From a virus, in IMG/VR virus record IMGVR_UViG_3300033143_001010, positions 1 through 43,163 of that record: a stretch of 43,163 nucleotides of DNA, one strand, 5' to 3'. Positions within the stretch are counted from its first letter, which is position 1. The number at the start of each line of letters is the position of its first letter. Of this stretch, positions 1 through 43,163 are shown in pieces. The translations under genes and the position numbers were made by a program. The notes under the pieces are model-generated. The model did not search any database and was not told where the DNA came from. It saw nothing but the letters and a program-made list of their open reading frames with translations.

Positions 1-414
1 CATAGCAACCTCAGCAGCTGTCTTAGCTGCCATGGCCTCGCTAGTCTTTGCTTCAACTTCAGCAGCCTTTTCTTCTGCCTTTGCTATAATAGCCTTAGCT
101 TTAGCCCTAGCTTCAGTAGCATTAGCAGCACTATCCTTAGACGCCCTAGCTACGAACTCAGCTACTGTCTTCTGTTGTGCAACAAAAGCTTCCTCTGCTT
201 TAGTAGTTTTAGCTACAATACTATCACATTCTTTGTTTAGGACTTCCTTTTCTTTCTGTAAATTCTTCAGTTCCTTCTCTAGTTTTCTAACACTTGATTC
301 TGCAGTCAAGACGAGTACTGCCATCTCTTCTGCAAACTCAAACGCTTTGAAAATACGAGAGGCCGCTCTAAGATGACCAGCGACCTCTCCTGTACTCATT
401 TTCTTTTCAGACAT
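1..414 (-). CDS. Ala/Lys/Glu-rich coiled-coil protein, C-terminus cut by window edge
   Basis: The frame starts at an ATG with AGGAGA a few bases upstream and stays open for 138 codons to the window edge, so the C-terminus is missing. From about residue 35 it is rich in Glu, Lys and Ala with heptad-like spacing (for example EKELKNLQKEKE), which predicts a long coiled coil; later residues are mostly Ala/Lys/Glu repeats. It is the last visible gene of the head operon, directly after two small structural genes. I do not recognise a family. A structural, fibre-like or scaffold-like role is possible but unproven. An overlapping plus-strand frame is only its antisense shadow. Confidence 0.7.
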   Translation of the reverse strand, partial: MSEKKMSTGEVAGHLRAASRIFKAFEFAEEMAVLVLTAESSVRKLEKELKNLQKEKEVLNKECDSIVAKTTKAEEAFVAQQKTVAEFVARASKDSAANATEARAKAKAIIAKAEEKAAEVEAKTSEAMAAKTAAEVAM

Positions 415-423
415 TTTGGTCTC

Positions 424-834
424 CTAGTTCTTTAACGTGCATTCAATCAAGAAAGAATACGTATCGCCAGCTGCACCACCTGAACCTGTGAGAAGTAAAT
501 CTCCCTCAGTAGCAGTAGTAGGTGCAGCAGACATAGCCTTACCAGCACCTGCAGCTAAGTAATCCATAAATCCTTGTCCCTGATAGTAGTCAATAACCTC
601 ATCAGCGGCATCGTCCCACTGTAATACAACATAATCGAATCCTGCCCCAACGGACCAAGTGATGCGATCTATTCTAATATAGGTAGGTGCGTTCTGTCTA
701 TCTGGGCCAATGAGATCAGACCTATTAATTATAATAGTATCCACCTCATCAGCTGTATCAAATATACCAGACACATTAACGGTATACTTTCGAGTACCAT
801 TAATCATTACCTTCATCTTAGCTGCAGCAGCCAT
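424..834 (-). CDS. Small phage structural protein, unknown role
   Basis: 136 residues. The product alternates short hydrophobic stretches with Gly/Asp/Thr turns, as expected of a beta-rich virion protein, and ends in a beta-like stretch (TYSFLIECTLKN). The start may be the first ATG or residue 7 (MKVMING). It sits after the major capsid gene and one other small gene, a position usual for head-fibre, decoration or head-completion proteins. Position and composition support a virion role; no specific function can be read from the sequence. Confidence 0.75.
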   Translation of the reverse strand: MAAAAKMKVMINGTRKYTVNVSGIFDTADEVDTIIINRSDLIGPDRQNAPTYIRIDRITWSVGAGFDYVVLQWDDAADEVIDYYQGQGFMDYLAAGAGKAMSAAPTTATEGDLLLTGSGGAAGDTYSFLIECTLKN

Positions 835-848
835 TATCTATTCTCCTA

Positions 849-1289
849 TTAAGCGAACGTTGGCACGGTATCAGAGATGACCATACCATTTGTGAGCCAC
901 GAGGCTCCGTCAGATACAAATGTCACAGTTGTACCTACTTGTGGAGTAAAGACAGTGAACGTGTCATCATTAGAGAAGTCAGCATAAACTGCTAATACTT
1001 CAATACCTGCACCACCAATATCTTCATCATGAAATACAACACCACCCTTGAAGAGTTCATCAGTAGCAGCGGTAGCAATTATCCAATCTTGTGCATCAGC
1101 AGCAGCTCCTGAATACATAAAGCTAAAGGATAACCCACTCTCTACCGCAGGTAATGTAATTGTACAATCAGCTGTCAGGTCAGGCATTACGTGCAGTTTG
1201 CCTGAATCTTTAATTAATACTTTGTAAGTAGCTTCATCTGCTACTGTAACGGGGCGCATGTTCAGCCCCCCCATAAAATGTGTACCCAT
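849..1289 (-). CDS. Small beta-rich virion protein
   Basis: 146 residues from the ATG at 1289, chosen because TTAGGAGAATAAAT lies directly upstream; the open frame extends further but without a better start. The protein is rich in Thr, Val, Ala and Asp, has few charges of one sign, and looks like repeated beta strands (for example CTITLPAVESGLSF and VGTTVTFVSDGASW). It is the first gene after the terminator that follows the major capsid gene, so it is probably made at a lower level than capsid. Possibly a decoration or head-fibre protein; the role is inferred from position only. Confidence 0.75.
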   Translation of the reverse strand: MGTHFMGGLNMRPVTVADEATYKVLIKDSGKLHVMPDLTADCTITLPAVESGLSFSFMYSGAAADAQDWIIATAATDELFKGGVVFHDEDIGGAGIEVLAVYADFSNDDTFTVFTPQVGTTVTFVSDGASWLTNGMVISDTVPTFA

Positions 1290-1344
1290 ATTTATTCTCC
1301 TAACCCTGGATCGGGCAGTCAACTCCCGTCTTTCAGGGATCTAT

Positions 1345-1376
1345 TAAATAAAAGTAAGTCCGGGGGTCAGCCGGAC
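1345..1376 (-). terminator. Intrinsic terminator behind the major capsid gene
   Basis: Read on the minus strand, GTCCGG and CCGGAC (1358-1376) form a 6-bp stem with a 7-nt loop. A U-rich run (TTACTTTTATTTA) follows at 1345-1357. A longer alternative stem of GGGGGTC with GACCCCC overlaps it. It lies 30 bases past the capsid stop codon, where a partial terminator would raise capsid output relative to downstream genes. Confidence 0.65.
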
Positions 1377-1406
1377 CAAAACCATCGACCCCCAAACTTA
1401 TCTAGA

Positions 1407-2315
1407 CTAAGCTCCGGGCGAGCCGAAGATACCACGAGGATCAGACCAACCGAAGCTGTATCGACCCATTGCTTTGAACTTAGCATTGCCAGTATCAAAG
1501 TCACCATCTAAACCAAACTCATCACCATCACGCTCAAAGTACTTAGTGCCTTCAGGGCAGGTCGTACGAATGAACCAAGCATCAGCATCGGTAAGGTAGT
1601 TATTAACTACAATACCACCGGGAAACTGACCCATATCTTTCAAAGCATTAGGATCGTTATCGGCTGTACCAACACGAAGAGTTGCATTTAGAATCCGATG
1701 GGCTTCAAACTTCAGCTCAGTCGGTATAATCAATGAACGAGGCATAACATTAATCTGTAGACCACGATCATCTGTGTAATCCATAAGATCAATACAAGCT
1801 TGCTCAAGCGATGCTTCACTCAAGTCAGCAGCTGTACCTAATTCATTGGCGAAGGTTCCGCCAGCATACTTCAAGTGAGCATCACTACACATCTCTACAC
1901 CATCAGCACCAGCGTAAGCTGCTGTGAAAGCGCGGTTATAGACGTTAGCACCCACAATCTCTTTGGTCTGACGCATAGAGAAAGCTAATGATTTCGCATT
2001 TCGCTTACCAACTACATCGTACAGATCATCATCAAATACTTCCTTGGTTACAACAAACCCAAGAGCGTATACGACATGGCTGTAGCGAGTCATGAATCCC
2101 TGTTGCATAGAATCGTAACTGACGGCTGCGCCTTCAGTCTTAACCTGTGCGAGACCAAGCCCACTAATAGACATATCTTCTTCATAAGCACGTCGAGAAG
2201 TACCGACCTCAAACAATGATGTGTATTGGACATCATGTTCGTTGTAGGCATCTCCGTACCATTTGTTTACACCAAGCTCTAGAGCTCGTGCAAAATTACC
2301 ACTGTTAATAGCCAT
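1407..2315 (-). CDS. Major capsid protein
   Basis: 302 residues, starting at an ATG with AAGGAG upstream. The N-terminal region (NKWYGDAYNEHDVQYTSLF) and the central TKEVFDDDLYDVV segment resemble HK97-fold capsid proteins of the Mu gpT-like head-subunit type. The mix of Asn/Gly/Asp-rich loops, the length and the position after scaffold and accessory head genes all fit a major head subunit. No protease is seen nearby; a separate scaffold gene (3427-4182) is present instead. A terminator lies directly downstream. Confidence 0.88.
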   Translation of the reverse strand: MAINSGNFARALELGVNKWYGDAYNEHDVQYTSLFEVGTSRRAYEEDMSISGLGLAQVKTEGAAVSYDSMQQGFMTRYSHVVYALGFVVTKEVFDDDLYDVVGKRNAKSLAFSMRQTKEIVGANVYNRAFTAAYAGADGVEMCSDAHLKYAGGTFANELGTAADLSEASLEQACIDLMDYTDDRGLQINVMPRSLIIPTELKFEAHRILNATLRVGTADNDPNALKDMGQFPGGIVVNNYLTDADAWFIRTTCPEGTKYFERDGDEFGLDGDFDTGNAKFKAMGRYSFGWSDPRGIFGSPGA

Positions 2316-2327
2316 TAGTTATTCTCC

Positions 2328-2954
2328 TTAGATACCTACGTTAATGCCGCTTAAAGCATGATTAGCAGGAGTCACTAGCCAGCGAGTATACGCCTGACCG
2401 CCTGAAATGTATTCATTATCAGGGCGCTGTGCTAAGCCCAACAACCGTAGAGGCAAAGTAGCAGTAGTATTGTGAGTATCGGAATCTATATACATATCAG
2501 AAACACCAGTCGTAGCATTTGGGCCACCACCAATGATCTCAATATTAGAACCGATGTCAGCAAGTTCCAATGGATCAGTAACACCATCTTCAATGCCTTC
2601 AAGAATCACATCAGGAGCTGTACATATAAGTACAGTACCAGCAGTATTCACAGGAACACTTTTAGAATTAACACCTGTACGAGTGGGCTCTGAGTTAGAT
2701 AGGAAATGATCTCCTTTCTTACCAAGAACTTCATCCGCGATGTGGTTTAAAACACCCACTACAACACCCATTAGCTGGGCATCGCCAGCGGCAAACAAGT
2801 TTAATACACCACCAGCCTGCATAGTTACAAGATCACCAACACCCATCGCAAGATGAGAGGTAGACAGTTCATACTGTTGAACAGCACTCTGCCAAGGTGA
2901 ACCTGATACTGTGCCAACTGGGATAAACCCATTCACATTATCAATATTAGCCAT
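2328..2954 (-). CDS. Probable head decoration (cement) protein
   Basis: 208 residues, 12 bases upstream of the major capsid gene. The N-terminus (NGFIPVGTVSGSPW) and the Gly-rich segments (GVGDLVTMQAGGVL) resemble the small beta-rich proteins encoded beside capsid genes in many tailed phages and annotated as structural cement or decoration proteins. No catalytic motif is seen. The role follows from position and composition, not from a recognised signature. Confidence 0.65.
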   Translation of the reverse strand: MANIDNVNGFIPVGTVSGSPWQSAVQQYELSTSHLAMGVGDLVTMQAGGVLNLFAAGDAQLMGVVVGVLNHIADEVLGKKGDHFLSNSEPTRTGVNSKSVPVNTAGTVLICTAPDVILEGIEDGVTDPLELADIGSNIEIIGGGPNATTGVSDMYIDSDTHNTTATLPLRLLGLAQRPDNEYISGGQAYTRWLVTPANHALSGINVGI

Positions 2955-3007
2955 ATTAAATCTCCAAATTTAATTAGCTAGATAAGCCGCTGGAGTGGAT
3001 GGTATAA

Positions 3008-3412
3008 TTAGTTTTTTCTTTGTATATCAATTTTACCATATGCACCAGAAAGCCTATCTACGTTATAAATAGATTCTTCCGAACGATCAACTTCTCCTGC
3101 TTTAATAGCTTGGTCTTCATCGTAGTATTTACGATCAATCTTCATAAGATAGGCTGTTACACCCTGACCTACACTCTTACTAACAATAGTCCCAACGTTT
3201 GTGCCTTGCTTAACATCCTCAGCACCGACCTCAATATCTCCGTCCATATATACATTATCATAAAATGCAGCTATAAACTTCTGTATTCGTCCATCAACGT
3301 CATTGACCCAACGGTAGACATAATTTTTATCCTTACCAAGAACGGTAAGAATATCACGATTTCCGCCTACGGGAACTCTTTTACGTGTGTCTTTATTTCG
3401 GCGTGTTGCCAT
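3008..3412 (-). CDS. Conserved-looking head-region protein, unknown
   Basis: 134 residues. The N-terminus is basic (MATRRNKDTRKR), followed by a mixed region with many Tyr and Asp (KNYVYRWVNDVDGRI). It lies between the scaffold gene and the putative decoration protein, on the same transcript. It may be an accessory capsid or vertex protein. The basic N-terminus could contact DNA or RNA inside the head; this is inference only. Confidence 0.7.
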   Translation of the reverse strand: MATRRNKDTRKRVPVGGNRDILTVLGKDKNYVYRWVNDVDGRIQKFIAAFYDNVYMDGDIEVGAEDVKQGTNVGTIVSKSVGQGVTAYLMKIDRKYYDEDQAIKAGEVDRSEESIYNVDRLSGAYGKIDIQRKN

Positions 3413-3426
3413 TGTTCTATCCTCTT

Positions 3427-4182
3427 TTAGTTAAAGAAACCTGATTTATCTAATGCTTCGATGTATGCTGTTTCACTCTCGTATGTACCATCACGAACAA
3501 GTGTTCGCATCACACGCGTAGTATTTTCATCAAGGTCTTTAACTGTGTAGTTGGGCGCTCTTACCCTAGAATTGGCTCTTCCGGCTCCTTCTACAGGAGA
3601 TGGTCTATTACGAGTAGGTGTAAACTTATCAGGGAAAGCAGACTTAACTTCTTCAGTTACCTGCGCTAATATCCCTGCGTCCATTTTACCGTATTTCTGT
3701 GCATACTCCTGACCAACTGCATCTGCGTATCGCTTCAACTGTAAGTCAGAATCATACCATGTATTTGTCTCAGCCCAGTTATCAAACTCTGTAGTATCTT
3801 GAGCTACTGGTACTGGCGGAGCCTGATGGATATCCACGATCTGCTCATCAATTTCAATGACACGATCATGTTCCTCATTCTCCAAAGCCACACGTTTCTG
3901 TACCTTAAGGTCATCAACACGTTGCTTATTAATGGATTCCTCTAGCGTAGCTAGGTGCTGCTGTAAGGCAGACTGGGAATCTTGCATATGTTTTACAGCA
4001 CGTTCTGATTGGTGGATCTTATCGTACAAAGGTTTACGATCAATAAACTCCTCTGCTGAGAGAGACCTACGACCTTCTACTCCCTCTGGGTTCCACCCCA
4101 TCTCTAGTGCTTCGTTTTCTACTTCGTTAAATTCTGGTTCTTGTTCCAGTTCTTCTTTGTGCTCTAGGTTCTCTTCACCCAT
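3427..4182 (-). CDS. Capsid scaffolding protein
   Basis: 251 residues. It is strongly acidic at the N-terminus (EENLEHKEELEQEPEF), then predicted helical and coiled coil at roughly residues 55-125, with a Pro-rich break (QAPPVPVAQ) and a basic tail region (TPTRNRPSP...GRANSRVRAP). This acidic-helical-basic layout and the position between portal and capsid genes are typical of dedicated scaffolds. Its start overlaps the end of the co-chaperonin gene by 8 bases, which suggests translational coupling. Confidence 0.85.
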   Translation of the reverse strand: MGEENLEHKEELEQEPEFNEVENEALEMGWNPEGVEGRRSLSAEEFIDRKPLYDKIHQSERAVKHMQDSQSALQQHLATLEESINKQRVDDLKVQKRVALENEEHDRVIEIDEQIVDIHQAPPVPVAQDTTEFDNWAETNTWYDSDLQLKRYADAVGQEYAQKYGKMDAGILAQVTEEVKSAFPDKFTPTRNRPSPVEGAGRANSRVRAPNYTVKDLDENTTRVMRTLVRDGTYESETAYIEALDKSGFFN

Positions 4183-4489
4183 TTACTTTCTCCATAACAA
4201 CCAATATATCTTCATCATTGATCACAACAAACTCTTCGTCTGTCTCTGTATCTACAATAGATTTACCTGAATGTCGTACATAACATACCTTATTACCTTC
4301 TGCTGCCCAAGGTTTACCATCGCCTTTCTTGTCCTTCCAACATTCTGGACCAATAGCAATGATAGTGCCATATACTTGTGCGGCTCTTTCAAGACGCTCA
4401 TTCATTACAAGTGCTATACCACCCTCACTCATATCATCTACTTCGTCTGGTTTAATCAGTAGCCTATAGCCACATGGTTTAATCTTCAT
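4175..4489 (-). CDS. GroES-like co-chaperonin
   Basis: 104 residues from the ATG at 4489 (MKIKPCGYRLLIKP), which matches the usual N-terminus of Cpn10; longer starts at 4498 and a TTG at 4507 are possible. Visible family features are the beta strand GYRLLIKP, a mobile-loop region carrying GGIAL, the GTIIAIGPE strand and the C-terminal ILVVME strand. GroES caps the GroEL folding chamber. There is no GroEL gene here, so it would work with host GroEL, as T4 gp31 does for its capsid protein. Its place between portal and scaffold genes fits a capsid-folding job. Confidence 0.85.
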   Translation of the reverse strand: MKIKPCGYRLLIKPDEVDDMSEGGIALVMNERLERAAQVYGTIIAIGPECWKDKKGDGKPWAAEGNKVCYVRHSGKSIVDTETDEEFVVINDEDILVVMEKVNG

Positions 4490-4694
4490 CTTCTTCATCT
4501 CCCTCAAATTCTGCCTTGAGGAAAAAATCTAATCCCTTAACTATACCCACATCTTGTGCGGTAAGGGCCTCTTTGCCTAAGCTATCACCTCTAACTAGTT
4601 TGTCTGCGTAAGCCTCACGGACTTCCTTAAACAACTTCATTAGTTCAACAGTAACTGCGTGGTCTCTCCACTCTATGAACTCTGTTCTTGTCAT
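4479..4694 (-). CDS. Small acidic-tailed protein, unknown
   Basis: 71 residues, mostly helical in character (FIEWRDHAVTVELMKLFKEV), ending in a highly acidic tail (EFEGDEEDED). It lies 9 bases after the portal gene and overlaps the co-chaperonin start. Small proteins of this kind often sit behind portal genes in podovirus-like phages, but I do not recognise a named family. Function unknown. Confidence 0.75.
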   Translation of the reverse strand: MTRTEFIEWRDHAVTVELMKLFKEVREAYADKLVRGDSLGKEALTAQDVGIVKGLDFFLKAEFEGDEEDED

Positions 4695-4703
4695 ATATCC
4701 TCT

Positions 4704-6644
4704 TTAGGATTGTGCTGGGGAAGGTTCCTTATTATTCATAGCTGCATCTAGTTTAGCTTGAATTGCCTGCTCTCCAGCAGCAATACCTTCTAGTTGTGTC
4801 TTATACATTTCTAGCTGAACACCATCTTCTGCAGCCTCAGCCCTTGCCACAGCTAACTGTGCATTGGCTTTAGCTAACATATTAGCTGCCTCTACCTTAG
4901 CTGCTTCTATCTGAAGTTTAGCCCACTCACGCTTACTATCATCTTGGAATTGCATCTCCTCTAATGAAGGTTGTGGAGGGGGCAGAGTCATCAGTTCTTC
5001 TATACCCGGTTGCTCCTGAGCTTCTAACATACGCTTAGTAGCTACCATAGGGTTTATAGTACCCATCTGCATCATCTCAAATAGACCAGCTGCTTTAGCT
5101 AGTCTCTGCTGTTCTGTAGCAACATTAGGATCTGCTGCAGGTACTACATCTGCTGTACCAAGGATATATTCTCCACGACCTATAGCTGCTCCGACCTCTT
5201 GTCCGGGATCAAGGATGGTAAAGTACTCTTCAACTGGTAGGTATAAGGAGTTTAACCTGTATAACTTACGCAGCTCTTTCTTAAGTGAGCGGTATAGACG
5301 TTTATATATACCGTTGAATACTTTCATACCTTGCTCTAACACTGCCATAGTGGTAGTAGCTTTCTGGTTCTGGCCGGGGTTTTCCCCTACCTGCATATCT
5401 ACAGTAGAAGATAACCTCTGACCAGCATCTATCATAAGACTCAACAAACTAAAGACTGTTGAATCAGGAGCATTGATTGGAAGAGGTACAATACCTTTCT
5501 TCAGATCATCTCCAGTAGTATTGACGAATTTCCATTCGCCGGGACTAAACTTGTAACTGCCGCCTTTTAACCTAATGCCCCGTCCCAAAAAGCCACTTGG
5601 CATATTGGACAGAGTGCCTGCATCGAGCAGTTGATTAATTGCGGAATCAATGGTAGAATTGATAGGACCAAGTAGGGTGCCGAAACCAACATCATAGAAA
5701 CCTCCATCTGGATTAGGAATGAATGGGAACTTCGTAAAGTAATGAGTAGGCTCAATAAGGATAATTGTACTGCCATCCTTCTTAATACCTTCTGCATCGA
5801 AACGAGCTACCACACGTAAGACCTTATTAGTCTCTTCCTCAATGGTGACTATGTACGGCTCTGCATATCCATCATTATCTAGATCATAGTATCTGTGTTG
5901 TTCTAGGATTGTGTAGGGAGTTGACTCATCAGGCTCAGGCTCTCTTAATCCATCTATCTCATCACTAACTCTTTCTTCACTTAGGTGAGAAGGAGGAGAC
6001 AAGTCTACATCACTATAGATACCAGCTAGCTGGCGTTCTTTAATATCTCGTGTGGTTAGACTTAATCTATGGGTAATACGAGTAGCATCTTCTAAGGACT
6101 TGGCGTAGTAATCTACTATAAGATCCTGTGCTAATACTAACTCAGAGACGTTCTGTCCCTTTATACCGTTGTAGTAAGTCTTCTTAAATGCACAACCAAC
6201 GATGGGGATAATCATGGCTAATTTATCCATGTCCTCTTCCCAGTTATCCATCTGCTCTATGAGCTGGTAGCTCATATGTTTACCAATACGAATAGCTCTT
6301 TCAGTCTTGATGCCATCTAAGTCAAATCCAACTACCCTCCCCTTGACCAAGTTAGGTCCGGGTACTAGTGCTGGATATGCTCGGGCTGCAAACTGCGTAG
6401 CTGCTGTTGTAAGTAATGGGTACTTAACATTAGCTGCGTTAGGCCACGGGTATGATTTATTTTCTACTACCTGTGAGGCTAGCTTAAGGGCTTTATCAAC
6501 CTTCTCTTCCCATTCTTTGCGGGAGTCTAGATCGCGTTCATACCCTTCTTTTACTTCACGACCTAGGGTCTTGAGTGTCTCCTCATCTAGAGAGTCAGCT
6601 ATGTTAGCATCGTTAATAATAGCATCTAATGTCTCAAGTGCCAT
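4704..6644 (-). CDS. Portal protein
   Basis: 646 residues, the right size for podovirus portals. It follows terminase and precedes scaffold. The middle carries the usual portal features: a long region with FNGIYKRLYRSLKKELRKL (stem/wing helices) and an SFLG/RGIRLKGGSYKF-type clip region. The C-terminal 120 residues are Ala/Glu/Gln-rich coiled coil (QIEAAKVEAANMLAKANAQL), like the barrel extension seen in P22-type portals. It would form the dodecameric ring for DNA entry and exit. The gene begins directly after the stop codon of an inserted HNH gene. Confidence 0.9.
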   Translation of the reverse strand: MALETLDAIINDANIADSLDEETLKTLGREVKEGYERDLDSRKEWEEKVDKALKLASQVVENKSYPWPNAANVKYPLLTTAATQFAARAYPALVPGPNLVKGRVVGFDLDGIKTERAIRIGKHMSYQLIEQMDNWEEDMDKLAMIIPIVGCAFKKTYYNGIKGQNVSELVLAQDLIVDYYAKSLEDATRITHRLSLTTRDIKERQLAGIYSDVDLSPPSHLSEERVSDEIDGLREPEPDESTPYTILEQHRYYDLDNDGYAEPYIVTIEEETNKVLRVVARFDAEGIKKDGSTIILIEPTHYFTKFPFIPNPDGGFYDVGFGTLLGPINSTIDSAINQLLDAGTLSNMPSGFLGRGIRLKGGSYKFSPGEWKFVNTTGDDLKKGIVPLPINAPDSTVFSLLSLMIDAGQRLSSTVDMQVGENPGQNQKATTTMAVLEQGMKVFNGIYKRLYRSLKKELRKLYRLNSLYLPVEEYFTILDPGQEVGAAIGRGEYILGTADVVPAADPNVATEQQRLAKAAGLFEMMQMGTINPMVATKRMLEAQEQPGIEELMTLPPPQPSLEEMQFQDDSKREWAKLQIEAAKVEAANMLAKANAQLAVARAEAAEDGVQLEMYKTQLEGIAAGEQAIQAKLDAAMNNKEPSPAQS

Positions 6645-7163
6645 CTATACTTCCCACATGTCAGGCCAGTATCTATTGCCCTTACTTAAATTAACACTCA
6701 TTGTTAAATATTGCATATTATCCTCGCAATGAAGTCCACAAACTAGCCTAGAACGTAGTGGTACTATATGGTCTACATGTGACCCTTCTGGGCATTCTTT
6801 ATATAATTGAGCTATACAAATACTATTAGCCCAAATAGGAGTAGCATTTAATTTTTGTGCCTTTCTCTTAGCATTTGAAATTAACATACCAGCTTTATAT
6901 CGTAAATAATTCTTACTGTTAGATCTTCTACTTGCTTCTTTAGCTTTCTCAGGATTGTCCTTTTTCCACTGTACAGTTCTTTTATTATATACGTCTTTAT
7001 TTTTATTATACTGTTCTTTAGAAGTATTTCTATTACACTGCATACAGGTGCGTTTGCTGGTCTGCCTATAGTCTACGTGGCCGTACTTGCAGGGCTTTCC
7101 AGTAAAGTACATAGTACTTCCCAGCCGCACTGCTTCAGAGTAAGTTTTAGGTATGTAAGTCAA
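6645..7163 (-). CDS. HNH endonuclease, probably a free-standing homing enzyme
   Basis: 172 residues. Its first codon is probably a TTG overlapping the large terminase stop; an ATG start at 7112 is the alternative. The N-terminal part has a zinc-knuckle-like cluster (GKPCKYGH ... CMQCN). The C-terminal part has the HNH core (SHVDHIVPL, followed by GLHCEDNMQYL and a final N-K-N-WPD segment). Between them is a basic helix. The gene is wedged between terminase and portal with no spacing on either side, as homing nucleases often are. AT-richer third positions than its neighbours suggest transfer. Confidence 0.85.
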   Translation of the reverse strand: MTYIPKTYSEAVRLGSTMYFTGKPCKYGHVDYRQTSKRTCMQCNRNTSKEQYNKNKDVYNKRTVQWKKDNPEKAKEASRRSNSKNYLRYKAGMLISNAKRKAQKLNATPIWANSICIAQLYKECPEGSHVDHIVPLRSRLVCGLHCEDNMQYLTMSVNLSKGNRYWPDMWEV

Positions 7164-8635
7164 TAGCCAGTAATTACGTTACGGCCATCGTCATATAGAC
7201 TATCACCAAATTCTGCTTCATAGGCTTCTTCATCCTCTTCCTCATGGGTGAGTCCGGGGACTATCTTATCGAGGGTAAGTCCAATCCAAGCTAGTGCATC
7301 TACCTGATCATCATGTACATCACGAGGAAATCTTACCATCTCCTGCTCTAGATCAGCGTACCAATCAGCATCCTTATTGAAGTATACTCCACCCTGCCGT
7401 ATACGAGCCTGTATAGATCTGGCTCTAGTCTGCTTGTCTTTTACTGGTACTTCCTTATTTAGATTAAGAAATACCCCACGAGCAAACATCTGTTCATTAA
7501 GGAAAGGACCTAATGCTTTCTCTATAGCCCCTGCTTCTGTAGTAAATAGCTCTGGTCGGTATCTTTCCTGAGTAACAAACATCTCATCAATGATCTCCTT
7601 ACCATCCCACCTACCTCTATTTATATCTACAACATACATATTGTTATCAGAATCAACAGCTACCGTTGCAATAACTGTGTAATCTGCCTTGGTCTCTTTA
7701 CTTATAGCAAAGTCAATAGCAGAGTAATATGAGAGATTCTTATCCCGAAGATCCTCTGGGTCATAGTACTGGAAGTCATCCCGGCGAAAGTACGCTGTAC
7801 TCTCGTCGATTGGGTGGTTTAGATACTCTTGCGAATAGCCAGATGGATTACCATCCTCAACGTAGCTGGCTCGAATATCCTCCAATCTATTTTTGGGGAA
7901 CTTCTCTTCCCACAGGATCTCACTGAAATCCTCATTGTGGGCCTTGTATCTTTTACTGCGCCACTGCTTCTTGTTAAGCAACTTCTCTAACACGCTATCC
8001 ATATGGAGTATAGTTCCGACTACACGAATAACCCCTGAATCACTCAGGGCCGGGACAACCGCGTTAGTAAACCAGTTATAGAGTTTGAGTCTACGCTCCT
8101 TACTCTCAACAGCTTCATCGTCCTCTAGATCATCAACTACGATAAGATCTGGACGCTTGTTCCTCCACTTACGACCACGGATACGTTGACCTGCACCCTT
8201 AGCCATAATACGGAACTGGTGACCATCTTCCATCTTCATGATGATGTTGGTCTCACTGTCCTTTATAAACTTGCCTATACCGAATAGCTCGATTAGGTCT
8301 TCATTCTCTATCAATTGCATCTTGATATCGTTCAAGAACTCAGTACTCTGTGATTCAGTATCTGAGATAATGATCACGTAGTCATGGGATCTAAACAACA
8401 CACTAGCTAGAACATAACTGAGTGTCACAGCCGTTGACTTGGCATGGCCCCGTGGGGCAGCAACTGCTACGTACTTATGACTTGAGCAGCACATCCTCCA
8501 TAATTGCCTATGGAACTGAGGTATTGGTTGTGGAGCATCAAAGGTATGGGTTAGACAACTACCAGTAAACCCTTCTACCATCTTGGTGTTAAGCTTTAAT
8601 TTACCCTTAACAGCCAACGTCGTCCTCAACCTCAT
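7160..8635 (-). CDS. Terminase large subunit
   Basis: 491 residues. The ATPase domain shows a Walker A variant at about residues 59-69 (APRGHAKSTAV), an SDTESQS segment, Walker B at 164-171 (LIVVDDLE) and a VVGTILH coupling motif. The nuclease domain has the first metal Asp in YSAIDFAI and the last in HDDQVDALAW. Together these give the headful or site-specific packaging motor that binds the portal. The start is uncertain: the ATG at 8635 has AGAGG very close, and TTG codons at 8629 or 8617 are better spaced. Confidence 0.93.
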   Translation of the reverse strand: MRLRTTLAVKGKLKLNTKMVEGFTGSCLTHTFDAPQPIPQFHRQLWRMCCSSHKYVAVAAPRGHAKSTAVTLSYVLASVLFRSHDYVIIISDTESQSTEFLNDIKMQLIENEDLIELFGIGKFIKDSETNIIMKMEDGHQFRIMAKGAGQRIRGRKWRNKRPDLIVVDDLEDDEAVESKERRLKLYNWFTNAVVPALSDSGVIRVVGTILHMDSVLEKLLNKKQWRSKRYKAHNEDFSEILWEEKFPKNRLEDIRASYVEDGNPSGYSQEYLNHPIDESTAYFRRDDFQYYDPEDLRDKNLSYYSAIDFAISKETKADYTVIATVAVDSDNNMYVVDINRGRWDGKEIIDEMFVTQERYRPELFTTEAGAIEKALGPFLNEQMFARGVFLNLNKEVPVKDKQTRARSIQARIRQGGVYFNKDADWYADLEQEMVRFPRDVHDDQVDALAWIGLTLDKIVPGLTHEEEDEEAYEAEFGDSLYDDGRNVITGY

Positions 8636-8756
8636 CCTCTATAGGATCTTCTTCTTTTTCTTTATTACCCCAGATCAACTCCCATCCAGTATCGAACTTC
8701 TCATTACTGGGCTTAGATACTAGGTTATCACCTGTAATATCATTCCTACTTACCAT
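8607..8756 (-). CDS. Small acidic protein between terminase genes
   Basis: 49 residues from the ATG at 8756, preceded by AGGAG at good spacing and overlapping the upstream gene by 11 bases. The C-terminus is very acidic (KEKEEDPIEDEVEDDVG). It overlaps the large terminase start by 29 bases, so translation is likely coupled. Not recognised. Confidence 0.55.
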   Translation of the reverse strand: MVSRNDITGDNLVSKPSNEKFDTGWELIWGNKEKEEDPIEDEVEDDVGC

Positions 8757-9153
8757 TCTTCTTACTCCTAGCCTTTGCTCTTCGTCTGCCCTCAGCAGCA
8801 ACACCTACAGTGGCACTACCTGCTTGAACTCCCGGATGGGTAACTGTCTGTCTTATCCCTTCTTTGATCAGCCTACCTTTAGCTTTCCTTCCTGCTTGCT
8901 TCTGGGCCTTACCAGCATTCTTAAGTAGCTTATCAGCTCCCTTCTCTTCTGCTTTAGTTAGCTTATCCTTATATGGGGATATACGATCCTTAGCAGATAC
9001 ATAGTCTTTGGTACCAGCACTCTTACCTTTAGGAGTAGCAGCTGGTTTCCTCTTAGCTACCTTGGATACCTTGACTGCTTGCTTGACTATCTTAGCTGCT
9101 TTCCATGCACGATAACTAGCAAACCCCATAAGAGCCCATATAGGTAAAGGCAT
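8746..9153 (-). CDS. Lysine/arginine-rich basic protein
   Basis: 135 residues. A short hydrophobic N-terminus (PLPIWALMGFASYRAW) could be a membrane or head-insertion segment. The rest is strongly basic with many Lys-Ala-Gly repeats (RKPAATPKGKSAGTK; GRRRAKARSKKNGK). Such composition suggests nucleic-acid binding or packaging with DNA inside the particle. It lies between small and large terminase genes. No family recognised. Confidence 0.7.
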   Translation of the reverse strand: MPLPIWALMGFASYRAWKAAKIVKQAVKVSKVAKRKPAATPKGKSAGTKDYVSAKDRISPYKDKLTKAEEKGADKLLKNAGKAQKQAGRKAKGRLIKEGIRQTVTHPGVQAGSATVGVAAEGRRRAKARSKKNGK

Positions 9154-9184
9154 TACGCAACGTCCATTAGATGGTCTGCGTTGT

Positions 9185-9718
9185 TCAATGGGTCACTTCT
9201 TCTGGTTCTTCGTCAATATTCTCCATAATAAAGTCCTGAGCTTTCTTAGGTAGGCTCTCGAAACGCTTACCTAGCCTCTTCAACCTATCCTCTGTAGTCA
9301 CTCGTTCTACACGACTAGTAGGTTCTCCACGTATCAGAGCCCTCTTATCATACAACGTAGTAAGAGCCTTGAGAAGCTTATCTAGCTGTACAGGTACCCT
9401 ATCACCACGAGTATTGTAATCTCCATAAGCTAACCTTTCATCTATGGACTCAATAACAGTCTCAATAAGACCCGTAAGCCTAGTATCTAGTACCCTCTGC
9501 TGTTCTACCTTAAGTATACGAACAATCTTATCACCATACTTAGTAGTAATCCAGTACCTAGCAGTATCCATGTTGACCTCAGATTCCTCTGAAGAACGTT
9601 TAACATTACCAGTCTGAGTGTAATACCTAAAGAATAGGAGTACCTTCTCATAGGGATACTTAATATTAGTATCCTTCAAGATATCAAATACGCGTTCTTC
9701 CGTCGACTTAAACGCCAT
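9185..9718 (-). CDS. Terminase small subunit
   Basis: 177 residues, first gene of the late operon, starting at an ATG with GGAG upstream. An N-terminal helix-turn-helix region (residues about 20-65, KRSSEESEVNMDTARYWITT) precedes a helical oligomerisation region. The segment DKRALIRGEPTS closely resembles the C-terminal motif of small terminases in many podo- and siphophages. It would recognise phage DNA and load the large subunit. Its position at the operon head next to the divergent control region fits. Confidence 0.85.
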   Translation of the reverse strand: MAFKSTEERVFDILKDTNIKYPYEKVLLFFRYYTQTGNVKRSSEESEVNMDTARYWITTKYGDKIVRILKVEQQRVLDTRLTGLIETVIESIDERLAYGDYNTRGDRVPVQLDKLLKALTTLYDKRALIRGEPTSRVERVTTEDRLKRLGKRFESLPKKAQDFIMENIDEEPEEVTH

Positions 9719-9735
9719 GTCGACTCCAGACCGAG

Positions 9736-10180
9736 GCCCATAGCATGGGCTGGTTTTCAGTAGATTTAAAGGCCATTGAGTTCCTTATGCCCGTTTACAC
9801 GGGCTAGTATAGATAGTTAGTTTAACACCATCTAAAACTAATGTGTCAGTAATATTGATATTACTACATACGTACAATACCTTCCTCTCTCCCGAGAGGT
9901 TAGTAAATAGTAAGCAGGGGTTACCTGCTATGCAGAATAGTAGTATTGCATTTATTAGATTCATATAGTATTAGTCAGGCGTTGCCTTGGCAAATGCCAG
10001 ACACAGCTCGATCAAAAAGAAGAATATAAGTATTATTATATATTGGGGTTTATATAATATATTACTACATATGTATATTTACAATAATAATATGTTATTC
10101 TTAGACAACAGTATTAGTGAATAGTTCAATCTAATTTCGTATTATTTTTAATAATCCTCAATTACCGCCCATTTATGGGC
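9736..10180. repeat. Series of six short perfect stem-loops
   Basis: Six perfect inverted repeats lie at 9736-9750 (GCCCAT/ATGGGC), 9789-9804 (GCCCGT/ACGGGC), 9884-9899 (CCTCTC/GAGAGG), 9913-9929 (AGCAGG/CCTGCT), 9982-9993 (TTGCC/GGCAA) and 10167-10180 (GCCCAT/ATGGGC). Loops are 2-5 nt and none is followed by a clear U-run. The first and last share the same arms. They could be transcription or RNA-processing signals or protein sites; function unknown. Confidence 0.6.
10101..10130 (+). repeat. 30-nt box, copy 1
   Basis: Begins TTAGACA and ends GAATAGTTCAAT. It matches 24531-24560 at 22 of 30 positions without gaps, with identical first 7 and last 12 bases. Both copies follow AT-rich DNA. This copy is not followed by a start codon, whereas copy 2 runs into the primase ATG. 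Possibly a shared promoter or regulatory site. Confidence 0.55.
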
Positions 10181-10285
10181 TATTTCCTACTATAATGGGA
10201 TAAATGACTACTACATTGGGGTTTCACTACAGCCCTTTATCACTTGGGAAAAGACATTGGCAGTTCTATGCGGGCTGTACGCATT

Positions 10286-10307
10286 CCAGCGACTACAGGT
10301 AGTCTGG
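10286..10307 (+). other. Bulged covarying hairpin, copy 1
   Basis: CCAG, CG bulge, ACTAC, loop AG, GTAGT, CTGG. The lower stem and the CG bulge are identical to copies at 30491-30519 and 33257-33282. The upper 5-bp stem differs but is fully paired. This copy lies in the non-coding region upstream of the early promoter. Confidence 0.6.
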
Positions 10308-10499
10308 ATTTCTCCCCCTAAGTATTTGAAAAATATATAATTACTGCCATTGGCTTACCTCCATACACCATTCCCCTTAATTTTCCCCCCTACCCTTGCT
10401 CCAAATGAGAATGATTCCCATCTGAGAACTGTTCGCATGTAAGTGGTAGCCATAACCCTATTCTATCCCCCCATTAATCTATCGCCCGTAGGTCGATAC

Positions 10500-10515
10500 T
10501 AGCGTGGTAACGCTA
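10500..10515. other. Hairpin beside the first palindrome
   Basis: TAGCGT and ACGCTA are separated by GGTA, giving a perfect 6-bp stem 23 bases before the GTCTAGAC palindrome and 70 bases before the early promoter. No U-run follows, so it is not a simple terminator. Confidence 0.4.
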
Positions 10516-10538
10516 CTGGAATAACCCTACATATCTTG

Positions 10539-10556
10539 ATGTTGTCTAGACAACAT
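10539..10556. promoter_or_regulatory. GTCTAGAC palindrome, site 1
   Basis: ATGTTGTCTAGACAACAT, a perfect 18-bp palindrome ending 29 bases upstream of the -35 box of the early promoter. The GTNTANAC core matches the operator consensus known for HutC-type GntR regulators; which protein binds here is unknown. Confidence 0.7.
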
Positions 10557-10585
10557 GGTCTTAATAATTGCCTCGTATTAAACAC

Positions 10586-10615
10586 TTGCAATCAATTTGG
10601 AAGTGTGAGTATAAT
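10586..10615 (+). promoter_or_regulatory. Early sigma70-type promoter P1
   Basis: -35 TTGCAA at 10586-10591, 18-bp spacer, -10 TATAAT at 10610-10615. TGTGAG lies directly before the -10 and recurs at two other early promoters. It would start the leader and gene at 10779. Confidence 0.75.
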
Positions 10616-10620
10616 ACCCC

Positions 10621-10708
10621 ACCTGTGGAGATACGGCCTTTTGTGGCCAACCAATACAGGTAGCGGGTGACGCGATCAAGGTGCAGGCCATGTGAATGGA
10701 CGCTGCAC
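10621..10708 (+). other. Structured 5' leader of the first early gene
   Basis: Just below P1, CCTGT (10622-10626) pairs with ACAGG (10656-10660) around an inner GGCC/GGCC stem. GTGCAG (10681-10686) pairs with CTGCAC (10703-10708) around CCAT/ATGG. The leader is about 160 nt before the gene. It may stabilise the mRNA or control translation. Confidence 0.45.
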
Positions 10709-10778
10709 TAACTAGTGGTTAAGTATTCTAGGGAGTAGTCCTGCAATCTCGCGGTGCTACCCTATAGGAGATTTAACC

Positions 10779-11381
10779 ATGAGTAAGAAAGAACTAAACA
10801 TGCGTAGTGTTATGATTGAAGCTATCATCAACCAAGGCGATAGCGAGGTTGTGAAAGAGGCCGGAGCTGGTGTTAGTAACCACCTGTTAGAGCTTGCCAA
10901 AGGGTTTGATTCTGTAGGCCATGCGCCAACGCAGAACAAGGAGTTTAAGGGTGATCCTGATGGCTTTTTGGGTGCTTGTTACGAGCAAGAGCAATGGGCT
11001 AAGTCTAGCGACGCTGGTAAGTCACAGGTTGATACAATCCCGTTGTGCTGGACTCGTGCTAAAGCGAGTATCAAGGCTGCAATGGTTATGGGTCTTGATC
11101 TGAGTACCTTTGATAGTGAGTCAAGTCTGCGGAAAGAAGTGGCCGAGGCTCGGGGTTTACTTGCTGGTGAGGGTGAGGAACCTGCGGTTGCTGGTGATAG
11201 CCAGTTCCATATGATGATTAGCAGCTTGTTAGCATCGTATGAGATTGCCAACGACCAGCAAAAGGATGAGATGGAAGAGGGTCTGTTAGCCTTCGCTCAA
11301 GAAGTCCACACCCTGCTAGCAGTAGTAGTACCAGAAGAACCAGTGGCACCAGTAGAAGATCAGGCAGTTACTAACCACTAG
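10779..11381 (+). CDS. First early protein, acidic, unknown
   Basis: 200 residues, ATG preceded by TAGGAG. It is acidic, with helical segments (MRSVMIEAIINQGDSEVVKEAG; VDTIPLCWTRAKASIKAAM) and a Pro/Val/Glu tail. It has its own consensus promoter, a structured leader and a strong terminator directly behind it, so it is a separate and probably highly transcribed early unit. GC content is higher than in the micro-genes that follow. No family recognised; a host take-over or early structural-storage role would be guesswork. Confidence 0.85.
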   Translation: MSKKELNMRSVMIEAIINQGDSEVVKEAGAGVSNHLLELAKGFDSVGHAPTQNKEFKGDPDGFLGACYEQEQWAKSSDAGKSQVDTIPLCWTRAKASIKAAMVMGLDLSTFDSESSLRKEVAEARGLLAGEGEEPAVAGDSQFHMMISSLLASYEIANDQQKDEMEEGLLAFAQEVHTLLAVVVPEEPVAPVEDQAVTNH

Positions 11382-11383
11382 GA

Positions 11384-11425
11384 AAGACGAGGCAAGGGGG
11401 GAGAAATCCCCCCGAGTCTTATTTT
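11384..11425 (+). terminator. Strong intrinsic terminator after the first early gene
   Basis: GGGGGG (11396-11401) pairs with CCCCCC (11408-11413) over AGAAAT, extended by AAGAC/GTCTT (11384-11388 and 11416-11420), then ATTTT. The stop codon of the first early gene lies immediately upstream. Confidence 0.85.
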
Positions 11426-11445
11426 CATGTTGTCTAGACAACATG
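11426..11445. promoter_or_regulatory. GTCTAGAC palindrome, site 2
   Basis: The same 18-bp palindrome as site 1, extended to 20 bp by flanking C and G. It lies directly after the terminator and about 70 bases before the next start codon. Confidence 0.7.
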
Positions 11446-11517
11446 CTCTTAAATCAGATCATCTATGATCGCTGATTGGGGGTATGTTTTGTGGATTACT
11501 GATTAAAGGAGGTTATT

Positions 11518-11619
11518 ATGGATATTAGATTATTGATTATTGGTACTGGATTAGCGTTATTCTTATTGATTGGATTATTCGTATTGATTATGAATCGGTT
11601 AGATAACCAAGGGAATTGA
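11518..11619 (+). CDS. 33-residue single-span membrane peptide
   Basis: The ATG has AAAGGAGG at ideal spacing. Residues 4-25 are a hydrophobic span (LLIIGTGLALFLLIGLFVLI) followed by a short polar tail (NRLDNQGN). It begins a run of tightly packed micro-genes; the next one starts 2 bases after its stop. Not recognised; likely an inner-membrane peptide. Confidence 0.6.
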   Translation: MDIRLLIIGTGLALFLLIGLFVLIMNRLDNQGN

Positions 11620-11621
11620 TT

Positions 11622-11792
11622 ATGACTGCTAAAGAGCTTTACCAACTACTAGAGGTACACGATAGTGTAATGAATTATGTGTGTGGATATGTGCAGTTAG
11701 CACGAGACATTGATTTAACAGAAGAGGATGATTATGATGATTTAAAGATGTGTGTTATGGGGGCATTATTATCTATACACAATAAAGGTTAA
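11622..11792 (+). CDS. 56-residue acidic protein, unknown
   Basis: Starts MTAKELYQLLEVHDSVMNYV and contains an acidic stretch (LTEEDDYDDLK). Predicted mostly helical. GGGA lies upstream at a usable distance. Packed between two other micro-genes. Function unknown. Confidence 0.6.
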   Translation: MTAKELYQLLEVHDSVMNYVCGYVQLARDIDLTEEDDYDDLKMCVMGALLSIHNKG

Positions 11793-11808
11793 TTAATTGG
11801 GGATTAGT

Positions 11809-11928
11809 ATGGGCATTAATGAACGTAAGCAGATGAAATATAGATTGATTAAACTTATTGCTTTGAGCGGTAGATTAAACCTGTATAGTGTGTGCAAGTT
11901 ATTGTGTATGGAATACAGGTATTTATAA
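11809..11928 (+). CDS. 39-residue basic helical peptide
   Basis: Starts at an ATG after GGGGATTAGT. It is basic and Leu-rich (MKYRLIKLIALSGRLNLYSV), predicted helical with two Cys near the end. It could be a small regulator or membrane-active peptide. The next promoter follows its stop within a few bases. Confidence 0.45.
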   Translation: MGINERKQMKYRLIKLIALSGRLNLYSVCKLLCMEYRYL

Positions 11929-11932
11929 ACCC

Positions 11933-11961
11933 TTGACTTGTAGGGTTATATGTGAGACAAT
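11933..11961 (+). promoter_or_regulatory. Early sigma70-type promoter P2
   Basis: -35 TTGACT at 11933-11938, 17-bp spacer, -10 GACAAT at 11956-11961, with TGTGAG overlapping the -10 as at P1 and P3. It lies directly after a small gene and upstream of the membrane-peptide genes. Confidence 0.65.
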
Positions 11962-11982
11962 GGCTGTCAACTGGAGTATTGA

Positions 11983-12087
11983 ATGATTATTATTGATAAC
12001 AGAGGCATCATTAGATTTATTGCCACTAGTAACTGGTTATTTATTAAAGGTAAGTGGCGTAAGATGGTGTCTATTAATGTTGTCTAG
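11983..12087 (+). CDS. 34-residue micro-protein ending in a palindrome site
   Basis: The ATG is preceded by CTGGAG. The product is MIIIDNRGIIRFIATSNWLF followed by a basic tail. Its TAG stop lies inside the GTCTAGAC core of site 3, so a protein bound there would sit on the end of this gene. Small and of unknown function; could be a chance frame. Confidence 0.4.
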   Translation: MIIIDNRGIIRFIATSNWLFIKGKWRKMVSINVV

Positions 12088-12094
12088 ACAACAT
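12077..12094. promoter_or_regulatory. GTCTAGAC palindrome, site 3
   Basis: Perfect 18-bp copy, 23 bases upstream of the lipoprotein micro-gene start and about 115 bases below P2. Confidence 0.7.
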
Positions 12095-12117
12095 GAACAA
12101 GGAGTGGAGGGAATCAG

Positions 12118-12192
12118 ATGAGATTGATTACTTATATTATTGTTGTATTATTGTTACAAGGCTGTATCACTTGGATACCACCTGTATTCTAA
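12118..12192 (+). CDS. 24-residue lipoprotein micro-peptide
   Basis: The ATG follows GGAGTGGAGG at good spacing. The peptide is MRLITYIIVVLLLQGC followed by eight residues (ITWIPPVF). It reads as a signal peptide with a lipobox (LQGC) and a mature lipopeptide of only 9 residues. Phages encode small lipoproteins for superinfection exclusion or receptor blocking (for example T5 Llp), and plasmids for lysis. The role here is inference. A longer overlapping frame in the same place is probably not used. Confidence 0.55.
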   Translation: MRLITYIIVVLLLQGCITWIPPVF

Positions 12193-12203
12193 GGAGAACG
12201 ATT

Positions 12204-12326
12204 ATGGGCTTTATTGATAACTTACTTGTTTTTATAGCTTATGTAGCAGCATTTTGTTTTGTAGCTGGTTTATTAGCTTGGGCTGGTGATTCCTTTGATG
12301 AGTACCTGACTAAGCGCGGATTGTAA
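12204..12326 (+). CDS. 40-residue single-span membrane protein
   Basis: Start chosen at the ATG after AAGGAGAACGATT. Residues 5-28 are hydrophobic (NLLVFIAYVAAFCFVAGLLAW), followed by an acidic/basic tail (GDSFDEYLTKRGL). It overlaps the next gene as TAATG. Likely an inner-membrane peptide; not recognised. Confidence 0.65.
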   Translation: MGFIDNLLVFIAYVAAFCFVAGLLAWAGDSFDEYLTKRGL

Positions 12327-12544
12327 TGGACGTTGAAATACCCATAGAAGTACTTGAGCAAGCGTTTAATGATATACCAGCAGCTAACAAGACCGAGTGG
12401 TTATATCTATCAGCAGTTATAAGAGATTGGAACATGCGGTTTGAAGGTGTACCACGATCTGCCGATAACTTGCGTAGTGCTTACGGCTCAGTGCTATTTC
12501 GTGTATTGAATGAGAATGAGGAGAGACAGTATGATGGAACATGA
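12326..12544 (+). CDS. 72-residue protein, unknown
   Basis: Translation is coupled to the gene before it (TAATG). It begins MDVEIPIEVLEQAFNDIPAA and ends in an acidic region (LNENEERQYDGT). Mixed helical composition, no membrane span. Not recognised. Confidence 0.7.
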   Translation: MDVEIPIEVLEQAFNDIPAANKTEWLYLSAVIRDWNMRFEGVPRSADNLRSAYGSVLFRVLNENEERQYDGT

Positions 12545-12626
12545 ATTTATACAGTACTGGTTGACTGGAGTAGGTATATTCTTTGGTGGTGTAATTGTTG
12601 GCCTGCTTATGGCTAAATCTAAGTGA
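12531..12626 (+). CDS. 31-residue single-span membrane peptide
   Basis: Begins at tandem ATG codons after GAGGAGAGACAGT and overlaps the end of the previous gene out of frame. Residues 9-27 form a Gly-rich hydrophobic span (WLTGVGIFFGGVIVGLLM) with a short basic tail (AKSK). Confidence 0.55.
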   Translation: MMEHEFIQYWLTGVGIFFGGVIVGLLMAKSK

Positions 12627-12636
12627 TTGTTTTTAC

Positions 12637-12665
12637 TTGACTTTATGTACTAGATGTGAGATAAT
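12637..12665 (+). promoter_or_regulatory. Early sigma70-type promoter P3
   Basis: -35 TTGACT at 12637-12642, 17-bp spacer, -10 GATAAT at 12660-12665, with TGTGAG as at P1 and P2. The expected start of transcription is about 12672, so the two palindromes at 12681-12718 lie directly below it, the usual place for a repressor. The tRNA-like gene follows. Confidence 0.75.
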
Positions 12666-12680
12666 AGATTTAAGAATTGA

Positions 12681-12698
12681 GTTGTGTCTAGACAAGTA
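12681..12698. promoter_or_regulatory. GTCTAGAC palindrome, site 4a (degenerate)
   Basis: Keeps the 10-bp core TGTCTAGACA but the outer arms are imperfect. It lies just 2 bp before site 4b, giving a tandem pair about 10-46 bases below the expected start of P3. Confidence 0.55.
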
Positions 12699-12700
12699 GC

Positions 12701-12718
12701 ATGTTGTCTAGACAATAT
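12701..12718. promoter_or_regulatory. GTCTAGAC palindrome, site 4b
   Basis: ATGTTGTCTAGACAATAT, one mismatch from the perfect palindrome, 7 bases before the tRNA-like gene. Confidence 0.65.
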
Positions 12719-12725
12719 GTTTTTA

Positions 12726-12830
12726 GGGCTAGTGGCAGAAGTGTTACCCTTTAAGTAGGGGTGCGTTGGTAATGTGAGTGCAATCTTCGTATTGCGAGCA
12801 GTGCGGGTTCGATTCCCGTCTAGTCCACCA
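12726..12830 (+). tRNA. tRNA-like gene, isotype unclear
   Basis: The 5' GGGCTAG (12726-12732) pairs with CTAGTCC (12820-12826), one G-U, followed by A and an encoded CCA. The T arm is canonical: GCGGG, loop TTCGATT, CCCGT (12803-12819). The rest is not standard: 105 nt is too long, and two hairpins compete for the anticodon arm. One, ACCCT-TTAAGTA-GGGGT (12746-12762), would give anticodon AAG (Leu) with an abnormally short D arm. The other, TGCAA-TCTTCGTA-TTGCG, has an 8-nt loop and leaves about 30 extra bases in the D region. Read as a tRNA with an insertion or a tRNA mimic. Confidence 0.55.
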
Positions 12831-12852
12831 ATTTAATAGAAGGAGAACTTAT

Positions 12853-13092
12853 ATGGGTTTATACCTTACAACAGAGCAGGTTAATGCATATGATATGCTA
12901 GGGGATGTATTAAAGGACTCTAAAGAAGCTAATAATGAGACTATGTTAGTATTAGGTGCTTTAAAACTACTACTTGATACACATACCTTTCCTAAGATAC
13001 TTGTTATGATAGATGAACTAGCTAATTATGATTCAGCAGGTGCCTGTATTGTCAGATTGCTAGATATTCATGGATTAAATGAAGAAAGATGA
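12853..13092 (+). CDS. 79-residue protein, unknown
   Basis: Start chosen at the ATG after AGAAGGAGAACTTAT, outside the tRNA-like gene; a longer frame runs back into the tRNA and is rejected. The product starts MGLYLTTEQVNAYDMLGDVL and is acidic and helical with Leu repeats (LGALKLLLDTHTFPKILVMI). No membrane span. Not recognised. Confidence 0.7.
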   Translation: MGLYLTTEQVNAYDMLGDVLKDSKEANNETMLVLGALKLLLDTHTFPKILVMIDELANYDSAGACIVRLLDIHGLNEER

Positions 13093-13102
13093 GGTAAGTG
13101 TT

Positions 13103-13195
13103 ATGAGTTTAAAAGAGTTTTTAGAAGCACCATTAGCAACGCCTATAATTGAGTTGAACCAAGTCCCTGTGTTCCTCAAGAAACAAGCAGATTAG
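13103..13195 (+). CDS. 30-residue micro-protein
   Basis: ATG after GATGAGG. Starts MSLKEFLEAPLATPIIELNQ and ends KKQAD. Tightly packed between neighbours with good ribosome binding sites on both sides, which is the main support. Function unknown. Confidence 0.45.
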   Translation: MSLKEFLEAPLATPIIELNQVPVFLKKQAD

Positions 13196-13203
13196 GAGGT
13201 ATT

Positions 13204-13416
13204 ATGAGTGGTATAAGTAGAATAGCCAACCAGCGGTTAAAAAGAGCTATGCCTAATACTCAGGAAGTATATAATATGGGTATAAGGGAGCTGCATTTAG
13301 CTGTAAGCAATAAGGATTGGGGTATGGTTAAGAAATTAACAGTTAAACTTGAATATCTGGATAAAGTAATGGCTGCTGCTGAACTTGTACTAGCCGCACC
13401 TAATACTATCCATTAG
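13204..13416 (+). CDS. 70-residue basic helical protein
   Basis: Strong TTAGGAGG before the ATG. Starts MSGISRIANQRLKRAMPNTQ; the rest is helical with KDWGMVKKLTVKLEYLDKVM. Basic overall, so nucleic-acid contact is possible, but no known fold is recognised. Confidence 0.7.
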   Translation: MSGISRIANQRLKRAMPNTQEVYNMGIRELHLAVSNKDWGMVKKLTVKLEYLDKVMAAAELVLAAPNTIH

Positions 13417-13424
13417 GTGTATCA

Positions 13425-13464
13425 TGCTATGATAGATACGCTTAGCGTGTTGTCTAGACAACAT
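13425..13464 (+). promoter_or_regulatory. Extended -10 promoter candidate with palindrome site 5
   Basis: TGCTATGAT (13425-13433) is an extended -10 element without a good -35. The palindrome GTGTTGTCTAGACAACAT (13447-13464, one mismatch) lies directly below it and 14 bases before the next start codon. The same promoter-then-palindrome order is seen at P3. Confidence 0.5.
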
Positions 13465-13478
13465 AAGGAGTAAATGTA

Positions 13479-13655
13479 ATGAGCGAGGAATTAACAGCTC
13501 TCATAGCACTACTAGAGAGCGGGACTGTATATGTTTTTTGGATAACACTATTATATGTTATGAAGGGTGTTATATTGGCAATCATCTGGGTCCCAGCTCT
13601 AGTGTATACTATAACTAAGATTATAAGGGCGCTGGAGGCACCTACAGATGGATAA
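13479..13655 (+). CDS. 58-residue membrane protein
   Basis: Start after AAGGAGTAAATGTA. An N-terminal amphipathic stretch (ELTALIALLESGTVYVFW) leads into a hydrophobic span (LLYVMKGVILAIIWVPALVY) and a short charged tail. It overlaps the next gene by 8 bases. Likely one or two membrane spans; function unknown. Confidence 0.6.
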   Translation: MSEELTALIALLESGTVYVFWITLLYVMKGVILAIIWVPALVYTITKIIRALEAPTDG

Positions 13656-13932
13656 AATGAGTAGTGAGACTCGTACCACTATAGCCAGACAACTAGGCAT
13701 GATGGGAGATGGTGGTGTAGATTTATCTGTTAATAGTGATGTAGCGGATGATGCTCTTGCTTACATCCTTTCTTTATGCTATTATGCTGAGGTTGTTGGT
13801 ACAGAGGATGGGTATACTCGTACTTATGGTATATTATGGTGGAAACGCGTTATTGCCCATCGTCCTGCTATGACCTACTTTAGTTGTGCATTTAATTCTG
13901 AAATGTTTAATTTACGCGAGGCTCGAAGATAA
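13648..13932 (+). CDS. 94-residue protein, unknown
   Basis: GGAGG lies 9 bases before the ATG. The product starts MDKMSSETRTTIARQLGMMG and carries several aromatic residues in the second half (YGILWWKRVIAHRPAMTYFS). It ends on the A of the next ATG. No motif recognised. Confidence 0.7.
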   Translation: MDKMSSETRTTIARQLGMMGDGGVDLSVNSDVADDALAYILSLCYYAEVVGTEDGYTRTYGILWWKRVIAHRPAMTYFSCAFNSEMFNLREARR

Positions 13933-14237
13933 TGGCAAAATCTAAGTTAGATAGATTGTTTGGTGAAGCAGTAGAGGCTAGAATTAAATCTATGGGCGCA
14001 CTTACTCTAGAGGCAGTTAAAGTAGAGATACGTAGCAACCTTAGACAAATAGCACAATGGGATAGCTTTGACCAGATAAATGCTAAGGCTAAGTACTACT
14101 ATAAACTTGAGTCACTAGTAGAACTGCTAGAAGTATTTGAGTGTGGTAGTGTGGGTGGGTTTGGGACTGGGCAGTCTCGTGATAAACATTATTCTTTAAA
14201 AGAACGGGCAGAGTATGTCCTAAACCTTGGGAGTTAG
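13932..14237 (+). CDS. 101-residue helical protein, unknown
   Basis: Starts at an ATG overlapping the previous stop. Mostly helical (LFGEAVEARIKSMGALTLEA; YYYKLESLVELLEVFECG) with a Gly-rich turn near residue 80 (GSVGGFGTGQS). Not recognised. Coupled translation with both neighbours is likely. Confidence 0.7.
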   Translation: MAKSKLDRLFGEAVEARIKSMGALTLEAVKVEIRSNLRQIAQWDSFDQINAKAKYYYKLESLVELLEVFECGSVGGFGTGQSRDKHYSLKERAEYVLNLGS

Positions 14238-14238
14238 T

Positions 14239-14349
14239 ATGAAGATTCATGTTATGTTAGGTGGTAGATATTTTACATTCCACGAGCCTAATCCTTTTAT
14301 ATGCAGGTCTTGGGTATTGCGTCATGAAAATGTGTGGATTGAGGCATGA
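14239..14349 (+). CDS. 36-residue micro-protein
   Basis: ATG after GGGAGTTAGT. The peptide MKIHVMLGGRYFTFHEPNPF is followed by a short charged and aromatic tail. Its stop overlaps the next ATG as ATGA, which supports that it is translated. Confidence 0.5.
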   Translation: MKIHVMLGGRYFTFHEPNPFICRSWVLRHENVWIEA

Positions 14350-14600
14350 GTAAGGATAAGTGGGAAGTGCAGATGTTTGATGGGGATGGTGATGAAGAAG
14401 ATGATTGCCCTGACTTTGAACTATCTGTCATTAGAATAGATAACAAGCATGGCCACGACTCTTGGGGTTGGGGAGATGTTAACAAGATTATACTATTTGG
14501 TAGTGGAGTTGGTGAGAATAGTGTAGATAGTAAAGAAGAAAAAGAATTCGCAGTAAAGGTAGCTGGCACGTTGTGCGCTGCATTGAACAAGGAGGATTGA
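14346..14600 (+). CDS. 84-residue acidic protein
   Basis: Coupled to the previous gene by ATGA. Strongly acidic (DGDGDEEDDCPDFELSV) with a Gly-rich middle (GHDSWGWGDVNKIILFGSGVG). Acidic small phage proteins sometimes mimic DNA, but no specific similarity is seen. Confidence 0.7.
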   Translation: MSKDKWEVQMFDGDGDEEDDCPDFELSVIRIDNKHGHDSWGWGDVNKIILFGSGVGENSVDSKEEKEFAVKVAGTLCAALNKED

Positions 14601-14601
14601 A

Positions 14602-14781
14602 GTGAAAGAAGCATTTGTATTAATATACTTTTTAGCTACCCCAATAGGTGGTGAGCGACAGATTGAGTTTCCAGCAATATTTAATACAGAGGACATGTGT
14701 GAACGTGTCATTGATGTATTTGAGGAACATGATCTGTATACTGACCATCCTATGGTATGTGTGGAGGTGATAAATAAGTAA
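14602..14781 (+). CDS. 59-residue protein with a hydrophobic N-terminus
   Basis: GTG start after AAGGAGGATTGAA. Residues 3-13 are hydrophobic (EAFVLIYFLATPIGG), which could be a weak signal or a beta strand; the rest has Cys at about positions 34 and 53 (EDMCERVIDVFEEH). Not recognised. Confidence 0.6.
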   Translation: MKEAFVLIYFLATPIGGERQIEFPAIFNTEDMCERVIDVFEEHDLYTDHPMVCVEVINK

Positions 14782-15007
14782 ATCTACCTTTAATCGACAA
14801 CTTAGACTTAGGAATAAACAATATGGACGCATTAAAAATAGCCCTAGACCTATTAGGAATAGTACTGGCGGCAGTGGCGTTAATGGTAGTGCTGTACACG
14901 ATAGCAGGCGTTTTTCACTAGGAGAAGACGCTGCTTTAGCTTATTTTATGCAACAGTCTAAACGATTTATAATGGGTGGTATCTACGAACAGATTAAACC
15001 CCACTGA
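14780..15007 (+). CDS. Possible overlapping basic protein without an ATG start
   Basis: A 75-codon open stretch reads KSTFNRQLRLRNKQYGRIKN onwards and ends SKRFIMGGIYEQIKPH. It is basic at the start and looks protein-like. The only ATG in frame is at 14948. An ATA codon at 14774 sits 6 bases after GGAGG and would give a non-standard start. It overlaps the membrane peptide gene below in another frame. Either frame, or both, could be real. Confidence 0.3.
   Translation, partial: KSTFNRQLRLRNKQYGRIKNSPRPIRNSTGGSGVNGSAVHDSRRFSLGEDAALAYFMQQSKRFIMGGIYEQIKPH
14823..14921 (+). CDS. 32-residue single-span membrane peptide
   Basis: ATG with AGGA 9 bases upstream. Almost entirely hydrophobic (LDLLGIVLAAVALMVVLYTI) with a short tail (AGVFH). 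It lies inside the overlapping frame described at 14780-15007. The clean membrane span argues that it is translated. Confidence 0.5.
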   Translation: MDALKIALDLLGIVLAAVALMVVLYTIAGVFH

Positions 15008-15009
15008 CC

Positions 15010-15027
15010 ATATTGTCTAGACAACAT
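15010..15027. promoter_or_regulatory. GTCTAGAC palindrome, site 6
   Basis: ATATTGTCTAGACAACAT, one mismatch. It lies 9 bases before a micro-gene start and overlaps the region of its ribosome binding site. Confidence 0.65.
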
Positions 15028-15036
15028 GGAGGTACC

Positions 15037-15108
15037 ATGCTTGTATTAACAGTTTACCAACCATTAAGTAATTTTATGTGTTTAGCACCTATAACCTACT
15101 GGTTTTAA
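15037..15108 (+). CDS. 23-residue micro-protein
   Basis: ATG closely preceded by GGAGG. The peptide starts MLVLTVYQPLSNFMCLAPIT and is hydrophobic. It lies between palindrome site 6 and the next gene. Could be a leader peptide or a chance frame. Confidence 0.35.
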   Translation: MLVLTVYQPLSNFMCLAPITYWF

Positions 15109-15119
15109 AGGAGAAGTAG

Positions 15120-15524
15120 ATGGCTATGAGAACACGACATAACACGCTCTTTTCAGGAGCGCGATCAATCAAGCTGCGTGACGGCAGCTTCCTATCAACG
15201 GACGACCCACGTACATTGAAGTCAATCGTCCACCAACAATTACAAACCCATAAAAACAAGTTTAATAACCGTACGGAGTCTGCACGTAAAGAACGCATGG
15301 TTGCTCAGGCTACTCGTGTAGCAGATAGACGAAACAAAGCTATTAATCCACACAAGCATAATGTAGAATCGGTGGAGGCAGCACGTGCTAAAGCACGTAA
15401 AACCTTTGTCCTGAACAATCCACCACCACCAAAGAATATGCCCTTTCCTGTTACTAAGGTTAAGCAGGAACCAACCTTTAAAGAAGAGATGGACAAGGAT
15501 GGGGCAGTAGTTCGCTACCATTAA
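15120..15524 (+). CDS. 134-residue basic, proline-tailed protein
   Basis: AAAGGAGAAGTAG before the ATG. It is rich in Arg, Lys, Asn and Ala (RKERMVAQATRVADRRNKAI), with a PPPPKNMPFP turn near residue 102 and a charged C-terminus (KEEMDKDGAVVRYH). Probably extended or natively unstructured and nucleic-acid binding. It lies directly upstream of the amidoligase island, so it is one candidate substrate for modification, but there is no direct evidence. Confidence 0.75.
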   Translation: MAMRTRHNTLFSGARSIKLRDGSFLSTDDPRTLKSIVHQQLQTHKNKFNNRTESARKERMVAQATRVADRRNKAINPHKHNVESVEAARAKARKTFVLNNPPPPKNMPFPVTKVKQEPTFKEEMDKDGAVVRYH

Positions 15525-15581
15525 AATTTTTAACTAAAAAGGAGTAGGAGTATGATTAAGTGGGGGTATGGCCGTCGGGGC

Positions 15582-15599
15582 ATGTTGTCTAGACAATAT
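15582..15599. promoter_or_regulatory. GTCTAGAC palindrome, site 7
   Basis: ATGTTGTCTAGACAATAT, one mismatch, 12 bases before the start of the class I glutaminase-like gene that begins the amidoligase island. It lies inside a possible 19-codon leader frame (15552-15611) with GGAGTAGGAG upstream, whose stop touches the next ATG. Confidence 0.65.
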
Positions 15600-15611
15600 G
15601 AGGTAATGTAG

Positions 15612-16223
15612 ATGAATATACTAGTAGTAGGATATGGTTCTTATCCCCACTACTTCACTAGGTTTGGGCATGTTATACAATATGACCCATCTGCTCATTA
15701 TGATCTGCCTAGTGTGGATGTGGTAGTATTGACAGGTGGTGGAGATGTAAGTCCTCTAATGTATGGTGAGCAGGAACATCGTGCGACTATAGCTGATGGT
15801 GTTCGTGATAATCGTGAGGCATACATAGTTAAGCAGGCATTTGCAAGAGGTATACCCTGTATTGGGATTTGTCGTGGTGGACAGTTCCTATCCGTTATGA
15901 ATGGTGATACACTAGTTCAAGATGTTACAAACCATTACAAACCACATGACGTAGTGTATGATAATAATATGTATAGGGTTACGTCAACTCACCACCAAAT
16001 GATGACAGGAACAACTGGCGAAGTCATCGCGTGGACTAGCGATCTTTCAGACCACTTTCAAGGAGGTAATGGCAAAACTATAGTTATGGAAGATCATAAA
16101 GAGCCAGAAGCAGTATGGTACGATGTCACGAGTAGCCTATGTGTTCAATTCCATCCTGAACAGAACTCAAAGGGTGATTCGGACAAACTTTTCAAGAAAC
16201 TTATGGAGGAATACGTGTTATGA
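15612..16223 (+). CDS. Class I glutamine amidotransferase-like hydrolase
   Basis: 203 residues, a single glutaminase-fold domain. Visible features are the oxyanion-side TGGGDVSPLMYG (41-52), the nucleophile elbow GICRGGQ with Cys87, and the catalytic pair in FHPEQ (His181, Glu183). The GGGDVSP motif places it nearer gamma-glutamyl-GABA hydrolases (PuuD type) than synthetase-linked glutaminases. It would hydrolyse gamma-glutamyl amide bonds or supply ammonia. It opens the amidoligase island, and the next gene overlaps its stop by 4 bases. Confidence 0.88.
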   Translation: MNILVVGYGSYPHYFTRFGHVIQYDPSAHYDLPSVDVVVLTGGGDVSPLMYGEQEHRATIADGVRDNREAYIVKQAFARGIPCIGICRGGQFLSVMNGDTLVQDVTNHYKPHDVVYDNNMYRVTSTHHQMMTGTTGEVIAWTSDLSDHFQGGNGKTIVMEDHKEPEAVWYDVTSSLCVQFHPEQNSKGDSDKLFKKLMEEYVL

Positions 16224-16483
16224 ATATGACTGTACCTGACCATCTGAGATTACAGGTTGTACATTTACATCCTGCAAACTCTAGCCGTCATCAGCGAAAA
16301 AATAGTGTGTATCGTACTATCGCCCGTCTGTTTGACAAGGACACTGATGAACTAATACGTGAGGCATCTAGCAAATGTTCTGACCTCGACATTCCTGATA
16401 GAAAGCGTGGGTATCAGGTAGCTGTCGGTCGCGTATTACAACCTTTCAACAGACCCCACGTCACTGAGGCACATGATGAGTAA
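16220..16483 (+). CDS. 87-residue protein, unknown, in amidoligase island
   Basis: ATGA overlap with the glutaminase-like gene. Basic, His-rich near the start (VVHLHPANSSRHQRKNSVYR). No catalytic motif recognised. Its tight packing between two enzymes of the island suggests that it works with them. Confidence 0.7.
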   Translation: MNMTVPDHLRLQVVHLHPANSSRHQRKNSVYRTIARLFDKDTDELIREASSKCSDLDIPDRKRGYQVAVGRVLQPFNRPHVTEAHDE

Positions 16484-17267
16484 TATTACTGTAGGACACG
16501 ATGCTGAGTTATTCCTGCAGGATGGTAAAGGTGGGTTTGTTCCTGCTATTGGTCTAGTAGGTGGTACGAAGGAAAAACCCTTCAAAGTAGACCAAGGAGC
16601 ATTCCAAGAGGACAATGTAATGGCAGAGTTAAATGTTGACCCTGCTACTACCCGTGAGGAGTTTAGTGATCGTACTAAATACGTTATGGATCAATTGCGT
16701 AAGCATATACGTCCTCATGGCCTTTCACTATCTAAAGAGTCAGCAGCTGAGTTTACCACTGAGCAGTTGGATGATCCTCAAGCTAACATGTTTGGTTGTT
16801 TACCAGACTATGACGCATGGGACATTTGTGAGAATCCACTGATTGATTTATCCGGACAGAATAAGCGGTATGCTGGTGGACATATTCATATTGGTGTACC
16901 CTTCACGAATGACGGTATGGCTATCTGTCGCTTCGTTCAGCGCCTTGATATGACTATAGGTATCGGGATGCAGTTGTTGTTCGGTGAGTCAGAGCGGTCT
17001 AAAACATACGGTAGATGGGGAGCACATCGCCCAACAGCTTACGGTGTTGAGTATCGTGTTCCTGATAACAGTTGGTTATTTAAACCATCGTATCGTCGTT
17101 GGGTGTTTGATGTTGTTGAAGAAATGGCACTCCAATCAGATCGCCCACCTCAGTATACCTTACGTAATCTGACTGATGTAAATAAGTTGAACAGCGGTGA
17201 CAAACGTGAAAACTTACGTCACTTTTACACACACACAACTAGGATTAAATTACCGAAGGTGGTATAA
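16473..17267 (+). CDS. Amidoligase of the phiEco32 type 2 (COOH-NH2 ligase) family
   Basis: 264 residues. Family features are GHDAELFL near the N-terminus (metal/ATP-binding Glu), EDNVMAELNVDPA, the GGHIHIGV strand with two His, and YGVEYRVPDNSW. These are the conserved elements of the glutamine-synthetase-like amidoligases first described from phage phiEco32. Such enzymes join a carboxylate to an amine with ATP. The substrate is unknown. It overlaps the previous gene by 11 bases and ends on the A of the next ATG. Confidence 0.85.
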   Translation: MMSNITVGHDAELFLQDGKGGFVPAIGLVGGTKEKPFKVDQGAFQEDNVMAELNVDPATTREEFSDRTKYVMDQLRKHIRPHGLSLSKESAAEFTTEQLDDPQANMFGCLPDYDAWDICENPLIDLSGQNKRYAGGHIHIGVPFTNDGMAICRFVQRLDMTIGIGMQLLFGESERSKTYGRWGAHRPTAYGVEYRVPDNSWLFKPSYRRWVFDVVEEMALQSDRPPQYTLRNLTDVNKLNSGDKRENLRHFYTHTTRIKLPKVV

Positions 17268-17923
17268 TGATACTAGAAGACTCCCGAGGAGACTTTAACC
17301 AGAAGTATGGTAATTGTATTGTACGTGCATCCTTCAAGGGTGGCGACTTCAAACTCTTTCAGATATATCAGTTTGAGAATGAAACTAACGACGCCCTAAC
17401 AGGACATATACTAAGCGAGAATGGTTCATGGGTACCTAACACGCGAGACATTAAAGATTTAGAGTTCGACTTTACTGTGCCTCGTATGGGTATGATCAAT
17501 GTAGATTCTGCTGTGATGTATATACGTAGGACAACTACCAAGCAATATCGCCAAGCCTTCACCTTTAAGAATGGTGTCATTATAGGTAGCATGATCGAAG
17601 CAGGTCTTACCCACCTAAAAGGACTACATGCTGGGATTGAGGATACTAGGGTGGTAAGAGCGGTTTTCGAACCAACATATTATCCTCTCGAAGAAGCACT
17701 TGAACGAGTGTACAGTGGAGAAGCAATAGCATGTGCTATTACTCATCGTTACTATGTAGCAGTGAGTCCGTACTTACCATATGTATACCTAGGCTTCATG
17801 GGCAAGGTGATAGGCAAGATCGACAGACAGACTGGAGGCTGTTTCCTGTATCGAGAAGCCAGACCATTAATGGAAGACCTGACGCAATACATGGATATTG
17901 CTGGAGAATGTAATGACGTTTAA
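17267..17923 (+). CDS. 218-residue protein, unknown, in amidoligase island
   Basis: Begins MILEDSRGDFNQKYGNCIVR. Mixed alpha/beta, with a Tyr-rich region (THRYYVAVSPYLPYVYLGFM) near residue 165 and a Gly-rich segment after it (GKVIGKIDRQTGGCFLYR). No known motif. It sits between the two amidoligase genes and overlaps both, so a role in the same pathway is likely. It may bind the substrate or be a distant enzyme. Confidence 0.75.
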   Translation: MILEDSRGDFNQKYGNCIVRASFKGGDFKLFQIYQFENETNDALTGHILSENGSWVPNTRDIKDLEFDFTVPRMGMINVDSAVMYIRRTTTKQYRQAFTFKNGVIIGSMIEAGLTHLKGLHAGIEDTRVVRAVFEPTYYPLEEALERVYSGEAIACAITHRYYVAVSPYLPYVYLGFMGKVIGKIDRQTGGCFLYREARPLMEDLTQYMDIAGECNDV

Positions 17924-19037
17924 ATCAATCGCTGATATATCAGAGACCAAAGGAGATCCTAGGCACTTTCAGCCTAGTGATGAATTTGCTCTTCCTTTCA
18001 ATAAGGTAGGCGTTGAGATTGAAGTAGAACATCCACCGAATACGGAAGAACTCGTATCCAAGGGCTTGTGGCAAGCAGTAAGAGAGAATAGCTTGCGAGA
18101 GGTTAAGGGGCGGCGTCCAATAGAGCTTATTACTCTACCCTTATTCGGGGAAGACTTACTTAACGCCTTTACACACTTAGATGAGGCATTTAAAGAGGGG
18201 GAAGCACAGTTTTCCGCTCGCACATCAGTGCATGTCCACATCGAAGTTGTAGATATGGAGAAAGAGGATTTAATTAAACTCCTTCTCCTGTACACGTCAC
18301 TTGAGCGTATACTGTTCCATCACTGCGGTGCAGATAGGGCAGACAACTTGTATTGTCTTCCTTACTATAAGGCCGATCACTTCAAGACCCTGTTATATCA
18401 GGTGTTTGATGCGTTAACAGAAGAGGACACACATAATGCGCAAAGTGTCATATATAACTGGCCTAAATACAGTGCTCTCAACTTACGGCGAATAGCCGAT
18501 CTAGGGACTATTGAATTTAGGCAGCACCACGGTACTGCAGACTCTAAAAAAATACTAACATGGATAAAGATGTTACTATGTATTAAGAGGTATGCTATTG
18601 AAGGAGTTAAGGATATCCATGATTTCCCTAACCTAGTCAGTGGCTTTGCAGCCGATGAATATCTAACTGATATTTTTGGTGTAGACCTAGCACACCATCT
18701 AGTATATCCGGGGGTAGCTGATGATCTCATTAAAGGGGTACGCACTGCTCAGGATGTTCTAGTGTATGCAGGGCTGGATAACCTAGCTGAACGCCTGTTA
18801 AATGAAAACATATATGGTACGAAGACCAGCTCATTTGCTGCAATTCATAATATACCATTTGATGCGCAGGAGTTCTTACGGATAGAGAATCACCAAACTA
18901 CCCGTATCGAAGGATTCAACCCTAACAGACGTCCCCGTAATCGTAATTTAGGGGATATTGTTATGCCCGGGACACCCCGCTACAACGTTGGCGGAGCCTA
19001 TGCATTCACAACCGCAACCACAACTACAGGAGATTAA
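17913..19037 (+). CDS. Second amidoligase (Amidoligase_2-like)
   Basis: 374 residues from the ATG at 17913, which has GGAG at good spacing; the frame is open a little further upstream. Glutamine-synthetase-like elements are VGVEIEVEHP (metal/ATP Glu pair), the IELITLPLFG strand, SVHVHIEV, YSALNLRRIADLGTIEFRQHHGT and a C-terminal Asn/Arg-rich tail (NPNRRPRNRNLGD). This pattern matches the Amidoligase_2 family, a different branch from the gene at 16473. It would form amide or peptide bonds with ATP; the partner substrate is unknown. Confidence 0.82.
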   Translation: MTFKSIADISETKGDPRHFQPSDEFALPFNKVGVEIEVEHPPNTEELVSKGLWQAVRENSLREVKGRRPIELITLPLFGEDLLNAFTHLDEAFKEGEAQFSARTSVHVHIEVVDMEKEDLIKLLLLYTSLERILFHHCGADRADNLYCLPYYKADHFKTLLYQVFDALTEEDTHNAQSVIYNWPKYSALNLRRIADLGTIEFRQHHGTADSKKILTWIKMLLCIKRYAIEGVKDIHDFPNLVSGFAADEYLTDIFGVDLAHHLVYPGVADDLIKGVRTAQDVLVYAGLDNLAERLLNENIYGTKTSSFAAIHNIPFDAQEFLRIENHQTTRIEGFNPNRRPRNRNLGDIVMPGTPRYNVGGAYAFTTATTTTGD

Positions 19038-19042
19038 ATAGT

Positions 19043-20734
19043 ATGTGCGGAATTGTAGGATTTATGGCTAATGGTTATCAAGGCCAAGTAGATCGTACGG
19101 ATTTCTTCGGAGAAAGCTTGTATGCAGATGCTCTAAGAGGGCATGATTCAACAGGTGTATTCTCTGTCAGTCCGAACGGCAAAGAAGTTGATATTTATAA
19201 GAGGGCGTTGAGTGCCTATGACTTCATGAATATGAAGCGGTATGATTCCTTCTCTAATAAATTTAGTAACTCTCCCTTCGTGATAGGCCACAACCGTAAG
19301 GCTACCCGAGGCGGTGTAACTAATGAAACAGCCCATCCATTCAGTTCTAAGAATATAGTGATGGTGCATAATGGTACTTTAAGAAATCACCGCTCTTTCC
19401 CACAAGGTAACTCCTTTGATGTGGATAGTGAGGCTCTTTGTCATGCTATGGCAGAGTTAGGGGCTGTTGAAGCCTTTGAGAAGGCTGAAGGTGCCTTTGC
19501 TGTAGTGTGGTACGATATAGCTACACAGAGCCTACGAATGGTTCGCAATAAGGAGCGTCCGTTGCATTTCGCCTACTGTGCAGATCATGATAGTGTTCTA
19601 GTAGCATCAGAACCGGCAATGATAATGTGGATTGCTTTCCGTAATAAGATACAGATCTCTAAAATTGTACCTCTTAAGGAAGGTGTGATACTGTCATTTA
19701 AAACCAACAGTTTGGATAAGCCTAAGGCTCAGAAGATTGAGTTGTTTACTCCAACATATGGTAATGCTAACTATGCTCGTAATACTAACAATACTGTTGG
19801 GCGTAATCGTCAGTTACCTGGGGTCGCGAAACCGAAGAACCAGCCTGAGGTGAACAAGGCTGATACCAGTGGCCTCAATAGTAGTGGTAACATAGTCCCT
19901 TTCAGTGCTCCATGTTGTACTACCCATGGGAGAGCTACTGAGCACAGAAAAAAGTCTTCATTGCGATTGAAGACATACGATTTGGACTACGGAGACGACG
20001 TTTACTTTGAAGCTCACAGCTTTGAACCATACGCTCGTAGCCATGGCACAGAGAAGGGTGGTGTATTTACTGGGATAATGGGAGATGATAAAATCTCCTG
20101 TGAAATACAGCAACAAGGGTTCCAAGAAAAGAACTATGACGAAGGTGCTTGGTATGTAGCTACTGTTATGGGGATTAGGATTGGTACAACTGTTGATGAA
20201 GATATCATCTGGGTAGTCAATGCAGAGAAGGTAGGCTTTGATGATACTGATCGCCCAAAGGATATACCTATCGCATCGAAGGAACGCGTTGATGACGCTG
20301 TGGAGAAGGCTAAGCAGGAAATCAGGGATGAACGTAAGTTCACCTCAACTAGGGCTGATGAGGCAGGTACTCACGCAGATGCTATAATCATTCTGCCAGC
20401 TACTGGTAACGATAAGCCTACAGCAGATGAGATTGCTGCTAGTATCTTAGCAGACCAAGAAGCAGCAGCTATACTTACGGAGGTAGATAAAAGGAAAAAA
20501 CGACGGATGGCCCGCGTTGCAGGAAAGCGCAAGTATATGGGACCAATGGGCATCCTCTTGTCTAAAGCCTCCTGGAGAGATCGAGTACGAGATGGATGTA
20601 GGGCCTGCCATTTGGCAATCCCCCTATCTGATCACGAAGATGTGGTCTTTCTTGACGCTCAGTCTGGGGGTGGTACTCTTTGTGCTGGGTGTGCTGATCT
20701 CTATTCCAGTAATCATCTTAAATTATTGCATTGA
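19043..20734 (+). CDS. Class II glutamine amidotransferase with C-terminal zinc ribbon
   Basis: 563 residues. After Met removal Cys2 would be the N-terminal nucleophile (MCGIVGF). The Ntn-glutaminase domain runs to about residue 230 and shows IGHNRKATRG, MVHNGTLRNH and EGAFAVVWYD. A long middle region of no recognised fold follows. The C-terminus has a CxxC pair at 519/522 and another at 547/550, a zinc-ribbon layout. It would hydrolyse glutamine and pass ammonia to one of the island ligases. No synthase domain like GlmS or AsnB follows. Confidence 0.85.
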   Translation: MCGIVGFMANGYQGQVDRTDFFGESLYADALRGHDSTGVFSVSPNGKEVDIYKRALSAYDFMNMKRYDSFSNKFSNSPFVIGHNRKATRGGVTNETAHPFSSKNIVMVHNGTLRNHRSFPQGNSFDVDSEALCHAMAELGAVEAFEKAEGAFAVVWYDIATQSLRMVRNKERPLHFAYCADHDSVLVASEPAMIMWIAFRNKIQISKIVPLKEGVILSFKTNSLDKPKAQKIELFTPTYGNANYARNTNNTVGRNRQLPGVAKPKNQPEVNKADTSGLNSSGNIVPFSAPCCTTHGRATEHRKKSSLRLKTYDLDYGDDVYFEAHSFEPYARSHGTEKGGVFTGIMGDDKISCEIQQQGFQEKNYDEGAWYVATVMGIRIGTTVDEDIIWVVNAEKVGFDDTDRPKDIPIASKERVDDAVEKAKQEIRDERKFTSTRADEAGTHADAIIILPATGNDKPTADEIAASILADQEAAAILTEVDKRKKRRMARVAGKRKYMGPMGILLSKASWRDRVRDGCRACHLAIPLSDHEDVVFLDAQSGGGTLCAGCADLYSSNHLKLLH

Positions 20735-20768
20735 TAGACTAGTAGATTGGGTATGGCCTATCGACTAA
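20592..20768 (+). CDS. Overlapping membrane protein, 58 residues
   Basis: Runs out of frame through the end of the amidotransferase gene. The ATG at 20592 has GGAGAG about 12 bases upstream. From residue 17 it has one long hydrophobic region (MWSFLTLSLGVVLFVLGVLI, then SIPVIILNYC) and a tail with WVWPID. Clean membrane character over the overlap argues against a chance frame. Confidence 0.5.
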   Translation: MDVGPAIWQSPYLITKMWSFLTLSLGVVLFVLGVLISIPVIILNYCIDRLVDWVWPID

Positions 20769-20769
20769 C

Positions 20770-20787
20770 ATGTTGTCTAGACAACAT
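20770..20787. promoter_or_regulatory. GTCTAGAC palindrome, site 8
   Basis: Perfect 18-bp copy, directly before AAAGGAGG of the gene at 20800. A further half-match lies inside that gene at about 20853-20870. This is the last copy on the plus strand. Confidence 0.7.
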
Positions 20788-20799
20788 AAAGGAGGTTAA

Positions 20800-21021
20800 A
20801 TGAGTGGCAGAAAAGGGTATACTATTTTCGTCCGTAATAGCCATAAGTGTGGGTGTTGTCTAGAACTACATCTAGATACTGCGGGTGATTGTGGGGAGTT
20901 AGAGTTCTTTTTGAGGCATGGAATTGCGTCTGTTAAGAAAACATCTCCCCATCTAAATACTACTGATCCGCAAGAGCTGTGTGACAAACTCAAAGAAGCA
21001 CTCAAACGTAACAGTCCGTGA
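20800..21021 (+). CDS. 73-residue Cys-containing protein, unknown
   Basis: Strong AAAGGAGG right after palindrome site 8. It has NSHKCGCCLELHLDTAGDCG near the N-terminus, then a helical region with KLKEALKRNSP. The Cys cluster might bind metal. It stands before the ATP-grasp gene in the island. Not recognised. Confidence 0.7.
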   Translation: MSGRKGYTIFVRNSHKCGCCLELHLDTAGDCGELEFFLRHGIASVKKTSPHLNTTDPQELCDKLKEALKRNSP

Positions 21022-21049
21022 AGAACCAGACGAAGGAGGATCGAAACCA

Positions 21050-21859
21050 ATGAGACCAATAATCTATCCCTATAACTTTGGTAGTAAGAGTGCTAGAGCA
21101 CTATCTAATCTACTCAGACAGAGGGGTTATAGAGCTAAGCGTGTTAGACCGGACGGTAACTATCGTCCATATAGAAACCATATGATTATTAACTGGGGCT
21201 TTCAACATGTACCTGAGTTTCTACGGAATCCGGTAACTGGATGTGGTCCGGTTGTTAATGGATTTGAGGCAGTAGGTAGGGCTAGTAATAAACTGCTAGC
21301 ATTCAGAGCTATGGAAGAAGCAGGTGATGTAGCAATACCTGAGTTCACCACTAGCACAGAGGAAGCACAGGCATGGGTTGATGGAGGTGGGATAGCAGTG
21401 TGCCGTAATATACTCAGAGGACACTCAGGTGCAGGTATTGGTCTGGTAGGACAGAGTATTATTGACGGAGATCACACAGGAGTAGTACCACGTGATGTTC
21501 CTATGTATGTGAAGTATCTGAAGAAAGCCACTGAGTATAGAATCCATGTATTCAATGGCCGCGTAATTGATATTCAACAGAAACGTAAACGAGGAGGTAT
21601 GGAAGAAGGTGGAGTTAATTATCAAATACGCAACCATCAGTTCGGCTGGGTTTATTGCCGTGGTGATGTCGCCCCTCATCAGTCTGTTCTTGACAATGCC
21701 ATTGCTAGTGTTAGGGCTTTGGGCCTGGACTTTGGTGGTGTGGATGTTATCTGGAATGATCATTACGAGCAAGCACATGTGTTGGAAGTCAACACAGCTG
21801 TGGGCTTGGAAGGACAAACGGTAATAAATTATGCTAACGCGATTCAACAACTTCTTTAA
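21050..21859 (+). CDS. ATP-grasp ligase
   Basis: 269 residues from the ATG at 21050, chosen because AAGGAGGA precedes it; the frame is open upstream. Typical ATP-grasp elements are present: a YVKYL strand before EYRIHVFNGRVIDIQQKRKR, then LDFGGVDVIWN and the metal-binding VLEVNTAVGLEG. These match the RimK/carboxylate-amine ligase branch. It would activate a carboxylate as acyl-phosphate and join it to an amine. With the two amidoligases it is the third amide-bond-forming enzyme of the island. Confidence 0.87.
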   Translation: MRPIIYPYNFGSKSARALSNLLRQRGYRAKRVRPDGNYRPYRNHMIINWGFQHVPEFLRNPVTGCGPVVNGFEAVGRASNKLLAFRAMEEAGDVAIPEFTTSTEEAQAWVDGGGIAVCRNILRGHSGAGIGLVGQSIIDGDHTGVVPRDVPMYVKYLKKATEYRIHVFNGRVIDIQQKRKRGGMEEGGVNYQIRNHQFGWVYCRGDVAPHQSVLDNAIASVRALGLDFGGVDVIWNDHYEQAHVLEVNTAVGLEGQTVINYANAIQQLL

Positions 21860-21890
21860 CTGGCTAGCGCCAATACACGAGGAAAAAGAC

Positions 21891-22292
21891 ATGCACGGTA
21901 CACTTGTAATAGGCCCATATACTAGTGGGGCAGAACATAATAAACAGATAGTTTACACTACACATAACAACAAGGAGTTTAAGTATACCCATCGTCATAT
22001 GGGAAGTCAGTGTGGTATAGCTATACTACATGGATGCTACCCTGCGGATAATGCCTGTACTAAAACTATATCTAAACATTTTGTACAGGATCTAAGAGAT
22101 TACTACTGTCACGGTGGGGGTAATGGTTTAGGTAAGGTTATCATGAGTGCTGTTGTTGGTAGCAATCTACATAAACTCCTAAAGCAAAGTGATCAGTGGC
22201 AGTTTGGTACTGCAGTAAGGAACCCTAACTCATCTAGCTACATTCAAACATTTGAGTTAGACATTAGCGTAGGTAAGAGGAAACCGTCGTGA
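21891..22292 (+). CDS. Paralogous unknown protein A (CGIAILHG)
   Basis: 133 residues from the ATG at 21891 (GAGGAAAAAGAC upstream); the frame is open further back into the ATP-grasp gene. It shares a pattern with the next gene: M-x2-x-CG(I/V)A(I/V)xHG, a downstream KV(I/V)M(S/T) and a C-terminal (F)EL. Overall identity looks low. No known family is recognised. The conserved Cys and His suggest an active or metal site. Confidence 0.7.
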   Translation: MHGTLVIGPYTSGAEHNKQIVYTTHNNKEFKYTHRHMGSQCGIAILHGCYPADNACTKTISKHFVQDLRDYYCHGGGNGLGKVIMSAVVGSNLHKLLKQSDQWQFGTAVRNPNSSSYIQTFELDISVGKRKPS

Positions 22293-22630
22293 TATATAGA
22301 ACTGAGAATGGTACAGTGTCCTTCAACGTGAACAAGATGCATGGCTGTTGCGGTGTGGCAGTCGTACATGGAGTTAACTTCGGTGTAATGGCAAATAAGC
22401 GGGCATTCTATGCTGAGTTTAATACCTTCTTAAAGGACGCAACTGATCCATTTAATTTAGACAGATGTAAGGTAGTCATGACTGATCGGGTACGCGAAAG
22501 CCTAGTCCCTTCAATCTATGACTTCTGTACTTCTGCTGGATGGATGGAAGGTGAACACACACCTAACCGTAAATCTGGTCACTCTGTGGTAATCTTTGAG
22601 TTGAGCAGACAATCGTCGAGGACAAACTAA
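22289..22630 (+). CDS. Paralogous unknown protein B (CGVAVVHG)
   Basis: 113 residues, ATGA overlap with the gene before it. Carries MHGCCGVAVVHG near residue 17, CKVVMTDRVRESL and a C-terminal VVIFEL, matching gene A in order and spacing. The pair appears to be a tandem duplication. It lies between the ATP-grasp ligase and the cyclotransferase-like gene, so a role in the island chemistry is likely. Confidence 0.7.
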   Translation: MIYRTENGTVSFNVNKMHGCCGVAVVHGVNFGVMANKRAFYAEFNTFLKDATDPFNLDRCKVVMTDRVRESLVPSIYDFCTSAGWMEGEHTPNRKSGHSVVIFELSRQSSRTN

Positions 22631-23052
22631 TGGGTACAGCTGTGAAATATAAAGTCGATATGGACATTGATATCGGCAACGGTAACTTAGTCTTTGTATA
22701 TGGCACGTTGAAGGAAGGGCATGGTAATCATAAGCACTTCCTATCTAATAGCCTATACCATGGCCCACACAAGACAGGTGCACAACATCAGATGTTAGAC
22801 TTGGGATCGTTTCCCGGTGTAATCTATGGTGGTGGTGTTACTCCTATCAGTGGTGAGGTGTATGAGGTCAGTGATAAGACGCTGGGTAGACTTGATGGAC
22901 TAGAAGGTTACCCTGACTTCTATAACCGAACGCGTATTGTTACTCCGTACGGACTGGCCCTCATGTATATTTTGAGTAGTAACTTCCTCAATAATACCCC
23001 GATAGAAACACGTAACGATGCTGTAATCGAATCGGGGGTATGGTCTCCATGA
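22630..23052 (+). CDS. Gamma-glutamylcyclotransferase-like protein (AIG2/GGCT fold)
   Basis: 140 residues, coupled by TAATG to the gene before. Family marks are VFVYGTLKEGHGNHKHFL (the YGTL substrate loop at 24-27), FPGVIYGGG, ISGEVYEV and LDGLEGYPDFYNR with a candidate catalytic Glu92. Members cleave gamma-glutamyl amines to pyroglutamate and a free amine. Here it could trim or recycle a gamma-glutamyl product made by the island ligases. Confidence 0.85.
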   Translation: MGTAVKYKVDMDIDIGNGNLVFVYGTLKEGHGNHKHFLSNSLYHGPHKTGAQHQMLDLGSFPGVIYGGGVTPISGEVYEVSDKTLGRLDGLEGYPDFYNRTRIVTPYGLALMYILSSNFLNNTPIETRNDAVIESGVWSP

Positions 23053-24245
23053 AGAGCAGTGCACCGACTATGAAAGTAATACTTGATAAGCAAATCCATG
23101 ACAACATATACTGGAGAGCTGGTAAGGCCCGTGCGTCATGCGCAGACGTAGACTGGGGCATAGTAGTGATCGAGGAGGGTGATGAGGAGGGCAACCTTAG
23201 ATCTTACAATGATAACTTTGCTAAGTGTAAGGACTATCTGAATGATACATTAGCGACTATGCTATGTGGTACGAAGGATCTGTTTTCTACTGGTAATGCA
23301 AGACCTAACACCTCCTTTCCTAAGGATCACTTCTATATAACCTTACGATCTACAAGGGTATTAGATATTGAGGAGGGCATAAAAAAGTTCATCAACCCTA
23401 TGGAAGAGGCTGCTGGGTTAGAGCCTACGGTGGTTTATAAAACTGATCACCCACTGTATATACTACTACAGGCTGACTCACTTATAGGCCGTGATGGGTT
23501 CATGCTGAGCACATGGTACATGTTGATACGTTCTATGTTTTCTTCAGCAGAGTATGGTGAGCTGGGTTCTATTGAGGAGTTTGTCCTTGCCCATGCAAAG
23601 GCTGGTGAAAAGGACTCTGGGTACTTGCGTACGATACTAAACTACGTTAAACCTGAGTACTTCCAACGGCTGTTCTCTATAGCTGATGACTTTGTTATGG
23701 AGGAAGAGCGATATAAGGCTGCTATCCTACATGCTGACTATCACGTACACGAGCAGATGGGTGGTATGGAACTGATCCTTGCATTAGGTAACCCAACAAA
23801 CCGTCGTGGTATATCTACTGGAACGCTTAAGCTTCTGGGCTCTCGTCTGAAGATGCTGCGTAACATAATGCCTTGGCAAGAGGGCAAGCACTGGGTTCCA
23901 TTGATCCCAGAAACACCGCCTGAGGTACCACCTCTATGGGGTACTACTGCTCATGGGGTGGTGAATACTACTAATAACATGAATGTTGCTACACAGCCCG
24001 GAGAATGGATGATGGTTGATGGGCGTGGAGATCGAGTACAAGCACAGGTAGCAGTACCTGCAGATGAGGAACAAATCCTGCGCGTAAGAAATCGGGCAAA
24101 TGAGATACGTGTACACCACACTAATGGCTTACGTGACCGGCTACTTGGCGCAGCAAGACCGCGCACGCAGCAGGAGCTGCGAAGGGATCAGATAAGAAGG
24201 GCACGCGAACGTGCTCGTAACGCAATGAACAGAGGTATATTCTAA
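23049..24245 (+). CDS. 398-residue protein with Arg-rich tail, unknown
   Basis: The start is taken as the ATG at 23049 (ATGA overlap, GGGGG upstream); 23040 is possible. An alpha/beta N-terminal part is followed by helical regions, a Pro-rich hinge (PLIPETPPEVPPLWGTTAHG) near residue 290, and a basic C-terminus (RRDQIRRARERARNAMNRG). No family recognised. As the last large gene of the island it may be an enzyme of the pathway or the modified protein itself; both are guesses. Confidence 0.75.
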   Translation: MKSSAPTMKVILDKQIHDNIYWRAGKARASCADVDWGIVVIEEGDEEGNLRSYNDNFAKCKDYLNDTLATMLCGTKDLFSTGNARPNTSFPKDHFYITLRSTRVLDIEEGIKKFINPMEEAAGLEPTVVYKTDHPLYILLQADSLIGRDGFMLSTWYMLIRSMFSSAEYGELGSIEEFVLAHAKAGEKDSGYLRTILNYVKPEYFQRLFSIADDFVMEEERYKAAILHADYHVHEQMGGMELILALGNPTNRRGISTGTLKLLGSRLKMLRNIMPWQEGKHWVPLIPETPPEVPPLWGTTAHGVVNTTNNMNVATQPGEWMMVDGRGDRVQAQVAVPADEEQILRVRNRANEIRVHHTNGLRDRLLGAARPRTQQELRRDQIRRARERARNAMNRGIF

Positions 24246-24448
24246 TGAGTGAGTATTGTGATAGGTGTGGCCAAGAGGTAGACACCGAAGGTGGGTTTGA
24301 ATGTGAAGAGGGACTGTGCCCCTTTACGTTAGGTAGTAATAACACTCAGGAACTAACCTTCAACGAAGGCACAGGTAAGAGTGAGTATGTGCCTGAGTAT
24401 ATACCTGAGTATGATATTAAAAACTACGATGAGCGAAGCGAAGAGTAG
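24245..24448 (+). CDS. 67-residue zinc-ribbon-like protein
   Basis: ATG overlapping the previous stop. N-terminal CDRCGQEVDTEGGFECEEGLC has Cys spacing like a small zinc ribbon. An acidic, Tyr-rich tail follows (YVPEYIPEYDIKNYDERSEE). Function unknown. Confidence 0.65.
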   Translation: MSEYCDRCGQEVDTEGGFECEEGLCPFTLGSNNTQELTFNEGTGKSEYVPEYIPEYDIKNYDERSEE

Positions 24449-24530
24449 AGATAGTACCAACAATGATAAACTATAGTATATTAGTAGTATATAGGTTGTT
24501 AAGTATATATATAATTAGTATTTTTATAGT

Positions 24531-24560
24531 TTAGACACCAACTATAAGGAATAGTTCAAT
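24531..24560 (+). repeat. 30-nt box, copy 2, at the primase start
   Basis: Matches 10101-10130 at 22 of 30 positions, with identical TTAGACA at the left and GAATAGTTCAAT at the right. It ends 2 bases into the primase start codon and follows a 60-bp AT-rich stretch. It is the only real gap in the island-to-replication stretch, so a promoter for the replication genes is likely here. Confidence 0.5.
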
Positions 24561-25407
24561 GAGTAATGTTGATGATGAGATCCTCATCTTAGCAAAAGAT
24601 TTAGAATTAGGTGAAACTATTTCTAGTTCTGACTGTCCAAGCTGTGATGGAGGATTTAAAAAGGATAGGGCATTCACTGTAACACGAGTAGATCAGGGGT
24701 ATGTTTACAACTGCTTCCGAGCTACGTGTGGTTTGTGTGGGTTCGTACCTACTAAGAGGGTAGCTAAACAACGCCACCATCCTAGGACGACCCAGCAAAG
24801 ACGTGGTGAGCACGCTCCCAACAAAATAAGTACACAAAAATTCGAGCCAAGATATTATCTCGATGGAATAATGAGCTTAGACACAAAACAGAAGGAGTAC
24901 CTACAAGATAAGTTCACCATGAGTCCCTCAGAAATAGAGTCAACACGGGTTAAGTACAACCCAGTTCGGGATACATACGTGTATCCTATCCGTAGTTCAA
25001 CAGGAGAAAAAGTAGGAGTAGTCGACAGAAGTTACACAGGAAAAAGAAAACCTAAAGCAATAACATATCGCGAAATGGATAGGCCATTGCTTCACTTTCC
25101 ACTTCAATTCTCTGCAATGAGGAAGGGTCCAACCTACCTTGTTGAAGATCAAATGAGCGCAACGAAAGTAAGCCGATACGCAAACTGCGTGGCCTTGTTG
25201 GGGTGCAACCTGACCGATACTGGAGCTACAGTGCTTCAGCGCGTTACTGATAAAATAATATTCGCACTGGATGGTGATGCAACCAACGCAGCCCTCCGTT
25301 TGCGGAATGAATATGCTGGGATGTTTAAATATGTAGGTGTAATACAGCTACAAAAAGATCCTAAGGATATGGATGATGAGACTTTGAAGGGTACCTTCAG
25401 AGATTAA
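24559..25407 (+). CDS. DNA primase (zinc finger plus TOPRIM)
   Basis: 282 residues. The N-terminus has zinc-binding Cys pairs (DCPSCDGG ... ATCGLCGF), as in T7-type primases, which read the template. A TOPRIM domain follows with the Glu in YLVEDQMSATKV and the DxD pair in IIFALDGDAT. It makes RNA primers for lagging-strand synthesis. It is separate from the helicase gene, unlike T7 gp4. It opens the replication block after an AT-rich gap. A short box shared with the divergent control region lies at its start. Confidence 0.88.
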   Translation: MSNVDDEILILAKDLELGETISSSDCPSCDGGFKKDRAFTVTRVDQGYVYNCFRATCGLCGFVPTKRVAKQRHHPRTTQQRRGEHAPNKISTQKFEPRYYLDGIMSLDTKQKEYLQDKFTMSPSEIESTRVKYNPVRDTYVYPIRSSTGEKVGVVDRSYTGKRKPKAITYREMDRPLLHFPLQFSAMRKGPTYLVEDQMSATKVSRYANCVALLGCNLTDTGATVLQRVTDKIIFALDGDATNAALRLRNEYAGMFKYVGVIQLQKDPKDMDDETLKGTFRD

Positions 25408-25419
25408 GGAGTATATTAT

Positions 25420-25701
25420 ATGGCATGGATAGACGTAAAACATAGGCTGCCAACTACTGCTGGTCCCTTTTTAGTTTTTTGTCCCCCGTCCGGCAATGGG
25501 CAACTAACACAAGACATACGTATTATATACTTTAATACTGAGCAGGGACGTAGTCACAGAGTATTAGAAACTAAGGGCATATTTAGATGCTGCCGGTTAA
25601 TAACCCACTGGGCACCCTTACTACCACCACCTACAGAGGAGGATAATGAGCAACGAAAACAAAATACTGAACTTAGCATTCCAATCAAAGGAGGCGTATG
25701 A
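25420..25701 (+). CDS. DUF551-like protein
   Basis: 93 residues. The pattern MAWIDVKHRLPTTAGPFLVF, then Cys-rich middle and ITHWAPLLPPPTE is typical of DUF551, a small phage and prophage family of unknown role. It overlaps the helicase start by 56 bases out of frame, an unusually long overlap. Confidence 0.75.
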   Translation: MAWIDVKHRLPTTAGPFLVFCPPSGNGQLTQDIRIIYFNTEQGRSHRVLETKGIFRCCRLITHWAPLLPPPTEEDNEQRKQNTELSIPIKGGV

Positions 25702-26848
25702 TGAACTGGACAAACATCTATCTCTGGAGGACTTTGAGGGTCATAGTAAGATTCTTTACTCGGCTATCCAGAAGTACTACGAGCTTGATCCAGAGGTAGA
25801 GAGCTGTGACAAAGACATAATCCTCTCGCAGATAGAAAGGAAGTACCCGAAGCATAGTGAAACCTTTAGGCTAGTGATACAGGGGTTCGAGGACCTATCT
25901 GTACCCAATATGCTTAAAGAAATACTGGAGTTGAAGAAAGTTAATACAGCCCATGAGTTGGCTGGAGTTCTTCTGAGTGGCAGAGACAGGGATGTTGATG
26001 GCCTCATCGACCAGTACCAGAAGCTATCCGAGGGACTATTAGAGGATGAAGATGTAGTCGGCACAGAGATATACCAAGGTGAATCTGTCGCTAGTATAGT
26101 AGACGCTTACAAAGAGGAGAACTTGATAAAGGTTTATCCCCGCGCCCTTAATGACAAGCTTGGCGGGGGCGTACCAACTCAGACACACATCGTGTTGTTT
26201 GCAGAGCCTGAGATGGGCAAGAGTTTGATGGCTATAAACATGGCTGCTGGTTTCTGCCGAGATGGTAGACGTACCTTGTTCGTTGAGAACGAGGATGCAG
26301 CTAAGCAAACTCTCATGCGGTTCATCAATAGGATGAGTGGTATGACTAAGTACGAAGTAATCGAAGACTACGAACGGGCTGAACGGTTGGCTCTTGAAAA
26401 AGGGTATGGGAATCTAATCCTTTCTTCCATGAGTCCGGGAACTATCTCTGAGATTGAGGGTCTAATAAAGACCCATGAACCTGAATGTTTGATCGTGAAT
26501 CAAATTCGCCACCTGAGTTTTAAGCGTGTAGATGGAGAAGTAGCACAGCTAACACAGGCAGGCAAGGCAATGCGAGCACTCATCAAGAGGTACAACCTAG
26601 TAGGGGTTAGTATCCACCAAGCAGGTGATTCAGCTACCAACAAATTGGTACTGGAGAGAGGTGATGTATACATGAGTAACACTTCCTTACCCGGTGACGC
26701 CGATGTTCTAATAGGCATTGGAGCTAACACCACATTTAAGGAGGAAGGCAGACGTATGATAAGTCTGGCCAAGAACAAGGTGTCCGCCAATCATGATTAT
26801 TTTCCGGTCGCCTTTGATGAACATTTAAGCAAGGTAATATCAATATGA
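25646..26848 (+). CDS. DnaB-like replicative helicase
   Basis: 400 residues, GAGGAGGATA before the ATG. An N-terminal helical domain (about 1-130) is followed by a RecA-fold motor with a divergent Walker A (FAEPEMGKSLM, about 185-195), the VENEDA segment, Walker B region ECLIVNQIRHL, the H4-like VGVSIHQAGDS and the terminal AKNKVSANH motif. The first Gly of Walker A is replaced by Ala-Glu. It would unwind the fork together with the primase encoded just upstream. Confidence 0.87.
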   Translation: MSNENKILNLAFQSKEAYDELDKHLSLEDFEGHSKILYSAIQKYYELDPEVESCDKDIILSQIERKYPKHSETFRLVIQGFEDLSVPNMLKEILELKKVNTAHELAGVLLSGRDRDVDGLIDQYQKLSEGLLEDEDVVGTEIYQGESVASIVDAYKEENLIKVYPRALNDKLGGGVPTQTHIVLFAEPEMGKSLMAINMAAGFCRDGRRTLFVENEDAAKQTLMRFINRMSGMTKYEVIEDYERAERLALEKGYGNLILSSMSPGTISEIEGLIKTHEPECLIVNQIRHLSFKRVDGEVAQLTQAGKAMRALIKRYNLVGVSIHQAGDSATNKLVLERGDVYMSNTSLPGDADVLIGIGANTTFKEEGRRMISLAKNKVSANHDYFPVAFDEHLSKVISI

Positions 26849-27123
26849 ATATAGAACTGTGGTATTCTGTGAGTAATGGAGGAGATGGTTCTGCCTATCC
26901 AGTATTTTTTGCTACAGAAAAAGAAGCACGAACACACCAAGAGGGTGTGAATGCTAATGAGGGCTGGGCTGAGGATTGTTATGGTTGTATTACGATAACT
27001 CGTGATGATGATCTTAACTTTACGATCCCCCAATCCGCCGTTGGATATGATCAAGAAACATATGATGGTATATATCCCGAAGGAAAAGATAGTAGCTCGG
27101 TGGCTATTCTAGATATCGGATGA
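26845..27123 (+). CDS. 92-residue acidic protein, unknown
   Basis: ATGA overlap with the helicase gene. Begins MNIELWYSVSNGGDGSAYPV and is acidic with many Gly, Tyr and Asp. Proteins with a WYSVSNGGDGSAYP start are seen in other phages, but I know no function. Confidence 0.7.
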   Translation: MNIELWYSVSNGGDGSAYPVFFATEKEARTHQEGVNANEGWAEDCYGCITITRDDDLNFTIPQSAVGYDQETYDGIYPEGKDSSSVAILDIG

Positions 27124-27431
27124 TTACTGATATAGATGTAGCCCGCAAGTATTGCCAGCTGAGCGACTCAGCCAGAGCAAGAGGGATACAGTTTGAGTTG
27201 TCACTTAAGAAAGTAAGGCAGATACTAACAAGAAAACGATGCTACTACACGGGCGTTACTTTAAGACGAGATGTAGAAGCTGATCATCCAAACAAGTTAA
27301 CGGTAGACCGAAAGGATGCCTCGCTTGGATATATAGATGATAACGTTGTGGCTTGTTCCCATCGCTTTAACCAGAAGAAGGGCTCTCTGACAGCTAAAGA
27401 TATTGCTATCCTTGCAAGGAAGGTACTATAG
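27120..27431 (+). CDS. Small HNH-type nuclease
   Basis: 103 residues, ATGA overlap. The HNH-like core is CYYTGVTLRRD, then LTVDRKDASLGYIDDNVVAC and FNQKKG. The N-terminal helix region (ARGIQFELSLKKV) resembles junction or recombination nucleases of phage replication modules rather than mobile homing enzymes. A role in recombination or debranching during replication is likely. Confidence 0.75.
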   Translation: MITDIDVARKYCQLSDSARARGIQFELSLKKVRQILTRKRCYYTGVTLRRDVEADHPNKLTVDRKDASLGYIDDNVVACSHRFNQKKGSLTAKDIAILARKVL

Positions 27432-27435
27432 TGAC

Positions 27436-27906
27436 ATGAGACCAAAGTTAACTACAAAAGAGAGGTTTGATACTAAGTATAAGGTGAGTGAGGAGTCTGG
27501 TTGTTGGTTATGGGTAGCCTACATAGACAATACTGGGTATGGGAGTTTATCCTACGGGTGTAGAGGTGACACAGAGGGAGCACATAGAGTTAGCTATGAA
27601 TTATACAAGGGGCCTATACCAAAAGGTATGTGTATACTACATACATGTGATACTCCTACCTGTGTTAATCCAGATCATTTATTCTTAGGAACACAACTAG
27701 ATAATATAAAAGATAGAAATAGTAAAGGTAGGGCTGCTAAAGGAGAAACCCATGGTAGCGCAAAACTAACAGAGGAACAAGTAGTTACTATAAGGAAGGA
27801 GTATGCTGAGGGCTGTTGTACACAGGCAGTACTAGCTACTAAATACAAGGTAACTAATAGTGTTATTAGTGGTATAATTAATAGAAGGTACTGGAAGCAT
27901 GTGTGA
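27436..27906 (+). CDS. HNH homing endonuclease with C-terminal DNA-binding helix
   Basis: 156 residues from the ATG at 27436. It contains CWLWVAYIDNTGYGSLSY, an HNH core (ILHTCDTPTCVNPDHLFLGT) of the I-HmuI/HNH_3 type, and a C-terminal NUMOD-like segment (SAKLTEEQVVTIRKEYAEG) with a helix-turn-helix. It is AT-rich and weakly supplied with a ribosome binding site. It sits directly before the DNA polymerase gene and overlaps it by 8 bases, the favourite place of phage homing genes. Confidence 0.85.
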   Translation: MRPKLTTKERFDTKYKVSEESGCWLWVAYIDNTGYGSLSYGCRGDTEGAHRVSYELYKGPIPKGMCILHTCDTPTCVNPDHLFLGTQLDNIKDRNSKGRAAKGETHGSAKLTEEQVVTIRKEYAEGCCTQAVLATKYKVTNSVISGIINRRYWKHV

Positions 27907-29731
27907 TCTTCCCATGCACGTAGCAACCCCTGATCCTGATGTATATAAATCAGATAATTATATTGTATTGGATTTTGAAACCTCAAACTTGGAGAAGGGC
28001 ACTGCTACTAACGAAGAGAACTCTATTGTTCTGTCTGTGTGGAAGGATAATACCAAAACACATGTAGATTGGAATGATGAGTATTCCCTTGGTGGATTGG
28101 TAGATCAAGTAGAGAAGTGCGATTTTTTAATATGTCACAATGCTAAGTTCGAGTTGCAGTGGCTTAGACGCTGCGGTTTAGACCTTACAAAAGTAGTAGT
28201 ATTAGATACCCAAATAATGGAATATTGTATACAGGGAAACAGGAAGACACGTCTTACGTTAGACGCTACAGCTAAGAGGTATGGCCTAGGGGGTAAAGGT
28301 GATCTGGTCAGTACCATGATTCATAGTGGGATATGTCCCTCCACTATACATAGACCTTGGCTCCTTAAGTATTGTATACAAGATGTGGACTTAACATATA
28401 AGCTGTACAAGGCACAGCTAGACTGGGTGATGGAGAACAACCCTAAATTACTGAACGTAATATATACTCGTTGTTTACTTACCCCAGTACTAGCTGATAT
28501 TGAATTCAACGGCATCTGTTTGGATGCAGAGAGGGTCAATGAAGAATACGAAACAACATCACGACGATTCCAAGAACTCTCAGATGAACTTGAAGATTTC
28601 GCTGGAGGAATTAACTGGAACAGTCCGATCCAAGTGGCCGAATATCTCTACAACCAACTTGGTTTTACTGAACCTAAGGACCGACGAGGTAATCCCATTA
28701 GGACAGCAGGAGGTAAACCTTCAGCAAGCGTTTCAACTCTTGCACTCCTGTCGCCGCGTAATAAACGCCAAAGAGATTTCATTGGAATATATAAAGAAAG
28801 GAATAAGGTAAAGGCACAACTAACGAAGAACCTAGAGTTCTTCAAAGGAGCAATAGATGAGCGTGGTGGGATATTTAGTGCCTCGTTTAATCAGACTGTT
28901 ACTGGTACTCATAGACTCTCTTCCTCGGGAAGAAAGGTCGCGTTTGCACGAGATGGTAAAAGCAGAAGTGTACAATTTCAAAACCTTCCCCGAGCATATA
29001 AAAGACTTTTCAAAGCTAGACGAGATGGTTGGAAGGTCGGTGAGTGGGACGGAGCGCAGTTGGAGTTTAGAGTTGCAGCATTCCTTGGAAAGGATACTAG
29101 AGCGAAACAGGACATTGAAGACGGAGTTGACGTCCATCAATTTACTGCTGATACAATTGGATGCAGCAGACAAGACGCTAAGGCAGACACATTCAAGCCT
29201 CTATATGGAGGTTCTTCGGGCTCTCCAGCTCAACAGCGTTACTATCGAGCATTTAGAGAGAAATATCATGAAGTTACAACAACACAAAAAGGATGGGTAG
29301 ACGAAGTAGTACGGACTAAGGAGCTCATGACCATAACAGGTCTTGTATTCTACTGGCCTGACACTTTTATTAGTCGATCAGGGTACGTCCAGAACAACGA
29401 GAGTATTCATAACTACCCCGTTCAATCCTTTGCTACTGCTGACATCATACCCATTAGTGTGGTGATGCAATGGCATAAAATGAAAGCACATGAGATGGAA
29501 AGCTTTATGGTTAATACCATACATGATAGTACTATAACTGAAGTTCATCCAGATGAGATTGAACTTTATAAAGAAATCGCTGTCCAAGTATCCACAGTAG
29601 ATGTTGTGAAGTACTTAGATGGTGTATATAATATACAGTTCGATGTCCACCTCGGCACAGGCATTAAGATAGATGACCACTGGGGAGAGGGCATTGAGGA
29701 GAAGCACGAATACAGAAGTAAGTTCTGTTAA
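27899..29731 (+). CDS. Family A DNA polymerase with 3'-5' exonuclease domain
   Basis: 610 residues. Proofreading domain: LDFETS (Asp25, Glu27) and ICHNAKFE. Polymerase domain: motif A as EWDGAQLEFR (Asp384; the usual form is DYSQIELR), motif B RxxxKxxxFxxxYG with Arg424, Lys428, Phe432 and Tyr436, and motif C IHDS (His542, Asp543). The residue equal to E. coli Pol I position 762 is Phe. There is no 5'-3' domain; a separate gene supplies it. The start is uncertain: ATG 27899 overlaps the HNH gene, and ATG 27914 is the alternative. Confidence 0.93.
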   Translation: MCDLPMHVATPDPDVYKSDNYIVLDFETSNLEKGTATNEENSIVLSVWKDNTKTHVDWNDEYSLGGLVDQVEKCDFLICHNAKFELQWLRRCGLDLTKVVVLDTQIMEYCIQGNRKTRLTLDATAKRYGLGGKGDLVSTMIHSGICPSTIHRPWLLKYCIQDVDLTYKLYKAQLDWVMENNPKLLNVIYTRCLLTPVLADIEFNGICLDAERVNEEYETTSRRFQELSDELEDFAGGINWNSPIQVAEYLYNQLGFTEPKDRRGNPIRTAGGKPSASVSTLALLSPRNKRQRDFIGIYKERNKVKAQLTKNLEFFKGAIDERGGIFSASFNQTVTGTHRLSSSGRKVAFARDGKSRSVQFQNLPRAYKRLFKARRDGWKVGEWDGAQLEFRVAAFLGKDTRAKQDIEDGVDVHQFTADTIGCSRQDAKADTFKPLYGGSSGSPAQQRYYRAFREKYHEVTTTQKGWVDEVVRTKELMTITGLVFYWPDTFISRSGYVQNNESIHNYPVQSFATADIIPISVVMQWHKMKAHEMESFMVNTIHDSTITEVHPDEIELYKEIAVQVSTVDVVKYLDGVYNIQFDVHLGTGIKIDDHWGEGIEEKHEYRSKFC

Positions 29732-29750
29732 TAATGAGGAATGATAACGA

Positions 29751-30254
29751 ATGAACATAGCACAAGGTCAGGTAGAAGTTCTGACAATTAAACCAGCGGG
29801 CAAAGGCCACGCATATAATTTCAAACTGAGTGATGGCAACTGGTATGGCCACGGCTTTGATAAGCCTAAGTTTGATAAGGGCAGTAACATTAAGTTCAGT
29901 TGGACAGCCAACGGACAGTGGAAGAACGTAGACGCAGCAAGTGTTGAGGTTGTAGAAGGCTCAGCACCAGTTACCCATACTGCACCAGCAACTGCCAAGG
30001 CAGCCGCCACAGATTGGGACGGCAAGGATCGTCGTATTACTTTCTTAGCTTGTAGCAAGGATAGTATTGCTATCACAGCAATGGCACTAGAACATGGGGT
30101 ACTTAAGTTACCGAAGTCCAAGGGACTTGAGGTCTTAGTAGCTCACGTTGGTGAGTTATCCAACGACCTGTATGCCAGTATCTATGGTGAACGCTACCCC
30201 GTAAAACCAGTAACAGTAGAATCAATTGAGGAGACTGTAGATGGAGAAGAGTGA
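29751..30254 (+). CDS. SSB-like single-stranded DNA-binding protein
   Basis: 167 residues. The first 65 residues read as an OB-fold-like strand set (QVEVLTIKPAGKGHAYNFKL; WYGHGFDKPKFDKGSNIKFS). A flexible Ala/Thr linker, a helical region and an acidic C-terminus (VESIEETVDGEE) follow. An acidic tail is typical of SSB proteins and contacts other replication proteins. It lies right behind the polymerase, which fits. Known families are not clearly recognised, so the call is a good guess. Confidence 0.6.
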   Translation: MNIAQGQVEVLTIKPAGKGHAYNFKLSDGNWYGHGFDKPKFDKGSNIKFSWTANGQWKNVDAASVEVVEGSAPVTHTAPATAKAAATDWDGKDRRITFLACSKDSIAITAMALEHGVLKLPKSKGLEVLVAHVGELSNDLYASIYGERYPVKPVTVESIEETVDGEE

Positions 30255-30492
30255 TACTAGCTTATTTGAAACAGACTCCTATCGCGTTATTGTTGGTCCG
30301 TCATTAGACTTTGATGGCCCGACCCCCGGTCGAGTACTGTACCAAATCGTAAACAAAGAGACAGAGGTGGTAGAGCGGGAAGAGTTCGCACTGCCATTTG
30401 CAATTCGTACAGCAATGGGTCTTGACGAAGATCTAATTAAAGTACTAGCAGGGGATGATGAAGAGGATGTCCCTGCTCTAGTCTCTCACTAG
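30241..30492 (+). CDS. 83-residue acidic protein, unknown
   Basis: Overlaps the previous gene by 14 bases, with GAGGAGAC upstream. Acidic throughout (DEDLIKVLAGDDEEDVPALV). Its TAG stop lies inside a bulged hairpin (30491-30519). Not recognised. Confidence 0.7.
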   Translation: MEKSDTSLFETDSYRVIVGPSLDFDGPTPGRVLYQIVNKETEVVEREEFALPFAIRTAMGLDEDLIKVLAGDDEEDVPALVSH

Positions 30493-30519
30493 TCCAGCGA
30501 TCTTAGGAAGATCTGGACT
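30491..30519 (+). other. Bulged covarying hairpin, copy 2
   Basis: AGTCCAG, CG bulge, ATCTT, loop AGG, AAGAT, CTGGACT. It begins inside the stop codon of the gene before and lies 97 bases upstream of the split exonuclease start. Lower stem and bulge equal copies 1 and 3; the upper stem differs but pairs perfectly. Confidence 0.65.
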
Positions 30520-30615
30520 TATCTAATAAGTTTATGGGAGTACCGGCTGCATTGTGGGCGAAAGTAAGTAGTCCTCTTGTTAGTCAGTTGGTAGTCCCAC
30601 CTTTTAGGAGGATAG

Positions 30616-30648
30616 ATGAGACTATTAATAGATGGAGATACTCCATGA
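30616..30648 (+). pseudogene. Displaced original start of the exonuclease gene
   Basis: A strong TTAGGAGG precedes ATG at 30616, which reads MRLLIDGDTP and stops at TGA. The TGA overlaps the ATG of the HNH gene. Removing 30645-31172 (528 bases, exactly 176 codons) joins this frame to the exonuclease frame as ...DGDTPIYRAAA. So this is the old 5' end of that gene, cut off by the HNH insertion. It may still be translated as a 10-residue leader coupled to the HNH gene. Confidence 0.7.
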
Positions 30649-31142
30649 ACTACTTAAAAGAAGCTACATGGTTAGATGGCAATAACTATATACGCCATGC
30701 TAATGATAAGTACTGGCACCGTTCTGTTGTAGAAGAGGTATTAGGTCGGCTATTAAAACCTACAGAAATAGTACACCATGTAGATGGTAATAGAAGTAAT
30801 AATACTAATAGTAATTTAGTTGTGTGTCCTAACCAGAGTTATCACAGGCAGCTACATGCTAGACAAAGAGTAGTAGATTTAGGAGGAAATCCACATGAGG
30901 ACAAATGGTGTAGTTACCATAAGTCTTTACATAAAATAGTAGAGTTTTCTACGAATCCATCAGAAGGTGATGGATATAATGGTTCGTGTAGAGCAGCAAC
31001 AAATGAGTACCGAAAAAATAAAGGGTTTAATCGGAGCAAATTTGATTGGCGTGCTAGATTACAACAGCAGTATCGTCGTATCTTAAAAGCCTATACGAAA
31101 CGTAATGTTTGTTGGTTAAACCCGAGGAGGGACAGTCTATGA
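30645..31142 (+). CDS. HNH homing endonuclease splitting the exonuclease gene
   Basis: 165 residues. The ATG (30645) overlaps the stop of the exonuclease fragment and uses its GGAG as ribosome binding site. HNH_3-type core: WHRSVVEEVLG, then EIVHHVDGNRSNNTNSNL and CPNQSYHRQLHARQ. A second, zinc-like part (KWCSYHKSLH ... GSCRAAT) and a basic C-terminus follow. Its stop overlaps the recoded exonuclease start as ATGA. The enzyme would be expected to cut intact exonuclease genes of related phages at the insertion point. Confidence 0.85.
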   Translation: MNYLKEATWLDGNNYIRHANDKYWHRSVVEEVLGRLLKPTEIVHHVDGNRSNNTNSNLVVCPNQSYHRQLHARQRVVDLGGNPHEDKWCSYHKSLHKIVEFSTNPSEGDGYNGSCRAATNEYRKNKGFNRSKFDWRARLQQQYRRILKAYTKRNVCWLNPRRDSL

Positions 31143-31947
31143 GGTTACTTATAGACGGGTAGGAGACACTCCTATCTACAGGGCTGCAGCAGCAGCTTCC
31201 CCTGCCCACTACATTGTAGAAGGTGTAGAGTTCAGGTATCATAAGGAAGCAGTAGCCTACTGTAAGGAGAACGACCTAGATAAAATATTAATTGATAAAG
31301 AAGTGAGGTTACAAGGAGCACATGCAGCTATTCATAACATCAAGCAGATCATGGGAGCCATCCTATCTGCTACAGGAATCAGAGATTACACCTGCTATGT
31401 TGCAGGTGATGGGAACTTTAGATATGACGTTAACCCTGAATATAAAGCGGGGCGGCCGCCGAAACCCTTCTACCACAACATTGTTAAAGAATATCTTATC
31501 GAACACGAAGGAGCAGAAGTAGTAGATGGAATGGAGGTGGATGATAAAGTGTCCATCGAGCAGTGGGAAGACATGACTAACACCATGATAGTCAGCGTTG
31601 ATAAGGACTTAGACATGGTTCCAGGTTATCATTTTAACTGGGTAAAAAATAAAAAATATTTTATAACAGAGGAACAAGGTGATGTTAACTTTTATACTCA
31701 GTTGCTTACTGGTGATAGGACTGATAACATACATGGACTTGTTGGTGTCGGACCAGCAGGCGCGGGCAAAATACTGGAAGGTGCGAGCGGAAGTAGCGAG
31801 CGCTATTCGAGATGCGTGGATGCTTATCAAGACCACGGCAGAGATGATCTGGAAAAAGTTGCTCGCCAAATTTGGATGAGTAAGGTAATACCTGATGACT
31901 GGCAACCGCCAGAGCTTATAGATATAACGGAGGATATACCACAGTGA
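31139..31947 (+). CDS. 5'-3' exonuclease (FEN/T5-T7 type), frame broken after 7 codons
   Basis: From the recoded start (GAGGAGG before ATG 31139) it reads MRLLIDG, then TAG. Five bases later the main frame continues as DTPIYRAAAAAS and runs to 31947. Main-frame features are GDGNFRYDVNPEYKAGRPPK, a metal-site region GMEVDDKVSIEQ, SVDKDLDMV and the helix-hairpin-helix LTGDRTDNIHGLVGVGP. No ATG, GTG or TTG lies in the main frame before a GTG at 31303, which would remove the essential N-terminal Asp. The protein removes primers and flaps. How the frame is repaired is open: ribosome hop, frameshift, sequence error or a true defect. Confidence 0.75.
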
Positions 31948-32345
31948 GGATACTTGACAAGTCTAAGGATGGTGGGCCAGCATCCCCTGTAGATGGATAC
32001 TTCTTGATAGAGATAAAGTTTTTATTCTCTATAGCTCTATTGAAGTTTAACAAGGGACGACGAGAGGAGTTCCACACCCACGCCTTCAATGCTCTCACAT
32101 GGTTTTTGTGGGGAGATCTTGTTGAAGAAGATATAGATGGTACCCTATATAGATACAGTACATCACTGATGCCTAAGCTAACTAAGAAAGCAAAGAACCA
32201 CAGGGTTAAAGCCCTTAAAGATAGCTGGTGTATTACAGTACGAGGTCCATGGGCAATGTTCTGGACAGAGGATAACCTAATAACTAATGAGACAACAGTA
32301 CTTACTAATGGTAGGCGCGTTGTTGCGAGGTATACTAATGATTAA
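31944..32345 (+). CDS. Cupin-like conserved phage protein
   Basis: 133 residues, GTG start overlapping the exonuclease stop, with GGAGG upstream. The EEFHTHAFNALTWFLWGDL segment looks like a cupin metal motif, followed by PKLTKKAKNHRVKALKDSWC and RGPW. A sugar or small-molecule binding role is possible. The function is unknown. Confidence 0.65.
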   Translation: MRILDKSKDGGPASPVDGYFLIEIKFLFSIALLKFNKGRREEFHTHAFNALTWFLWGDLVEEDIDGTLYRYSTSLMPKLTKKAKNHRVKALKDSWCITVRGPWAMFWTEDNLITNETTVLTNGRRVVARYTND

Positions 32346-32526
32346 GATATATAACTTTAAAACAGGTAAGCTACGGGAAGTTATACTTGAGCCCGGTGAG
32401 AGGCATTACCTGTGTGGAGAGAACCTCAAGCGTATAGCTCCTGAAGTACATGCGGAGTGTAAGCTTGCAGGTGCTAAGAGATATAAGGAACGCAATGAGC
32501 AAAAAGAAAACCAAAAAGGAACCTAA
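32338..32526 (+). CDS. 62-residue protein, unknown
   Basis: Start chosen at ATG 32338, overlapping the previous stop. Begins MIKIYNFKTGKLREVILEPG and ends basic and Gln-rich (KERNEQKENQKGT). Overlaps the next gene by 32 bases. Not recognised. Confidence 0.55.
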   Translation: MIKIYNFKTGKLREVILEPGERHYLCGENLKRIAPEVHAECKLAGAKRYKERNEQKENQKGT

Positions 32527-32836
32527 TGGGACGGAAGAGATTAGTAAAAGAGATTATACTCCCCTTTCCCTTGCCGACTTGGAATCGTTTATTGTCCATG
32601 AATCGTTTTCAAAGGGCGAGTTTGAGGCAATGGCTGCACGCTGCAGTATCCATATTCATTCCAAGAGAAAACGTCTCACTGACGCAGACGGAGTATCAGC
32701 GAAGGCTGCAATTGATGGAGCCGTACATGGAGGCTTACTACAAGATGATTCGCCCCAGTTCGTTCAAGAAGTCTCGTACTCACAAGAAAAAGCCAAGGAA
32801 GAGGAAACGATAATGGAGGTCTGGGTGGATGAATAA
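32495..32836 (+). CDS. RusA-like Holliday-junction resolvase (C-terminal core in this frame)
   Basis: 113 residues, AAGGAACGC before the ATG. The second half is RusA-like: SIHIHSKRKRLTDADGVSAK, AIDGAVHGGLLQDDSPQF and VQEVSYSQEKAKEEETI, equal to the D-x-DN...DD core that binds Mg. The N-terminal half in this frame does not show the usual RusA start; that start (ILPFPLPTWNRLL) is found in the overlapping frame at 32526. The enzyme would resolve branched replication DNA before packaging. Confidence 0.65.
   Translation: MSKKKTKKEPNGTEEISKRDYTPLSLADLESFIVHESFSKGEFEAMAARCSIHIHSKRKRLTDADGVSAKAAIDGAVHGGLLQDDSPQFVQEVSYSQEKAKEEETIMEVWVDE
32526..32813 (+). CDS. Overlapping frame with RusA-like N-terminus
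   Basis: 95 codons, almost wholly inside the RusA-like gene in another frame. The first part (MGRKRLVKEIILPFPLPTWN) resembles the start of RusA proteins (P-P-S/T-x-N motif). The end is simply basic (KKSRTHKKKPRKRKR) and looks like a shadow. Possibly a separate nested gene, or the true start of the resolvase joined by a -1 shift. Confidence 0.45.
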   Translation: MGRKRLVKEIILPFPLPTWNRLLSMNRFQRASLRQWLHAAVSIFIPRENVSLTQTEYQRRLQLMEPYMEAYYKMIRPSSFKKSRTHKKKPRKRKR

Positions 32837-33000
32837 TGAAAGCAAGTAAACTTATACACGGCGACATGTTCACCATTGACGGTGATGAATTTGAGTACGA
32901 GTTCCATCACTTTGATGATAGTAATAACGCTGTGGCCTATGGGCCGGAGCACATGAGACAATGCGATAGAGGACATGAAGAAAGCTATCTTCTATCTTAA
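32836..33000 (+). CDS. 54-residue acidic protein, unknown
   Basis: ATG overlaps the previous stop (TAATG). Begins MKASKLIHGDMFTIDGDEFE and is rich in Asp, Glu, His and Tyr. Not recognised. Too short for domain calls. Confidence 0.6.
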   Translation: MKASKLIHGDMFTIDGDEFEYEFHHFDDSNNAVAYGPEHMRQCDRGHEESYLLS

Positions 33001-33017
33001 CAGAGAGATTAATAAAC

Positions 33018-33257
33018 GTGAGTAAGTTCTATGTAGAGGGACCAGAACAACTGTACGGCTGCTATAGATGCGGTGAAATAATGGGAGAGATACGAGAGAG
33101 TGATTCCAGCACCGGTTGGACTTGCGAGAGCTGCGGTGAACCTGCAGTTATGTCTTTCCTCAATGCCCTTGATATACTAAACGACTTGTATATTAGAGGA
33201 GACCTACAACTAAATGGAGAGGACATATATATAGATGATTTTATTGAAGAGGACTAG
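33018..33257 (+). CDS. 79-residue zinc-ribbon protein
   Basis: GTG start. Two CxxC pairs (YGCYRCGEIM ... WTCESCGEPA) form a zinc ribbon. A helical, acidic C-terminus follows (DLQLNGEDIYIDDFIEED). It may bind nucleic acid or a protein. Its TAG stop lies in the same relation to a bulged hairpin as the gene at 30241. Confidence 0.7.
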   Translation: MSKFYVEGPEQLYGCYRCGEIMGEIRESDSSTGWTCESCGEPAVMSFLNALDILNDLYIRGDLQLNGEDIYIDDFIEED

Positions 33258-33282
33258 TCCAGCGATCACTGGTGATCTGGAC
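33257..33282 (+). other. Bulged covarying hairpin, copy 3
   Basis: GTCCAG, CG bulge, ATCAC, loop TG, GTGAT, CTGGAC. It begins at the stop codon of the zinc-ribbon gene and ends right before the GGAGG of the phosphoesterase gene. With copies 1 and 2 it shows an invariant lower stem and bulge and a covarying upper stem. Confidence 0.65.
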
Positions 33283-33293
33283 GGAGGAAGTCA

Positions 33294-34103
33294 ATGATTA
33301 TACTAAAGAGGACTAAGTACCCTGTTACTATTGCTATAGGAGATCCCCATGCTAGCCCGAACCATTCCAACGAACGTTTTGAGGCACTGGGTAATTTCAT
33401 CGCGGCTAACCAGCCGACGAACATAGTACAGATAGGTGACTTCATGAGTCTGGATAGCGTGAGTACATTCTCAACTACTAAGCCACTACTACGCGAGGGC
33501 AAGAGATTGTCTGATGATTTAGAGGCAGGACAAGACGCTTACGACAAGATGATGGCACCAACAGTTAAGTACAACAAGGCTAGATCTAGGGCTAAGAAGA
33601 AGAAGTATACGCCCAACAAGATCTGGCACAACGGTAATCATGAGGAACGGGTGTATCGCTACATCGTTGAATCTCCTGAGCTACTTGGACTAGTAGATCA
33701 CACTGACCTACTGGAGTTGGGAAAAGATGGATGGGATGTTAAACAATACAGAGAGTACTCAGAGTATGAGGGCATTACATTCACACATATACCTATGTGT
33801 AAACGGATGAATCAACCTATCTCTGGTGAGTATGTGACTCGTCGAGCAGCTGACGGCCACGCTTCTACTGTTGTGTTTGGTCATACCCATCGCTTGGGCA
33901 TACATGACAGCAAACAACATGGCCAAGAAGTAACATATGGTATTAACATCGGTTGGTTTGGTGACTACGTGCCTAGTTATGTTAAGGGTAACGAAGAGAA
34001 CTGCGACTGGTGGTCTGGGGTTGTACAGCTAGTACACACAGCACATGGTAAGGTTCTGATCATGCCTATTGATATGGATACATTGAAGAGGGAGTATCTG
34101 TAA
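33294..34103 (+). CDS. Calcineurin-like metallophosphoesterase
   Basis: 269 residues, GGAGG before the ATG. The metal motifs are in order: IAIGDPHAS (Asp17, His19), IVQIGDFMS, WHNGNHEERV and VVFGHTHR. A basic insertion (ARSRAKKKKYTPNK) lies between the second and third. Members hydrolyse phosphoesters; those in phage replication modules act on nucleotides, DNA ends or proteins. The substrate cannot be read here. Confidence 0.85.
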   Translation: MIILKRTKYPVTIAIGDPHASPNHSNERFEALGNFIAANQPTNIVQIGDFMSLDSVSTFSTTKPLLREGKRLSDDLEAGQDAYDKMMAPTVKYNKARSRAKKKKYTPNKIWHNGNHEERVYRYIVESPELLGLVDHTDLLELGKDGWDVKQYREYSEYEGITFTHIPMCKRMNQPISGEYVTRRAADGHASTVVFGHTHRLGIHDSKQHGQEVTYGINIGWFGDYVPSYVKGNEENCDWWSGVVQLVHTAHGKVLIMPIDMDTLKREYL

Positions 34104-34306
34104 TGGATGAGTTTAGTGAACGTAGATACAATACATTAGCTAAAGGTTTCGTAGAAATCTACGGGACTAACAAATTATTAGCAGCTAAGATGCTGCAAGA
34201 AGAAAACATACCAGCTGAGAGGCTGCCTATTATGCGTGATAAGATTACGCAGGAGTTTCTTCGTCAGGGTTATACCTTCCCGGAAGGAGCTGTAGATGGC
34301 GCTTGA
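34103..34306 (+). CDS. 67-residue protein, unknown
   Basis: Overlaps both neighbours. Predicted helical (YNTLAKGFVEIYGTNKLLAA; QEENIPAERLPIMRDKITQE). The arrangement could be a small helix-turn-helix. It directly precedes the reductase gene. No confident family. Confidence 0.65.
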   Translation: MDEFSERRYNTLAKGFVEIYGTNKLLAAKMLQEENIPAERLPIMRDKITQEFLRQGYTFPEGAVDGA

Positions 34307-36002
34307 AGATAAAAAGTACGGGCCCTCTATAGCTATATCAGAAGAGATACATAGTATGAAATACAGAGGGGAGAATGAGTCTTTCTCTGAGGGGTGTGCT
34401 AGGTTTGCACATACCCTTGCAGATAGTTCTTCCCACTTCAGGGAGCTGTACAACGTAATTTTAGATCAGCGGTTCTTAGGTGGTGGTAGAACACAGGCAG
34501 CTATAGGCTCCCCAAGAACTACTACTGCGTTTAACTGTTTTGTATCAGGAACAATAGAGGATTCTTTTAATGACATCATGGAGAAGGCTACAGAAGCTGG
34601 TAAAACTATGCGCCTTGGTGGGGGCATTGGCTATGATTTCTCTACCCTTCGCCCTCGTGGTGATAACATCGTATCCCTCAGCTCGCGGTCAAGTGGGCCT
34701 ATTAGTTTTATGGGGATTTATGATGCTATATGTCACACCATATCTAGCGCAGGGCATAGACGTGGTGCTCAGATGGGGGTACTCCGAGTAGACCACCCAG
34801 ACATTGAAGAGTTCGTCAGAGCAAAACAAAACGAAGACAACTTAAGAGCCTTCAATATATCAGTAGGTGTTACTGATGAGTTCATGGAAGCAGTTAAGAG
34901 TGACTCAACTTTTGATCTAGTATTTGAAGGGCGCGTATATAACACCATCAGTGCTAGAAACCTTTGGGAAGAGATCATGAGGTCTACATGGGAATGGGCA
35001 GAGCCCGGGATTCTGTTTATAGACAAGATCAATAGCATGAATAATCTCCACTACTGTGAGACTATAGCAGCTACTAATCCTTGCGGAGAGCAGCCGTTAC
35101 CCCCTTACGGGGCTTGCCTACTAGGCAGTTTTAACCTAGTTAAGTACTTAGATTTTACAGGGGAGACTGTAGTATTTGATATGGAACAACTTAAGGTAGA
35201 CATACCTGTAGTTGTTAGAGCTATGGATAATATTATAGACAACACTACCTATCCATTGGCAGCGCAAGAAGTTGAGTCTAAGAATAAGCGCAGAATGGGG
35301 CTTGGTTACACAGCTGTAGCTAATACTGGGGAGATATTAGGGCACGCGTACGCTTCCCCTGAGTTTATTAGTTGGTTTGAATCGGTACAGGAGGTTATAC
35401 GAGATGGAGTCTATAGTGCTAGCATTGACTTGGCTAGGGAGAAAGGGGCATTCCCTTTATTTGAGGCTGCTGAGTACGGTAAGGGAGGCTTTATTAGAAC
35501 TTTACCACCAGCCATACAGCGTAGGATTAAAAAGTATGGCATTCGTAACAGCCATCTTTTATCTGTTGCTCCTACTGGCACTATCAGTCTATCTGCTGAC
35601 AATGTTAGTAGCGGGATTGAGCCTGTCTTTAGTCATTTTTATGATAGAACTATCCAGACATTTGATGGAGCTATTGTGGAGAGGGTGGAAGATTATGCGT
35701 ACAGGGTGCACGGAGTAGAAGGGAAGACCGCTGACCAATGTACAGCACAGGAGCACCTAAATGTGCTGGCATCTACGCAGAAGTATATAGACAGTGCTGT
35801 CAGTAAAACTATAAACGTCAATCCTGATATGGAATGGACAGAGTTTAAAGAGATCTATATGCACGCATGGGAATATGGGTGTAAGGGAGTTACTACATTT
35901 AACTCTGGAGGCAAGCGCTTTGGTATACTTAATAAGGTGAAGGAAGAGGGGGCGGAAGCTTGCTACGTAGATCCTTCTACAGGGAAGAAGAGCTGTGAGT
36001 AA
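34296..36002 (+). CDS. nrdJ: Ribonucleotide reductase, class II (B12-dependent)
   Basis: 568 residues. Features are AFNCFVSG with Cys81, NPCGEQPLPPYGACLL with the radical Cys263, Glu265 and second redox Cys274, APTGTISLSADNVSSGIEPV, and a C-terminal Cys pair at 556/567 that hands on electrons. There is no small radical subunit nearby, and the NPCGEQPL...YGACLLGSFNL form is the adenosylcobalamin class. It turns nucleotides into deoxynucleotides for replication and makes the phage dependent on host B12. Confidence 0.9.
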   Translation: MALEDKKYGPSIAISEEIHSMKYRGENESFSEGCARFAHTLADSSSHFRELYNVILDQRFLGGGRTQAAIGSPRTTTAFNCFVSGTIEDSFNDIMEKATEAGKTMRLGGGIGYDFSTLRPRGDNIVSLSSRSSGPISFMGIYDAICHTISSAGHRRGAQMGVLRVDHPDIEEFVRAKQNEDNLRAFNISVGVTDEFMEAVKSDSTFDLVFEGRVYNTISARNLWEEIMRSTWEWAEPGILFIDKINSMNNLHYCETIAATNPCGEQPLPPYGACLLGSFNLVKYLDFTGETVVFDMEQLKVDIPVVVRAMDNIIDNTTYPLAAQEVESKNKRRMGLGYTAVANTGEILGHAYASPEFISWFESVQEVIRDGVYSASIDLAREKGAFPLFEAAEYGKGGFIRTLPPAIQRRIKKYGIRNSHLLSVAPTGTISLSADNVSSGIEPVFSHFYDRTIQTFDGAIVERVEDYAYRVHGVEGKTADQCTAQEHLNVLASTQKYIDSAVSKTINVNPDMEWTEFKEIYMHAWEYGCKGVTTFNSGGKRFGILNKVKEEGAEACYVDPSTGKKSCE

Positions 36003-36447
36003 GGATACCCCAGTATCTGGAGAGGGTAGATACTATAACCATGGGGAAGTTCCCTCTTGTAACACTTGTGGTATTGGTTTGGTAGTTCCAACGTGGCTCC
36101 CTTCTTCAAAGAAGACTAAACAGTATAAGTGTAGGTCGTGTAAGGCTACTTATCTGTCTAAATGGAGAAAGGCTAATCCGGGGGCGTATAAGAAGCTTAC
36201 GTATGGTATAACTCAGGAAGAGTACGATGCTCTATTAGTAAAACAAAAGGGCAGGTGTGCTATTTGTGGCACCAAGCGTGCAGGTGGTAGGCATAAAGTG
36301 TTTCATATAGACCACGACCACACTACGGGAGTTATTAGGGGCCTTCTATGTTGGCCATGCAACGCAGGGCTTGGGCAGTTCAAGGATAGTACTCAGTTCC
36401 TTGCAGCTGCTATCAAGTACTTACAAGGAAAACATAATGGAAGTTAA
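35995..36447 (+). CDS. Endonuclease VII-like HNH nuclease
   Basis: 150 residues, GTG start overlapping the reductase stop by 8 bases. The N-terminal CNTCGIGL and KCRSCKATY pairs bind zinc. The core is LTYGITQEEYDALLVKQKGR, CAICGTKR, FHIDHDHTTGVIRGLLCWPC and NAGLGQFKD, matching the recombination endonuclease VII family. It may resolve branched DNA or be a free-standing homing enzyme; its seat between two unrelated genes allows both. Confidence 0.85.
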   Translation: MSKDTPVSGEGRYYNHGEVPSCNTCGIGLVVPTWLPSSKKTKQYKCRSCKATYLSKWRKANPGAYKKLTYGITQEEYDALLVKQKGRCAICGTKRAGGRHKVFHIDHDHTTGVIRGLLCWPCNAGLGQFKDSTQFLAAAIKYLQGKHNGS

Positions 36448-36751
36448 AGATTCAACTGTAAATATATGGGGGCTACAAGTAGAGATGCAACCAGTGTTAA
36501 AAGCAGCTGGTAATATCTGGGAGAAGTACGGACAGGAGTTAGTGATTACTTCTGGTAGGGATTCAATCCATTCAGCAGCTTCCCTGCATTACTATGGATT
36601 AGCTGTTGATTTACGCACGCGTTATTTTACTGAGGATGAGTTGTCTAATGTAGCACATGATTTACGTGCTGCCTTAGGAGAGGGGTACGATGTTATAGTT
36701 CACAAGTCCCACATCCATGTGGAATTTGACGAAGCTAAGATGTATATTTAA
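36437..36751 (+). CDS. M15-type peptidase endolysin
   Basis: 104 residues from the ATG at 36437, with AAGGAAA upstream. Zinc site: SLHYYGLAVDLR gives His51 and Asp58, and SHIHVEF gives His94 with Glu96. This is the D-Ala-D-Ala/L-Ala-D-Glu peptidase (M15) pattern used by several phage endolysins to cut peptide cross-links of the cell wall. There is no signal peptide; release would need the holins encoded convergently just beyond. Confidence 0.85.
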   Translation: MEVKDSTVNIWGLQVEMQPVLKAAGNIWEKYGQELVITSGRDSIHSAASLHYYGLAVDLRTRYFTEDELSNVAHDLRAALGEGYDVIVHKSHIHVEFDEAKMYI

Positions 36752-36759
36752 TTGAGGAC

Positions 36760-36779
36760 GGTGGCCAAGGATGGCTACC
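36760..36779. terminator. Possible bidirectional hairpin between convergent genes
   Basis: GGTGGCC and GGCTACC with a 6-nt loop form a 7-bp stem (one G-U) between the endolysin stop and the holin stop. No strong U-run follows on either strand, so termination is uncertain. Confidence 0.4.
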
Positions 36780-37164
36780 AATCTTCATCAAATGCTTCTT
36801 CTTTCTTTTTCTTGCGCTTGTCCAAGCCACGATCAACACCCCAAGCAGGTAACGCACCATACAACATTATCTCAACAGCCTCAGGCAATACAATACCATG
36901 GGTCTGTGCGTAGATAGCATATACCATCATACCACCAGCAGCTAGTGGGCGAATCAGCCCCTTCACAATAGCATCCCCAGCATACGCTAGCTTAACTACA
37001 CCATCTACCCAAGGGTAGGTCTTAGTCTGAAGCATTGTCTTCATAAAGTCCTGCATCATTTCCTGAACTTTGAAAGCATACTCTGCTCTCTTGTCAGCAT
37101 CCTGTATAAGCTTACCACCTAACTTAAACATGTTAGGTATCATAGATATTAATGCACCAATCAT
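36775..37164 (-). CDS. Holin-type membrane protein (3TM/GTA-holin-like)
   Basis: 129 residues. The segment YPWVDGVVKLAYAGDAIVKG then LIRPLAAGGMMVYAIYAQTH and a third hydrophobic part (VLPEAVEIMLYGALPAW) fit the three-span holin family known from gene-transfer agents and phages. The C-terminus is strongly basic then acidic (KRKKKKEEAFDEDW). It would open the inner membrane for the endolysin. It lies next to another membrane protein and convergent to the endolysin. Confidence 0.75.
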   Translation of the reverse strand: MIGALISMIPNMFKLGGKLIQDADKRAEYAFKVQEMMQDFMKTMLQTKTYPWVDGVVKLAYAGDAIVKGLIRPLAAGGMMVYAIYAQTHGIVLPEAVEIMLYGALPAWGVDRGLDKRKKKKEEAFDEDW

Positions 37165-37352
37165 TTCTTTTCCCTCGTAAGCAGTTTCTGTATAGTAGCA
37201 GTCTCATAAATTCTAATGCCTGACCACACTATAGTAAATATAGCAGCTACTGGAGGTAGCCATGCAACCATAGCTCCTACCATTGTGCCTGCAGCAACAG
37301 CATCTACCACATGTTTGATCTGTTCATGATGTTCTAATACTGGGTGACTCAT
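37161..37352 (-). CDS. Second small holin-like membrane protein
   Basis: 63 residues with one or two spans (VVDAVAAGTMVGAMVAWLPP; VAAIFTIVWSGIRIYETATI) and a basic tail (KLLTREKK). It overlaps its neighbours on both sides by 4 bases. It may be a holin, an antiholin partner or a spanin-associated peptide. Confidence 0.7.
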   Translation of the reverse strand: MSHPVLEHHEQIKHVVDAVAAGTMVGAMVAWLPPVAAIFTIVWSGIRIYETATIQKLLTREKK

Positions 37353-40300
37353 TTATTTGGTTCCGTAAGTATGGTTGCAGCATAATCATCCATCATGTCT
37401 AATCTCTTAGCACACTTGAGACTACCCTTGCAACTAATTAACCGCTCTTCTAGCGTAGTGGCTTGTAGTTTAATCCTGCTCCGTATAGAAGATACGTACT
37501 GCTTACCTGTAAACCCATTGTCTATCATCTTATCAAATAACCAATCAGGAATATCCTCATTAGTCATAGTCAGATAGGTACCAAGGGCTACTAATGTCTC
37601 TTGGTTATCAGCTGCATTCTTTTCTATTACACTAAGTTCATACGAGTACTTCATCAACGTAGATTCTTTAATAGATCTACCGGATAAGTACCTAGACACC
37701 CAGTCCTTATTGTCCCTGTTAAGCACCCCTCTACCCTTCTTATTGGGGTCTCTATATATATCATCTTCTTTGTTTTGGTAAGCATACTCAATAGCTCCAT
37801 GGAGGGAAGTAGGTGCTATAGCTTTATAGAAGTTCTCAGCATCGTATGCTGTAGCTGTGCCTGATGCAAATCTCTTAGCCCATGTGAATCCCATAGCTAC
37901 TGTCTTGCCTACGTACTCTAGTGAAGGGAATGATAGTAGATCACTAGCTCCCATACCCGGAGCGCTAAGAGTAGATGTTATGTCTACACCTGATGCAGCA
38001 CTGGGTGCTCCCCATAATGCATACTCACTCATACCTGAGCGCAGCAACCTAGAGGTTAAACTTTCCTTACCCATTGAATTTAGTATCCAATCTGCTTGAG
38101 TTATACCCATAACCCCTAGTACCCCTGCAGACACAGCACTAGCACCAACAAACATGGCTAGTCCTCTAGCGTCCTTAGTATCCTTAGCAGTCTTTACATG
38201 CTCTACCATCTGAGACAGGTAGTTATGTTGGAAGGTTTTGAATAGACCAGCAGGTCTGCCTAACACACCTATACCATCTTCACCCCAGATCATAGGACGT
38301 TCAACACTGTTATACTCAACCATATACTTATCTGTTAAGTAAGAAGCATCACGCATAGCCTGTACTTTATTTACATTAGCAGAGCGTAAGAAATGGTAGA
38401 ACATAAGTCCTGCATTCATACGACTGTACTGCTCAACACGAGCACTAGCATTACGTAATGTAATAGTATCTAATAGTTTCTTCGGAACAGATGCCATACC
38501 CCTTTCAAACATATGCTCACCTGCAAACTCTGCAAGGAACTTAGGTTCTATGGTTCTGTTCTGCATCATGTAACGTATGACCATCTTAGTTTCTTTAGAT
38601 GGGGAGATGAAATCCTTCTGTGCTTTAGCTACGGATTCAAATACATTACCTTCTACACCTTTGATTTGAAGATCCATTAACTTAGCAGGTATAACTTGGA
38701 AGGGCTGTATGCCCTGTGCTGCTATGAATCTAGCATTACCAAAGAGTAACTTAGCGTATAGGGTGGCATTATTCATACCACCTAGTGCTGAGCTAACTCC
38801 CCTCTCTCCAACAAAGTCACGAGTAACATTCTGTATCATCTGAGTGAGCTTACCCGTATCTCCCATAGCATTATTAACATAACGCTGGGCATAGTCAGTA
38901 GCATTAGGATACTTACGTACGTTCTTATCAGTAAAGAGCTGACTCATTTCATGGCGCATCTTGATAGCTTCTGCTGCCTTAACCCCGCCCTCTACATAAG
39001 CCTTGTATCCTTTAAGGAATTCTTTAGCCCCCTTCTTACCACCCTCAGAACCAGCAAAGCCACCAGCTCCTTTACGTTCCATCTTATGCTTACCAAACCC
39101 TCTCTTAGCCATAACATCTTGAAAGATCTCAACGATCTTAGCTGCTTCAGGAGTACCAGTCTCCATCAACTTGATAGCCTCAGCAAAAGCACTAACACTT
39201 ACATCTGAATTACTGGCTCTCTTAGTAGCTCCTGCCCGTACCTCATAGTCATTGCCGTATTCTTTCTCAATAGCCTTGCGTATACGGTTAGCTTGTACAG
39301 GATTACTAGCAGGCAGTACCTGCTCAACGTTACCATTAGCTTTGTTACGCACATACACACGGAAGTTACCCATGAACATATGGGGCAACCAGTTAGGTAG
39401 TTTCTCGATAGGTTGTATCTTACCATCACCGTATCTAGTGACCATATCATTGTAGTGGTTTCTTACTGTCCTACCACCATGAAACAGACTCATACCAGCC
39501 TTAACTTCCTGCTCATTAAGACCTCTGTTGTACAATGTTTTAGCAGTAACGTCTGCTGTTAGGTGGGGAGCTTTTTCAATCTCTAGCAGAGTTTCAACTA
39601 CCTTAGATTGACTCTTCCATGGAAGCTTTTCGTATACTGTTACAGCACCACCTTCTGAAGATGTAGTGACAGCTGAACGTAGTCCAGTCAATCCTAGCAG
39701 ACTCTCAGAGAACCTAGGTGCATGTAGTATACGATCTATGTTGTGCTCAATGTTAACACGATGACGTGATGTACGATCTACTGCCCACTTAACTACGGGA
39801 TGGGTCATGAACTTACCGGGCTTTAATCTACCAGTAACCTCTTTCTCTATTTGAGAGATATCCTCATACTTAGTCTTACCATCACGAGTAACTAGATCAC
39901 CACTCATCTCTCCCATAGAACGCGTGTCTTGTCCGTAGATCTTTCTGCTCAGTTTATCAGCAGTGAACAGAGCATCCTTCATTACTTCAATGGAACCTTG
40001 CGTATCTTTCTTAGCAGTTACTAGTGCATCAACCATACCCTTAGGAGTAGCAGGGTCCATCAGCTGTTGTTCAATACTGATCTCTTGCTTCTCTAGCCTC
40101 TCAAGTTCCTTAACAAAAGGATCTTTCTCTGGACGGAAGTTGGCCAATCCTTTCTTGCTGAAACCTACACCGCCCTTGCCACCCATTGCTCCCATAGAAG
40201 CAAAGACAACACCAGCAGCTACCTTATCTTCCAGCTCACCACCAGAAGTACCGAAGCCTAACAGTCCTAGAGCAGCTACTCTCTCTGGTATATTTAGAAC

Positions 40301-41095
40301 AGAGGATGCTTTAACTATACCACCTAGCGCAGCAGCCTTCCCCATCTCTATACCAATATCATCTATATCTTCATCAACATTCTCTAGACCAGCAATACTA
40401 GCAAAGCCTCCTACCATACCAAACGCTTTAACAGCAGGCACATACTCACCAACTGTTACAGGTGCAGCAGCTATACCAGCATAGATCTTATTGATCACCC
40501 CCTTTGGTGGTTCTATTCCGTACGCGTCAGGACTAACTGATTGACTAACACCGCGTAAGTAGTTCTCTAGTTCGCCTAGTACAGTTTCTTTAGACTCAAC
40601 ACCTAGCCCTGTCTTCTGAACTAGCCAGTCATTGAGGTTGTTTATACCTCCCGGTATATTTGCTAGTATGTTGTAGAACCCTGCGGAAGAAGAGTAGTAG
40701 CCATAGGCAACAGCATTACCTGCATCGTCCATGTCCTTGGTAAATCTAGAAGCAAAGGAAGCTGTAGGAGAAGTCTCATCTTCAACAACATCATTGAAAG
40801 GTTTAGCTACCTCTTCTGGTGCATCGTCAAAAGGCTGGGCTCCTCCTTCAAAAGAATCCACGTCATCAAACGCAGTAGGTTCATCTTCAAATCTTTCCTG
40901 TGGACCAGCTAATCTAGCGGCCTCATTCTGCTGTTCTATAGGTCTGTCCCTATTCATTAGCTCAGTCATTTCAGGATCTCCGGGAACATATCCGGTAATA
41001 TCAGCTGCACGTAGCTCATCCACACGGGTACGACTTGTGGTCATACGAGCACCCTCGTCCCACTCACTGCCATCTAGTACGCGATCTATAGCCAT
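37349..41095 (-). CDS. Large internal virion / DNA-ejection protein
   Basis: 1248 residues. An acidic, Asp/Glu/Pro-rich first 120 residues is followed by Gly/Ala-rich hydrophobic stretches (VGGFASIAGL; AAGVVFASMGAMGGKGGVGF), long helical regions and further hydrophobic segments at about 960-1000 (GLAMFVGASAVSAGVLGVMG). Such very long, mixed proteins at the end of the podovirus structural block are ejected with DNA to form a channel across the envelope. No lytic transglycosylase motif is evident. The long antisense open frames across it (e.g. 39963-40484) are shadows. Confidence 0.8.
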   Translation of the reverse strand: MAIDRVLDGSEWDEGARMTTSRTRVDELRAADITGYVPGDPEMTELMNRDRPIEQQNEAARLAGPQERFEDEPTAFDDVDSFEGGAQPFDDAPEEVAKPFNDVVEDETSPTASFASRFTKDMDDAGNAVAYGYYSSSAGFYNILANIPGGINNLNDWLVQKTGLGVESKETVLGELENYLRGVSQSVSPDAYGIEPPKGVINKIYAGIAAAPVTVGEYVPAVKAFGMVGGFASIAGLENVDEDIDDIGIEMGKAAALGGIVKASSVLNIPERVAALGLLGFGTSGGELEDKVAAGVVFASMGAMGGKGGVGFSKKGLANFRPEKDPFVKELERLEKQEISIEQQLMDPATPKGMVDALVTAKKDTQGSIEVMKDALFTADKLSRKIYGQDTRSMGEMSGDLVTRDGKTKYEDISQIEKEVTGRLKPGKFMTHPVVKWAVDRTSRHRVNIEHNIDRILHAPRFSESLLGLTGLRSAVTTSSEGGAVTVYEKLPWKSQSKVVETLLEIEKAPHLTADVTAKTLYNRGLNEQEVKAGMSLFHGGRTVRNHYNDMVTRYGDGKIQPIEKLPNWLPHMFMGNFRVYVRNKANGNVEQVLPASNPVQANRIRKAIEKEYGNDYEVRAGATKRASNSDVSVSAFAEAIKLMETGTPEAAKIVEIFQDVMAKRGFGKHKMERKGAGGFAGSEGGKKGAKEFLKGYKAYVEGGVKAAEAIKMRHEMSQLFTDKNVRKYPNATDYAQRYVNNAMGDTGKLTQMIQNVTRDFVGERGVSSALGGMNNATLYAKLLFGNARFIAAQGIQPFQVIPAKLMDLQIKGVEGNVFESVAKAQKDFISPSKETKMVIRYMMQNRTIEPKFLAEFAGEHMFERGMASVPKKLLDTITLRNASARVEQYSRMNAGLMFYHFLRSANVNKVQAMRDASYLTDKYMVEYNSVERPMIWGEDGIGVLGRPAGLFKTFQHNYLSQMVEHVKTAKDTKDARGLAMFVGASAVSAGVLGVMGITQADWILNSMGKESLTSRLLRSGMSEYALWGAPSAASGVDITSTLSAPGMGASDLLSFPSLEYVGKTVAMGFTWAKRFASGTATAYDAENFYKAIAPTSLHGAIEYAYQNKEDDIYRDPNKKGRGVLNRDNKDWVSRYLSGRSIKESTLMKYSYELSVIEKNAADNQETLVALGTYLTMTNEDIPDWLFDKMIDNGFTGKQYVSSIRSRIKLQATTLEERLISCKGSLKCAKRLDMMDDYAATILTEPNK

Positions 41096-41976
41096 TACTT
41101 AGTTAGTTTCCATTGTCTGTATTTCTCTGGATCTATTCCCTTACTCTTGATGTAGTCATCTGTTAAGGGAGCTGTTCTACCTACCTCTGTAGCTGCCAAC
41201 CTTTCATATAAGAATGCTGTCTTCTTATCTGTCTTAGTAGTAACTGCATCAGTAGCATCTGTGAAGGTCTTAAGTATACCAGTAGCTTTCTTAGTAAGAG
41301 CTGCCCAATCTTCTGGAGTCTGTGCTCTCATTACCATCTTCATGAAGTCTATGTTAGTACCAGCTAGTTGAGTAATCAACCTCATCTCTTCCCCACTCTT
41401 AAAGTACTTACTTTGTACAGCATCTATCTGTGCTGCATTGAGTGTAGAAGGATCAGCTACAAATTTCTGTAACCAGCCAGCTAGTATCTTATCACTAGAG
41501 ATCATATCAGAATTAGTTTTAGGATTAAGAATCTCAGGGCGCACTATCAACAGGTCCTTATTACGATTAGAACTTGTTCTGTACTTAGCAATAGAATCCT
41601 TGGTCATGATCTTCATCTCCTCTGTGCTGAGAGGATTAGCAACGTCATCACCATACTCTTCCATATCCTTAGAGAACTCAAAGTCACCCATAGCACTGGC
41701 CATCTCCTGCGCGGAGTTAGCTGCGGCTACTTTATCATCAGGGTTCTGCTCATTAGCAGATTTAAATATATCCTGCCTAGCACGAGACACAGCCTTCTTA
41801 TCATTGTATTGGTTTATATCATTCAATAACTTATCGCGCTTAAGACCTAGAGACTCCTTACTAATATCAATCTCTTGTTGCTTTAAGTCCATCTGTTGTT
41901 TATCAGTAGCGATATCTCCTAATGAACGGTCATTAGCAGGTCTACCACCACGAGAAATAATATCTATTAAGGCCAT
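41095..41976 (-). CDS. Internal virion or ejection protein, helical
   Basis: 293 residues. The first 75 are coiled-coil-like (DKQQMDLKQQEIDISKESLG), the rest alpha-helical with Ala/Asp/Lys mix (QIDAVQSKYFKSGEEMRLIT). It lies between the large internal protein and the Gly-rich ejection protein, each overlapping by one base. This fits the second of the three ejected proteins in P22-like phages. Specific family not recognised. Confidence 0.7.
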   Translation of the reverse strand: MALIDIISRGGRPANDRSLGDIATDKQQMDLKQQEIDISKESLGLKRDKLLNDINQYNDKKAVSRARQDIFKSANEQNPDDKVAAANSAQEMASAMGDFEFSKDMEEYGDDVANPLSTEEMKIMTKDSIAKYRTSSNRNKDLLIVRPEILNPKTNSDMISSDKILAGWLQKFVADPSTLNAAQIDAVQSKYFKSGEEMRLITQLAGTNIDFMKMVMRAQTPEDWAALTKKATGILKTFTDATDAVTTKTDKKTAFLYERLAATEVGRTAPLTDDYIKSKGIDPEKYRQWKLTK

Positions 41977-42659
41977 TAGAATATCCCCAATGCTTTCATA
42001 CCGCCCATAGCACTTTGCGCATTACTACCTCCCCCACTGCCACCTCCTGTGAACTGTCCAAACATAGAGTAGAGATCCTTACCAACTCCCATCATCTGAT
42101 TGAATTCCCCTATAGATTCAGAAGCTTTGTACTCACCTTCCAGTCCACGTAACCCACCATAGGTCTTACTATATGCAGGATCAGTACTACCACCAGCAGA
42201 TAGTCTACCCATATCAGTCAGCCCTTGTAAGTTACTTACCCTCTGTTGATAACCACCAGCAGCTAAGTTACCTGAGTATGCTGTCAGTTCTCTGAGTAGC
42301 CCACCAGATAAAGAAGTGCCTCCAGCACCTGCTCGTTCTGTTATACCACGTAAGCCTTCTCCTAGTCTGAACTGGTAGTCGGGGCTTTCTAGGTAGGAGC
42401 TTGGGTCTTCTAGTAAGCCCCTCAAGGAGCCTGCTCCCCACTCTCCCAGTTCTCTGTAAGGAGTTAGATCTTTCCTAAGCTGTTGAGCCTGCTCCTTGGC
42501 GTAACCAGCACCTGCTCCATAGCCTCCAGAAGCTTCTCCACCACCAGTAGCACTGCCGCTAAATCCTCCTAGGACAGCGCCAGCTGCTGCTCCCCAGCCT
42601 CCTCCAGAGGCAAAGCCACTAATCCCACCAGATACTGCACTACCTAAATCAAATCCCAT
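41976..42659 (-). CDS. Gly-rich DNA-ejection protein (P22 gp7-like position)
   Basis: 227 residues. The first 50 are Gly/Ala/Ser repeats (GGISGFASGGGWGAAAGAVL). A conserved-looking middle follows (DLTPYRELGEWGAGSL; SPDYQFRLGEGLRGI; GAGGTSLSGGLLRELTAYSG), seen in ejection or DNA-transfer proteins of many podoviruses. The end is again Gly-rich. A role in membrane passage of DNA is likely. Confidence 0.75.
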   Translation of the reverse strand: MGFDLGSAVSGGISGFASGGGWGAAAGAVLGGFSGSATGGGEASGGYGAGAGYAKEQAQQLRKDLTPYRELGEWGAGSLRGLLEDPSSYLESPDYQFRLGEGLRGITERAGAGGTSLSGGLLRELTAYSGNLAAGGYQQRVSNLQGLTDMGRLSAGGSTDPAYSKTYGGLRGLEGEYKASESIGEFNQMMGVGKDLYSMFGQFTGGGSGGGSNAQSAMGGMKALGIF

Positions 42660-42661
42660 CT

Positions 42662-42991
42662 CTAACCCCTTATCGCTACTATAATGTATTCACCAGAGGG
42701 AGGCGTTAATGCTCCAGCTGTAGTATTTATAAACGTAATTGCTATTGTATCTTTAGCTGATACTCTAACTCCTGCTATACCTATGCCTGCTGTAGTAGAA
42801 GGAGGATTAATAATAATAGTATCATTACTATTAATACCAGTAAGTGTGAAAGTCTCTTCAACTGTTATGTTGGCCGCTACTTGTGCGGGAGTAATAGTCT
42901 CTTCGTAGTGCTGGAAAGCTAGCTCTAGATCACTATACCATCTATCATCAGGACCTTCAGGAGGTACTCTAGGTAATACTCTGTGACTCAT
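42662..42991 (-). CDS. Small beta-rich virion protein
   Basis: 109 residues, GGGAGA upstream of the ATG. N-terminal helix (DDRWYSDLELAFQHYEET) then beta strands of Thr/Ile/Val (TFTLTGINSNDTIIIN; DTIAITFINTTAGALT). Common type of short protein next to head-completion genes. Function unknown. Confidence 0.7.
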   Translation of the reverse strand: MSHRVLPRVPPEGPDDRWYSDLELAFQHYEETITPAQVAANITVEETFTLTGINSNDTIIINPPSTTAGIGIAGVRVSAKDTIAITFINTTAGALTPPSGEYIIVAIRG

Positions 42992-42993
42992 GC

Positions 42994-43163
42994 CTATGTC
43001 TCCCTACTGGATTCTTTAGCTTGTACGTAACCAGCAATTAATGTAGGTGAGCAGCTATCCGTAATACGTATCTCATAGATCCTATCTCTGCTACTACCTA
43101 GTCTCTTCCATCGTAACCTTCTCTTATACTCACCTATCTTACCTAATGGTTTCCAGTACTCTT
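42994..43163 (-). CDS. P22 gp10-like tail/head stabilisation protein, C-terminal fragment
   Basis: The minus frame enters from the window edge and stops at TAG (42994-42996), giving the last 55-56 residues. It contains EYWKPLGKIGEYKRRLRWKR, LGSSRDRIYEIRITDSCSPT and LIAGYVQAKESSRET. The pattern R-W-x-R-L-G-x-x-R-D-R-x-x-E-x-R-I-T-D is typical of phage stabilisation (gp10-type) proteins that close the portal and hold DNA in. Only the C-terminus is visible. Confidence 0.75.
   Translation of the reverse strand, partial: EYWKPLGKIGEYKRRLRWKRLGSSRDRIYEIRITDSCSPTLIAGYVQAKESSRET

Follow-up and report, generated by a model that had tools for sequence, protein, structure and literature searches.

What do phages make with two amidoligases, an ATP-grasp ligase, two glutaminases and a cyclotransferase encoded side by side? 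The question is raised by an island of amide-bond genes in the viral record IMGVR_UViG_3300033143_001010, the whole stretch of which (43,163 nucleotides, hereafter the window) was analysed and its island compared with related phage loci.

Layout of the island and its place among known cassettes

The island consists of 12 same-strand ORFs from 15612 to 24245, mostly overlapping (Table 1); all neighbouring genes overlap or lie at most 5 nt apart, except for a 65-nt gap ahead of ORF 20800. An earlier note on this DNA had counted eight genes, and the run proved longer, continuing to 24245. The enzymes named there, listed in our opening question, were all found where it had placed them, with significant Pfam or PHROG matches, and the alignments show their catalytic residues, both conserved and expected, to be in place. 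Its ORF list was otherwise in need of repair, as it had missed the 73-aa ORF, had taken an in-frame ATG (21891) for the opening of the ORF that starts at ATG 21831, and had placed at 23049 the ORF that begins at 23040. A primase (24559-25407) and then a DnaB-like helicase (25646-26848) follow downstream of the cassette. Promoter matches (28 versus 27.3 expected) showed no excess over chance and were not used.

Table 1. Genes of the amide-bond island, in window coordinates, with the evidence for each assignment
Feature	Position	Strand	Evidence
Class I glutaminase-like / peptidase C26 (gamma-glutamyl hydrolase type)	15612..16223	+	PF07722 5.8e-20
87-aa ORF, no detectable relative	16220..16483	+	no Pfam/PHROG match
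phiEco32-type COOH-NH2 ligase (GCS2-like)	16473..17267	+	PF14395 3.8e-8; phrog_3815 2.9e-57
"Mid" protein, core cassette gene	17267..17923	+	family profile 1.1e-13
Amidoligase_2 (GCS2-like fold)	17898..19037	+	PF12224 5.8e-15
Class II glutamine amidotransferase, long C-terminal region	19043..20734	+	PF13522 4.5e-19; phrog_4736 2.1e-85
73-aa ORF	20800..21021	+	position as small gene of phiEco32/LUZ24-type cassettes; position only
ATP-grasp amide ligase (RimK-like)	20981..21859	+	phrog_2599 3.5e-76
GNAT-like family protein (predicted), copy 1	21831..22292 (in-frame ATG 21891)	+	family profile 4.3e-26 after iteration
GNAT-like family protein (predicted), copy 2	22289..22630	+	AlphaFold2 pLDDT 90.1 + Foldseek matches
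Gamma-glutamyl(amine) cyclotransferase (AIG2/GGACT; GGCT in the text)	22630..23052	+	PF06094 1.3e-21
401-aa protein (W401), recurrent cassette family	23040..24245	+	19 members, 16 unique loci

The COOH-NH2 ligase, Amidoligase_2, class II glutaminase and ATP-grasp ligase lie together on one strand, and the window is a new member of the known cassette of phages RIO-1, phiEco32, LUZ24, PA11, and CW02, in line with the tie to phiEco32-type amidoligases drawn in the earlier note. In the literature the cassette has been named the "peptidoglycan modification cassette" for the Pseudoalteromonas phages RIO-1 and HP1 (PMC5498523), and we found no biochemical test of it there. RIO-1 and HP1 resemble the window in carrying GGCT, class II glutaminase, COOH-NH2 ligase, mid, Amidoligase_2, and ATP-grasp genes ahead of a primase; however, the window also encodes a C26 enzyme, the GNAT-like pair and W401, a PRE-family gene was not detected in it, and the order differs. 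The phiEco32-like and LUZ24-like phages (Bas88, UFV-P2) share the window order, ligase-mid-amidoligase-class II glutaminase-small gene-ATP-grasp-GGCT, whereas their records are without a C26 gene, the GNAT-like pair was not found in them, and the window ligases are about 22-30% identical to theirs. Zobellviridae cassettes with C26 (GP100, PSA11) have this enzyme and the same five core genes as the window, but their class II glutaminase precedes the ligases, and GGCT is absent from both whole records.

Searching 50,697 phage records brought up amidoligase relatives in 336, and all 16 diverse named phages compared carry genes for both GCS2-like ligases, the class II glutaminase and the ATP-grasp ligase. 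A search with the ATP-grasp ligase through representative genomes of 84,980 species returned five loci only, all on MAG contigs, a near-absence that is expected of lytic phages.

The ligase-mid-ligase unit and the accessory families

For the comparison, 155 unique loci were collected through the ATP-grasp or the COOH-NH2 ligase, so that these two genes are in part present by selection; complete loci (n = 84) had at least 3.5 kb flanking on each side, and gene presence was scored after whole-record searches. The "mid" protein sits between both ligases in 125 of the 125 loci with adjacent ligases and is a core gene of the cassette, while gene order outside this unit varies between loci. It was recognised by sequence in 15 of the 16 named phages, and the remaining phage has an unannotated ORF that matches it. 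The family is visible by profile search only, as tblastn with ORF 17267 gave no phage match; scanning viral contigs with Amidoligase_2 or ORF 21831 as single proteins likewise returned no relatives, which alignment queries did find. The AlphaFold2 model of mid (pLDDT 89.2) is mostly beta, with no PDB match at E<=1e-3 and weak matches to SH3/Sm-like barrels. In the flanking ligases, nearly all conserved columns of the COOH-NH2 enzyme are intact, including E12, D47, E52, H137/H139, and E193/R195, and Amidoligase_2 conserves E40/E42/E44, H112/H114, and E206/R208; the class II glutaminase begins with MCGIVGF.

Several genes without an assigned function had been suggested to be the specific parts of the system, a suggestion that most of them do not bear out: ORF 17267 is core, and 21831/22289 and 23040, which likewise recur in related clusters, are accessory families. 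Only 16220 and the previously missed 20800 are left without a relative, none being found when 13,699 ORFs from 178 sequences were searched. A sequence relation between ORF 20800 and the small gene of phiEco32-like cassettes was not detected.

ORFs 21831 and 22289 are small paralogues with a predicted GNAT-like fold that lacks the CoA-binding motif. The listed Foldseek matches of the 22289 model are GNAT enzymes or complexes holding one (probability about 1.0), the best E being just 1.9e-3 and TM about 0.5-0.6. The motif Q/R-x-x-G-x-G/A is absent from both proteins and matched by 3 of 43 family members, and we therefore name the fold GNAT-like and not the proteins acetyltransferases. Every member of the W401 family lies inside or adjoining the cassette. 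A kinship of W401 with the PRE family was rejected (E 0.6-0.8). The PRE and W401 genes nonetheless rarely share a locus, one of the 84 having both (Fisher p 0.008, without correction for the tree).

Replacement between C26 and GGCT

ORF 15612 scored 72 bits with PF07722 (cut-off 20.5), and its Cys-His-Glu triad is complete, with Cys87 in GICRG and His181-Pro-Glu present; its PDB relatives include PuuD (6vtv, 2.9e-5). By family match and triad, it is a predicted hydrolase that fits the C26 gamma-glutamyl hydrolases of PuuD type. The GGCT protein retains the YGTL motif and the glutamate of LEGYP, and its closest solved relative is YtfP (1xhs, 1.6e-13).

Among the 84 complete loci, 39 have C26 alone, 26 have GGCT alone, 19, including the window, have both, and none has neither, so that each complete cassette encodes at least one gamma-glutamyl-cleaving family. 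Dependent evolution of the two genes was preferred (LR 21.4, 4 df, p = 2.6e-4) on a core-protein tree of these loci built by one quick method, and zero "neither" loci arose in 0 of 609 simulations of independent evolution with similar marginals (median 10). The likelihood test and the simulation were used because a sign test was underpowered, with only 4 supported independent pairs, too few for significance. The C26 enzyme and GGCT stand in for each other across complete cassettes, although the 19 loci with both may make full interchangeability doubtful. Reduced cassettes in phages of Gram-positive hosts retain an amidoligase and GGCT.

Members of both families are known to cleave gamma-glutamyl bonds; C26-family members can also act as glutaminases, giving ammonia, and substrates vary among GGCT-fold proteins. 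Because the two interchange and both are known gamma-glutamyl cleavers, the cassette probably has to pass through a gamma-glutamyl amide. PuuA is a glutamine-synthetase-family enzyme, and the phage ligases, unlike it, belong to the GCS2-like COOH-NH2 and Amidoligase_2 families. With PuuD it forms the established ligase and C26-type hydrolase pair of putrescine use, a pathway that resembles the proposed cassette in ATP-dependent gamma-glutamylation and subsequent removal by a C26-type hydrolase (PMC9397018).

Proposed mechanism and its alternatives

We lean towards the view that the product of this amide-ligase cassette of lytic phages is a small molecule or conjugate with a gamma-glutamyl group, made in the course of infection, and the gamma-glutamyl build-and-trim system of the earlier note finds support here. 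First, the class II glutaminase would convert glutamine to ammonia and glutamate. The two GCS2-type ligases could then use ATP to form gamma-glutamyl (or similar) amides, with mid holding both ligases together or presenting the substrate to them, and the ATP-grasp ligase would append a further residue. Finally, the C26 hydrolase or GGCT could strip a gamma-glutamyl carrier or protecting group, or recycle excess product. We infer in which order these steps run, that the intermediate is a gamma-glutamyl compound and that the system acts during infection. Tentatively, and with well under even confidence, we add a more specific version, wherein obligatory gamma-glutamyl protection and deprotection by either of two structurally unrelated enzymes, C26 or GGCT, is combined with a ligase complex built around mid as its scaffold, and the GNAT-like pair, which has no CoA motif, would bind or transfer the peptide onto an undiscovered acceptor in lytic infection.

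Alternatively, the cassette could rebuild peptide links in host peptidoglycan, thereby blocking superinfection or creating endolysin target sites, as has been hypothesised for RIO-1-like and LUZ24-like phages (PMC5498523; PMC11945000). The enzyme types suit peptide ligation and some cassette members infect Gram-positive hosts; however, the genes lie within the replication (early) module, directly ahead of the primase and away from the lysis genes, no exporter or lipid-linked enzyme was recognised in the cassette, and RimK and GGCT relatives work on soluble molecules or proteins, and we consider this reading unlikely, though deserving of attention.

Another reading, in which a protein of host or phage receives a peptide or glutamyl tag that is also trimmed, in the way RimK modifies ribosomal protein S6, appears improbable to us. 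RimK (5zct, 4.2e-5) is the nearest solved structure to the ATP-grasp alignment profile, mid, with its weak barrel matches, could dock a target, and phage ATP-grasp ligases were earlier proposed as protein modifiers (PMC4431377, PMC7824862). The ATP-grasp ORF opens with GTG, with homology beginning near residue 24, and K182, R187, D255, E269, and N271 are invariant. Nevertheless, all Pfam models fall below cut-off for it (RimK 16 bits versus 21, R2K_2 15.9 versus 26.2), and the requirement for C26 or GGCT suggests small gamma-glutamyl substrates.

Loosely associated nitrogen-scavenging genes without a common product would agree with the variable order around the ligase-mid-ligase unit and with glutaminases and GGCT that could recycle glutamine nitrogen, but the core travels together, with overlapping genes, across very divergent phages, which leaves this reading little room. 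DNA or nucleotide hypermodification, which the earlier note had allowed as a target and which the adjoining replication genes might suggest, is hardly credible, as no hydroxymethylase, base-modifying transferase, 7-deazaguanine gene or other recognisable base-modification enzyme was found among the window proteins scanned.

In conclusion, the comparison of the unique loci newly identifies mid as core, the replacement between C26 and GGCT, the predicted GNAT-like fold of the two paralogues and W401 as a recurrent family. Some of the amidoligase-bearing phages are in use as models or for therapy, with E. coli and Pseudomonas as hosts. Mid provides a defined core component for any reconstitution of the cassette, and the alternation of C26 and GGCT a concrete chemical clue, which points to a gamma-glutamyl intermediate.

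The amide-ligase cassette and its spread

The enzymes named in the earlier note, namely two amidoligases, an ATP-grasp enzyme, two glutaminases and a cyclotransferase, were all found in the island with significant matches, within a run of 12 ORFs from 15612 to 24245 in which nearly all neighbors overlap by 1-41 bases. In the 43,163-base window, the capsid, portal and terminase genes lie on the minus strand of the left part, with a gene for a GroES-like chaperonin (Cpn10) amid those for virion structural proteins, and the plus strand carries the replication genes (primase, helicase, DNA polymerase and ribonucleotide reductase). Primase and DnaB-like helicase are two genes here, while downstream of several related cassettes there is just one primase/helicase gene. 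Between 14200 and 25600, 12 terminator-like hairpins occur versus 6.2 in shuffles (~2x). The window also encodes a calcineurin-like metallophosphoesterase, and genes for such enzymes and for amidoligases have both been described in OM43 phages (PMC10580990).

Positions of cassette genes and other features in the window, with residues found
Feature	Position	Strand	Residues or match
Cpn10 chaperonin	4175-4507	-	PF00166, 1.9e-11
C26 (class I glutaminase-like)	15612-16223		Cys87/His181/PE intact
87-aa ORF	from 16220
COOH-NH2 ligase	16473-17267		conserved columns nearly all intact
'mid'	17267-17923	+
Amidoligase_2	17898-19037		E40/E42/E44, H112/H114, E206/R208 intact
Class II glutaminase			MCGIVGF intact
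ATP-grasp			K182/R187/D255/E269/N271 intact
73-aa ORF	from 20800
GNAT-like paralogues	from 21831 and 22289
GGCT (gamma-glutamyl cyclotransferase)	22630-23052		YGTL and LEGYP intact
401-aa ORF	23040-24245
Primase and helicase	24559-26848
Metallophosphoesterase	33294-34103

By tblastn, relatives of Amidoligase_2 and the class II glutaminase occur in 336 and 330 phage records, respectively, and COOH-NH2 ligase, Amidoligase_2, class II glutaminase and ATP-grasp were present in each of the 16 cassettes retrieved from a diverse set of phages (kuraviruses, Grimontviridae, LUZ24-like phages, Zobellviridae and others). Such cassettes have been named peptidoglycan modification cassettes or modules on comparative grounds (PMC5498523; PMC11945000), a proposed role for which no experimental test was found in the literature. 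Because this kind of cassette is already published and its core genes are common to diverse phages, the window cassette is a new, very divergent member; the closest core protein among the loci compared shares 39% identity, and no nucleotide match to the window was found in the phage collection. An ATP-grasp scan of the genomes of 84,980 species returned five loci, all on MAG contigs and four with the cassette core, which is consistent with lytic phages and speaks against a pathway of the host.

The 'mid' protein and accessory genes

Alignment-based IMG/VR scans with ATP-grasp and COOH-NH2 ligase as queries gave 160 loci, and 155 unique loci after named phages and the window were added, a selection conditioned on these two core genes and including some fragmentary contigs. 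The 218-aa 'mid' ORF matched its family profile, built without the window sequence, at 1.1e-13, an E-value stemming, like all profile E-values here, from models made and iterated during the analysis. A family member sits between the ligases in 125/125 loci where the two are at most 1.3 kb apart, the gene overlaps the downstream Amidoligase_2 in 88% of cases, and in every locus lacking 'mid' the ligases are farther apart. The AlphaFold2 model (107 sequences) is confident and mostly beta (pLDDT 89.2, pTM 0.85), with weak PDB matches, many to SH3-, Sm- or Tudor-like small barrels; we infer that 'mid' may be a non-catalytic adaptor. Phage ctwe8250 (L014, MW202615) has an unannotated ORF with 'mid'-family features between its ligases at about 7200-7900. 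Loci L129, L150, L158, L160, L171 and L176 lack 'mid' and have separated ligases and altered gene order, and L150, L158, L160 and L176 form a single tree clade.

The 21831/22289 family occurs in 33 unique loci, often in multiple copies, with 41/42 genes within the cassette or at most 1.5 kb away, a zone of about 52% of locus length. The 22289 model (pLDDT 90.1) has GNAT acetyltransferases as its structural matches, at a probability of about 1.0 but with modest E-values, so the predicted fold is GNAT-like. A Cys-Gly pair is almost invariant in the family, a few members keep an R-x-x-G-x-G-like CoA motif, and acetyl transfer is not claimed because both window copies lack it. The family of the 401-aa ORF (19 proteins, 16 unique loci) is always within or adjoining the cassette. 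A second family, PRE, accompanies 52 loci (L005, L007, L008 and L012 among them), rarely co-occurs with the 401-aa family and was not detected in the window; its proteins, of about 300 aa, adjoin the cassette, at times as tandem duplicates, and those scanned had no Pfam match. No relatives of ORFs 16220 and 20800 were detected. In RIO-1, an annotated glutaredoxin directly follows the cassette (L006 10304-10525), a possible hint of a thiol product.

Alternation of C26 and GGCT

The 84 loci that carry all four enzymes and have flanks of 3.5 kb or more on both sides were initially scored as 40 with C26 only, 25 with GGCT only, 18 with both and one with neither. This last phage, Proteus J3S, has GGCT farther downstream, directly before the primase; searching the whole records found one more GGCT in the 40 C26-only records and C26 in 0/26 GGCT-only records, giving a final 39, 26, 19 and 0. 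On a quick tree built from both GCS2-type ligases together with ATP-grasp, the minimum presence changes were 8 for C26 and 9 for GGCT, and a dependent-evolution model was preferred over independence (LR 21.4, p 2.6e-4), with either enzyme being lost almost exclusively where the other occurs; 0/609 independent simulations with matching frequencies reached zero loci with neither. These patterns suggest that C26 and GGCT are two interchangeable gamma-glutamyl-cleaving enzymes. Both families are known for cleaving gamma-glutamyl bonds, and therefore the most straightforward interpretation is a pathway with a gamma-glutamyl amide that must be cleaved. Gram-positive phages with reduced sets likewise retain amidoligase and GGCT.

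Proposed pathway

The best supported mechanism is one in which the class II glutaminase would split glutamine, the two GCS2-type ligases with 'mid', plus ATP-grasp, would make amide bonds one after another, and C26 or GGCT would take off a gamma-glutamyl group. The target may be the cell wall, a protein or a small molecule. The PuuA/PuuD pathway follows a similar logic (PMC9397018), but the phage ligases belong to different families, and therefore the phage cassette would work like PuuA/PuuD without being a member of that pathway.

Follow-up and report, generated by a model that had tools for sequence, protein, structure and literature searches.

To our knowledge, T4 gene 60 is the only well-documented natural case of programmed bypassing in a phage. 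According to a review, shorter matched-codon counterparts have long been presumed (PMC5009743), and the only systems mentioned in a 2024 paper are gene 60 and yeast mitochondria (PMC11194080). For gene 60, it has been proposed that a 5′ stem-loop propels ribosomes by refolding behind them (PMC5009743, PMC11194080), and a nascent-peptide signal is not known to be required for the bypass in yeast mitochondria. Here, we analyzed a stretch of viral DNA of 43,163 nucleotides (IMG/VR record IMGVR_UViG_3300033143_001010; hereafter, the window) in which an HNH gene splits a 5′-3′ exonuclease gene of the DNA-repair type, and we consider a homing cassette combined with a 5-nt ribosome hop across a UAG codon to be the best explanation for this arrangement, with a probability of roughly three in four. 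The features of the locus are the following:

30616 to 30648, plus strand: ancestral exonuclease start, reading MRLLIDGDTP and then TGA at 30646 to 30648 (sequence)
30645 to 31142, plus strand: HNH_3-type homing-endonuclease-like gene of 165 aa (Pfam HNH_3, PF13392, E = 1.8e-9)
31125 to 31131, plus strand: Shine-Dalgarno sequence AGGAGGG, within the 3′ end of the HNH gene (sequence)
31135 to 31156, plus strand: RNA hairpin with arms at 31135 to 31143 and 31148 to 31156 (folding, family comparison)
31139 to 31159, plus strand: first open frame, MRLLIDG, a recoded exonuclease N-terminus including the catalytic aspartate (sequence; alignment to Taq polymerase)
31157 to 31159, plus strand: putative take-off codon GGG, Gly (sequence, family comparison)
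31160 to 31164, plus strand: 5-nt gap UAGGA, whose UAG (31160 to 31162) overlaps the putative landing codon (sequence)
31162 to 31164, plus strand: putative landing codon GGA, Gly (sequence, family comparison)
31165 to 31947, plus strand: body of the 5′-3′ exonuclease (FEN/Pol I 5′-nuclease superfamily), from GAC 31165 to the stop codon at 31945 to 31947 (open frame, domain and profile matches)

The stop codon that ends the old start overlaps the start codon of the HNH gene as ATGA, and the stop codon of the HNH gene (TGA, 31140 to 31142) overlaps the second exonuclease start at 31139 in the same manner. A preliminary description of this DNA had proposed that the start at 30616 is interrupted by the HNH gene, that the start at 31139 encodes the same residues with other codons, and that GGG, TAG, and GGA are placed such that the frame resumes at GAC 31165. 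The sequence bears out each of these points, the two starts encoding identical residues despite differences at 6 of 21 bases. As for its list of features, the junction stands, but the hairpin and the AGGAGGG sequence had been overlooked. GGA and GGG can both be read by a single tRNA-Gly with the anticodon UCC, and the earliest usable start codon inside the exonuclease body is the GTG at 31303. The neighborhood is a replication module containing a DNA polymerase and a DnaB-like helicase. A cysteine-dioxygenase-like gene (31944 to 32345, phrog_4786) overlaps the end of the exonuclease gene and, at the DNA level, shares about 69% identity with Acinetobacter phages Ab5 and Ab7. Elsewhere in the window, we observed a glutamine-fructose-6-phosphate aminotransferase-like phage gene (19043 to 20734, phrog_4736) and a marginal 102-nt Rfam tRNA match (12726 to 12827; 29.4 bits versus a cut-off of 29) that was not called by ARAGORN.

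The junction is present in 15 distinct copies (the window, L004, L129, L014, L106, L108, L115, L162, L124, L151, L269, L284, L299, L342, and L074), and the carriers other than the window, of which there are at least 14, are uncultured phages. Their common pattern consists of an ATG, an in-phase frame of 7 to 12 codons ending in Asp-Xaa, a UAG, and resumption exactly 5 nt past the Xaa codon, where a second GGN or GCY codon, the putative landing site, is followed by Asp. The take-off codon is GGT, GCT, or TCC elsewhere in the family, and the take-off and landing pairs are GGT or GGG with GGN (n = 10), GCT with GCY (n = 3), and TCC with GCY (n = 2). Thus, both codons specify the same amino acid in 13 of the 15 copies, while the TCC and GCY pairs of L074 and L269 match at only two of three bases. 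UAG lies beside the take-off codon in all 15, including the four reached without a junction pattern (the window, L004, L014, and L074), the other 11 having come from patterns that fixed UAG and the spacing. The gap bases TA are invariant, and the ATGA overlap with the upstream gene is present in every copy. A Shine-Dalgarno sequence precedes the start in every member except L074, where there is only AAAGGATG (14 of 15), a count that must be read knowing that 11 members were recovered with patterns requiring GGAG or AGGAGGG. Given that 14 other distinct viral contigs carry the same junction, it is confirmed to be real sequence rather than the product of chance or of an assembly error, which settles a worry raised in the preliminary description.

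With regard to how these copies were found, L004 was recovered by a protein search with the HNH gene (HNH 53% identity, exonuclease 33 to 36% identical), and its junction reads MSKLLLVDG and UAG, with the gene resuming 5 nt further on. An HNH alignment then retrieved L014, with the same junction, and L013, which has a related HNH gene, an intact start, and no gap. The remaining copies came from DNA patterns built on the junctions of the window, L004, and L014, except for L074, which entered through a protein-based scan and was recognized by a hairpin-based scan of the collected loci. When the spacer bases were left free in the patterns, only TA was found among exonuclease loci, and when both codons were left free, only Gly/Gly, Ala/Ala, and Ser/Ala pairs appeared. 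A generic scan of the collected loci for a hairpin plus a stop codon gave no convincing case outside exonucleases, nucleotide and protein searches of annotated phages yielded intact relatives and no cultured gap-bearing phage among the matches inspected, and we found no earlier report of this family in the open-access literature.

The second conserved element is a hairpin whose 5′ arm covers the start codon and whose 3′ arm ends at the base immediately preceding the take-off codon. In the window, its folding energy is -11.8 kcal/mol (z = -4.4), a weaker version is seen in L124 (z = -1.5), and the hairpin of L004 is strong. In all 15 copies, a stretch running from -4 to about +5 relative to the start codon is paired with the bases just preceding the take-off codon. 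With the register fixed at eight pairs, 7 to 8 pairs (mean 7.77) form in the 13 members tested, compared with a mean of 4.7 and a maximum of 6 in 54 distinct gap-free starts, and 0 of 500 shuffles reached the covariation score or the paired fraction, although the member sequences are related and neither the pair counts nor the shuffle counts can be read as probabilities. Two stem columns are altered on both sides (G-C/A-U in one and U-A/C-G/A-U in the other), and sliding the register of the pairing partner abolishes pairing. Because MAFFT misaligned the variable loops, we counted stems after trimming the loops and anchoring the sequences at the ATG and at the gap. In L013, which has the HNH gene without the gap, the hairpin is absent (5 of 8 pairs by hand count); thus, on this single comparison, the hairpin appears to be linked to the gap rather than to the HNH gene. 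A hairpin over the start codon could also have a role in the control of initiation.

The exonuclease itself indicates how the two frames must be joined. That of the window matches the N and C models of 5_3_exonuc below the Pfam gathering cut-offs, and although a PDB search with one exonuclease sequence gave no match, the family profile did match the 5′-nuclease domain of Taq polymerase as well as the T5 and T4 enzymes. The conserved acidic active-site residues of the FEN/Pol I 5′-nuclease superfamily are present. Both aspartates of an Asp-x-Asp motif are invariant in 12 aligned exonucleases, some of them aligned after closing the gap in the way predicted for the hop, and the first aligns with the aspartate in the LLVDG of Taq polymerase. 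The preliminary description had suggested comparing exonuclease starts in relatives with and without the HNH gene, and in this comparison the Asp-x-Asp spacing is kept in 83 of 83 gap-free relatives scored (x being Gly in 41, Ala in 36, and other residues in 6), and L013 has the HNH gene and no gap. Downstream of the gap, dN/dS values for three pairs were 0.26, 0.09, and 0.23, and, judging from these ratios, the post-gap frame is under purifying selection. At the sequence level, the frames on either side of the gap together make up a conserved exonuclease, and its Asp-x-Asp motif is rebuilt by a +5 step only. Apparently, then, this exonuclease can be made only by ribosomes that jump five bases across the stop codon.

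Nevertheless, shifts of -1 and +2 at the take-off codon would both enter the exonuclease frame, and a slow UAG with an adjacent hairpin would be expected to stimulate either of them. The imperfect TCC and GCY landing pair also counts toward such programmed frameshifting, which would leave two (-1) or one (+2) extra residues between the aspartates. In the window, the predicted N-termini are MRLLIDGDTPIYR for the hop, MRLLIDGVGDTP for the -1 shift, and MRLLIDGGDTP for the +2 shift. We nonetheless find frameshifting less likely than the hop, and indeed unlikely overall, as -1 re-pairing would place tRNA-Gly, tRNA-Ala, or tRNA-Ser on CGG/UGG, CGC, or CUC, respectively, with no first-base pairing, and the products of frameshifting (Asp-x-Leu/Val-x-Asp, or Asp-x-x-Asp for +2) would depart from the Asp-x-Asp kept by the 83 relatives. 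Moreover, frameshifting would leave the match between the take-off codon and the downstream codon, as seen in L108, without a reason.

We give much less credence to the possibility that the exonuclease body is made from an internal or non-canonical start, with MRLLIDG serving only as a leader peptide. Some members do have an ATG, GTG, or TTG at most 3 codons from the resume codon, but such starts vary from 1 to 84 codons downstream, and no start codon in the exonuclease frame, upstream or downstream, is conserved in position. A protein started internally would lack the aspartate that aligns to Taq polymerase, and the first frame is, in all members, in phase and composed of hydrophobic residues plus Asp-Xaa, which speaks against a mere leader.

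The genes found upstream of the junction are diverse. They are of the HNH_3 type in the window, L004, L014, and L115, with a degraded version in L129, and of the Endonuclease VII type in L124 and L284 (Pfam-tested, Endonuclease_7) and, according to the same visible motif, in L106, L162, L269, L299, L342, and L074, while that of L108 is HNH-like by eye and has no Pfam match. We thus count at least two, and probably three, unrelated HNH-type genes. In L151, where others have Endonuclease VII, there is only a 23-codon open-frame remnant, MKAAMKYLISHTENGTLKEGSGL (L151:560-640), the nuclease having been lost and the bypass junction kept, and empty relatives also exist. Copies with the gap are dispersed among intact ones in the exonuclease tree, a pattern that requires 8 changes, at least 3 of them forced by well-supported branches, in a tree whose bootstrap is incompletely settled. 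L108 groups with exonucleases that have Asp-Ala-Asp, and yet both its take-off and its landing codon are GGN; therefore, the matched codon pair probably travelled with the cassette. We also observed a gap-free sister arrangement, L013:943-2198, in which a related HNH gene directly precedes an intact, recoded exonuclease start. In L345:1723-2956, from the cultured Pseudomonas phage vB_PseuGesM_254, an Endonuclease VII gene lies just upstream of an intact exonuclease (VTKEVIVAVIDADVIGY), which makes this phage a possible laboratory counterpart without the gap.

We consider it highly improbable that splicing or processing takes the HNH segment, or the 5 nt, out of the RNA. The frame of the window would be restored if 30616-30644 were joined to 31173 onward, but, as anticipated in the preliminary description, excising 30645-31172 leaves no room for an intron core, the HNH frame occupying nearly all of the 528 nt. 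No group I or group II intron or other Rfam family was found at the site, an Rfam search of the window having returned only the weak tRNA-like match elsewhere and no self-splicing catalytic core at this position. The old start is lost in L151 and damaged in L108 and L106, which leaves no 5′ exon, and the loss in L151 argues strongly against splicing, under which the conserved covarying hairpin and the UAG junction would also lack a role. Finally, an assembly error or a decaying pseudogene would account for the broken reading frame of the contig but is practically negligible as an explanation for 15 distinct contigs that look alike, with dN/dS values of 0.09 to 0.26 and intact catalytic acids.

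The homing-gene-plus-bypass reading put forward in the preliminary description is thus supported by the conserved junction, the hairpin, the selection on the exonuclease, and the scattered distribution, from which we infer the hop itself. We propose that a homing-endonuclease cassette would have invaded the Asp-x-Asp codons of a phage 5′-3′ exonuclease gene, whose old start would have been repurposed to serve the HNH gene, while the 3′ end of the cassette would have brought a new Shine-Dalgarno sequence, a start codon, the recoded MRLLIDG, and the UAG. Translational coupling at the HNH stop codon may bring ribosomes to the exonuclease start, and the ATGA present in every copy fits with this. 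After seven codons, the ribosome would stall, GGG being occupied by peptidyl-tRNA-Gly and the A site by UAG, and the hairpin, one of whose arms would be leaving the ribosome while the other lies close to the E site, could refold, pulling the mRNA and moving the ribosome forward 5 nt, a role that we propose by analogy with gene 60. The tRNA would then re-pair on GGA, and resumption at GAC would give MRLLIDGDTPIYR, with the active site intact. The gap and the recoding probably also destroy the endonuclease target, thus protecting the occupied allele. With somewhat less confidence than in the hop itself, we favor the broader view that these loci form a widespread mobile family of minimal bypass modules (a hairpin at the start codon, a stop, and a codon matched 5 nt further on), in which no nascent-peptide signal is needed for a hop in the first dozen codons and which different homing nucleases have picked up for target-site protection.

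If true, this would provide a second family of phage bypasses with many natural variants, and it would separate what a hop needs (the stop codon, the matched codon, and the hairpin) from the extras of gene 60 (the nascent peptide and the long gap). The size of the element, around 60 nt, makes it testable in one reporter. It would also support the idea that bypassing arises where homing genes invade the active-site codons of important genes.

Among known systems, T4 gene 60 with mobA resembles the exonuclease family in that a phage gene of the replication type is split by an HNH homing gene, UAG comes directly after a Gly take-off codon, the landing codon matches, and a 5′ stem-loop is located behind the take-off codon (PMC5009743, PMC3014915, PMC11194080). 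However, the gap is 50 nt in gene 60 and 5 nt in the exonuclease family, whose hairpin extends over the start codon, whose gap has no stem-loop, and of which at least 15 copies exist, with several HNH types involved. The long nascent-peptide signal of gene 60 is also absent, only 7 to 12 residues preceding the gap. The byp elements of Magnusiomyces yeast mitochondria are similarly natural short inserts skipped by ribosomes, with imperfect take-off and landing pairs tolerated, but they are organellar, occur in many genes, and have been described as largely independent of mRNA context (PMC5009743), whereas the exonuclease family concerns a single phage gene and has a stop codon and a 5′ hairpin that is conserved. 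In the synthetic E. coli stop hops and +5 hops of Weiss et al. (1987), as summarized in a review, peptidyl-tRNA also crosses a stop codon to a matched codon a few nucleotides away, but in laboratory constructs rather than in natural conserved genes (PMC5009743). Free-standing HNH or Endonuclease VII homing genes resemble the family in that, in L013 and L345, the nuclease directly precedes an intact exonuclease of the same kind, but with no gap ordinary translation suffices there, and L013 also lacks the hairpin. On these sequence-level comparisons, the exonuclease-junction family looks like a second natural family of the T4-type ribosome hop.
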